A DNA stretch of 37,738 bases from Candidatus Nealsonbacteria bacterium RIFOXYB1_FULL_40_15 (GTDB lineage: Bacteria > Patescibacteriota > Minisyncoccia > Minisyncoccales > GWA2-38-27), in the NCBI GenBank assembly GCA_001821555.1, contig MHMM01000009.1, positions 1 to 37,738 of the forward strand, in the 5' to 3' direction. Below, piece by piece: positions 1 to 37,738 of this stretch. The position numbers and the translations under genes were made by a program. Every line of letters starts with the position of its first letter. Position 1 is the stretch's first letter. The notes under the pieces were generated by a model, which had not been told where the DNA came from, did no database searches, and saw only the letters and a program-made list of their open reading frames with translations.

Positions 1-2078
1 ATAGAGGTGGCGGGAACATCTGAAATATTTTGAGATGTGCAGTAAGAAAGATTTCCCTTGAATGTTTGCGGTTCGGGGTTTTTAAAATTTCCGGTAAATA
101 GGGGGACATAAAAACATTGATCGGGCATCTCCATTCCCCCCTCTCTTCTTATCTGGCCGCACTTATTTTCAAGTTCTGCGGAGTCGCATTTTGGCGGGAC
201 AGTTTCTCCCATTTGGTTAAATAAGTCTCTGCACTTTTGAGAGGCGGCTGTATTTCTTTCGCCCTCGTATTTTATATCAGCACAAATCCCGGATGGCGTC
301 TTGCACGTGACAAATGGCATTGCACTGCAGGCAATGTAATCCTGCCAAATTTTATCGCAGACATTTATTATCTCTTCATGAACAATATCTTTATTTATAC
401 ACTTTGCTAGCCGGCTTTCATCGGGCAATCCATTAGATCCCTTTGATCCGGGAAGCTCCTGGCATTTTTCTGAAAGCCATGAAAATGTGTTTAAATACCA
501 TTCTAGATTAAGGTAATTATTATCTTTGCTTTCTGTATCTTTTTGTTGGCAACTATATGTTTGCCCTCCTGTTTTTATACAGGCAAAGTTTCCTAGAGGG
601 ATTTGTGGCAAAGAGGGGATGGGCGGATATATAGTTATCGGATCTATTCCGAAGGGTTTTTCTTTTGTTTGTATATCTGGCCATTTTATGACAGCATCTG
701 GCATGGGAATATTAAAGTCGCCGAAATTGGTTATTTTTCCCACACTTAACTTTTCAGGCAGGTCTAATCCTGCTCCTTGTATATTTATTTCTCCCAAATC
801 CAGGTCTTGCAAGCGGACGCCCACTTCAAATAAAAGTTTTATATCCCCTTGTTCGCCGGCATTGTCTAATATGCAGGCCTGAAGGCCGCCTGAAATTTCT
901 TTGCCGCAGTTTGCAGAGCACTGATTTGGGGTGGCATATTTTTTATCTGATAATATATCTATATTAGCCTTAGCGGCTTTTGAAAGTTCTTCGCTTGAAT
1001 CCATTAGGACGGCAAGCCCTTCTCTTAGCGTGGCCGCTTCGTCTTCTCTTAATGTTTTGAGCTCTGCCTCCAACCCCGACTCCATTTCTTTTTTCAGTAA
1101 ATCTCTCAAGTAGGAGATCTGATCTATTTTATCTTTCGCTTGGTACTGCGTTTTTTCTATTAGCTTTTTATCTAAACACGTCTCCCCAAAAACCTCTAAT
1201 CCTCCAGGATCGCACCCCCCCGAAAATAGAGCACTTTTAATTGTGTCCGGAAGGGTTGCGATACGATTTTTTAAGTCCTCGGCCATATTTTCAAGCTTAT
1301 TCTCCAACTGCTTGGGGAAGTCAGGGATTTTTAATATTTGCTGGTCTATTTTATTTCTGATTTCGTTTAAAATTATTTCTGCGTGGCTTTTTAACTCCTC
1401 TGGATTCAACGCATCTTTATTTTTCAAAAGCTCTTGTTTTAGGGTATCAAGAGAATTTTTTTCTTGGTTAAGCAACCCGTCTAATTCCTTTAATTTTGCT
1501 ATTTTATTTTTAACCTGGTTTATTTCGGAAGCGGTTAATTTTATATTTGATTTCGTTTCTTGTAGATATTGCTGGCCATCTTGTTCGGGGTTATCGCCCC
1601 CTACTATGTTTCCGTAGGTTTGAGGGGCAAAAGATGTTTTTTGTTCGCTTGCTAAAACAAAAGCATTTAAACCCTTGATAGAATTATCTATGTGATTTTT
1701 AAGTCGATTTATCTCGCTCCCTGCTCTGTTTGCAGCCGTTTCCGGAGTCATACTTTCTAAATTGAAATTTTTAGGATTCAGCTCTATTTCTCTCACTGCA
1801 TAATCAGCACCTATTACTTGGCCACACTGGGATTGAGCGTTTTTGCAACTGCACTGTTCGGCAAAATTTTCTAATTCTTGATTCAGGTAAGCCAAGTCTA
1901 GTCCAGCAAGATTCAATTCTTTGACTACGGCATCTATACGATATGGATAGCGGGGGAAATATCCCAATCCTTGTGCCAAGATAGCACTTCCCGAAAGTAA
2001 AAACAGTATACCGATTGCCACGAATGTATTTTTATACTCTTTTAATCCTTCTTTTGTATTTTTTAAAAATTGATTCAT
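1..2078 (-). CDS. Cys-rich membrane-anchored protein, 3' end cut by window
   Basis: The frame is open from an ATG at 2078 to the window edge, giving about 692 residues without a stop. Residues about 17-35 form one hydrophobic signal-anchor segment ending in GSAILAQG; the rest should lie outside the membrane. The middle is charged and coiled-coil-like (many K, E, L and N). The distal part carries many cysteines in short clusters such as CSCKNAQSQC and CSANC. The start lies 7 nt after the stop of the 764-residue upstream gene, so the two are probably cotranscribed. The upstream protein has the same style (N-terminal membrane segment, coiled coil, Cys-rich patches), which suggests a common surface complex. 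I do not recognise a family, and function is unknown. Confidence 0.85.
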   Translation of the reverse strand, partial: MNQFLKNTKEGLKEYKNTFVAIGILFLLSGSAILAQGLGYFPRYPYRIDAVVKELNLAGLDLAYLNQELENFAEQCSCKNAQSQCGQVIGADYAVREIELNPKNFNLESMTPETAANRAGSEINRLKNHIDNSIKGLNAFVLASEQKTSFAPQTYGNIVGGDNPEQDGQQYLQETKSNIKLTASEINQVKNKIAKLKELDGLLNQEKNSLDTLKQELLKNKDALNPEELKSHAEIILNEIRNKIDQQILKIPDFPKQLENKLENMAEDLKNRIATLPDTIKSALFSGGCDPGGLEVFGETCLDKKLIEKTQYQAKDKIDQISYLRDLLKKEMESGLEAELKTLREDEAATLREGLAVLMDSSEELSKAAKANIDILSDKKYATPNQCSANCGKEISGGLQACILDNAGEQGDIKLLFEVGVRLQDLDLGEINIQGAGLDLPEKLSVGKITNFGDFNIPMPDAVIKWPDIQTKEKPFGIDPITIYPPIPSLPQIPLGNFACIKTGGQTYSCQQKDTESKDNNYLNLEWYLNTFSWLSEKCQELPGSKGSNGLPDESRLAKCINKDIVHEEIINVCDKIWQDYIACSAMPFVTCKTPSGICADIKYEGERNTAASQKCRDLFNQMGETVPPKCDSAELENKCGQIRREGGMEMPDQCFYVPLFTGNFKNPEPQTFKGNLSYCTSQNISDVPATS

Positions 2079-2085
2079 TTCTAAA

Positions 2086-4380
2086 TTATTCTGCCGTCTT
2101 ACATTGGCTAATATCTCCCACATCTATGTGCAAATAAGGGGTCTTGTCTAATATATAAGCTGCGGGGTTGCATTTTTTTGCTGCGGTTATAATCTCGTCA
2201 ATATATTGGCTTTGATCTCCAGCCATATTTAATTTTACAGCGTATGATTGTCTGTTAAAACTGCACCCGGCACCTCCATAGTGAGCAGAAATTCTAGTTT
2301 TGCCTTTTTCAACTTCAAATGAATAAGAACAATCACCCGAATCAATCGGGCCCGCATCCCAGTCGCACTTATTCTTATAAATATTTATGTCGGAAATAGC
2401 AGCTATTATTCCTAGCTTATAATCAAGATTTTCTTTTATTTGCACCTGGTTTAATTGCAATCTCATACAAGAAAGCAGTTGTTGAAGGGGCTCTGACGCG
2501 TCTTTATATTGATTATAGTCTCTGACTTCTTCTGTGCAATCCCAACCGGCGGGACAATTATTCTCTGTGGGCAACGGTTTGAATTCATCCGCAGGAAGAA
2601 TATATATGGCGGAGTCGTTAGATGTCCCAGAATAATCAGGATTTGTGCAACAATAAAGATCTTTGGGGTGGCATTTTGTTATCAACCTTCCGGTACCATC
2701 GTATGTTTTTACAAAAACCATATCCATTATTGACCTACAGCTAAAAACATCCCAATCATCATTTGCCTTGCATGAACTTATCTGCTGGCTTAGATTATTT
2801 AACTCAATCAGGCGAGACGGAACATCAGCAAAGATTTTTTTAATTTTTACTATTTCTTTTAGTATTTTAAACTCAATTTCATTTATTTCCTCCGCTTTTT
2901 CGTTTATTTGAGCTGTGGGACAGGCCTCTCCCGAACATGATTGAGAACATTGTATGCACTTTGACATACAAAATGGCACGCATCCTCCGCAGGGGATGGG
3001 AGAACAGCACCCCAAACAAAAATTTTCTTGACAGCCGCATTTGACCCGTGAATTTTTATCGTTGCACTGTGAAACCAGATTTTGCATTTCCTGCATTTTG
3101 TGGACCAAGCTTTCGATTAAAGCAGAAACATGATTAAGTCGGAAGATTTCTTCCACGGCATATTCCCTAAGTTTATCAAATACCTCTCCTGTATTATATC
3201 TCACAGGGCATCCTATATTGGAGGAGACCTCTCCAAAAAGGGAAGATATATTCCCTTCGTCGAGGTCAATGCTAAAAGAAGAATCATACACAGTCCCTCC
3301 GGCAGAGCAGTAAAAAGTCAAAGAGTTTCCTCTTGACGCATAAGGGCTTGATATTTGTTTTATTTCTATTCCCTGCTCTTGCAGCCCTTGTTTTTCTTTT
3401 AGATAGTCAGCGATTAGAATTAATTCTTTGTTTTGATTATGGCAATTAACAATTTCTCCCTCTATTTCCTGAAATTTTCTAAGGTCTTCTCTTAGAATTT
3501 TTATCTTATTTTCTATTGCCTCCTTAAATTTATTTAAATTTGCTTTTTTATCTTCATTTATAGCTAAAGTAATGTTTATTTTTCCCCTGGGAGAATCCGG
3601 CTCAACTTCCAAGTCTTGATCTGTTTGGCAAGGGTCGCCCTGGCACCCTATAGGCATGCAACCCGATTCCGGAGAGGCACAATAAGCGGTTAAGTTTTCT
3701 GCTCGGCACTGATGCGTAAGGGTAGATAAATATTTATGCAAATCAGCCACGCCTCGTATGAGAGGATTTTCTAAATCAGAGTCATTTACATTCACCCTTG
3801 AGTTTATAAAATTTTCAAAGTCAATAATTGTTTTTTCTAACGCAGCCATTTTTTCTTTATCCCATAATCCTTCATTTATCGATTGTGCCAAAGGGAGTTC
3901 GGAGGATATATATGTGGCGTCTTCTGGTTTTATTTCCGGAGGTATTTTTACTTCGTGAACAGGCAGATCGGGAAGATCCGGAATATCAAAAAGAACAAGT
4001 TGCGGATTTATGGTTGCCAATATGATATAAGAGCTTGCAAGAATAACTATTCCCAAGAATGCCGCCGTTATTTTCTCTCGCCCCTCTTTCATTTTTTCTG
4101 CGTTGCCGGAAGATGTGAGGTAGAGGAATCCTCCCCAGATAATCACCGAAAGGGCTACTATCCCGATAGTCCCTATCGCAAAAGTAAACACATATTTTAC
4201 ATACCCCGGAAGGCCGTACTGGACAGTCTTTGGCGCTGTTCCTCCTATATTAGGGTAGTCAACCTCCAAATCCTGGGCAGAAATGCAAAAAGGGATAAAA
4301 AAACAGACAAACAGTAAAATTACTGCCAGCATTTTGTCTTTTGTTAGGCAAAAGACAAATCGGGAAAACCGTGTAAGCAT
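2086..4380 (-). CDS. VirB2/T4SS-pilin-like N-terminus on a large Cys-rich secreted protein
   Basis: 764 residues. A first hydrophobic segment (about 17-36, ending in CISAQ) looks like a signal sequence. Two further membrane helices (about 57-83 and 104-125) flank a short charged loop containing SSGNAEKMKEGREKI. This two-helix-with-loop layout is the hallmark of VirB2/TrbC-type and CPR T4SS-pilin-like proteins. Residues about 160-764 are a coiled-coil and Cys-rich outer region with one dense cluster around CGCQENFCLGCC. A TATAAT box at 4387-4392 ends 6 nt before the ATG at 4380, supporting that start and a leaderless message. A start at Met17 (4332) would give a cleaner signal peptide and cannot be excluded. 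Likely operon with the downstream partial gene. Function in secretion or surface-fibre assembly is inferred only from topology. Confidence 0.85.
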   Translation of the reverse strand: MLTRFSRFVFCLTKDKMLAVILLFVCFFIPFCISAQDLEVDYPNIGGTAPKTVQYGLPGYVKYVFTFAIGTIGIVALSVIIWGGFLYLTSSGNAEKMKEGREKITAAFLGIVILASSYIILATINPQLVLFDIPDLPDLPVHEVKIPPEIKPEDATYISSELPLAQSINEGLWDKEKMAALEKTIIDFENFINSRVNVNDSDLENPLIRGVADLHKYLSTLTHQCRAENLTAYCASPESGCMPIGCQGDPCQTDQDLEVEPDSPRGKINITLAINEDKKANLNKFKEAIENKIKILREDLRKFQEIEGEIVNCHNQNKELILIADYLKEKQGLQEQGIEIKQISSPYASRGNSLTFYCSAGGTVYDSSFSIDLDEGNISSLFGEVSSNIGCPVRYNTGEVFDKLREYAVEEIFRLNHVSALIESLVHKMQEMQNLVSQCNDKNSRVKCGCQENFCLGCCSPIPCGGCVPFCMSKCIQCSQSCSGEACPTAQINEKAEEINEIEFKILKEIVKIKKIFADVPSRLIELNNLSQQISSCKANDDWDVFSCRSIMDMVFVKTYDGTGRLITKCHPKDLYCCTNPDYSGTSNDSAIYILPADEFKPLPTENNCPAGWDCTEEVRDYNQYKDASEPLQQLLSCMRLQLNQVQIKENLDYKLGIIAAISDINIYKNKCDWDAGPIDSGDCSYSFEVEKGKTRISAHYGGAGCSFNRQSYAVKLNMAGDQSQYIDEIITAAKKCNPAAYILDKTPYLHIDVGDISQCKTAE

Positions 4381-4386
4381 TAAAAG

Positions 4387-4392
4387 ATTATA
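4387..4392 (-). promoter_or_regulatory. -10 box (TATAAT) for the 764-residue protein gene
   Basis: On the minus strand TATAAT is followed by six bases and then the ATG at 4380. No convincing -35 is seen at 16-18 bp (nearest GTTATT). The 6-nt spacing puts +1 on the start codon, as for several other genes here. Confidence 0.5.
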
Positions 4393-4453
4393 TCACAAAA
4401 CAAAACTGAATAACCTGTGTAAAACTCTGGGTAAAACCTGTAATCAATCTGTT

Positions 4454-4476
4454 AAAAGTAAGTTAATCTTACTTTT
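4454..4476 (-). terminator. AT-rich 9-bp hairpin after the 307-residue gene
   Basis: AAAAGTAAG and CTTACTTTT form a perfect 9-bp stem with a 5-nt loop, 16 nt past the stop of the 4492-5415 gene. On the minus-strand transcript the 3' arm ends in TTTT. It is weak (little GC), so termination efficiency is uncertain. Its arm shares the AAGTAAG core with the palindrome inside rsmA. Confidence 0.4.
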
Positions 4477-4491
4477 GAGAAAAAGCTGTTT

Positions 4492-5415
4492 TTAAAACTT
4501 TGTTATTTCTAAGGTATCGGACAGAATTTTAATATTAAAATGAATATTTGAGGCGCCACCAGTTGTAAAAGAAAATTCTGTTTCATCTTTGGGGACCACA
4601 AAAATAAACTGTTGGTCGTATAATGTTGCATTGGGGGATATAGAAATGTATGAATGGCTGTCAGGGTAATTTGGTGTCACCTTATCACCCTCTTCATTTG
4701 TTATCCTTCTTATATTTATTGGAAGAGTATTATTGTATTCTTTGTCCGCATTCTGTATTTTAAGCAGAAAGGTAATCACGCGGAATTCATTTTCTAAGTT
4801 GATATACGGAGGATAATAAGTGCCTCCGCCGAAAGTTAAAAAGTTCTGCGACCCTCCTACCGCTTCCAGCAAAACAGATGTGATAGAAAAATTAATACTG
4901 CCTTCTGTCCATTCGTTATATTCTATCCATGACAAACTATAGGGATACAAAAAATCTTTTCTCAAAAGGGTGGCGATGGGGGATTCTACGCATTTATAAT
5001 AACTGCACATGGCATTAACCGGAATTGCGCAAGTTTCTTCGGCTGCGGGTTCGCATTTTTCAATATAACTGCTAATTTTAGAATTTGTTTCGTATTGATT
5101 GAAGGTTTTGTTTACAAATCTAAAACACCCCAATTTCGTGTTGGCGGGCGTTATCTGTAAAATCTTGCAGTCTTCATTAACGTCGCAGTAGTTGGCATAT
5201 TCTAAAAAATCATTGATTTCGGTATATTCTTTTTCACATTCGGAGGATACTAAGCTGTCGCTACGGATAAATTCAACCTCTTTATCTCTTTGAAACGGAT
5301 CGCCTTGCAGGGATAATAAAATACTGCTAGTGATAATTGTTCCGAGAAGGGCGATAATCAAAACTGCCACGAGCGGAGAGATACTTCTACCTAAAAACAC
5401 TTTTATTTTATCCAT
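4492..5415 (-). CDS. Anchored protein with archaeal-pilin-like N-terminus
   Basis: 307 residues. The N-terminus has a short basic stretch (MDKIKVFLGR), then SISPLVAVLIIALLGTIITS, a hydrophobic helix at about 12-32. An R-x-x-SP-hydrophobic pattern resembles class III signal peptides of archaeal-type pilins, but there is no proven peptidase site. The ectodomain has a Cys pair region (CDVNEDCKIL and CSYYKCVE) and a C-terminal half of beta-rich composition. It is transcribed towards the VirB2-like gene, with a 111-bp gap holding a weak hairpin. A type IV-like pilin or a simply tethered surface protein are both possible. No family recognised with confidence. Confidence 0.8.
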   Translation of the reverse strand: MDKIKVFLGRSISPLVAVLIIALLGTIITSSILLSLQGDPFQRDKEVEFIRSDSLVSSECEKEYTEINDFLEYANYCDVNEDCKILQITPANTKLGCFRFVNKTFNQYETNSKISSYIEKCEPAAEETCAIPVNAMCSYYKCVESPIATLLRKDFLYPYSLSWIEYNEWTEGSINFSITSVLLEAVGGSQNFLTFGGGTYYPPYINLENEFRVITFLLKIQNADKEYNNTLPINIRRITNEEGDKVTPNYPDSHSYISISPNATLYDQQFIFVVPKDETEFSFTTGGASNIHFNIKILSDTLEITKF

Positions 5416-5581
5416 AAAATAAATTGTTATAAATTATATGATTCTACAATTTTTAAAGAATAAATTAAATCACTGTAACTGTGTAAAACCCTTTGGGTTG
5501 ATGAAGAACCTGTGGATCAAAAAACTGCAAAGGACGTCTGCTCGCCTTGGGCGGAGCCCTCTGTAATTTACGGGCTGGGTT

Positions 5582-6373
5582 TCATGAGCGAGACTCATTT
5601 GACAGATTTAGCCAGTCGTCCATAGACAGGGTTTCGGCCCGGCGGGCTGGATCTATATTGTTTTTCTTCAGCCATTCTGCTATTCTCTCTTTTTCTATTT
5701 TCAGTTCTTTGGACAGATTTCCAACCAGCTGTTTCCTTGGATGAGAAAATCCTGCCCTTGCTATCTTAAAAAGTAAGCTAAGCTTAGGTAAGCTTAGCTT
5801 ACTTTCAGGAGTTAGTTTGAGAATGGCGGCATCAACTTTGGGGGCAGGATAAAAAGACCCCTTGGAGATATATGAAATGATTTTCGGTTCTGCGTATACT
5901 TGGACCGAAACGGCAAGAAGGTTCATTTTTGGGGGTTTTGCTATGATTCTTTGGGCTACTTCTTTTTGAACTATCAAAACCATTATTTCGGGCGGGAAGT
6001 CTTTCTCCAGGAATTTTCTTATAACGGGAGATGTTATATAGAAAGGAAGGTTAGCGACTACCTTATATTTTTTGATATCCGGGTTGAAAGAAAGTATGTC
6101 CTGATTTATTATTTCCAGATTTTTGAGGTTTTCATATTCTTTTGATAAGAGGCCGGAAAGCCCGCTGTCTTTTTCCACAGCAATTACCCTTTTGGCTTTT
6201 TCGGCTAGTTCCCGGGTAAGGATGCCCAGCCCGGGCCCTACCTCAAGGACAATATCTTGAGGATCTATGCTGGCTGCCTTTATGACTTTTTCTGCTATTC
6301 CCTTGTTCGTCAAGAAGTTTTGGCCGAGTCTTTTTGACGGCCTAATGCCGTATTTCTTCATCAATTCCTTCAT
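5582..6373 (-). CDS. rsmA: 16S rRNA (adenine1518/1519-N6) dimethyltransferase RsmA
   Basis: 263 residues, normal length. It dimethylates two adjacent adenines in the helix 45 loop of 16S rRNA using SAM, late in small-subunit assembly. Diagnostic motifs: RPSKRLGQNFL near the N-terminus, SAM-binding VLEVGPGLG (about 43-51), acidic AVEKD, and the catalytic NLPF motif (VVANLPFYITSP, about 108-119), followed by FYPAPKVDAAI. The C-terminal helical domain contains a run (KLSLPKLSLLFK) encoded by a perfect DNA palindrome (5770-5805). On the minus strand TAATAT lies 6 nt before the ATG at 6373, so the message may be leaderless. Confidence 0.97.
   Translation of the reverse strand: MKELMKKYGIRPSKRLGQNFLTNKGIAEKVIKAASIDPQDIVLEVGPGLGILTRELAEKAKRVIAVEKDSGLSGLLSKEYENLKNLEIINQDILSFNPDIKKYKVVANLPFYITSPVIRKFLEKDFPPEIMVLIVQKEVAQRIIAKPPKMNLLAVSVQVYAEPKIISYISKGSFYPAPKVDAAILKLTPESKLSLPKLSLLFKIARAGFSHPRKQLVGNLSKELKIEKERIAEWLKKNNIDPARRAETLSMDDWLNLSNESRS
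5770..5805. repeat. Perfect 36-bp palindrome inside rsmA
   Basis: Arms of 17 bp (5770-5786 and 5789-5805) are exactly complementary around a central GG. The left arm begins AAAGTAAGCTAAGC. Each arm itself contains the AAGCTT core, so the element looks like two facing copies of a small palindromic unit. It is read in frame as KLSLPKLSLL without disturbing the protein. Confidence 0.85.
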
Positions 6374-6425
6374 AAATCTATATTAACAGACAATGAAGAA
6401 AATTACAGTCTTGTGGAAAAAGGTA

Positions 6426-6453
6426 TTGACTTGAGGTTTGAGAAGGGTATTAT
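6426..6453 (+). promoter_or_regulatory. Sigma-70-type promoter for the LysM-M23 gene
   Basis: TTGACT (6426-6431), 16-bp spacer, TATTAT (6448-6453), with predicted +1 near 6460. This lies downstream of the most upstream in-frame TTG (6438), so that codon cannot be the start on this transcript. Confidence 0.6.
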
Positions 6454-6488
6454 TTAAGAATAAGGTTAATAAGAAGGAGAAAACAACC

Positions 6489-7565
6489 ATTCCTATATTT
6501 CAGTTTTTAGCAAAATCAAAAACTGCGAAAAGAGCCGGTCTAAAGATATTCGCCGGAAAAATGAAAGGATCCTTTCTTAGGGAGCCTTTATTTTATTTAA
6601 CAATAGCGTTTATCTTTTGCTTGTTTTTTACTCTTTGTTTCGGATTAGATTCCTTCAGCGGGAATTTTTCAGTTTTGAAAGCTGATATGATAAATTCTGG
6701 AGATCTGCTTTTCGCGGAATCCCCGAAGAATTTTCTACTTCACACTTCGGGAATGGCTTTGGTGGGGGAAAACAGCGCAATAGGAATTTCATCTCCTATT
6801 TCAATAACAACACAAGTTTTAGGAAGCTACGCCTTTGAAGAATCAAGGAATGAAATTATAGAACATATAGTTTCAGAAGGAGAAACTATTTCTTCTATAG
6901 CTGAAAATTACGGAATTTCTCCCGAAACGATTCTATGGACTAACGATCTTTCTTCTAAAACAAAACTTAAAGAGGGCCAGAAGATTATTATTCTTCCTAT
7001 TTCGGGAGTTCTTCACAGTGTTGTAAGGGGAGACACTTTGAGCGGGATAGCCGATATTTATAAGGTTAAGGCATCAGAAATCGTGGCGTTCAATGATCTT
7101 GGAGAGGAAGACATATATATAGGAGACATTCTGATTATTCCCGGAGGGAAAATGCCTTCAAAGCCAAAAGCCAGTTTATACGCCTCAATTCCTATAGGAA
7201 CAAGCTATTTCATCTGCCCCCATATTAACTGCCATATCACTCAGCAGCTGCATTATTACAATGCTATTGATTTTGGAGGAAAATGTGGGGATCCTGTGTA
7301 TGCTTCAGCTTCTGGGATAGTCCAAAAGATAGATTTTGGCTGGAATAACGGAGGGGGGAATAATATAAGGATAGAACATCCTAATGGAGCAGTTACATAT
7401 TATGGCCATATCCAGAAAGCTCTTGTCTCTGTGGGCCAGAAAGTTTCCCAGGGAGAGATAATTGCTCTTATGGGAGGAAAACCAGGAACGCCCGGAGCGG
7501 GCATATCAACAGGATGCCATGTCCACTTTGCCGTTATCGGGGCCAAGAATCCTTTTGCAAAATAA
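6489..7565 (+). CDS. LysM-M23 peptidoglycan endopeptidase, membrane-anchored
   Basis: Likely a cell-wall hydrolase. An N-terminal hydrophobic anchor (LFYLTIAFIFCLFFTLCFG) is followed by two LysM modules (EHIVSEGETISSIAENYGIS... and HSVVRGDTLSGIADIYKVK...), which bind glycan, then an M23 zinc metallopeptidase. M23 motifs: LHYYNAIDFGG (Zn ligands His and Asp, spaced as in HGYNxxD-type members), YGHIQKALVSVGQKV, and the HVH triplet near the C-terminus. The start is uncertain. A promoter at 6426-6453 excludes the TTG at 6438. AAGGAG at 6474-6479 is followed 9 nt later by an in-frame ATT (6489), a rare but known start. The first in-frame ATG is 6561, without a ribosome-binding site. The end is secure. 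Confidence 0.9.
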   Translation: MPIFQFLAKSKTAKRAGLKIFAGKMKGSFLREPLFYLTIAFIFCLFFTLCFGLDSFSGNFSVLKADMINSGDLLFAESPKNFLLHTSGMALVGENSAIGISSPISITTQVLGSYAFEESRNEIIEHIVSEGETISSIAENYGISPETILWTNDLSSKTKLKEGQKIIILPISGVLHSVVRGDTLSGIADIYKVKASEIVAFNDLGEEDIYIGDILIIPGGKMPSKPKASLYASIPIGTSYFICPHINCHITQQLHYYNAIDFGGKCGDPVYASASGIVQKIDFGWNNGGGNNIRIEHPNGAVTYYGHIQKALVSVGQKVSQGEIIALMGGKPGTPGAGISTGCHVHFAVIGAKNPFAK

Positions 7566-7581
7566 TTTGGTTTGATATAAT
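7555..7581 (+). promoter_or_regulatory. Promoter of the second VirB2-like gene
   Basis: TTGCAA (7555-7560), a short 15-bp spacer, TATAAT (7576-7581), and the ATG 6 nt later at 7588. It overlaps the stop of the preceding gene. No ribosome-binding site is present, so a leaderless mRNA is inferred. Confidence 0.55.
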
Positions 7582-7587
7582 AACCTA

Positions 7588-8805
7588 ATGAAAAAGACAA
7601 TCGCCATAGCTTTATTCGGGCTGTTGTTTTTTTTATTTGCTTCGCAAGCGCTTGCTTTTGAACCCTGTGAAAAAGATCGTTGCCCAAAAGGAGAGAGGAT
7701 AGAATCATGTTGTATCCCAAGCCTTGATGACGGGGGAGGTCTTGTGCCCTGCGGTTCTCCCTGTTGTCCCTGCACTCTGTGTGATTTCTTTGAAATGATA
7801 AACAGGATAGTAAAGTTTCTTCTTTTTAAAATAGTTCCGATTATAGGAGCCATAATGATAGTTATAGGAGGGTTTATGATTATGTTTGCCTATGCTGGGC
7901 AGGGAGGGCCTGAAACTTTGAGCAAAGCCAAAAAACTCTTATTGTCCGCCCTGATAGGAATCTTGATTATTTACTGCGCATGGGGTATAGTCAACCTGTT
8001 TTTGCAGGCCATGGGGGTGTCCGAATGGGGAGGTTTTAAACAGTGGTGGATAATAGAATGCGGAAATAATTCTTCTGGCTCTGATAATAGAAACGTATCT
8101 TCTCAAAAATCCCCCGATCAAGGGGATTTTATTCCAAACTACCAGCCAGAAGAAGGAGACACTTATAATTATACATCGGACTGGGACTACAAGGACCCAG
8201 AACATGATTATACTGCCGAGTGGGATGCTCCCAATAATTATACGCCAACACCTGGCTTGCTGGGCCAGGCGCTTAAATTGGACGACGAAGGGGGGGTGTA
8301 TGAAAATTATGATCAATATAAGGAAATGAAAGATTATTTTTTAAGGGAAGGGTTAAATGAGGCAAAGCAAATAAGAAAACTTGCTGAAGCAGAAATTTTA
8401 AATGCCAGTGATCTAGATTCATTTACATCTCTACACTTTTATAATGACAGGATGAAGGAGGGGGCTCCAATGCCGAACGGAACGCTTGGCTATAAAGTGA
8501 ATGATAATAATTATGCCAATACATATCTAAATTTTACCCGTGAATTTTTTACCAATGGCCAAAGTCGTAGAGCATTACAACTTGCTTTATTGAGCGGAGC
8601 AGATGTTGATAGCGCGGAAAGTATTAGTGCGACCATGAGAAGCCATGTTCCATATGGCACGGTTACAATAGATGGAAAAAGTACAAAAATAAAGCCCGAT
8701 TATTATACGGCAGACGAAGCCAAAAAACTATTAGGTTTAGATAGCGGGTCTCCTTTTCTTTCTCAAGAGGAACGTCAGTATTTACAACAAAAAAGCGGTC
8801 AATAA
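7588..8805 (+). CDS. VirB2/TrbC-like pilin-topology protein with long soluble tail
   Basis: 405 residues. Cleavable-looking signal peptide (about 1-23, ending ASQALA), then a Cys-rich segment with about nine cysteines (CEKDRC ... CCPCTLC). Two membrane helices follow (about 71-97 and 115-138) separated by a loop containing AGQGGPETLSKAKKLL. This matches the VirB2/T4SS-pilin-like layout widespread in CPR genomes. The tail (about 160-405) is hydrophilic, rich in Asn, Tyr and Asp (for example YNYTSDWDY), with no recognised domain. The leaderless promoter at 7555-7581 fixes the start. A role in a type IV secretion-like or fibre structure is inferred from topology only. Confidence 0.85.
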   Translation: MKKTIAIALFGLLFFLFASQALAFEPCEKDRCPKGERIESCCIPSLDDGGGLVPCGSPCCPCTLCDFFEMINRIVKFLLFKIVPIIGAIMIVIGGFMIMFAYAGQGGPETLSKAKKLLLSALIGILIIYCAWGIVNLFLQAMGVSEWGGFKQWWIIECGNNSSGSDNRNVSSQKSPDQGDFIPNYQPEEGDTYNYTSDWDYKDPEHDYTAEWDAPNNYTPTPGLLGQALKLDDEGGVYENYDQYKEMKDYFLREGLNEAKQIRKLAEAEILNASDLDSFTSLHFYNDRMKEGAPMPNGTLGYKVNDNNYANTYLNFTREFFTNGQSRRALQLALLSGADVDSAESISATMRSHVPYGTVTIDGKSTKIKPDYYTADEAKKLLGLDSGSPFLSQEERQYLQQKSGQ

Positions 8806-8812
8806 AATTTTT

Positions 8813-8832
8813 TGATGATAGCGATATCATCA
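8813..8832 (+). terminator. 8-bp hairpin after the VirB2-like gene
   Basis: TGATGATA and TATCATCA pair around GCGA, 8 nt after the stop. No T-run follows directly, but a second, longer hairpin does (8834-8881). Together they probably end or stabilise the transcript. Confidence 0.35.
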
Positions 8833-8833
8833 T

Positions 8834-8881
8834 AAATCTACAGAGGCCCCTGCCTTGCCGGCAGGCGCCCTCTGTAGATTT
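8834..8881. repeat. Long GC-capped inverted repeat
   Basis: Thirteen-bp perfect arms (8834-8846, starting AAATCTACAGAGG, and 8869-8881) enclose an inner CCTGCC/GGCAGG hairpin. It lies in the intergenic space just before a strong promoter and could be a terminator-like or REP-like palindrome. Confidence 0.7.
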
Positions 8882-8885
8882 GCTA

Positions 8886-8913
8886 TTGACAAGGGATTGT
8901 GATTTGGTAAAAT
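8886..8913 (+). promoter_or_regulatory. Promoter of the structured RNA
   Basis: TTGACA (8886-8891), 16-bp spacer, TAAAAT (8908-8913), with predicted +1 at about 8920, exactly where the long-range pairing segment begins. No coding start is served by it. Confidence 0.65.
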
Positions 8914-8919
8914 ACAGTT

Positions 8920-9124
8920 GTTCTTAGGCGATGACTGTATTCTCAAAAGAGAATCGCGAAAACAACGTTTTCAACAATTGGAAGCGTTGTTTTCTTTTGT
9001 GTTAGCATATATAATAACTTTTGCGGAGAGTATGGAGAGTGTTGTCTGCCAGTGCAGATCGTTGCCTAAGAACCAGCCGATTCTCCTTGAGGGAATACGG
9101 TGCAACTCCGTCGCTCTCCGCCCA
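8920..9124 (+). ncRNA. Candidate pseudoknotted non-coding RNA with tRNA-like 3' domain
   Basis: The predicted transcript starts at 8920 and has no credible ORF. Visible helices: 8920-8929 with 9064-9073 (10 bp perfect, GTTCTTAGGC with GCCTAAGAAC); hairpin 8939-8954 (AAAA loop); hairpin 8958-8994 (10-bp stem); 9023-9030 with 9114-9121 (GCGGAGAG with CTCTCCGC, 8 bp); hairpin 9045-9058; and hairpin 9097-9111 with a 7-nt loop. The first and fourth helices cross, giving a pseudoknot. The 3' part resembles the acceptor/T-arm of tRNA-Ser (GGAGAGT with GCTCTCC, then G, CCCA) but has no anticodon arm. I find no tmRNA, RNase P, SRP or 6S signature. The 3' end is uncertain; the transcript may run into tRNA-Lys and be processed. 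Confidence 0.55.
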
Positions 9125-9151
9125 AAAATGTATTACTGAACAGTAAAAATG

Positions 9152-9180
9152 TTGACGATCTGGCTATTTTATTTTAATGT
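9152..9180 (+). promoter_or_regulatory. Promoter of tRNA-Lys
   Basis: TTGACG (9152-9157), 17-bp spacer, TAATGT (9175-9180), 9 bp before the first base of the tRNA. Confidence 0.5.
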
Positions 9181-9189
9181 TGTTTTATT

Positions 9190-9262
9190 GCCCTCATAGC
9201 TCAATTGGCAGAGCAGATCCCTCTTAAGGATAAGGTTGTAGGTTCAAATCCTACTGGGGGCA
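9190..9262 (+). tRNA. tRNA-Lys (CTT)
   Basis: 73-nt cloverleaf: 7-bp acceptor (GCCCTCA with TGGGGGC), D-arm GCTC/GAGC, anticodon loop CTCTTAA giving CTT, T-arm GTAGG-TTCAAAT-CCTAC, discriminator A. The 27:43 pair is a G-A mismatch. CCA is not encoded, so it depends on the CCA-adding enzyme encoded at 16964. Confidence 0.93.
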
Positions 9263-9265
9263 CTA

Positions 9266-9294
9266 TTGACAAAACATCTCAAATATGCTACAAT
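9266..9294 (+). promoter_or_regulatory. Strong promoter of the 9357 gene
   Basis: Consensus TTGACA (9266-9271), 17-bp spacer, TACAAT (9289-9294), starting only 4 bp after tRNA-Lys. It gives a leader of about 55 nt before the ATG at 9357. Confidence 0.75.
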
Positions 9295-9356
9295 TAAAGC
9301 ATAGAAGCTAAGATTGTCTTGGCTTAAGGGAATGCTCTTTTTGCAAGGGGAAGATC

Positions 9357-9824
9357 ATGAGAACGATCGCAATAGTTGTTCTGTCTGTGGTGGCACTGAT
9401 TCTCGGGATGGTCGTTGGGTCCGTTGTTTCCCGGCAGAATGTCGAGGCATACAACGAATCTTCGGCGGAGGTCGGGGAGAGTGAGGGACATGCGGGGTTG
9501 GCTTTCGGCAACGAGAACTATGCTGTTCTCGTCTACTACGACAATCCCGGGTTCTCGGTTGTCGCTCTTGATTTCAATGCCGTAGGGAACTATCCCACGG
9601 CACGGAGCATCTATTTCGAAAACATGGAGCAGCTCCGGTCGGCATGGCAGAAGGCCATGGTAAAGCAGGCGACGGTCGGCAATGCCCAGACGGAGATCCC
9701 GTTCATTCCGGCGGAAGACACGACCGGAGTCGTGGTGAAGCGGCCGGAGCCCATTCTCCGGTGGAGTCGCCCCGTGATCCCGGCGGAAGACTCGGAGGGA
9801 GTGGTTGATCGGACGGAAAACTAA
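9357..9824 (+). CDS. Hypothetical exported protein, GC-rich orphan
   Basis: 155 residues. Residues about 4-24 form a signal anchor (IAIVVLSVVALILGMVVGSVV); the rest is hydrophilic. A repeated motif IPAEDTTGVV / IPAEDSEGVV near the C-terminus is visible. AAGGGGA lies at a good distance before the ATG. The gene has its own strong promoter and its own terminator (9850-9885). Its base composition is clearly richer in GC than its neighbours (many CGG, GCC, GTC codons), a sign of different ancestry or expression class. No family recognised. Confidence 0.8.
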   Translation: MRTIAIVVLSVVALILGMVVGSVVSRQNVEAYNESSAEVGESEGHAGLAFGNENYAVLVYYDNPGFSVVALDFNAVGNYPTARSIYFENMEQLRSAWQKAMVKQATVGNAQTEIPFIPAEDTTGVVVKRPEPILRWSRPVIPAEDSEGVVDRTEN

Positions 9825-9849
9825 CCATCCGGCATCCTCCATGAAAGCC

Positions 9850-9885
9850 AAGGCCCAATTCTTCGGAAGCGGGCCTTTTATTTTT
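9850..9885 (+). terminator. Rho-independent terminator
   Basis: AAGGCCC (9850-9856) pairs with GGGCCTT (9871-9877), with a 14-nt loop and a T-rich tail. It ends the 9357 transcription unit. Confidence 0.85.
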
Positions 9886-9961
9886 GGAAAAAACAGGGTA
9901 TGATTTAAACAATAGAAATAACAGGAAAACATAAAGATATATAATATTCAGACCATATAAA

Positions 9962-10531
9962 ATGAAGAATAAAAAAATATTAGTTGGCATTGTAATTTTG
10001 ATTGCCGTCGCAGCCATTTTTTTATTTTTAAAGAAAAACAGCATCCCGGGCGAAGAAAATAGACCGGCAGAAAATATTAGCTGGAATGATCTTCTGCCTC
10101 AAGCAGAAGAGGTTATAAAACAGAAGTTCGGAGGCGAGAATTTGAGGCAGATAGGAATATATGAAGAAGGAGACATAACGGGAGACGGAATTCCGGAGGC
10201 GTTGGTATATACCGGTTTGGGAGGGGCATATACGGATCAGCTTGTGCTAATGATAATGGAAAATCAAAAACCTGCCTTCGCAAAATTCAAAGAAAAGAAC
10301 GGGAATATTTCAGGGCTTGTTTTCTTGTCGGGCTCTTCTGTCCGCCATGGGGAATTGGTGGAAATGATCCCAGAAGATAAAGCAGTTTATTCTGCCAGCT
10401 GGAGTATGTCCGAATCAGGGGAAATGGAAGAATGTTTGGTGGATGTTTATCTATGGAACGGATATCTATTTGAATACAGCGATGTTCTAAGCGGAGGATC
10501 CGAGCAGGCCTTGTGCAAAGAGCTGTATTGA
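9962..10531 (+). CDS. Membrane-anchored hypothetical protein
   Basis: 189 residues. A basic start (MKNKK) and a helix at about 6-23 (LVGIVILIAVAAIFLFL) anchor an outer domain. The stretch EEGDITGDGIPEALVYTG resembles the Asp-rich turn of FG-GAP/VCBS-like calcium-binding repeats (D-x-T-G-D-G-x-x-E), seen once. Two cysteines (C161-like ECLVDV and ALCKELY) near the C-terminus may pair. TATAAT at 9940-9945 lies 16 nt before the ATG, so the leader is very short and has no ribosome-binding site. Function unknown. Confidence 0.8.
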   Translation: MKNKKILVGIVILIAVAAIFLFLKKNSIPGEENRPAENISWNDLLPQAEEVIKQKFGGENLRQIGIYEEGDITGDGIPEALVYTGLGGAYTDQLVLMIMENQKPAFAKFKEKNGNISGLVFLSGSSVRHGELVEMIPEDKAVYSASWSMSESGEMEECLVDVYLWNGYLFEYSDVLSGGSEQALCKELY

Positions 10532-10556
10532 CTTTTCAGTTAAATTGAGGTAGATT
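10528..10556 (+). promoter_or_regulatory. Promoter of the rpsO-NYN-pnp cluster
   Basis: TTGACT (10528-10533), 17-bp spacer, TAGATT (10551-10556), about 20 nt before the rpsO ATG. It overlaps the stop of the previous gene. Confidence 0.55.
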
Positions 10557-10576
10557 AGAAAAAATAACAAAAGCTT

Positions 10577-10846
10577 ATGCTTACACAAGAAGAAAAAACC
10601 CAACTGATAGAAAAATACAAACTGCACGACGCTGATACAGGATCTTCCGAAGTCCAGGTTGTGTTGCTTTCAGAGGAAATAGACAGGTTGCTTTCTCATC
10701 TTAAAATCCATCCCAAGGATTTTCATTCTAAGAGGGGCCTTTTGAAGATGGTTTCAAAAAGAAGAAAATTAATGAGCTATCTTAAAGGCACGGATGAAAA
10801 GAGATATGAAGAGCTTGTTAAAAAAGCAGGATTAAAGAGCAAATAA
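10577..10846 (+). CDS. rpsO: 30S ribosomal protein S15
   Basis: 89 residues, the usual length. It binds 16S rRNA in the central domain and nucleates platform assembly. Family signatures: DTGSSEVQVVLLSEEI, LLSHLKIHPKDFHSKRGL and a KRRKLMSYLK run, matching the conserved helical protein. It starts an rpsO-NYN-pnp cluster; rpsO-pnp adjacency is classic in bacteria. The leader is about 14 nt and has no Shine-Dalgarno. Confidence 0.97.
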   Translation: MLTQEEKTQLIEKYKLHDADTGSSEVQVVLLSEEIDRLLSHLKIHPKDFHSKRGLLKMVSKRRKLMSYLKGTDEKRYEELVKKAGLKSK

Positions 10847-10848
10847 TA

Positions 10849-11352
10849 ATGGTTATTAAACATCCAGGGCAGAGAGTCGGAGTATTGATAGATGTTCAGA
10901 ATCTTTACCATTCAGCCAAAAATCTTTACGGAGCCAGAGTTAACTTCAGGGAAATCCTGAAGCTTGCTGTTTCAAATAGAAACCTGATACGGGTTTTTGG
11001 ATATGTCGTAAGCACTAAAACAGGAGAAGAAAGGCCTTTTTTTGAGGCCCTTACGAATCTTGGGATAGAAACGAGAGTAAGGGAGCTTCAGGAATTTTAC
11101 GGCGGAGCCAAGAAGGCCGACTGGGACGTGGGGATAGTTATAGATGCCGTGAGACTTTCTCCCAGTGTAGATGTCCTGGTTTTGGTTTCAGGAGACGGTG
11201 ATTTTATCTCCCTCGTTGAGTATCTTAAAAACCAAGGGAAAAGAGTGGAGGTGATAGCTTTTGGGAAATCGGCGTCCGGAAAGCTGAAGGAGATATCAGA
11301 CGAATTCTTGGATTTGTGCGAAAATTCAAGAAAGTATTTACTTAAAAAATAA
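10849..11352 (+). CDS. NYN-domain (LabA/DUF88-like) putative ribonuclease
   Basis: 167 residues, starting 2 nt after rpsO. The NYN domain of the PIN-like nuclease superfamily shows its acidic residues: LIDVQNLY (first Asp), KADWDVGIVIDA (Asp pair) and LVSGDGDF (Asp pair). A predicted RNA-cleaving or processing activity fits its place between rpsO and pnp, both RNA-related. There is no membrane segment, so it is cytosolic. Substrate unknown. Confidence 0.9.
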   Translation: MVIKHPGQRVGVLIDVQNLYHSAKNLYGARVNFREILKLAVSNRNLIRVFGYVVSTKTGEERPFFEALTNLGIETRVRELQEFYGGAKKADWDVGIVIDAVRLSPSVDVLVLVSGDGDFISLVEYLKNQGKRVEVIAFGKSASGKLKEISDEFLDLCENSRKYLLKK

Positions 11353-11440
11353 GGGGGCATTTATACTAATCACATACTAATGGTACGGATGAAAATCGGT
11401 GTCATCAGCATGTTATTCGTATCTTTGCCTCTTAATAAAT

Positions 11441-13525
11441 ATGAAATTCAACGTAAGTTTAGGGGCGAAGAATATAGAGCTGGAAGTTGATAAGTTGGCC
11501 GAGCAAGCCTCGGGTTCTGTAACTGCAAGATGCGGAGATACTTTGGTTTTGACAACTTGCACTATGGGGCAGGAAAAGCCGGATTTGGGATTTTTCCCTC
11601 TCACAGTGGAATATCAGGAAAGATATTATGCCGCAGGAAAAATAAAGGGCGCAAGGTATATAAGAAGGGAGGGAAAGCCCTCGGATGAAGCAGTTTGCAA
11701 TGCCCGCCTGATAGACAGATCTATAAGGCCCCTGTTTCCTGAAAATCTTAACAGGGAGGTGCAGGTAATTTCAACTGTTCTTTCTTGGGACGGAGAAAAC
11801 GATCCTGATATCTTAAGTCTTGTCTCGGCTTCGGCTGCCTTAAACATTTCCGATATTCCTTGGGCAGGGCCTATAGGAGCTGTAAGAGTTTCAAAGAAAA
11901 ACGGAGAGCTTTTAATAAATGGATCCTATGAAGAAAGAAATGAAGCCGAATCAGATATGGTTTTATCCGGCCTCCAGAGAGAAGAATTGCTTATAAACAT
12001 GATAGAGGGGGGATTTAACGAGGCGGGAGAAGATCTGATCCTTGAATCTTATGATTCTGCGGAAAAAGAAATAAGAAAACTCATTGATATCCAGGATCAA
12101 ATGCGTCAAAAATTCGGCAAAGAAAAGATTGTTCTTCCCGAAAGACAGAAAGATTTGGAGTTGGAGGAATCATTAAGAAAAGAATTCGGAGAAAAAATCT
12201 CTCAGGTCTTTTTCCAAAAAGATAAACAGCAAAAAACTCTCCAGATGGATTTAATCAAAAAAGAAATAGTTGATTCTTTGGGAGATGATGAGGAGAAGAT
12301 AAAATATGCCGAAAAATTCTTTGAATCAGAACAGGATAGAATGGTTCATGAGAATATTATCAAGCACGGGAAAAGAGCGGACGGAAGAATGCTTGATGAG
12401 GTTAGGGAGATAAGTTGCCAGGTGGGCTCTATCCCCAGAGCTCATGGGTCCGGCCTTTTTTGCAGAGGAATTACCAAAGCCCTTTCAATATTAACGCTAG
12501 GATCTCCGGGAGACCAGCAACTGATAGAAAGCATGGAAGTGGCCGGAAAAAAAAGGTTTATGCACCATTATAATTTTCCCCCTTATTCTGTCGGAGAGGT
12601 GAGCCCTTTGAGGGGTCCCGGAAGAAGAGAAATAGGCCATGGAGCTCTTGCTGAAAAAGCCCTTATGCCGTTAATACCCAATTTTGACGATTTTCCTTAT
12701 ACTATAAGGATAGTTTCTGAAATGATGTCTTCTAACGGATCCACCTCGCAAGCATCCATATCTAGTTCTTCTCTAGCGCTAATGGATGCCGGAGTTCCTA
12801 TAAAAAGACCGGCTGCAGGCATCGCAATTGGATTGGCCGTAGATAAAGAAACTAAAGAATGGAAAACCATGACCGATATCCAGGGGCCCGAAGACCACCA
12901 TGGAGGGATGGATTTTAAAATAGCCGGAACAGCCGAAGGAATCACTGCGATACAAATGGATGTAAAAGTAGAGGGAATCTCAAGGGAAATAATAAAGGAT
13001 GCGCTGGAAAAAGGAAAAAAGGCCAGGATTGAAATCCTAAAAGAAATAAAAAAAACAATTCCGGAGCCGAGAAAAGAGCTTTCTCCCTATGCTCCCAGAA
13101 TAATAACTATTCAGATAAATCCTGATAAAATAAGAGAAGTGATAGGCCCGGGAGGAAAGGTAATAAACGAGATTATAGAAGAAACCGGGGTTCAGATAGA
13201 TATTCAGGACTCTGGAATTATATTTATAACCTCGGAGAAAGAGGAAGCCGCCAAAAAAGCTGTTTTGTGGATTGAGAATATAACAAGAGAGGTTAAGGCG
13301 GGAGAAACCTTTGAAGGAAGAGTCAAAAGAATACTTGACTTCGGGGCATTTGTTGAAATACTTCCCGGCCAGGAGGGACTAATCCATATATCAAAGCTTT
13401 CCAAAAAAAGAGTTGTAAAAGTAGAGGATGTGGTCAAGGTGGGAGATGTCGTTTCGGTCAAGGTTTTAGAAATAGACAGCCAGGGAAGAATAAACCTAGG
13501 CCTGATCCAAAAAGATTCTCAATAA
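11441..13525 (+). CDS. pnp: Polyribonucleotide nucleotidyltransferase (PNPase)
   Basis: 694 residues, normal length. It is a phosphorolytic 3'-5' exoribonuclease and RNA-tailing enzyme. Domains in order: first RNase PH domain (about 1-210), helical linker, second RNase PH domain (about 310-540, with SSNGSTSQAS and ITDIQGPEDHHGGMDFK-type motifs), KH domain (IGPGGKVINEIIEETG, about 565-620) and S1 domain (GETFEGRVKRILDFGAFVEI to LIQ, about 622-690). The start is taken at ATG 11441 (MKFNVSLGAKN), where homology begins. An upstream in-frame codon at 11399 adds an unrelated peptide. No ribosome-binding site is seen. Confidence 0.97.
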   Translation: MKFNVSLGAKNIELEVDKLAEQASGSVTARCGDTLVLTTCTMGQEKPDLGFFPLTVEYQERYYAAGKIKGARYIRREGKPSDEAVCNARLIDRSIRPLFPENLNREVQVISTVLSWDGENDPDILSLVSASAALNISDIPWAGPIGAVRVSKKNGELLINGSYEERNEAESDMVLSGLQREELLINMIEGGFNEAGEDLILESYDSAEKEIRKLIDIQDQMRQKFGKEKIVLPERQKDLELEESLRKEFGEKISQVFFQKDKQQKTLQMDLIKKEIVDSLGDDEEKIKYAEKFFESEQDRMVHENIIKHGKRADGRMLDEVREISCQVGSIPRAHGSGLFCRGITKALSILTLGSPGDQQLIESMEVAGKKRFMHHYNFPPYSVGEVSPLRGPGRREIGHGALAEKALMPLIPNFDDFPYTIRIVSEMMSSNGSTSQASISSSSLALMDAGVPIKRPAAGIAIGLAVDKETKEWKTMTDIQGPEDHHGGMDFKIAGTAEGITAIQMDVKVEGISREIIKDALEKGKKARIEILKEIKKTIPEPRKELSPYAPRIITIQINPDKIREVIGPGGKVINEIIEETGVQIDIQDSGIIFITSEKEEAAKKAVLWIENITREVKAGETFEGRVKRILDFGAFVEILPGQEGLIHISKLSKKRVVKVEDVVKVGDVVSVKVLEIDSQGRINLGLIQKDSQ

Positions 13526-13555
13526 AATCTTAGAATATATTAACAATGGAGAGCG

Positions 13556-13585
13556 TTGCAGTTTTAACGCTAGAAATGGTATAAT
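13556..13585 (+). promoter_or_regulatory. Promoter of the coiled-coil/PG-binding gene
   Basis: TTGCAG (13556-13561), 18-bp spacer, TATAAT (13580-13585), ATG 6 nt later at 13592. Leaderless arrangement. Confidence 0.7.
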
Positions 13586-13591
13586 CCACAA

Positions 13592-16426
13592 ATGGATCTG
13601 AATCTCTCTATTTCCAAAGAAAAGATAAGGACAATGGCTAAAGATATAGCATTGGCCCAAGGCAAAGTTGTCCTTAAAAAGGATAATCCTGAAGAAAAGA
13701 AGGATGCTTTGGTTGCAGAACAAAGAAGGATGATGGATGAAGAAAGGAGGATTAAAGAACTTGAGGATCAGGGGAGAAAAATGTCAGAGGAAGCAAAGAT
13801 TAAAGCAGAGAGAGAAAAAGCAGAATTAGAAGCCATAAAAACCAAAGAGGAGAATAAAAGAAGAGAGGAAATTGCTCTTCAAGAAGAAAGAAAGAGGGCT
13901 GAAGAGGAGCAGAGAAAAAGAGAGAAGACATTGGCTGAAGCCCAAAAAATAGAAGAAGAAAGGGCAAAAAAGGAAGCAGAAGCCAAGAGGTTTGAAGAAG
14001 AAAATAAGAGGAGGGAGGAAGCAGCCAGGATGGCGGCCCTTCAAGAAGAAAGAAAGAGGGCTGAAGAGGAGCAGAGAAAAAGAGAGGAAGCATTAGAAAA
14101 AGCCAGGAAGGCCGAAGAAGAAAAACAAAAAATATTAAAAGAAGCCGAAGACGCTAGGAGGATAAAAGAACAAAATAGAACCCAGAAAGAAAAGCTTCTA
14201 GAAGAAAAAGCGAGAATAGCTAAACAGAAGAATGCTTTGGAATTGGAGCAGACCAGCGTTGCCCAAGAAAAACAGCCGTTGGAAGATAGGAAGAAAAAAT
14301 TAGTTTCAAGACTTAAAACAGTTGAAGAAAAATACAAAGAGATAGAAGATCAGGAGAAAAGAATAGAAGAAAAACAGGAAATGCTGGAGCTTGAAGAAGA
14401 AAAAGCGAAAACTCCAGAAGAAAAGAGGCCTTTGGAGAAAGAAAGATGGGATACAGAGGTTAAGAGAAAGGAACTGGAAGAAGCAAGGTGGCCCTGGGAC
14501 GCAAAGCTTGAAGAGATAGAAAAACAGCTTTTGGAAGTTGAGGAGCAGGAGAAAGCATTTCTGTCAAAAGAATCAGAGCTTAAAATTAGAATTCAAAAAC
14601 TTGCCAAAGATGAAGAAAAAGTCCTTCTGGAAATAGAAAAAGAGGATATAGCGGAGGAGGCGAAAAGGATTGATAAATCCATAGATGCTTTAGGGAAAGA
14701 AGCAGATATTCTTTTTAACAGATTTGAGGGATCGAAAAAGAAGTTTGCAGAAGCATTAGAGAAAGAAAAGAGAATCGGAGAAGAAAAAAGAAGCGTGGAA
14801 GAGCGGGAGAAGGCGGCATCTTCTTTGGAAGAAAGAAGAAATCTTGAAAAAGAAAGGTGGTCTTTAGCTGAAAAAAGAAGGCAGTTTGAAACAGAAAGAT
14901 GGAATATTGAGAAAGAGAGGAACGAGATAGCAAAACAACTTTCTATTTGCCAGAGCAGGATTAAAGCTGCGGCTTCTAAAAAAGAGGCAGGGATTAAAAG
15001 AATTGAAGAAATTGGAAAAGAACTGGGGACAACTCCAAAAATTATTGAAAAGAAAGAAGATCTACCCATCAAAAGAGAAGATATTCCTGTTAAAAAAGAA
15101 GAACCCCCTGTTAAAGAAGAAAATCCTCCTATTGAAGAAGAACTTCCCAAAAAAGAAGTCATCAGGGTTATAGAAAAGCCGGCAAATCCTTCAGAAGATA
15201 AAAGATCAAGGATTGAAGTCGCCAGAAAAAGAATAGAAGGTCTGAAGAATATGTCCCCTGAAAAAAAAGAAGAAGATGTTTCGGCGGTCGTTCAGAGAGA
15301 GATAGAAAAGAAGGAAGTGCAAAAGATGATGGAGGAGTCCATGAAAAGAGAGGAATTAGCAGCGAGATTAAGAAATCCGGTTGAATCTCCGGCTCCTATC
15401 GCAGAGAACAAAGAGGATATAGACGAGATTATAAGGATAGTTCCTAAAAAACCCAGCTGGAAAGAAAAGCTTTTTGCCAGAATAATCATAGTAGCCGCAG
15501 TCCTTGTGGTTCTTACGGGAATACTTACTTTTTGGTACTGGTACTTTAAAATAAGGACACAGCCTCCTATTATAGAAAATGGAGAAGAAATAGAGGTTCC
15601 CGTTGCATTGTTTGAAATAAAAGATATGGCAACTATTGATTTTTCTAATCAAGAAGATCTTCTTTCTCAACTTAAGGATCTTATTGAAATATGGCATCCC
15701 GACAACCGATTCAAAAGAATAATATTAAAAAGAGGCGGGAAGATAATAGGATTGAAAGAGTTCTTGGAAAATATTTCTGCTGACATTCCTTTTGAATTCT
15801 TTAATGCGACGGAAGATAATCTTACACTTTTTATGTATTCCCAGCCCCAAGGGAACAAACTTGGCTTTGCGGCCAAAGTCAAAAACAGAGATGCTTTGTC
15901 TTCGGCAATGTCTTCTTCTGAAGAATCATTAGAAGGGTATTTCGGGAATTTATTTTCTGTTTTGACCGTAAAAACTCCTATTCAGGCAGTATTTAAAAAC
16001 TCAAAACAGATTGAAGGATATTCAGGCCCCGACTTCAGGTTTAAGGCCATTGCAAACAATGATCTGGGAATATGCTATCATATATCAGACCACTATTTTA
16101 TTTTTTCAAGCTCCTTTAAATCTATGGAAGAATCAATAGCGAAACTATCTTATGAATTGGAGGGGAAGATGATTGTAAAGGATCTTAAGGTAGGAGATCA
16201 GGGCAGGCAGGTGGAACTGTTGCAAAAATGGCTTGCAAATGATATAGAGATATATCCTGAAAAACTTATCAACGGCTCATTTGGGGAGGTGACGAAAAAA
16301 GCGGTTATAAGGTTTCAAGAAAGATATTCAAGAGAGATTTTAGAGCCCCAGCAGCTTAAAAAGGGGACGGGCATTGTTGACCTGTCCACAAGAGAAAAAC
16401 TTAACGGATTATATTCTGAATTTTAA
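13592..16426 (+). CDS. Giant coiled-coil, single-TM, peptidoglycan-binding protein
   Basis: 944 residues. About 1-620 is almost entirely Lys, Glu, Arg and Ala: a very long, probably cytosolic coiled coil with repeats such as EERKRAEEEQRKRE. One membrane helix follows (about 629-652, IIIVAAVLVVLTGILTFWYWY). The outer part (about 655-944) has an unassigned domain and ends in a PG-binding-1-like module (LKVGDQGRQVELLQKWLAND ... VIRFQERY). The layout would connect a cytosolic rod to the cell wall, so a structural, cell-shape or polar-anchoring role is plausible but inferred. A perfect 48-bp direct repeat sits in the coiled-coil region. Leaderless start, supported by the promoter at 13556-13585. 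It is followed by a DksA-type gene 5 nt later. Confidence 0.9.
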   Translation: MDLNLSISKEKIRTMAKDIALAQGKVVLKKDNPEEKKDALVAEQRRMMDEERRIKELEDQGRKMSEEAKIKAEREKAELEAIKTKEENKRREEIALQEERKRAEEEQRKREKTLAEAQKIEEERAKKEAEAKRFEEENKRREEAARMAALQEERKRAEEEQRKREEALEKARKAEEEKQKILKEAEDARRIKEQNRTQKEKLLEEKARIAKQKNALELEQTSVAQEKQPLEDRKKKLVSRLKTVEEKYKEIEDQEKRIEEKQEMLELEEEKAKTPEEKRPLEKERWDTEVKRKELEEARWPWDAKLEEIEKQLLEVEEQEKAFLSKESELKIRIQKLAKDEEKVLLEIEKEDIAEEAKRIDKSIDALGKEADILFNRFEGSKKKFAEALEKEKRIGEEKRSVEEREKAASSLEERRNLEKERWSLAEKRRQFETERWNIEKERNEIAKQLSICQSRIKAAASKKEAGIKRIEEIGKELGTTPKIIEKKEDLPIKREDIPVKKEEPPVKEENPPIEEELPKKEVIRVIEKPANPSEDKRSRIEVARKRIEGLKNMSPEKKEEDVSAVVQREIEKKEVQKMMEESMKREELAARLRNPVESPAPIAENKEDIDEIIRIVPKKPSWKEKLFARIIIVAAVLVVLTGILTFWYWYFKIRTQPPIIENGEEIEVPVALFEIKDMATIDFSNQEDLLSQLKDLIEIWHPDNRFKRIILKRGGKIIGLKEFLENISADIPFEFFNATEDNLTLFMYSQPQGNKLGFAAKVKNRDALSSAMSSSEESLEGYFGNLFSVLTVKTPIQAVFKNSKQIEGYSGPDFRFKAIANNDLGICYHISDHYFIFSSSFKSMEESIAKLSYELEGKMIVKDLKVGDQGRQVELLQKWLANDIEIYPEKLINGSFGEVTKKAVIRFQERYSREILEPQQLKKGTGIVDLSTREKLNGLYSEF
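13877..13924 (+). repeat. 48-bp direct repeat, copy 1
   Basis: Identical to 14039-14086, 162 bp (54 codons) apart. It encodes the LQEERKRAEEEQRKRE segment of the coiled coil, and so marks a recent internal duplication. Confidence 0.9.
14039..14086 (+). repeat. 48-bp direct repeat, copy 2
   Basis: Second identical copy of the coiled-coil coding repeat. Phase is kept, so the coiled-coil length can change by unequal recombination without breaking the frame. Confidence 0.9.
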
Positions 16427-16431
16427 CAAAT

Positions 16432-16809
16432 ATGGATAAAAAACTTTTGAAAGAACTTGAAGAAAAATTAGAAAAACAAAAAGAAGAGCTGGAAAAGCAC
16501 CTTTCCAGGTTTGCAAGCAAAGATCAGGAGATGAAGGGAGACTGGGATACAAAATATCCTAAAATGGCTCCTGGGGCGACTGGAAGCCAGGCCTTAGAGG
16601 AGGCGGCCGATGAGGTGGAGGCCTATTCAAATATGCTTCCGGTGGAACACAATATGGAATTAAGACTAAAAGACGTCGAGCTTGCTCTGGGAAAAATGAA
16701 AAAAGGGAATTACGGAATTTGCGAAAATTGTAAAAAAGAGATGGACGAAGAAAGATTAAAGGTTTATCCTGAAGCTAGGTTTTGCCTGGATTGCGACAAG
16801 AAAAAATGA
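16432..16809 (+). CDS. DksA/TraR-type C4 zinc-finger protein
   Basis: 125 residues. An N-terminal coiled coil (KELEEKLEKQKEELEKHL) is followed by the C4 zinc finger CENCKKEMDEERLKVYPEAR...FCLDC near the C-terminus, the standard TraR/DksA arrangement. Proteins of this family act on RNA polymerase through its secondary channel; whether this one does is inferred. It begins 5 nt after the preceding gene. Its TGA stop overlaps the last base of the opposite-strand tRNA-Arg. Confidence 0.92.
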   Translation: MDKKLLKELEEKLEKQKEELEKHLSRFASKDQEMKGDWDTKYPKMAPGATGSQALEEAADEVEAYSNMLPVEHNMELRLKDVELALGKMKKGNYGICENCKKEMDEERLKVYPEARFCLDCDKKK

Positions 16810-16882
16810 GCCCCCGGCAGGATTCGAACCCGCAACCTTTGCGTCCGAAGCGCAACGCTCTATCCAGTTGAGCTACGGAGGC
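16809..16882 (-). tRNA. tRNA-Arg (TCG)
   Basis: Minus-strand cloverleaf: acceptor GCCTCCG with CGGGGGC (one T-G pair), D-arm GCTC/GAGC, anticodon stem TTGCG/CGCAA with loop CTTCGGA (anticodon TCG, reading CGA), T-arm GCGGG-TTCGAAT-CCTGC. The discriminator position is T, unusual for Arg. CCA is not encoded. It is convergent with the DksA-type gene. Confidence 0.93.
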
Positions 16883-16928
16883 CTGGAATTATTCTAACAC
16901 AAAATCCCTGGAAATAAAGCTCTGATAA

Positions 16929-16957
16929 TTGAAAAAGAGCAGGTTTTAATATAGGAT
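16929..16957 (+). promoter_or_regulatory. Promoter of the CCA-adding enzyme gene
   Basis: TTGAAA (16929-16934), 17-bp spacer, TAGGAT (16952-16957), ATG 6 nt later at 16964. GGAGG also lies just before the ATG but would not be transcribed from this +1. Confidence 0.5.
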
Positions 16958-16963
16958 GGAGGT

Positions 16964-18388
16964 ATGGATATCCCAGATAATGTCAAAAAAATATTAAAAA
17001 AGATCAAGAAAGAAGGATGGCAAGCCTACTTGGTTGGGGGTTGCGTGAGAGATCTTGAGATGGAGAAAACTCCTAAAGACTGGGATGTCGCCACAGACGC
17101 TGTTCCCGAAGAGATCCAGAAGATTTTTCCCGAAAGCTTTTGCAATAATGAATTCGGCACGGTCAATGTTTCGGGAGTAGAAATAACCCCATTCAGAACC
17201 GAAGAAAAATATACGGATAAAAGGCATCCTGATAAAGTAAAGTGGTCAAAAAATATAGAAGAGGATCTTGCGAGGAGGGACTTTACTATCAATGCGATGG
17301 CTTTGGGCGCAGACGAGAAAACAATCATAGATCCCTATAAAGGCAAAGAAGACATTAAAAGGAAAATTATCCGGGCAGTCGGATCTCCCGAGGATAGATT
17401 TGAAGAGGATTCCTTGAGAATGATGAGGGCAGTGAGGATTGCTTCGGTTCTCGGATTCAAAATAGAACCCAAAACATCATCAGCAATTAAAAAGAATTCT
17501 TCCTGGATAACTTCTGTTTCAAAGGAAAGGATCAGGGATGAGCTTTCAAAGGCGATTATGTCCGAAAACGCAGCTCCGGGGATTGAGCTTTTGAGGGAGC
17601 TAAGGCTTTTAGAGCACATAATCCCAGAGCTTCTTGAGGGCTATAAAGTAGGACAGAACAAACACCATCTTTACGACTGTTACGAACATTCAATTAAATC
17701 ATTGGATTACTCTGCCAAAAAGGGTTTTAATTTTCATGTGAGAATGGCCTCTCTTATGCATGATATAGGAAAGCCCAGGACAAAGCAGGGCAAAGGAGAA
17801 AAGGCGACCTTTTACAATCATGAATTGGTGGGAGCCAGAATGACAAGAGAAATAATGCAAAGACTGAAATTTCCCAAAAAGGATATTGAAAAAGTTGAAA
17901 GACTTGTAAGGTATCATCTTTTTTACTACAATGTCGGAGAGGTTTCAGAGTCTTCTGTAAGACGGCTTTTGAGAAACGCGGGTCCTGAAAACATTGAGGA
18001 GCTGCTTCAGGTAAGGTATGCTGACAGGGTGGGATCTGGATGTCCAAAAGCAGAGCCCTATAAGCTAAGGCATCTTAAATATCTTATTGACAAGGTTTCC
18101 AAAGATCCTATTTCAGTCAAAATGCTTAAGGTAAATGGGCAAGACATTATGGAAATGCTTAGTTTAAAACCCGGCCCTGCCATAGGGAAGATTCTGGATA
18201 TACTTTTGGGAGAAGTTCTTAAGGATCCATCAAAAAATGACAAGGACTATCTTAAAAAAGAAATAGAAAGGATCAATGTCCTTACAGAAAAAGAGCTGGA
18301 TAAAAAAGCAGAAGACGCAAGAAAAGAGATAGATCAGGTTCAGGTTAAAGAAGACAAGATGACTAAAGATAAATATTGGGTTACGTAA
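16964..18388 (+). CDS. cca: CCA-adding tRNA nucleotidyltransferase with HD domain
   Basis: 474 residues. It adds or repairs the 3' CCA of tRNAs using CTP and ATP. Nucleotidyltransferase head: YLVGGCVRDL (GG...RD) with KDWDVATDA (catalytic DxD) at about 22-48, then DLARRDFTINAMA (about 102-114). An RNA-binding region follows (EDSLRMMRAVRIASVLGFKIE). An HD phosphohydrolase-like domain (MHDIGKPRTKQGK ... YNHE) sits at about 265-290. The C-terminus is a charged helix. It is directly followed, with no gap, by tRNA-Pro, and three of the four tRNA genes here lack an encoded CCA. Confidence 0.95.
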   Translation: MDIPDNVKKILKKIKKEGWQAYLVGGCVRDLEMEKTPKDWDVATDAVPEEIQKIFPESFCNNEFGTVNVSGVEITPFRTEEKYTDKRHPDKVKWSKNIEEDLARRDFTINAMALGADEKTIIDPYKGKEDIKRKIIRAVGSPEDRFEEDSLRMMRAVRIASVLGFKIEPKTSSAIKKNSSWITSVSKERIRDELSKAIMSENAAPGIELLRELRLLEHIIPELLEGYKVGQNKHHLYDCYEHSIKSLDYSAKKGFNFHVRMASLMHDIGKPRTKQGKGEKATFYNHELVGARMTREIMQRLKFPKKDIEKVERLVRYHLFYYNVGEVSESSVRRLLRNAGPENIEELLQVRYADRVGSGCPKAEPYKLRHLKYLIDKVSKDPISVKMLKVNGQDIMEMLSLKPGPAIGKILDILLGEVLKDPSKNDKDYLKKEIERINVLTEKELDKKAEDARKEIDQVQVKEDKMTKDKYWVT

Positions 18389-18459
18389 CGGGGTATAGTG
18401 TAGCGGTAGCACGAGTCCTTCGGGAGGATTTAGCTCCAGTTCAAATCTGGATACCCCGA
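18389..18459 (+). tRNA. tRNA-Pro (CGG)
   Basis: 71 nt. Acceptor CGGGGTA with TACCCCG (C1-G72, typical of bacterial Pro), D-arm GTG/CAC, anticodon stem AGTCC/GGATT with loop TTCGGGA (CGG), T-arm TCCAG-TTCAAAT-CTGGA, discriminator A. No encoded CCA. It begins on the base after the stop of cca, so the two may be one transcript. Confidence 0.92.
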
Positions 18460-18465
18460 CTTTGT

Positions 18466-18506
18466 CTCGCCGTAGCTCCGCCTATGGCGGAAGCGAAGGC
18501 GGACTT
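18466..18506. repeat. GC-rich hairpin between the two tRNAs
   Basis: TCGCCGTAGCTCCGCC and GGCGGAAGCGAAGGCGG can fold into a stem with small mismatches. It lies in the 49-nt spacer and may separate or process the tRNAs. Confidence 0.45.
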
Positions 18507-18508
18507 TT

Positions 18509-18582
18509 GGGCTCATAGTAAAACGGTATTACGCGGCATTCGCATTGCCGAGGTCCGGGTTCAATTCCCGGTGAGTCCACCA
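18509..18582 (+). tRNA. tRNA-Ala (CGC), CCA encoded
   Basis: Acceptor GGGCTCA with TGAGTCC carrying the G3-T70 wobble pair, the alanine identity element. D-stem GTAA/TTAC, anticodon stem CGGCA/TGCCG with loop TTCGCAT (CGC), T-arm CCGGG-TTCAATT-CCCGG, discriminator A, then genomic CCA (18580-18582). It is the only tRNA here with CCA. Its 3' end is repeated 839 bp downstream. Confidence 0.93.
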
Positions 18583-18709
18583 GTTTCTCGTATAAATTTT
18601 CTATTGAAAAAGCCACAAAAATCTGCTGTTTTTGTTTTGAATTCTAGTGAACTCGGAATTTTAAAATACTGGACAGTCTATTGACTTTTATGTTGTAATA
18701 TGGTAGCAT
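18574..18709 (+). repeat. Intergenic promoter-bearing repeat, copy 1
   Basis: From the tRNA-Ala 3' end (GAGTCCACCAGTTTC) to the -10 region. It aligns along its length with 19413-19549 and, with an internal deletion, with 20085-20147. The most conserved part is the promoter (CTATTGACTTTT...TGTT). Confidence 0.7.
18681..18709 (+). promoter_or_regulatory. Promoter of cassette gene 1
   Basis: TTGACT (18681-18686), 17-bp spacer, TAGCAT (18704-18709). The leader is about 50 nt. Confidence 0.55.
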
Positions 18710-18765
18710 TCGAACAGAACGTTTTGATTGAATTCTGAAATCGCCTTATGAAAGGACGGTGTTCC

Positions 18766-19017
18766 ATGAGGAAATTGTTTAGGTATTTTCCACAGGGAAG
18801 TGAAGCATACGTTATTCTTCACTCTATGTGGCGAGCAAGCCGTGGACGTCAACCATCGGCGGTTCTCAAGGATGTGCGCAATCCTAGGTTGGCTCTGCTT
18901 AAGGCGCAGAAGGAAGTGCCCGCGGCAGTCCTTACTTTCGTGGAGTCGTTTCCCGATGATGTTGTAAGAAGCATCAGAGAGCGGCTGTTTCCGGAAGGGT
19001 TGGATGTCGTTCCGTAA
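18766..19017 (+). CDS. Small basic hypothetical protein (cassette gene 1)
   Basis: 83 residues from ATG 18766, preceded by AAAGGA at 9-nt spacing. An in-frame ATG at 18748 has no ribosome-binding site and contains that site, so it is disfavoured. The protein (MRKLFRYFPQGSEAYVIL...) is basic, without membrane segment or cysteine motif. Composition is more GC-rich than the housekeeping genes. It has its own promoter, and a terminator follows after a second possible ORF. No family recognised. Confidence 0.6.
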   Translation: MRKLFRYFPQGSEAYVILHSMWRASRGRQPSAVLKDVRNPRLALLKAQKEVPAAVLTFVESFPDDVVRSIRERLFPEGLDVVP

Positions 19018-19104
19018 ACCACTGGGAATATTCGCCAAAATGGCTTCCGGAATGTTCATCGCCTCTCCAGTCGCGACAAATATGTGGGAGGGGCTGAAGT
19101 GGTG

Positions 19105-19257
19105 ATGCTCGTTTGGAACCAAAACCAACTCGTGCCGGCAGAATGTTACCGGAAGGCCAACTTCGGCGGGAAAATAGTGGATATTGCGGTGTGCGAAGAC
19201 CCCAATATCCAAAAGAAACAGCTCGGAAACCGAGCACTTATTTACCACTTCCCCTGA
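19105..19257 (+). CDS. Possible 50-residue ORF
   Basis: ATG 19105 to TGA 19257, lying between cassette gene 1 and its terminator. GGAGGGG lies 11-17 nt before the start. The product (MLVWNQNQLVPAECYRKANF...) has two cysteines and no recognised motif. It could be a second gene of the cassette or the remains of a longer one. Weakly supported. Confidence 0.3.
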   Translation: MLVWNQNQLVPAECYRKANFGGKIVDIAVCEDPNIQKKQLGNRALIYHFP

Positions 19258-19283
19258 CCCACAGAAGGGGAGATAAGAGATAG

Positions 19284-19314
19284 AGTGCCAAGTCTATATG
19301 GTTTGGCACTTTTC
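19284..19314 (+). terminator. Terminator of cassette 1
   Basis: AGTGCCAA (19284-19291) pairs with TTGGCACT (19303-19310), followed by TTTTC. Confidence 0.8.
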
Positions 19315-19324
19315 TATTAGATGA

Positions 19325-19412
19325 TTTGCAATATCTCCTCCGCTTGTCGCAAGATCGCCTCCAGAACAAGGGATAATCCCCATCCAATCCAAAGTTCGGA
19401 AATCGTCTGCCA
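19325..19412. repeat. Intergenic repeat R, copy 1
   Basis: It starts TTTGCAATATCTCCTCCGC right after the terminator. It shares a 27-bp identical core (19384-19410, including CCAAAGTTCGGAAATCG) with 19986-20012 and similar flanks. On the minus strand it could encode a short peptide tail in both copies (ADDFRTLDW core), but an indel shifts the frame in one copy. Confidence 0.75.
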
Positions 19413-19549
19413 GAGTCCACCAGTTTCAACAAGTAAACTTTGTATAAAAAAAGCAGAGAAAATCGGCTGTTTTGGACTGAACTTGAGCAGACTCGAACCG
19501 AAAAACAATTGGACAATCTATTGACTTTTGTGTTGTGATATGATAGGTT
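19413..19549 (+). repeat. Intergenic promoter-bearing repeat, copy 2
   Basis: It begins with GAGTCCACCAGTTTC, identical over 15 bp to the tRNA-Ala 3' end and following bases, and continues homologous to copy 1 through the promoter. Confidence 0.75.
19521..19549 (+). promoter_or_regulatory. Promoter of cassette gene 2
   Basis: TTGACT (19521-19526), 17-bp spacer, TAGGTT (19544-19549); near-identical in sequence to the promoters of cassettes 1 and 3. Confidence 0.5.
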
Positions 19550-19600
19550 TAATGTAGTACGTAGATTTCTGCACAATAAAAATTTACTGGAAGGGATAGT

Positions 19601-19861
19601 ATGGCAAGAATAAATGAGGATCTAAAGTTCTGGCAAGCACGTGTTGTGTCTAGGGAATGTACAATTATTCTTGAGTCGGAGACAGATGCCAGAGGTGGAC
19701 ATGTTTCTTCCAACAAGTCTCAAAGAACTCTCCACAAGGGAGATATTGTCGTAATGACGGGAGGGGATAACTCTCGTTATTATCTGCGTCTTGGTGGAAA
19801 GGAGGGTGAAAAGGTAGCAATCTACCAACAAGAAGCAGAGAAGATTGAGGTAGAGAATTGA
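19601..19861 (+). CDS. Small hypothetical protein (cassette gene 2)
   Basis: 86 residues. GGAAGGGA sits 6-7 nt before the ATG. The protein (MARINEDLKFWQARVV...) is mixed-charge and probably beta-rich (HKGDIVVMTGGDNSRYYLRL), with no membrane segment. It is unrelated to cassette genes 1 and 3 although it shares their flanking repeats. A terminator-like hairpin follows. No family recognised. Confidence 0.7.
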   Translation: MARINEDLKFWQARVVSRECTIILESETDARGGHVSSNKSQRTLHKGDIVVMTGGDNSRYYLRLGGKEGEKVAIYQQEAEKIEVEN

Positions 19862-19887
19862 CTACCCGCAGAAATTCTAAACAAATC

Positions 19888-19918
19888 AGCACACGACCTC
19901 CGGGTACGGTGCTTTTTT
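19888..19918 (+). terminator. Terminator of cassette 2
   Basis: AGCAC (19888-19892) pairs with GTGCT (19909-19913), with an imperfect inner stem (CG.CC / GG..CG) and a T-run. Confidence 0.6.
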
Positions 19919-19929
19919 CTTTTACTCAA

Positions 19930-20022
19930 ATTTGCAAAATCTCCTCGGCTTGGTGTATCACATCAGAACAAGGCAAAATCTCCACCCAATCCAAAGTTCG
20001 GAAATCGTCTGCTAATGTCCAC
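19930..20022. repeat. Intergenic repeat R, copy 2
   Basis: It starts TTTGCAAAATCTCCTCGGC after the cassette 2 terminator; the identical core is 19986-20012. It is followed by an extra GC-rich palindrome (arms GCCCGAGG and CCTCGGGC, about 20038-20075) absent from copy 1. Confidence 0.75.
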
Positions 20023-20084
20023 ATTATTGCAGTTTCCGCCCGAGGCGTGAACCCGGGGCCCATCATCCTCGGGCCGACAATTCT

Positions 20085-20147
20085 GCCAGAGTCCGTCGCA
20101 TTTTAGGTGGACAAACTATTGACTTTTGTGTTATAATATGATAAGAT
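20085..20147 (+). repeat. Intergenic promoter-bearing repeat, copy 3 (shortened)
   Basis: CTGCCAGAGTCC then, after an internal deletion relative to copy 2, GGACAAACTATTGACTTTTG and the promoter. Confidence 0.65.
20119..20147 (+). promoter_or_regulatory. Promoter of cassette gene 3
   Basis: TTGACT (20119-20124), 17-bp spacer, TAAGAT (20142-20147). Confidence 0.55.
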
Positions 20148-20222
20148 TGAAATAGTACAACAGGGGACGGATACTCCCCAATATAAACGCCCGATAGGGT
20201 TATCCTGATAAGGAGGACAAGC

Positions 20223-20651
20223 ATGGGAACAGCAAGAATTGAAGGTATGGATTTGGTGATGGATCTTATCGAAGGATCAGAACGGTTGAACTGGATGAAA
20301 ACTAAGATTCCGGAAGTTGTCGCAATGATTCTCGGAATAGCAGATTCTCTGATATGGGAAGTTGTTCCGGATTCAGAAAGGGGGTTTCAGCGCGACGTTG
20401 CGAACACCATCGTCTGCAGGTGGGTCTTGCGTGTTGATCAGGGGGAAATCATTGTAGATTGCTGGATCGATTCCCGGGAACCCAGGTTAGCGTATGCCAC
20501 AAATATGTCCTCTGTGCGCATGGATGATATTGAAACCGTTTTTCATGCGCTGGAAGATTTCGCGAAGGGGATGAGGGAATGGTTTCCTGTACTGTCGAAT
20601 CGCTGGCAGCCCATAAGGATGGCAGCGATTAATGCCAGAAAGGGCGAGTAA
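20223..20651 (+). CDS. Hypothetical soluble protein (cassette gene 3)
   Basis: 142 residues. A strong AAGGAGG lies 8 nt before the ATG. The protein (MGTARIEGMDLVMDLIEG...) is acidic, with three Trp in the C-terminal half and no membrane helix. Composition is more GC-rich than the neighbours. It has its own promoter (in the shared repeat) and a strong terminator. No family recognised. Confidence 0.8.
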   Translation: MGTARIEGMDLVMDLIEGSERLNWMKTKIPEVVAMILGIADSLIWEVVPDSERGFQRDVANTIVCRWVLRVDQGEIIVDCWIDSREPRLAYATNMSSVRMDDIETVFHALEDFAKGMREWFPVLSNRWQPIRMAAINARKGE

Positions 20652-20672
20652 ATTCGCATCCACAAGAAACTC

Positions 20673-20705
20673 GGGCAGCCAATAACTGGTTGCCCCTCTT
20701 TTTTT
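20673..20705 (+). terminator. Terminator of cassette 3
   Basis: GGGCAGCC (20673-20680) pairs with GGTTGCCC (20688-20695), then CTCTTTTTTT. A truncated copy of repeat R (TTTGCAATATCGCTCC) follows at 20709-20724. Confidence 0.9.
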
Positions 20706-20829
20706 ACATTTGCAATATCGCTCCAGCACTTAGTCGTTTTGTTTAAGAATTGTAATCCTATTTTTACGACCGATCCATTGCTTTGGTATCGCTATCAATG
20801 GCCTTCGGGATTTGAATTTTTGCAATTCA

Positions 20830-20857
20830 TTGATTTTTTACAGCTTTGTGATATAAT
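20830..20857 (+). promoter_or_regulatory. Promoter upstream of plsC-like gene
   Basis: TTGATT (20830-20835), 16-bp spacer, TATAAT (20852-20857), +1 near 20864, leaving a leader of about 113 nt. Confidence 0.65.
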
Positions 20858-20873
20858 CAAGCCAAAAGCAAAA

Positions 20874-20904
20874 CCCCCGCATAACTTTGGCGAGTTATAC
20901 GGGG
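20874..20904 (+). promoter_or_regulatory. Leader hairpin before plsC-like gene
   Basis: CCCCG-ATAACT pairs with AGTTAT-CGGGG across a short loop, with one mismatch. It is followed by a T-rich stretch and then an A-rich stretch (20925-20950) that can pair. It could be an attenuator or a small RNA ending before the gene. Confidence 0.45.
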
Positions 20905-20976
20905 AAAAGAGGCAGTTTCCAGAGTTTTTTCTTTATTGAAAATAAAAAAAGCTGCTAGAAACCGTCTTTATATGCC

Positions 20977-21696
20977 ATGGCAATACATAGATATTATCAG
21001 CTGGACCATTCGCTGTCAATACAGGAATTCTGGGGAAAACTATTAGTCAGAGAGCATAGACTGGGGACTTTAGTTTCCAAATTCTTCTATAATCTTTTAT
21101 GGATTCCCTTAAAAGCAATATTAAGTTTTTTCTTCAGGATAGAAGTTGAATCTCAAGAAAACCTTTCAGAAATAGAAGGACCTGTGATAATTGCTTCAAA
21201 TCATGCATCATGGACAGATTCTTTCATTATAGGAGTCTGTTTTCCGTTCAACGCGAAAGTATTCCCAATAAGATACGCTGTCTGGTGGAAGTATTACTAC
21301 TTTGTTCCCTTTACCTTTCTTTTATGGCTTCTGGGAAACTTTCCTGTCAGAAAAGGGGTGGGATTAGAGAGGGCGCTGGCTGTTGGTTTAGAAAAACTAA
21401 AACAGGGCGAAGCCATAGGTATTTTTCCTACAGGAAAAAGAGAAAGGACATTTTTTAAAGAGCCCGCGAAGCCAAAGCGCGGGGTTGCTTACCTTTCTGC
21501 AAAAACAAAAACCTCTGTTATCCCTGTAAAAATAGAAGGAAACCTGGGGATGAAATTCACAGGCTTCCTGTTGAGAAAATACAGGATAAAAGTTAAAATA
21601 GGAAAAAGATTCAACGTTCCGTCAAAAAATCCGGATGACCAGGAACAGCTTGTAAAATCTTCAAATCTGGTCATGAACAAAATAGCGGCTCTTTAG
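20977..21696 (+). CDS. 1-acyl-glycerol-3-phosphate acyltransferase-like protein (PlsC family)
   Basis: 239 residues. Predicted acyl transfer to a phospholipid precursor at the membrane. The catalytic motif I is clear (SNHASWTDSF, His-x4-Asp, about 71-80). A motif III-like GIFPTGKRERT has Thr-Gly-Lys where typical members read Glu-Gly-Thr, so substrate use may differ. Hydrophobic stretches lie before motif I and around 105-120. The gene follows a long structured leader. CPR often lack full lipid synthesis, so it may act on scavenged lysolipids (inference). Confidence 0.85.
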   Translation: MAIHRYYQLDHSLSIQEFWGKLLVREHRLGTLVSKFFYNLLWIPLKAILSFFFRIEVESQENLSEIEGPVIIASNHASWTDSFIIGVCFPFNAKVFPIRYAVWWKYYYFVPFTFLLWLLGNFPVRKGVGLERALAVGLEKLKQGEAIGIFPTGKRERTFFKEPAKPKRGVAYLSAKTKTSVIPVKIEGNLGMKFTGFLLRKYRIKVKIGKRFNVPSKNPDDQEQLVKSSNLVMNKIAAL

Positions 21697-21720
21697 CTCT
21701 TTTTCTGCAGGAGGCAGGAT

Positions 21721-21903
21721 ATGATTGCTAGGAACAAGAGAAGCGGAACCAGCAGCGTCTCTGTTGAGCCAACGCCATTAGGCAAACGATTTCGTTTTTG
21801 CTGTTGCGGGAGGTCATGCACTATTTTCCAGAGAGAAGGGTCGTTAGAGGCAGTCATATGCCCCATTTGCCATAGGGGCAAACATAAACATCGCCTTGCA
21901 TAG
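21721..21903 (+). CDS. Zinc-ribbon miniprotein
   Basis: 60 residues. A strong AGGAGG precedes the ATG. Cysteines in FCCCGRSC and VICPIC suggest one zinc site of the C-x2-4-C ... C-x2-C type; the tail is basic (HRGKHKHRL). It has its own terminator (21893-21926). Such small zinc ribbons may bind nucleic acid or protein; function not known. Confidence 0.65.
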   Translation: MIARNKRSGTSSVSVEPTPLGKRFRFCCCGRSCTIFQREGSLEAVICPICHRGKHKHRLA

Positions 21904-21926
21904 CAGTTGCAAGGCATTGTTTTTTG
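21893..21926 (+). terminator. Terminator of the zinc-ribbon gene
   Basis: GCCTTGCA (21893-21900) pairs with TGCAAGGC (21908-21915), T-run 21919-21926. The -35 of the next gene (TTGCAA, 21907) lies inside its 3' arm. Confidence 0.85.
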
Positions 21927-21935
21927 CGGTAAAAT
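21907..21935 (+). promoter_or_regulatory. Promoter of the UMP kinase gene
   Basis: TTGCAA (21907-21912), 17-bp spacer, TAAAAT (21930-21935), ATG 8 nt later at 21944. Leaderless arrangement. Confidence 0.65.
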
Positions 21936-21943
21936 AATTATCA

Positions 21944-22612
21944 ATGCAAGAAAGGGACTTTGTTATTTCCCTGGGCGGATCTGTAATAGCTTCGGACAAG
22001 CTTGAGGTTTCATTTCTTGAAGGATTTTCCAGGATCATTTTCTCTGAAATTAGAATCGGGAAAAGATTTGTGATAATAACAGGGGGAGGAAAAACAGCCA
22101 GAAATTACCAAGAAGCGGCGGTGAAAGCATCGCATAAAGAAAAAGACTGGCTGGGGATAAAAGCAACAGAATTGAACTGCCTTTTATTAAGGGCTTTTTT
22201 TAATAATTCAGGAGAAGCATACGATAAAAGATTTAAATTCAAAAGATTCGAGAAAAAGTCTTTGATTATAGGACACGGATGGAAGCCCGGCTGGTCAACG
22301 GATTTTGTCAGCATAGCCGCGGCATTTGATTTTGGAATAAAAAAAGTTATGAATATAGGAAGATCTCCATATGTTTACACTTCTGATTTTGAAAAAGATC
22401 CTTCGGCAAAACCGATTAAAAAGATCTCTTGGGATGAGTATATTAAGATTATCCCTAGAGAATGGAGGCCGGGAATGAATGTGCCGATAGATCCTGTAGC
22501 AGCCAGATTCGCAAAAAAGCACTCAATTCAGGCAATTGTTATTTCAAACGATTTAAAAAACTTCAAAAAAGCAATAAACGGGGAAGAATTTGAAGGAACC
22601 TCAATATCCTAG
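21944..22612 (+). CDS. pyrH: UMP kinase-like protein, archaeal-type subfamily
   Basis: 222 residues. Amino-acid-kinase fold; it likely phosphorylates UMP to UDP. Motifs: ISLGGSVI (N-terminal Gly loop), VIITGGGKTARNYQ (about 43-57), GWSTDFVS, SPYVYTSDFEKDPSAKPI (nucleotide-binding region) and PGMNVPIDPVAARFA near the C-terminus. Length and motif order match the archaeal-type UMP kinase branch rather than the usual 240-residue bacterial PyrH. The start is supported by the promoter. Other kinases of the same fold are possible, but the DPSAKP block favours UMP kinase. Confidence 0.8.
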   Translation: MQERDFVISLGGSVIASDKLEVSFLEGFSRIIFSEIRIGKRFVIITGGGKTARNYQEAAVKASHKEKDWLGIKATELNCLLLRAFFNNSGEAYDKRFKFKRFEKKSLIIGHGWKPGWSTDFVSIAAAFDFGIKKVMNIGRSPYVYTSDFEKDPSAKPIKKISWDEYIKIIPREWRPGMNVPIDPVAARFAKKHSIQAIVISNDLKNFKKAINGEEFEGTSIS

Positions 22613-22617
22613 GTGGC

Positions 22618-22645
22618 TTGCAAAAGCTTGTTTTTGTGTTAAAAT
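22618..22645 (+). promoter_or_regulatory. Promoter of the ABC exporter gene
   Basis: TTGCAA (22618-22623), 16-bp spacer, TAAAAT (22640-22645), ATG 6 nt later at 22652. Leaderless arrangement. Confidence 0.65.
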
Positions 22646-22651
22646 ATAGGT

Positions 22652-24385
22652 ATGACACTGAAAGAAGACACCAGGATAATATGGGCATATCTTAAGAATT
22701 ATAAAAAGGAAGTCTATAAACTTTCTTTTTTGGCTGTTTTCTACGGGCTTGCTTCGGGTGTGATTCCCTACCTTTATGGAAGACTGGTTGACGAAGCTCC
22801 CGGAGAATCCTTTTCATACAAGGTGATTGTTCTTTTGGGAATCTGGGCCTTAACCAGCATACTTTCTGAAGGATTTAGAAGAATAGTGGCTGTAAGAGGG
22901 GGGTTTATAGGATCTTATGCGGCAGGAGACCTTGTTTCAGAGCATGCAAGGCATCTCATGAATCTTCCTCTGGGTTTTCATAAAGAAAAGAGGGTCGGAG
23001 AAGTTGTTTCAAGCATAACCAGAGCCCAGGATCATTTAAGGGATATTATAGAAAATACTTTGTTCTGGGTGCTTCCTCAATTTCTTACCGTAGCGGTAGG
23101 CCTTGCTTTTATGTTTGCCATAAGTTGGCAGCTATTTTTGGGGATTGTGGGCATATTCCTTCTTTCTATAATAGTTACGCTTATAGGAATTCCGAAGCTG
23201 GTGGACTCCCAGAAGAAAATGAATAAAGAATATGATAAAGCGATGGGTACGCTGAATGATTCTTTCTTAAACATACAGACTATAAAATCATTTACGGCAG
23301 AAGATTTCCAAAATAAGAAAATAGAAAAGTCATACAAAGATAAAATAGTCTTTTTCTCAAAAAAGGTTCTCACTGTCTGGGAAAATATAACTTTTATTCA
23401 GGAAATCATATTTTCTTTAGGGTTTGTCGCAATATTTTCCTATGCCTTAATGCTTTTGGAGGGGGGAGAAATAAGCATAGGGGTCCTTGTGATGTTCTTA
23501 GGGTATCTTAACCTTACAAGAATGCCCCTTCGTGTTTTCCTCTGGCAGTGGCTTACTGTCCAGAAGGGTCTTGCCACTATTAAAAATTCAAGGAAATATC
23601 TAAAGTTAAAAACTGAAAATTCAAAAGTAAAAAAAAGGGTAATAAAAGATATAAAAGGGAAGGTGGAGTATAAAAATGTAAGTTTTAGGTATCCTAAGAA
23701 GCCCGTTCTTCTCCAGGATGTTACATTTGCCGCTCTCCCCGGAGAGAAGGTGGCAATTGTCGGGGCTTCAGGCCAAGGGAAAACCACTCTAGTAGATCTT
23801 CTTTCTCTTTACTACAGTCCGACAAGAGGCCAGATTTTGATAGACGGGGTGAATATAAAGAATTTAAACCTCGCTTTTTTAAGAAGCATAATAGCTTATG
23901 TTCCCCAAGATGTCGTTCTTTTTAATGATACGATAAAAAACAATATTCTCTACGGGAAGCCCGCGGGAAAAATTGAAGATGTGGAAAGGGCGGCAGAGAT
24001 AGCAAATATAGATAATTTTGTCAACTCTCTTCCCCAGAAGTATAACACCATGGTGGGAGAAAGAGGAATAAAGCTTTCAGGAGGGCAGAAACAACGTCTT
24101 GCCATAGCCAGAGCCGTAATTTCAGATCCAAAAATACTTGTTCTGGACGAAGCTACCTCTTCTTTGGATGTAAGGTCTGAAAAGCTGATTCAGTCTGCGA
24201 TAGACCAGCTTACCAGGAACAAAACTACCTTTATTATCGCCCACAGATTAAGCACAGTTAAGAATGCCGACAAGATCCTTGTTCTTGAAGAAGGAAAAAT
24301 AGCAGAGCAAGGAAAGCATTACGAACTTATGGAAAAAGAAGGGCTTTACCACAAATTCTATACCCTTCAGTTTGCGGAGGATTAG
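22652..24385 (+). CDS. ABC exporter, fused membrane and ATPase domains
   Basis: 577 residues, the half-transporter size of the MsbA/ABCB type. The N-terminal membrane domain has about six helices (about 22-310). The nucleotide-binding domain has Walker A GASGQGKTTL, Q-loop YVPQDV, signature LSGGQKQRLAIARA, Walker B ILVLDEATSSLD and switch His (IIAHRLST). It probably acts as a homodimer exporting a lipid, peptide or drug; the substrate cannot be told from sequence. It is monocistronic, with its own promoter. Confidence 0.95.
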   Translation: MTLKEDTRIIWAYLKNYKKEVYKLSFLAVFYGLASGVIPYLYGRLVDEAPGESFSYKVIVLLGIWALTSILSEGFRRIVAVRGGFIGSYAAGDLVSEHARHLMNLPLGFHKEKRVGEVVSSITRAQDHLRDIIENTLFWVLPQFLTVAVGLAFMFAISWQLFLGIVGIFLLSIIVTLIGIPKLVDSQKKMNKEYDKAMGTLNDSFLNIQTIKSFTAEDFQNKKIEKSYKDKIVFFSKKVLTVWENITFIQEIIFSLGFVAIFSYALMLLEGGEISIGVLVMFLGYLNLTRMPLRVFLWQWLTVQKGLATIKNSRKYLKLKTENSKVKKRVIKDIKGKVEYKNVSFRYPKKPVLLQDVTFAALPGEKVAIVGASGQGKTTLVDLLSLYYSPTRGQILIDGVNIKNLNLAFLRSIIAYVPQDVVLFNDTIKNNILYGKPAGKIEDVERAAEIANIDNFVNSLPQKYNTMVGERGIKLSGGQKQRLAIARAVISDPKILVLDEATSSLDVRSEKLIQSAIDQLTRNKTTFIIAHRLSTVKNADKILVLEEGKIAEQGKHYELMEKEGLYHKFYTLQFAED

Positions 24386-24390
24386 GGATC

Positions 24391-24418
24391 TTGACTGTTT
24401 TTTGCCTTTGATTATCAT
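24391..24418 (+). promoter_or_regulatory. Possible promoter for the acidic micro-ORF
   Basis: TTGACT (24391-24396), 16-bp spacer, TATCAT (24413-24418). Confidence 0.4.
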
Positions 24419-24464
24419 ATGCTTGAGAGAAAGGTCAGAATTATAAATAATTAAGGCCTAAAAT

Positions 24465-24518
24465 ATGATAAAGAGATTCTTTGAAGAAGGCGAAGAAGAA
24501 ATAGAAGAAGAAGAGTAA
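24465..24518 (+). CDS. Possible 17-residue acidic micropeptide
   Basis: ATG 24465 to TAA 24518 encodes MIKRFFEEGEEEIEEEE. AAGG lies 8 nt upstream. A promoter-like element lies before it and a GC-perfect terminator directly after, so the locus is transcribed on its own. It could equally be a small RNA with a chance ORF. Confidence 0.35.
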   Translation: MIKRFFEEGEEEIEEEE

Positions 24519-24525
24519 ATTTAAG

Positions 24526-24551
24526 CCCCCGTTAACGCGGGGGTTTTAGTT
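24526..24551 (+). terminator. Strong terminator
   Basis: CCCCCG (24526-24531) pairs with CGGGGG (24538-24543), then TTTTAGTT. It overlaps the next -35 box. Confidence 0.9.
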
Positions 24552-24577
24552 GACATAGCAATTTAATTAAATAAAAT
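24550..24577 (+). promoter_or_regulatory. Promoter of the 26-residue membrane peptide
   Basis: Consensus TTGACA (24550-24555), 16-bp spacer, TAAAAT (24572-24577). Leader of about 30 nt. Confidence 0.75.
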
Positions 24578-24613
24578 AAAGGAAGCAAAGTAAAGTTCTT
24601 TTTAGGAGGCCCT

Positions 24614-24694
24614 ATGTTAGAAAGTATTTTAGGAGCGATTATGTTCGCGATTCTTGTATCATGGTGCGCAATCCTTGTGTGGAGGGCTGAATAA
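24614..24694 (+). CDS. 26-residue single-pass membrane miniprotein
   Basis: ATG 24614 to TAA 24694. TAGGAGG lies just before the start. The peptide begins MLESILGAIMFAILVSWCAI and ends LVWRAE: one hydrophobic helix with a positive C-terminal end and one Cys. Promoter, ribosome-binding site, ORF and terminator are complete within 155 bp, and the terminator stem overlaps the last codons. Small hydrophobic peptides of this size are known as regulators of membrane proteins or as type I toxins; neither can be assigned here. Confidence 0.65.
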   Translation: MLESILGAIMFAILVSWCAILVWRAE

Positions 24695-24704
24695 GCCCTT
24701 TTTT
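24683..24704 (+). terminator. Terminator of the membrane miniprotein
   Basis: AGGGCT (24683-24688) pairs with AGCCCT (24694-24699), T-run 24699-24704. The stem includes the last sense codons and stop. Confidence 0.85.
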
Positions 24705-24740
24705 CTTGAAAACAATATCCTTTTAGTATATCTTTAGAGT

Positions 24741-25979
24741 ATGGACGAATTGAGAACCTTTACCGTTACTGATTTTATCACCCTCTTGAACATAGGGCTT
24801 AAAAGATCAAAAGCCAGGGTTTTGGGCGAAATTACAGAAGCAAAAAAGGGCCCTACCGGCCACATGTACTTTTCGATAAAAGACGAGAAGGAAAGCGTCT
24901 TAAATTGTATTATGTGGCGTTCTTCTTATTATTTTTCCGGAACAGAGATAAAAGAAGGGGCCAAAATTATAATTTCGGGATCTCCCCAGGTTTATCCTCT
25001 TTCGGGACGCCTTTCTTTCATAGCAGAAACCATAGAACCCGCAGGAGAAGGAGAGATAAGAAAGCGCTATGAAGAACTGAAAAAAAAGCTTGAAAAGGAA
25101 GGAGTTTTTTCCGACAAGAGGCCAATCCCAAAGTATATTCAAAAGATAGGAATTATAACTTCTATGAAGGGCGCTGTTCTGGCTGATTTTTCAAACAATT
25201 TGAAGAAATTCGGATTTTGCGTGAAAATTGCAGACTCCAGAGTGGAAGGCCAGGAAGCGGTGAAAGATCTTTTAAGATCAATCAGGACTTTTGAAAGGCA
25301 AGATATAGAAGTGCTTGTAATAATGAGAGGCGGAGGGTCTATGGAATCTATGATGGCGTTTAACAACGAGATAGTCGCCAGAAGCATAGCGGAATTTCCA
25401 AAACCTGTGATTGCCGCAATAGGCCACCACAAAGATGAGCCCCTTTCGGCCTTGGCTTCGGATATTTCGGTTTCAACCCCTACAGCTGCCGCAAACTTAT
25501 TAAACGAATCATGGCTTTCAGCTTTGCTTGCCATAGAAAGATATGAAAGAAGCATACTTTCTAATTTTGAAGAAACAATTGACTCGGCCAAAAGCATTCT
25601 TCGGAATTCGGCTGAAAAAGCTCTTTTGGTCAAAGACCTTATTTCAAAAAGAGTAGAGTTTTTGAAGAATAAGATACAGGTTTTATTCCAAAAATACAAG
25701 AATGCAATTTTGAACAAAAGATTATATCTTGGGAAATTATTTGAAGAGCTTAATTTTAAGGATATTTTGGCCCAGGCCGCAGAAAGGATAAAAAGCTATG
25801 AAAAAATAACAATAATGAGTAATCCGGAAAGGCAACTTGGGATTGGATACAGCATAGCTTTTTTGGGCGGAAAGGTTCTAAAAAGCGTGAAAGATGTTAA
25901 TATAGAAGATATGGTGGATATTAAGATGGCCGATGGAGCATTAAAAACAAAAGTAAATAATATTAAATATGGCGAATAA
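24741..25979 (+). CDS. xseA: Exodeoxyribonuclease VII large subunit
   Basis: 412 residues. With XseB it degrades single-stranded DNA in both directions. An N-terminal OB-fold (RVLGEITEAKKGPTGHMYFSIKDE, about 27-100) is followed by the catalytic domain with the conserved KIGIITSMKGAVLADF and VIMRGGGSMESMMAFN blocks and IAAIGHHKDEPLSALASD, then a long coiled coil (about 270-340). Slightly shorter than E. coli XseA. A weak -10 lies 8 nt before the ATG. It overlaps xseB by 11 nt. Confidence 0.96.
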   Translation: MDELRTFTVTDFITLLNIGLKRSKARVLGEITEAKKGPTGHMYFSIKDEKESVLNCIMWRSSYYFSGTEIKEGAKIIISGSPQVYPLSGRLSFIAETIEPAGEGEIRKRYEELKKKLEKEGVFSDKRPIPKYIQKIGIITSMKGAVLADFSNNLKKFGFCVKIADSRVEGQEAVKDLLRSIRTFERQDIEVLVIMRGGGSMESMMAFNNEIVARSIAEFPKPVIAAIGHHKDEPLSALASDISVSTPTAAANLLNESWLSALLAIERYERSILSNFEETIDSAKSILRNSAEKALLVKDLISKRVEFLKNKIQVLFQKYKNAILNKRLYLGKLFEELNFKDILAQAAERIKSYEKITIMSNPERQLGIGYSIAFLGGKVLKSVKDVNIEDMVDIKMADGALKTKVNNIKYGE

Positions 25980-26181
25980 CTTAAATAATAATCTAAAACA
26001 GCTTTCAGAAATAGCAGAATGGTTTGACAGCCGCCAGGATATTGATATTGAAGAGGGGCTGAAGAAAGTCAAAGAGGCGGTTAAGCTTATAAAACAAAGC
26101 AAAGAGAGATTGGCAGAAATTGAGAATGAGTTTGAGGAAATATCAAAGGAAATAGAGCTGGACGAAGAAAAGACGGTATGA
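25969..26181 (+). CDS. xseB: Exodeoxyribonuclease VII small subunit
   Basis: 70 residues, the usual size. A two-helix hairpin protein (LSEIAEWFDSRQDIDIEEGLKKVKEAV); several copies bind the coiled coil of XseA. The start lies inside the end of xseA, and the TGA overlaps the ATG of the next gene (ATGA), so all three are translationally coupled. Confidence 0.93.
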   Translation: MANNLNNNLKQLSEIAEWFDSRQDIDIEEGLKKVKEAVKLIKQSKERLAEIENEFEEISKEIELDEEKTV

Positions 26182-27371
26182 AAAAAGAGGATTTCAAAAG
26201 AATATGCATTTCTCCCAGGAAGTTCCACCTTTTGGAGCAAAAAGAGAAGAAAATAGAAGGAGAGATAGCAAGACTTAACGAATTTAACAGGCAGATAGTG
26301 CAAAACGGCCCTGTTAGCATAATGGTAATAGATAGAAAAGGAAACATTATCTTTACCAACGATTATTACAAAATACTTTCAAACCTTGAATTTCCGATAG
26401 GGAGAAATATTTTTAAGCTTCCCTTTTTCAAAAGAGAGGAGCTTATTTCCGAATTCAAAAAACTTTTCAAGGCAGGAGGCATAATAAAAAAGAATCACTG
26501 TGAGAGCGTTAATTTGAAAGGAAAGACGATATATATAAATATAACAGCAGTTCCCCTCAAGGATGAAAGGGGGAGAACAATAAGCGCGCTTTCTATGGCT
26601 GTGGATGTAACGGAAACCGTAATAGCCCAGCAGAAACTTAGGAAACTTAATGTGGAATTGGAAGAAAAAGTATCCCAAAGGACAAAAGAGCTGGAAAAAT
26701 CTCTAGAATTAAAAAAGCAATTTATTTCCGATGCTTCGCACGAGCTTAGAACTCCCCTGACTATTATAAGGTTGAATATGGAACTGCTTCAAAAAGAGCT
26801 TAAAGAAAAAAAGGTGGTAGATTCTATAAACAGGGAGATAGATAAGATTTCGGAGATATTGGAAGACCTGTCTTTGCTCACGGCGATAGACGAGGGTAGG
26901 GAGAGGATAAGAATAAACGCTCTTAATCTAAATAGTCTTGTTTCAAACACGGCAAAAAGGATAAAATCCTTGCTTAAAGAAAAGAGGATAAAATTGTTTT
27001 TATTTGAAAACAGCCATAATCTCGTGGTCAAGGGAGACAAGGTAAAACTTGAAAAACTATTTCTTAATATAATAAGAAATGCGATAAAGTATGGGAGCAG
27101 GGGGGGATGGATAAGAATCCGGATAAAATCAAAAGACGGATTTGCGGAGGTGAGTGTCGCAGATAACGGAATAGGAATATCCAAAGAAGAACTGCCCCGT
27201 ATCTTTGAGCGATTCTACAGAGCCAACTTATCGCGAAGCAAGGGGGAAAGCGGATTTGGACTCGGGCTTGCAATATGCAAATGGGTGGCCGATCGCCACA
27301 ATGGGTCCATATCTGTAAAAAGCGAGCCAGGCAAAGGTTCTGTGTTCTCAATAAAACTGCCATTGACTTAG
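26178..27371 (+). CDS. Soluble PAS-containing sensor histidine kinase
   Basis: 397 residues. N-terminal coiled coil (about 18-40), one PAS domain (about 40-150, with SIMVIDRKGNIIFTND), a linking coiled coil, HisKA with phosphoacceptor His188 (SDASHELRTPL), and HATPase_c with N box (NIIRNAIKYG), G1 (DNGIGIS), F box (FERFYRA) and G2 (GFGLGLAICKW). There is no membrane helix, so it senses a cytosolic signal, with a ligand or cofactor in PAS (inferred). It is coupled to xseB by a 4-nt overlap. The next gene encodes a receiver-domain protein with its own promoter. Confidence 0.95.
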   Translation: MKKEDFKRICISPRKFHLLEQKEKKIEGEIARLNEFNRQIVQNGPVSIMVIDRKGNIIFTNDYYKILSNLEFPIGRNIFKLPFFKREELISEFKKLFKAGGIIKKNHCESVNLKGKTIYINITAVPLKDERGRTISALSMAVDVTETVIAQQKLRKLNVELEEKVSQRTKELEKSLELKKQFISDASHELRTPLTIIRLNMELLQKELKEKKVVDSINREIDKISEILEDLSLLTAIDEGRERIRINALNLNSLVSNTAKRIKSLLKEKRIKLFLFENSHNLVVKGDKVKLEKLFLNIIRNAIKYGSRGGWIRIRIKSKDGFAEVSVADNGIGISKEELPRIFERFYRANLSRSKGESGFGLGLAICKWVADRHNGSISVKSEPGKGSVFSIKLPLT

Positions 27372-27391
27372 CAACAAGAGTAAAGTAAAAT
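27363..27391 (+). promoter_or_regulatory. Promoter of the receiver-radical SAM gene
   Basis: TTGACT (27363-27368), 17-bp spacer, TAAAAT (27386-27391), overlapping the end of the kinase gene. +1 near 27398, leaving a leader of about 45 nt. Confidence 0.65.
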
Positions 27392-27442
27392 CTTAACCGT
27401 TCTTTGTTTCGGCACATTAACAATCAGCGCATGGGGGTAAAT

Positions 27443-28696
27443 ATGAGAAAGCGAAAAGTTCTGGTTGTGGATGATCACCGCGTGGTTGCGGAAGCAATCC
27501 AGGCGATCTTGGAATCATTTTTTAGGGTATTTGTCGAGTATAGCTTTGAAGGGATGTGCAATGCTTTGTTGGGCGAAAGGTTTGACTGTCTTGTCCTGGA
27601 TGTTAACATTGGCGGGGACTGGCCGGGGACAAAAATCGTGAAGTGGGTTAGAGGGCTTGACCCTTGGATGGGGGTCATTCTTATGACTGCGGATCCCTCT
27701 CTTTTTTATCAAACCGAGCAGGATCCGTCGGTTATATGTGTAGATAAAGACATAGGAGAAGATTCGCTTGTCAGGGAGATTGGAGACGCTATTGCCAGGG
27801 CACGAAAGCCATATTCATTAAGGAGGGAACATTTTGAGATTCTCTACAAGCACAATCTCTTTTCATGGATTAATGCTGTCAGAATTGTGGGTTTGTCGGC
27901 TGACCATGGCACCAGAAGAATAGAGGCCGTTCTTACTGGGGACGATATACCCCTGTCTTGGTCGCTTTACACGTCTCCCGAAGAAGGAGATATGATATGC
28001 ATTTCTTCTACTTCGGGATGCGGGCGGTGCTTGTTCTGCGATTCGGGAGCAAGACCTTTTAAGAGGCCTCTTACCAAAGAAGAAATGGGCGGCCAAGTTA
28101 TACTTTCTATGGAAATGCTTCCCAAAGGTCCAAAGATAGTCAGTTTTGGGTCGGAGGGAGAGCCCTTGTTAAGCCTTGAAAACTGCTGCGAGTTGATAGA
28201 GAATCTTTCCCGGATGGAGTTTGGGTTCAAATTCAGCATAATCACCACTGGCGACGAGGATCAACTGGCGGTTATCAGGGATCGGAAAAGCTCCCTTCCC
28301 TTCACTCTGTCCTGGTCTTGTCATTTTGCCCGGCAAGAGATAAGAGATTTCTATATGCCAGGAACATCTGGCCAGAGCATAGAAAGAATAATCAGATTGC
28401 TCCGGCAGATAGAAGGACAAGGCAGGCCGGTGATCATCCGCTACATGGTAATAAGGGGAGTTAATGACGGAAAAGACGATATAAACAAGCTAATAGATTT
28501 AGTGGACGGCAAGTTTCCAGTAAGGGTTGTTCCTCACCAGAAAGGAAGGCTTAAGGATGTCCAACCGACAACATCGGAAGATGTGGACGCCGTTATTTCT
28601 ATGCTAGAGGCATCCGGCATTGTTTGTCTAAAAGGAGAGGCCATAACAAATACGAATGTGGGTCGGGGGAAAAATGCCCCCAAGTGGTCTGCATGA
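27443..28696 (+). CDS. Response regulator receiver fused to RlmN-like radical SAM domain
   Basis: 417 residues. Receiver domain (about 4-122): acidic pair D10-D11, phosphoacceptor D53 (LVLDVNI), T82 and K102, all intact. After a linker comes an RlmN/Cfr-like radical SAM domain (about 180-415): ICISSTSGCGRCLFCDSG, FKRPLTKEE, SFGSEGEPLLSLEN (GEP motif), LSWSCHF, RYMVIRGVNDGKDD. Two departures from RlmN: the cluster motif reads C193-x2-C196-x2-C199 instead of C-x3-C-x2-C, and the C-terminal methyl-carrying Cys is absent (ITNTNVGRG at that place). C186 matches the other RlmN cysteine. RNA methylation is therefore doubtful. ATG 27443 follows GGGGGT by 5 nt; upstream in-frame starts at 27404 and 27431 are less likely. 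Own promoter and terminator; composition is more GC-rich than the kinase gene. Confidence 0.9.
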   Translation: MRKRKVLVVDDHRVVAEAIQAILESFFRVFVEYSFEGMCNALLGERFDCLVLDVNIGGDWPGTKIVKWVRGLDPWMGVILMTADPSLFYQTEQDPSVICVDKDIGEDSLVREIGDAIARARKPYSLRREHFEILYKHNLFSWINAVRIVGLSADHGTRRIEAVLTGDDIPLSWSLYTSPEEGDMICISSTSGCGRCLFCDSGARPFKRPLTKEEMGGQVILSMEMLPKGPKIVSFGSEGEPLLSLENCCELIENLSRMEFGFKFSIITTGDEDQLAVIRDRKSSLPFTLSWSCHFARQEIRDFYMPGTSGQSIERIIRLLRQIEGQGRPVIIRYMVIRGVNDGKDDINKLIDLVDGKFPVRVVPHQKGRLKDVQPTTSEDVDAVISMLEASGIVCLKGEAITNTNVGRGKNAPKWSA

Positions 28697-28700
28697 ATCA

Positions 28701-28735
28701 AAAACGCTATACTGTGCATAGCGTTTTCTTTTTTT
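28701..28735 (+). terminator. Strong terminator after the receiver-radical SAM gene
   Basis: AAAACGCTAT (28701-28710) pairs with ATAGCGTTTT (28718-28727), then CTTTTTTT. Confidence 0.92.
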
Positions 28736-28765
28736 ATATGTGAAAAACTGCTAAAATGCTTAAAT

Positions 28766-29668
28766 ATGAACTGGTTTTTTGTAGCATTAATAGCGCCGAT
28801 TCTTTTTTCTGTTTCTAATTATATAGATAAGTTTTTGCTTTCAAGATATTTTAAAAAAGGAGCTGTCGGGGCTTTGACGATTTTTTCTTCTGCTATCGGG
28901 GCTTTTATTTTGCCGACAATATACCTTATACAGCCCTCTGCTGTGAAAATTAACCCTACTTTTGCTGTTATAATCATTTCTAGCGGATTCCTATATATTA
29001 TTTCCCTGATTCCTTATCTCAAGGCCCTAGAAAAAGACGACTCGTCTGTTGTCGTGCCCCTTTTCCAGCTTATCCCTGTTTTTATTTATTTTTTAGGATA
29101 TATTCTTCTCGGAGAAACTCTAAGCTTGCGACAAATCTTGGCTTCCCTCCTAGTTATATCGGGGGCATTTATTCTGTCCTTGGAGCATAAATCGGGGAAA
29201 ATAAAAAAAGAAGTTTTAGGATTAATGGTATTGTCATGCTTTTTAGTGTCTTTTAACATAGTAATTTTTAAAGTGGTTGCGATAAACGAAGACTTTTGGA
29301 CGACGAGCTTCTGGGAATATTCTGGCTTTGCCCTCTGCGGAATCCTGTTGCTGGTTTTTATTAAAAGCTATCGGAAACAATTTTTTTCTATGATAAGGAA
29401 GAGCGCGGGGGCTGTCATAAGTATTAATTTTTTTAACGAAGCTATTAATATTGTGGCTAAAATCATAATGAATTTTGCAGCATTGTTCGTCCCCGTGGTG
29501 CTTGTTTCGGTAATCGGAGGGCTCCAGCCGTTTTTTATATTTGTTTTTGGAATTTTGCTTTCGGTTTTCTTTCCAGGGTTTATAAAAGAAAATCTTGAAA
29601 GAAAATATCTAATTCAAAAACTAGCAGCGATTATTATTATGTTTGCAGGAACAGCAATCCTTATATGA
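28766..29668 (+). CDS. EamA/DMT-superfamily transporter
   Basis: 300 residues, about ten predicted helices in two halves of the EamA type (WFFVALIAPILFSVSNYIDKF at the start; the second half begins near EVLGLMVLSCFLVSF). These are secondary carriers for metabolites; the substrate is not predictable. A TAAAAT at 28752-28757 lies 8 nt before the ATG. It is coupled to the next gene by an ATGA overlap. Confidence 0.9.
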   Translation: MNWFFVALIAPILFSVSNYIDKFLLSRYFKKGAVGALTIFSSAIGAFILPTIYLIQPSAVKINPTFAVIIISSGFLYIISLIPYLKALEKDDSSVVVPLFQLIPVFIYFLGYILLGETLSLRQILASLLVISGAFILSLEHKSGKIKKEVLGLMVLSCFLVSFNIVIFKVVAINEDFWTTSFWEYSGFALCGILLLVFIKSYRKQFFSMIRKSAGAVISINFFNEAINIVAKIIMNFAALFVPVVLVSVIGGLQPFFIFVFGILLSVFFPGFIKENLERKYLIQKLAAIIIMFAGTAILI

Positions 29669-30507
29669 AGAAAATTTTAATTATCGCAGTTCTTATATTT
29701 ATTCTTTTCCTCGGATTTATTTTTAGGAGCGATATCTACAGCTTTTATTTAAAGCTTTTCGGAAGCTTCTCGGAATTAGAAAAAGAATTCGGAGAAATCA
29801 TAAAAGAAGCCGAAAAGAAAATAGTTCTTCCTCCTCCTTTAAGATTTGCGGGAGAAGAAGCAGGATTGCTTTCTAGAAGCCAGGTAATTGCTTTGACTAA
29901 CATAGAAAGGCAGAAAACAGGTCTTTCTCTGCTTAAAGAGAATTCAAAACTAAATTCTTCTGCTGAAATCAAAGCAGAGGATATGCTTTTAAGGCAATAT
30001 TTTGAACACAGCAGTCCTTCGGGTGAACAGGTTTCTGATCTGGCCCAGAGGGCAGGATACGATTTTATTATTTTGGGCGAGAATCTTGCAATGGGCAACT
30101 TCAAAGATGACAAAGCTCTTGTCCATGCCTGGATGGATAGCCCCGGCCACAGAGAGAATATTCTAAACCCAAACTATTCGGAAATAGGAGTGTCGGTGAT
30201 AAAAGGATCCTTTGAGGGGAGGACAGTTTGGATGGCAGTCCAGCACTTTGCCCTTCCTTTGGATACTTGCTCTGAAGCAGACGAGACCATTAGGGCTATT
30301 ATTGAGATAAACGAAAAAAAGGTTGAAAGGATAGAGCAACTATTAGAGGCGATGAAGGGAAATCTTAAAAATAAGCGCGAGGTGGAAGAATATAATAGGA
30401 TTGTTTCCGACCACAATATTCTTGTTGAGCAGAACAGGGTTTTGATAGAGGAATATAACAGGCAGGCAAGCGCATTTAACGACTGCCTAGCCGACGCATT
30501 AAAATAA
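29665..30507 (+). CDS. Membrane-anchored CAP/SCP (YkwD-like) domain protein
   Basis: 280 residues. N-terminal anchor (about 3-22). CAP domain (about 72-195) with TNIERQKTGLSLL, FEHSSPSG (first His), GENLAMG (Glu) and HRENILNPNYSEIGV (second His), the putative CAP tetrad region. The C-terminal part (about 200-275) is a coiled coil ending in a Cys-containing tail. Bacterial CAP proteins are surface-exposed and often linked to wall or host interaction; enzymatic activity is uncertain. It overlaps the transporter gene by 4 nt. Confidence 0.9.
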   Translation: MKKILIIAVLIFILFLGFIFRSDIYSFYLKLFGSFSELEKEFGEIIKEAEKKIVLPPPLRFAGEEAGLLSRSQVIALTNIERQKTGLSLLKENSKLNSSAEIKAEDMLLRQYFEHSSPSGEQVSDLAQRAGYDFIILGENLAMGNFKDDKALVHAWMDSPGHRENILNPNYSEIGVSVIKGSFEGRTVWMAVQHFALPLDTCSEADETIRAIIEINEKKVERIEQLLEAMKGNLKNKREVEEYNRIVSDHNILVEQNRVLIEEYNRQASAFNDCLADALK

Positions 30508-30508
30508 T

Positions 30509-30736
30509 ATGTTTAACGAAGCAAAAGAAGCAATAAAGGAAAAAATGGCGACCTTGATGCTTGCAGGTTTTGGCCTGGTTGCCGCCCTGGCATGGAATGA
30601 CGCGGTGCAGAGTCTTTTTAACGCTTATTTTCCCCAAGGTCAGGAGGTTTTGGGTAAATTTACTTATGCTTTTCTGGTTACTATAGTTGTCGTTATTATA
30701 TCTATTCAGCTCCAGAAAATAGTAAAAAGGAAATAA
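30509..30736 (+). CDS. Small two-helix membrane protein (DUF5654-like)
   Basis: 75 residues. An amphipathic start (FNEAKEAIKEKMATL), then helix LAGFGLVAALAWNDAVQSLF and helix FLVTIVVVIISIQL, with a basic end. The GLVAALAWND motif recalls the DUF5654 family of archaea and CPR (from memory, not checked). It lies 1 nt after the CAP gene and ends at a bidirectional terminator. Function unknown. Confidence 0.8.
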   Translation: MFNEAKEAIKEKMATLMLAGFGLVAALAWNDAVQSLFNAYFPQGQEVLGKFTYAFLVTIVVVIISIQLQKIVKRK

Positions 30737-30739
30737 AAA

Positions 30740-30760
30740 AAGGACCGCTAAGCGATCCTT
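30740..30760. terminator. Bidirectional terminator
   Basis: AAGGACCGC (30740-30748) and GCGATCCTT (30752-30760) pair around TAA; the stem is fully paired only on the minus strand. A T-run follows on the minus strand and a T-rich stretch on the plus strand. The minus-strand gene's stop codon lies in the stem. Confidence 0.8.
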
Positions 30761-31038
30761 GTTTTCTGAGTCCTTCTTGCCCAGATTGTACGACGGGTCT
30801 CCTGAAGTCTTCCTCCGAATCTTTGTAAGACTCGGAAATTGAGATCAAGTCGGTCTTTGCTCTTGTGCAGAACAATGATTATCCGAAGATCGCACCTGAA
30901 TGTGATGAGTCCGGATTCTATGTGTGCATGAATTTCTCCTACGCACTCTAGTAATATTTCCTTGACTTTGGCCTCTGTTTTTTTATCCATGGCCTCCACA
31001 TACCACCACCGGTCCTCCGAAGCCTCCTTTTGCCTCAT
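30748..31038 (-). CDS. Small basic hypothetical protein
   Basis: 96 residues on the minus strand, the only minus gene between 16883 and 37192. AAGGAG lies 5 nt before the ATG. Mostly alpha/beta composition with a basic C-terminus (RRTIWARRTQKTRIA). No membrane segment, no motif I recognise. Own promoter (31083-31111) and own terminator, and a more GC-rich sequence than its neighbours. Confidence 0.75.
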   Translation of the reverse strand: MRQKEASEDRWWYVEAMDKKTEAKVKEILLECVGEIHAHIESGLITFRCDLRIIIVLHKSKDRLDLNFRVLQRFGGRLQETRRTIWARRTQKTRIA

Positions 31039-31082
31039 CTCTACTCCTTAAAAAAGAGCTAAAAAATAAAGAACAGGTTTCT

Positions 31083-31111
31083 TTTATAGCATATCTCTAA
31101 CTGTTTGTAAA
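31083..31111 (-). promoter_or_regulatory. Promoter of the 96-residue minus-strand gene
   Basis: On the minus strand TTTACA (31111-31106), 17-bp spacer, TATAAA (31088-31083). It is divergent from the cyclophilin promoter, whose -35 starts 4 bp away. Confidence 0.6.
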
Positions 31112-31114
31112 TGG

Positions 31115-31143
31115 TTGCAATTTAGTGATTGTATGCATATAAT
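31115..31143 (+). promoter_or_regulatory. Promoter of the cyclophilin gene
   Basis: TTGCAA (31115-31120), 17-bp spacer, TATAAT (31138-31143), ATG 6 nt later at 31150. It is the cleanest example of the leaderless pattern and rules out the in-frame ATG at 31129 that lies inside it. Confidence 0.8.
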
Positions 31144-31149
31144 AAAAAC

Positions 31150-31752
31150 ATGAAGAAGGTCTTTATCTTGATCGCAGTCTTATTAATAATTATTGCAGGA
31201 GCATATTTTCTTTTTTCCAAAGAAAATAAAAAAGTTCAAGAGAGAGAAGAAGGCCAGCTTCCCCAAAATATGAAAGCTGTAATAAAAACCAATCTGGGAG
31301 ATATAGAGCTTGAGCTCTTTTCTTCTCTGGCTCCGAAGACTGTGGATAATTTTAAAAAGCTCTCAAAAGAAGGTTTTTATGACGGGGTAAAATTCCACAG
31401 GGTTATAAAGGACTTTATGATACAGGGGGGAGATCCCTTAACCAAACAGGAAGAACTTAAGGGTGATTGGGGTACGGGAAATCCGGGGTACTTTTTTGAA
31501 GACGAAATACATAAAGAAAACAGAAATTCGGAAGGCGCTATTTCAATGGCTAATACCGGAAGGCCCAATACAAATGGATGCCAATTTTTTATAAACACCA
31601 ATAACAATAACTATCTGGACAAAAAGCATACTGTTTTTGGCAAGGTAATAAAGGGCATGGATGTTGTTGAAAAGATAGAAAATCTTGCCGCTGACGAGAA
31701 TGGTCTTCCTCTGGACCCTGCCGTGATTCAAACTATAGAAATATATGATTAA
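31150..31752 (+). CDS. Membrane-anchored cyclophilin-type peptidyl-prolyl isomerase
   Basis: 200 residues from ATG 31150. N-terminal anchor (KKVFILIAVLLIIIAGAYFLF) then the cyclophilin domain (about 44-200): TNLGDIELELF, FHRVIKDFMIQGGDP (catalytic Arg), GAISMANTGRPNTNGCQFFI and HTVFGKVIKGMDVV. It catalyses proline cis-trans isomerisation, here on exported proteins outside the membrane. An upstream ATG at 31129 would put the promoter inside the gene and is rejected. It overlaps the next gene by 8 nt. Confidence 0.95.
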   Translation: MKKVFILIAVLLIIIAGAYFLFSKENKKVQEREEGQLPQNMKAVIKTNLGDIELELFSSLAPKTVDNFKKLSKEGFYDGVKFHRVIKDFMIQGGDPLTKQEELKGDWGTGNPGYFFEDEIHKENRNSEGAISMANTGRPNTNGCQFFINTNNNNYLDKKHTVFGKVIKGMDVVEKIENLAADENGLPLDPAVIQTIEIYD

Positions 31753-32425
31753 AGGGACAATAAAGCTTTCTCCGACAACTGGATTAGGGTTATTTTCTAA
31801 TTGCCCTAAATGTTTTTGGTTGCACTATAATCATAAAATCCAGAGGCCTAGGGGCATTTTTCCTTCTCTCCCGGGGGGCATGGATCTTGTTATCAAGACC
31901 TATTTTGACAAATACAGAGGATTCCTTCCTCCGGAAATAGACGGACATGTAGAGGGAGTTCTGCTGGACGACTTTAATCTGATGGAGAAGTGGCGGAACT
32001 GGAGGACGGGGCTTGAATATGAGGATGAAAACCGGGACGCTGTTTTATTCGGAGCTCTTGATGACTGCCTGGTTTTGGGAGGCAAATATATACCCTTGGA
32101 TTACAAGACCAGAGGCAGTTCTCCCCGCGAAGGAGATTCGGAAAAATACTATCAGGCCCAGCTGGACACTTACGCTCTTTTGCTAGAGGAAAACGGATAT
32201 AGCGCCGGCAGTTTTGCTTACCTTGTTTATTATTATCCAAAAGAAGTTATGGAAAACGGAATGGTTCAATTTGATATAAAGCCGGTGAAGGTTGAAACCG
32301 ACCTTGCAAGAGCAAAAAAGAGATTTGAAGATGCCGTTGATCTGTTGCGAGGACCAATGCCAAAAAAGCATTCTGACTGCGAGTATTGCTCTTGGGCTTC
32401 TAGCCGGTTTGTTTTTGAAAATTAA
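31745..32425 (+). CDS. PD-(D/E)XK nuclease, Cas4/RecB-like, with Fe-S-type cysteines
   Basis: 226 residues. Nuclease core: FGALDDCLVLGGKYIPLDYKTRG (Asp, then D-x-K), and QAQLDTYALLLEENGY (Gln-x-x-x-Tyr helix). Four cysteines, an N-terminal pair (NCPKCFW) and a C-terminal pair (DCEYCSW), are placed as in Cas4 and AddB-type nucleases with a 4Fe-4S cluster. No CRISPR or cas gene is nearby, so a DNA repair or recombination role is more likely than spacer acquisition. It is coupled to the cyclophilin gene by an 8-nt overlap. Confidence 0.88.
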   Translation: MIKGTIKLSPTTGLGLFSNCPKCFWLHYNHKIQRPRGIFPSLPGGMDLVIKTYFDKYRGFLPPEIDGHVEGVLLDDFNLMEKWRNWRTGLEYEDENRDAVLFGALDDCLVLGGKYIPLDYKTRGSSPREGDSEKYYQAQLDTYALLLEENGYSAGSFAYLVYYYPKEVMENGMVQFDIKPVKVETDLARAKKRFEDAVDLLRGPMPKKHSDCEYCSWASSRFVFEN

Positions 32426-32437
32426 ACTAACTAAAAT

Positions 32438-33082
32438 ATGAATATTGGGAAATCTTGGAAAATAAAGCTAACTCTTCTTGTTTTATTACTCCTGGCGTTT
32501 GCAGGAGTTTTTTTATGGTATATTTGGAAGGAAACCGGAGGGAGAGAAGATTGGGACGGGGAGGTAATTTGGGAAAAGAAAAATATAGGAGGATTTGAAG
32601 TACAGGACAGACTAATTAAAAATTCTAAATACGGATTCTTTATAACTGCTCCTGAGGGGTGGACAATTAAAGATTATGATCAAGGAGGGATAGGGATATT
32701 TAGTCCCGAAGTAAATATTGATAATATAATTAATAGTGCTAGGGATAAAAAGGGTTGCATTTTTGGATTAGAAATAAATGAATATAAAAAAATAAAACAG
32801 GACATAAGTACAGATGTAGAAGATTTATTATATCAAATTGAAAAAATAAGCGAGGATAAGAATATTTTAGACGAAGAAAATATAAAATACGAAGTTATAA
32901 TTATTGATAAAAAACAATCCCTGAAAAGAACCTTTTTTATTGGAGATAATGAAGCATCTATCGAAATAAAAGTACCGTCAAAAGATATAATTTATACTCT
33001 CAAAAACAGCCCCATATTTAAGAATGATTGTATATACTATTTTGACGAAGTTATAAATTCAATTCATTTAGAAAATTTATAG
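32438..33082 (+). CDS. Membrane-anchored hypothetical protein
   Basis: 214 residues. N-terminal helix (about 10-30, LTLLVLLLLAFAGVFLWYIW) and an outer domain with YGFFITAPEGWTIKDYDQGGIGIFSP, a pattern seen in PsbP-like/DUF1795-type lipoprotein domains. The C-terminal part is more charged, ending NSIHLENL. It lies 12 nt after the nuclease gene and 2 nt before the giant surface gene, so it is likely one operon. Function unknown. Confidence 0.82.
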   Translation: MNIGKSWKIKLTLLVLLLLAFAGVFLWYIWKETGGREDWDGEVIWEKKNIGGFEVQDRLIKNSKYGFFITAPEGWTIKDYDQGGIGIFSPEVNIDNIINSARDKKGCIFGLEINEYKKIKQDISTDVEDLLYQIEKISEDKNILDEENIKYEVIIIDKKQSLKRTFFIGDNEASIEIKVPSKDIIYTLKNSPIFKNDCIYYFDEVINSIHLENL

Positions 33083-33084
33083 GC

Positions 33085-36000
33085 ATGAAAAATTTTTTCA
33101 TATTTTCTATTTTAATTTGTTCATTTTTACCTTTACTTGTTTCTGCTGACGAAATTGAGTTAAAAGAGAGAGACGAAAAAGCCATACTTTCTTCATTAAA
33201 TCAAAAAATAAGTGATAAAATAACCGAAATGGTTGTTTTAAATAGCCCCGATGTTAAAAAAGAGGCTATCTTTGTTATATTGCAACAAGAAATAAAATTT
33301 GAGGTTCTTAACTCTACCATAAAAGAGATCGGAAAAATGGGAATAAACGCAGTATTAAAGTTAACAGAACTGATTTTGATTAAAGAAGTATCGGTAGTGA
33401 CAGCCATCAAGGAAATAGAAAAACTTACTGTTGACCAAGCGAGAGAATATGCGACAGATTGGCTGTTGCAAAAAGAAGTTAAGGTTGGAAACGGAAATTT
33501 AGACTATTATTACCAAGTTCAAGAAAAAAAATGGGAAAAAGGAAAATTCCCCTATATCATTACGTACAAGCAATCCTCAATGGATGAGGGAGATATAGCT
33601 ATAAGCATATATTCTTCCGAGACGGTCAGGCCCCCGCTGCCATCAGGTGCTTTTCAGTGGGAGGGCGGTATAGATGAAATACCGCCTTTTATTTTACAGA
33701 TAACAGGCAGAGTGCGGGAAACCAATCTCGGGGCGTATCAATGGATAAAAGGACCCGAATTCATCTTTATTTTTAACGAACCTGTTCCAGAGTTTGAATT
33801 CAAAGAGCCCACTTTTGTAGATGAAATTAAGTCCAGCTTCAATAGGACAATAAAAGCGGCAGAAAAAGTTCTTGGAATCGGAAAGGAGAAGGTTTATAAA
33901 ACTATAAGCGTGGTAAAAAATGCCTGGGAATCTTTAGCATCCTTTATTTCTGAAATGAAATCGCTTGGAGGGGGAGCCAATGTGTCTAGCCCCTTAGTTT
34001 ACGAAGAAAAAACAAAAGACCATTCTGAATTAAATGAATCTCTTTTGGATCTAGCCAAAAAAATAAAAGAAGCAATGCCTAAAAAAGAGGGGGACTTTAG
34101 CTTTTTTCAAGACCAGATAGACGACTTATCAGAGCAATTGGACATAGTCTCCCAAAGAATATCAGCCATCCAATCTAAAAATGAGCCAGGCTCATATGAG
34201 CCAGGCTCATTTTCAATAAAGGAAGAGGGGGGAGAGGCGGAGAAGGACAAGGAAGAGGTAGTGGTTGAGATTGCAAAGCAGAAAATAGAGAAGAAGGATG
34301 AACAACCCCTCGTAAAGACTAAAAAGAGCAGCGGAGGGGGAGGAGGCGCCCCGCCCATTGTTTATTGCTCTGTAGAAAATCAAGAGAACCCTCTTATGGC
34401 TGTTATATTCAACGAGATTGCCTGGATGGGAACTAATAATTCGGCTAACGACGAGTGGATAGAATTGAAAAATCTTTCGGGAGGGCAAATAAACCTTTCC
34501 GGCTGGCAGATTTTAGATAAAGAAAACCAGATCAAAATAGTTTTCTCAAACGAAGAATCAATAAACGACCTTTTTCTTCTAGAAAGAACCGATGACAATA
34601 CTATTCCTGGGATAGCAGCAGATAAGATTTATTCGGGAGCCCTAAACGATTCTTCAGAGCAGTTGTATCTATTTGATAATAATTGCAGGATTCAAGATAA
34701 AATTGAAGGAGAATATTGGCCAGCCGGAGACAAAGAGAATAAAAAAAGCATGGAAAGGAGCCCGGATTTTGCATGGCATACTTTTTCAGGAGAAGGATAT
34801 TCTACGCCTGGATTAGAGAATAGCATTTCTCCTGTTCTCCCTGTAGTTTCTGAATCTGATGAGGAAACAACTCCTATTCCAGAGGAGCCGGAAAATAATC
34901 CCGAAGAAGAGGTTAAAAAAATAATGATCAATGAGATCGCCTGGATGGGAACCAAGGCTTCGGCTAACGACGAGTGGATAGAGCTTTACAACCCAAATGA
35001 AGAATCGGTGGACATCTTAGGATGGCAGCTTCTTTTCAGGCCTACAGAAGGAGAAGAAAGAATAACTGTTTTTGAGTCAGTTTTGAACCAACAAACTCCC
35101 TCAATTGATCCTTTGGGATATTTTCTTCTAGAAAGAACCGATGACAATGTTATTTTTGATGAGCCAGCCGATTATATATTCAAAGGAGCTCTAAATGATT
35201 CCGGGGGATCTTTTGAGTTAAAAGATAACTATGGAAGAATCGTGGATTCGGCCTATTTTCCTGAGGGCTGGCCGGCCGGAGAAAAGGAGGGCGGCAAGGC
35301 CTCTATGGAAAGGATAGGCGAAGAATGGAAAACCAATAATCTTGTAGTAAAGAACGGCAGAGATCATGACTCTAATGATATATTCGGCACCCCTAAAGCC
35401 AAAAATAGCAGAGCGAGATCTGGTATTAACGTGTATTCTTTACCATTTGATGATTTTGATAACATAACTTTTTACTCCGAAAGCAGTCCTTATATAATAA
35501 ATAGTTCTATTACTATTCCAGAGTTAAAGACGCTTGAAATAGAACCGGGGACAACATTAAAATTCAAAGACACACACGCCAAAATTCTTGTAGAAGGAAC
35601 ATTAAAGGCTGAAGGAACAGAAGAAAAACAAATACTTTTTACTTCTTTGAGAGAAAATCCTTTTGCGGGATCCTGGGGGAGAATACATTTTAAGCCAAAT
35701 AGCACAGGATCCAATCTTTCCTATATAATCCTTGAATATGGCGGAGGAGATCCTGCCGGAACGCCCTGTTCTGATAATATGGCCGGAATATTATCAGAGG
35801 CCCCGATTAGTATAGCAAACTCTATCATCAGAAATAATGAGAAGAATGGAATATATCTTAAAAACACGTCTTCTATTATTGAAAATGTAAAAATAATTGG
35901 CAACCAGCCTTGTATTGCAGGGGAAAACGCAAAGTATGGAGGGCACGGGATAAGAGCCGAAAAGGGAAGCCTGGAGGTAAAGAACTGCCTTTTTGAGGGC

Positions 36001-36705
36001 AATACCATAGGATTAAAATTGGATGAGATAGAAAATGTTTTAGCCAAAGAAAATATTTTTAATGACAATGAAAAAGCGATAACAATGTTCCGATCTTCTG
36101 CAAATTTTGTGTCCAATATCGCAGAAAATAATGGCGTAGAAGGAATATGGATTTCAGACTCTCTCCCCGAATCCTCTTTTTGGACTAATAATCTGCCTTT
36201 TATCATTAGCGGTAAATTAAGGATTTCAGAAGGATCCAAACTTGAAATAGAAAAAGGAGCTGTTTTAAAATTTAAAGACAGCTACAGTAAAATAAGCGTG
36301 GGAGGCACGCTTAAGGTGTCGGGGGAAGAAGGCCAAGAAGTCTTATTTAGTCCCCTTAAAGAGGATCCTTCTCCCGGGAGTTGGGATAAAATTGAATTTG
36401 ATCCGACTAGCATAGATTCAGAAATAAATTACGCTATTTTTGAATATGCCGGAGGCGGATATGGCACTCCATGCAATCCCACTATGTCAACATTGTTAAT
36501 AAAAGAAACTTCTGTTTTGATCAGCAATGTTACAGTTAAAAACAGCCAGTATAGAGGAATATATCTTATTGATTCTAATTCTGTTTTGAACAATGTGAAC
36601 ATTGAGAACACTGTGAAATGCATGGATATCTACGGCGGATACGATATTACCGTAGAAGGAGGCAATCCTGTTATAAATTCAGAAGAGCATCAGGATTTGC
36701 CGTGA
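33085..36705 (+). CDS. Giant surface protein: two lamin-tail domains and a beta-helix
   Basis: 1206 residues. Signal peptide about 1-22 (ending PLLVSAD). An alpha-helical and coiled-coil part runs to about 430. Then come two lamin-tail domains (about 441-590 and 613-770), each starting with NEIAWMGT and containing ANDEWIEL and a conserved FLLERTDDN. Then comes a parallel beta-helix region (about 790-1200) made of two copies of one module (GTTLKFKDTHAKILVEGTLK and the similar copy AVLKFKDSYSKISVGGTLK). There is no obvious C-terminal anchor. Lamin-tail domains in bacterial exported proteins are thought to mediate binding or attachment. A role in surface adhesion is inferred. A palindromic DNA repeat encodes a short EPGS duplication at about residue 366. 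Confidence 0.9.
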   Translation: MKNFFIFSILICSFLPLLVSADEIELKERDEKAILSSLNQKISDKITEMVVLNSPDVKKEAIFVILQQEIKFEVLNSTIKEIGKMGINAVLKLTELILIKEVSVVTAIKEIEKLTVDQAREYATDWLLQKEVKVGNGNLDYYYQVQEKKWEKGKFPYIITYKQSSMDEGDIAISIYSSETVRPPLPSGAFQWEGGIDEIPPFILQITGRVRETNLGAYQWIKGPEFIFIFNEPVPEFEFKEPTFVDEIKSSFNRTIKAAEKVLGIGKEKVYKTISVVKNAWESLASFISEMKSLGGGANVSSPLVYEEKTKDHSELNESLLDLAKKIKEAMPKKEGDFSFFQDQIDDLSEQLDIVSQRISAIQSKNEPGSYEPGSFSIKEEGGEAEKDKEEVVVEIAKQKIEKKDEQPLVKTKKSSGGGGGAPPIVYCSVENQENPLMAVIFNEIAWMGTNNSANDEWIELKNLSGGQINLSGWQILDKENQIKIVFSNEESINDLFLLERTDDNTIPGIAADKIYSGALNDSSEQLYLFDNNCRIQDKIEGEYWPAGDKENKKSMERSPDFAWHTFSGEGYSTPGLENSISPVLPVVSESDEETTPIPEEPENNPEEEVKKIMINEIAWMGTKASANDEWIELYNPNEESVDILGWQLLFRPTEGEERITVFESVLNQQTPSIDPLGYFLLERTDDNVIFDEPADYIFKGALNDSGGSFELKDNYGRIVDSAYFPEGWPAGEKEGGKASMERIGEEWKTNNLVVKNGRDHDSNDIFGTPKAKNSRARSGINVYSLPFDDFDNITFYSESSPYIINSSITIPELKTLEIEPGTTLKFKDTHAKILVEGTLKAEGTEEKQILFTSLRENPFAGSWGRIHFKPNSTGSNLSYIILEYGGGDPAGTPCSDNMAGILSEAPISIANSIIRNNEKNGIYLKNTSSIIENVKIIGNQPCIAGENAKYGGHGIRAEKGSLEVKNCLFEGNTIGLKLDEIENVLAKENIFNDNEKAITMFRSSANFVSNIAENNGVEGIWISDSLPESSFWTNNLPFIISGKLRISEGSKLEIEKGAVLKFKDSYSKISVGGTLKVSGEEGQEVLFSPLKEDPSPGSWDKIEFDPTSIDSEINYAIFEYAGGGYGTPCNPTMSTLLIKETSVLISNVTVKNSQYRGIYLIDSNSVLNNVNIENTVKCMDIYGGYDITVEGGNPVINSEEHQDLP
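34178..34213. repeat. Near-perfect palindrome of two 15-bp units in the surface gene
   Basis: Two direct copies of ATGAGCCAGGCTCAT, each itself a palindrome around its central base, flanked by AAA and TTT. The whole differs from perfect symmetry only at the two unit centres. It is read in frame as NEPGSYEPGSF. Confidence 0.85.
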
Positions 36706-36748
36706 GCTATTGTAAATATTTGGTATAAGTTGCATTATATATTCAGAT

Positions 36749-37135
36749 ATGAAAAAAAAGCGTATTTTTTTGATAGAGGATGACCTGCCAACTATAGAAG
36801 TCTATAAGATGGGAATGGAGCAGGCTGGTTTTGATGTTTCTGTGGCGACCACAGGCCAGGAGGCCTTGGAGAAAATAGGAGAAATGAATCCAGAGAACAG
36901 GCCGGATCTTATTCTTCTTGATATAATACTTCCTGATATGAATGGAATTGATATTCTTAAAGACATAAGGAAGCATGAAAATACTAAGGATATAAGAGTG
37001 TTTATTCTTACCAACTACACGAGCGATGAACTTGAAAAGAAAGGATTGCTTTTGAAGTCGCAGAGATATCTGCTGAAGACAGATTACAAGCCGAGAGAGC
37101 TCGCCAGCTTTATAGAAGAGGAATTGGCAGAATAG
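36749..37135 (+). CDS. Single-domain response regulator
   Basis: 128 residues, receiver domain only: acidic pair in FLIEDD, phosphoacceptor in LILLDIILPDMNG, Thr in ILTNYT, Lys in YLLKTDYKP. No output domain, so it acts through protein contact, phosphorelay or as a phosphate sink. No kinase is adjacent. The only kinase in this window is 26178-27371, which could serve it (inference). It ends at a bidirectional terminator. Confidence 0.95.
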   Translation: MKKKRIFLIEDDLPTIEVYKMGMEQAGFDVSVATTGQEALEKIGEMNPENRPDLILLDIILPDMNGIDILKDIRKHENTKDIRVFILTNYTSDELEKKGLLLKSQRYLLKTDYKPRELASFIEEELAE

Positions 37136-37163
37136 AAAAGCGTTGACGAAAGCCAACGCTTTT
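37136..37163. terminator. Bidirectional terminator
   Basis: AAAAGCGTTG (37136-37145) pairs with CAACGCTTTT (37154-37163). It serves the response regulator on plus and the 37193-37576 gene on minus. Confidence 0.92.
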
Positions 37164-37192
37164 GAGTTGTGAATCTCTCAAGGCAGATTATA

Positions 37193-37576
37193 TCAAGACC
37201 CAGTTCTCGTTTTCTTTGAAGGAAGTTTGAATATTACCACTTTCCAACCCTTGCATATTGTCATCCCTGGTGCGCTCATCCCTGTTCCGTAGAGTTTTCT
37301 TGCGAAGACGGTTTTTACCTCCGCCCAGAAAACATCTTGCTCGGACATGAAGCGAAGGTATCTTACTTGGAAAGATATTACCTGACTCCGAGTCATCGGC
37401 ACGACTTTTCCCTGTTCCAAGAATTTATTCCTTTCTTTTTCAATGACGATCCAGAACTTTCTTAGATCGTTCGGGAGGGCTCCGAGAATAATGCCGTTTT
37501 TAGGCTTCTCTGGTAGCTCCAGATCCACGTCCAATGATGTCCCCTCAATTCTTTCCAATAATTCTCTGATCAACAT
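37193..37576 (-). CDS. Hypothetical soluble protein, GC-richer orphan
   Basis: 127 residues on the minus strand from ATG 37576, with CTGGAGGT just upstream. A TTG at 37594 upstream of that site is rejected. The protein (MLIRELLERIEGTSLDVDLE...) has no membrane segment or recognised motif. It has a promoter at 37631-37659 and a terminator at 37136-37163, and belongs to the same promoter/Shine-Dalgarno class as the cassette genes. Confidence 0.75.
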   Translation of the reverse strand: MLIRELLERIEGTSLDVDLELPEKPKNGIILGALPNDLRKFWIVIEKERNKFLEQGKVVPMTRSQVISFQVRYLRFMSEQDVFWAEVKTVFARKLYGTGMSAPGMTICKGWKVVIFKLPSKKTRTGS

Positions 37577-37630
37577 GGCGACCTCCAGTATCAATTTGTT
37601 TGGGTTTGCTTTGCGAACGTACTAGATAAA

Positions 37631-37659
37631 CTTATATCATAAACGTCCTTATGCGTCAA
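37631..37659 (-). promoter_or_regulatory. Promoter of the 127-residue minus-strand gene
   Basis: Minus strand TTGACG (37659-37654), 17-bp spacer, TATAAG (37636-37631). Leader about 50 nt. Confidence 0.65.
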
Positions 37660-37738
37660 TAGCTAAAAGGGGGGTATACTAAACGAAATGGAACAAGGTA
37701 AGATAGATTAAAGGTCAAACTTTAACAAATCTTAACAC

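Follow-up and report, generated by a model that had tools for sequence, protein, structure and literature searches.

The window, meaning the whole analysed stretch of 37,738 nucleotides, carries a gene for a soluble PAS histidine kinase followed by a gene in which a receiver domain is joined to an RlmN-like radical SAM domain (Table 1). A probability of roughly one half is assigned to the reading that this pair is a two-component system with a radical SAM enzyme as its response-regulator output, and that the reaction is controlled by phosphorylation. The computed support is a conserved domain architecture that is paired with a kinase and has an RlmN fold, together with retention of the cluster cysteines and of conserved barrel positions. 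From this support we infer that phosphate passes from kinase to receiver, that a cluster and SAM are bound, and that a gated reaction on a substrate is catalysed.

The kinase-fusion locus

The source of the window is a 761-kb, 99%-complete genome, of which the window is an entire contig (C9); genomes of the host's phylum span 0.5-2 Mb, which fits the CPR (Patescibacteria) membership presumed in a preliminary description. Coordinates, reading frames and the 71-nt gap between kinase and fusion, as given in a preliminary description of this DNA, were all correct on re-checking. Directly 5' of the kinase lie two ORFs which, by inspection of the sequence alone, we take to be xseA and xseB. The last 4 nt of xseB, its stop codon included, are shared with the start of the kinase gene, and a single xseA-xseB-kinase-fusion transcription unit is therefore probable. 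The placing of xseA and xseB next to the kinase is not conserved in relatives.

The preliminary description had given the fusion a promoter and a terminator of its own. The terminator is convincing (stem at 28701-28727 with a T-run), and a stem-loop followed by a T-run is also visible 3' of the fusion in G577, G550, G587, G778 and G963. The promoter is not supported. Nine promoter-like matches were counted in the region against 7.0 +/- 2.4 expected, which is chance level, and an intergenic gap of just 35-36 nt between kinase and fusion in two homologues also bears against it. A stand-alone receiver is encoded at 36749-37135 of the window, close to the contig end, and receiver matches in the window's genome number seven in total.

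Table 1. Features of the kinase-fusion locus, with positions numbered from the first nucleotide of the window
Feature	Position	Strand	Basis
xseA and xseB (presumed exonuclease VII subunits), directly 5' of the kinase	24741..26181	+	ORFs, short overlaps
Soluble PAS histidine kinase, 397 aa	26178..27371	+	Pfam PAS_9, HisKA, HATPase_c
PAS sensor domain, residues 45-146, with Cys108	26310..26615	+	Pfam
HisKA dimerisation domain, phospho-accepting H188 (codon 26739-26741) in SHELRTP	26712..26897	+	Pfam E 1.2e-15
HATPase_c ATP-binding domain	27033..27365	+	Pfam E 3e-31
Shine-Dalgarno-like GGGGG upstream of the fusion ATG at 27443	27433..27437	+	Sequence
Receiver - RlmN-like radical SAM fusion (P0001), 417 aa	27443..28696	+	Pfam, TIGR00048, AlphaFold2, six homologues
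Receiver domain: D10/D11, phospho-acceptor D53 (codon 27599-27601), T82, K102	27443..27808	+	Pfam E 1.6e-10
Linker, helices and beta-hairpin before the cluster loop	27812..27982	+	AlphaFold2 model; within RlmN structural match
RlmN/Cfr-like radical SAM barrel	27986..28633	+	TIGR00048 E 9e-19; Foldseek best match E. coli RlmN 5hr7, E 1.3e-17
Cys186, at the RlmN C118 position	27998..28000	+	Residue table, seven homologues
Cluster loop C193-X2-C196-X2-C199, within GCGRCLFC	28019..28039	+	Three Cys invariant in seven fusions
Arg408, at the RlmN methyl-carrier C355 position	28664..28666	+	Alignment
Intrinsic terminator closing the unit	28701..28727	+	10-pair stem, then T-run

A difference in base composition between the two genes had also been described and is real, with 47.0% GC in the fusion and 38.4% in the kinase. 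The GC content of the fusion is near the 95th percentile of the ORFs of its own genome. Fusion genes from relatives (see below) likewise exceed the neighbouring sensor gene in GC, giving an excess of 4 to 16 points in seven of seven genomes; recent local insertion, of which the contrast might have been a sign, was rejected on this recurrence. Short single genes of 44-58% GC, against a genome average of 39-40%, lie at 9357-9824, 20223-20651, 30748-31038 and 37193-37594 of the window, and similar short high-GC genes are scattered across stretches of the host genome.

The histidine kinase

Pfam bore out the assignment of the first gene as a soluble PAS histidine kinase, with PAS, HisKA (E 1e-15) and HATPase_c (E 3e-31) domains, the last two both exceeding the Pfam cut-offs. 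No membrane segment is visible in its sequence. Orthologues in five other genomes are 39-52% identical, and H188 is invariant across the six aligned kinases. The HisKA-HATPase core is common to this kinase and to the PhoR/PnpS-type soluble PAS histidine kinases (NF046044, E 8e-64). The window kinase differs from these in scoring below the cut-offs of their models, in having no adjacent DNA-binding PhoB-type partner in the window, and in a specific PAS type that it has in common only with fusion-linked sensors. The same PAS type stands beside all six other fusions (41-52% identity), and no second ORF in the window's own genome matches it.

Cys108 of the PAS domain (codon 26499-26501) is invariant in the six aligned kinases, is kept in the PAS-GGDEF protein of G963 described below and is replaced by Leu in G968. 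It is a possible redox or ligand site.

Domains and fold of the fusion protein

The complete receiver attributed to the window fusion is present, with D10/D11, D53, T82 and K102 (Pfam, E 1.6e-10), and RlmN is indeed the best family for the C-terminal part (TIGR00048, E 9e-19). In each of the seven fusions described below, the radical SAM part matches RlmN and Cfr better than any other family. The window protein scores 67.6 bits against TIGR00048, below the family cut-off of 290, and 26.8 against the Pfam radical SAM model, slightly below its cut-off of 29.5. Cfr is the second-best family; it is a structural match to the barrel, yet the same features are missing as for RlmN and the score lies far below the cut-offs of its models (50.9 against 550 bits). 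Alignment to the RlmN model begins near position 99 of 355, the receiver occupying the place of the RlmN N-terminal domain.

The fold was predicted and compared with RlmN, as the preliminary description had proposed, and the AlphaFold models match RlmN best. AlphaFold2 returned a pLDDT of 91 and a pTM of 0.88 for the window protein, and 91.3 and 0.90 for the G550 homologue. The top Foldseek matches were E. coli RlmN (E 1.3e-17) and Sphaerobacter RlmN (E 3.4e-18), then Cfr. PFL-AE and TYW1 were further matches of the barrel, and the N-terminal part matched receivers. By AlphaFold2 and Foldseek, the fusion has the barrel fold of the radical SAM superfamily.

A family of seven fusions

In the first samples of relatives a search with the single protein returned stand-alone RlmNs only. 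A wider search of this kind, which may have missed very divergent fusions in the order, returned three full-length fusions in the host's order, and profiles made from these added three from a second order of the class, in G778, G963 and G968. These six receiver-radical SAM fusions are 21-31% identical to the window protein, and receiver, linker and RlmN-like barrel aligned over the full length in all seven. In a tree of the radical SAM part the seven fusions form one clade against 57 stand-alone RlmNs (support 100/99). The end branches of the fusions are long, and the branching order within their clade is unsure. The architecture which the preliminary description had proposed to seek in other genomes was thus found in six homologues from two orders, and seven homologues in one clade speak against the receiver being a local fusion artefact, the concern raised there. 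A genome-wide protein scan with peptide patterns on variable stretches gave no matches.

Phage and plasmid records gave only generic RlmN/Cfr matches and no viral relatives, on which a phage or plasmid origin of the fusion was rejected. A defence system was also rejected, PADLOC having no match to the fusion.

A stand-alone RlmN was found in all seven other genomes searched (the six fusion genomes and G578), in six of them above the family cut-off; none was found in the window's genome. The fusion was rejected as the housekeeping RlmN by its score, its missing features and the coexisting RlmN genes. By comparison of sequences it is a specialised RlmN paralogue, not the housekeeping enzyme. Very little weight is given to the explanation that this is a plain RlmN to which a receiver became fused by chance, beside a kinase that has nothing to do with it. 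The best database name is RlmN, as this explanation would have it, but comparative data already contradict it: seven fusions and their kinase pairing are conserved, canonical RlmN is a separate gene in the other six genomes, and the score is far under the RlmN cut-off.

Pairing with the kinase

In six of the seven fusion genomes an orthologue of the PAS kinase lies directly upstream of the fusion and in the same orientation, 35-133 nt away. The preliminary description had allowed that the kinase neighbour might never be conserved, and this count disposes of that concern. A chance fusion or a lone kinase was rejected on the seven conserved copies.

A kinase profile run against 247 genomes of the order gave exactly five above E 1e-60, and the fusion is present in four of these five. 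The fifth, G578, belongs to the same genus as G577; its locus is the same except that a 177-aa gene replaces the fusion, which was not found elsewhere in the G578 genome. The hypergeometric probability that all four genomes with the fusion would be among the five with the kinase, out of 247, is near 3e-8, a figure which ignores shared ancestry and is therefore smaller than the true one. The distances between kinases are correlated with those between the corresponding radical SAM parts (r 0.76) and receivers (r 0.83).

In the seventh fusion genome, G963, the partner is not a kinase. The divergent neighbour of the fusion is a PAS-GGDEF diguanylate cyclase (L165 8155-9108), whose PAS is 41-57% identical to that of the kinases. 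On this likeness it is read as a putative output swap behind one sensor. Both the G963 partner and the G578 kinase without a fusion count against the two-component reading. The fusion also evolves about 1.7-2.5 times faster than the kinase, which could reflect weak constraint and was counted on the same side.

The replacing gene of G578 (L157 7005-7538), at the fusion position of G577, begins with a VTHG motif and has no Pfam match. A VTHG-start gene also occurs in the window's own genome (L082 3239-3715). Both are possibly histidine phosphatase-like.

Receiver integrity

All key receiver residues are kept in five of the seven fusions and the phospho-acceptor Asp in six. The receivers of G778 (ES for DD, Ala for D53, Arg for T82) and G968 (NP for DD) are degenerate, and phosphorylation therefore cannot be the switch in every fusion. 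These two receivers, together with the unusual CX2CX2C loop described below, count against the two-component reading. Another intact receiver is present at exactly these two loci, in G778 as an OmpR-type regulator ahead of the kinase and in G968 as a domain joined to the kinase; for the fusion, phosphorylation is therefore probably ancestral but not universal. The extra receivers would fit a phospho-accepting role that has been replaced, leaving a putative non-phosphorylated module in the G778/G968 branch.

The coincidence of pseudo-receivers and extra intact receivers in G778 and G968 would also suit an iron-sulphur/SAM domain that is a sensor and not an enzyme. The cluster or bound SAM would then report redox or SAM status and tune the kinase through the receiver, with the two degenerate receivers as protein-interaction modules. 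The altered catalytic positions (a short cluster loop, a variable C118 position, C355 lost in the window protein) point the same way, and the conserved PAS Cys of the kinase would suit redox sensing. Such a sensor is nonetheless considered unlikely, given a full receiver in five of the seven fusions and the retention of the cluster cysteines and of the conserved barrel positions shared with RlmN.

The active site compared with RlmN

RlmN is the C2-methyltransferase of 23S rRNA A2503 and tRNA A37, and Cfr is the C8-methyltransferase of A2503. The usual radical SAM cluster motif is CX3CX2C. RlmN methylates C355, forms a methylene radical there and couples it to adenosine (PMC9692996; PMC5130265); C118, termed indispensable, is needed to resolve the adduct (PMC9692996).

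Like RlmN, the fusions have the radical SAM barrel, with a beta-hairpin preceding the cluster loop, and they keep a GEP-like motif and several invariant barrel residues (Gly239, Gly270, Ser292 and Asn341 of the fusion barrel are also found in RlmN). GEP itself is retained in the window protein and replaced by EGD or GGD in the other six fusions. The fusions differ from RlmN in having the receiver in place of its N-terminal helical domain and in coexisting, in the other six genomes, with separate RlmN genes. The cluster motif of the window protein P0001, CX2CX2C, is one residue shorter than the CX3CX2C of the radical SAM superfamily. It also occurs in P0003 (G577), and the other five fusions have CX3CX2C. 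A C118-type Cys is absent in five of the seven and kept only in these same two proteins, which carry both features. At the C355 position a Cys within a CG motif is kept in the other six fusions and is absent in the window protein, where Arg408 or another non-Cys residue lies in a low-confidence tail and its placement is alignment-dependent. No fusion has the complete canonical RlmN set, since C118, C355 and CX3CX2C are never all together in any of the seven. Among stand-alone RlmNs, 73 of 73 examined carry both C118 and CX3CX2C; only C118 is an independent count, the set having been pre-selected for CGQL and the Cys motif. An RlmN-like CX2CX2C DNA pattern gave two matches over 84,980 genomes, both by chance.

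A phosphorylation-controlled RNA methylase, applying RlmN/Cfr chemistry to an rRNA or tRNA adenosine in response to a signal, would account for RlmN and Cfr being the best family matches throughout, for the C355-aligned Cys of six fusions and for a barrel fold that matches RlmN, tRNA-bound structures included. It is nevertheless judged improbable. The C118 equivalent, indispensable in RlmN (PMC9692996), is absent in five of the seven, the window protein is without a C355 equivalent, and the fusions lack the N-terminal domain of RlmN. Their radical SAM part is also of lower basicity than RlmN (Mann-Whitney p 0.015), and each of the other six fusion genomes encodes an RlmN of its own. Having no C355 equivalent, the window protein is unlikely to follow the methyl-transfer route of RlmN. 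Its reaction, if any, would be of another SAM-radical type, for example hydrogen abstraction or 5'-deoxyadenosyl chemistry.

Loss of the C-terminal Cys in this copy only, a long branch (2.44 against a median of 0.36) and the shortened cluster loop raise the question of whether the window's copy is decaying or inactive in a family that is overall a working system. An alternative frame over a CCCCC run near the end reads GRGKNAPSGL, like GRGINASCGL of P0003, which could hint at a late frameshift. Decay is held to be distinctly improbable: the 417-codon frame is intact with a ribosome-binding site and a terminator, the complete receiver, the three cluster Cys and GEP are retained, and the shortened loop is common to G577 and hence no private error.

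Discussion

The two-component reading can be extended to a mechanism in which the kinase phosphorylates the fused receiver and so gates a radical reaction on RNA or protein, at a modified RlmN active site with a CX2CX2C loop in two members. This extended form is tentative and is put at somewhat less than an even chance. The soluble PAS kinase would sense a cytoplasmic cue and phosphorylate D53 of the fusion receiver. The receiver would occupy the site of the N-terminal helical domain of RlmN and, once phosphorylated, would alter access to, or activity of, the RlmN-like barrel. With a [4Fe-4S] cluster and SAM, the barrel would modify an RNA or protein whose gene lies elsewhere. RNA is a possible substrate but is not favoured, given the absence of the RlmN N-terminal domain and a radical SAM part of lower basicity than RlmN. 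No conserved neighbour gene able to encode a protein substrate was found.

Response regulators act mostly via DNA binding, cyclic dinucleotides or protein contacts. Those with enzyme outputs include PleD-type GGDEF, RocR EAL, CheB and the KaiC or glycosyltransferase fusions. The system described here resembles them in joining a receiver to an enzyme domain with a paired histidine kinase, and differs in that the output is a radical SAM domain. Receiver-enzyme fusions are an established kind, typically of narrow distribution, and archaeal enzyme-REC fusions are described as narrow in phyletic spread (PMC5847659). In the part of the literature covered, no description of a radical SAM domain attached to a response-regulator receiver was found.

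The kinase-paired fusion suggests that bacterial signalling may govern radical chemistry directly, by a new route. If the reading is true, a kinase-paired radical SAM output ties phospho-signalling directly to radical chemistry, in very small genomes with few regulators. The fusions also vary naturally at the active site of an RlmN-type barrel, in C118, in C355 and in the length of the cluster loop, and this series is useful for asking what such a barrel can do beyond A2503/A37 methylation.
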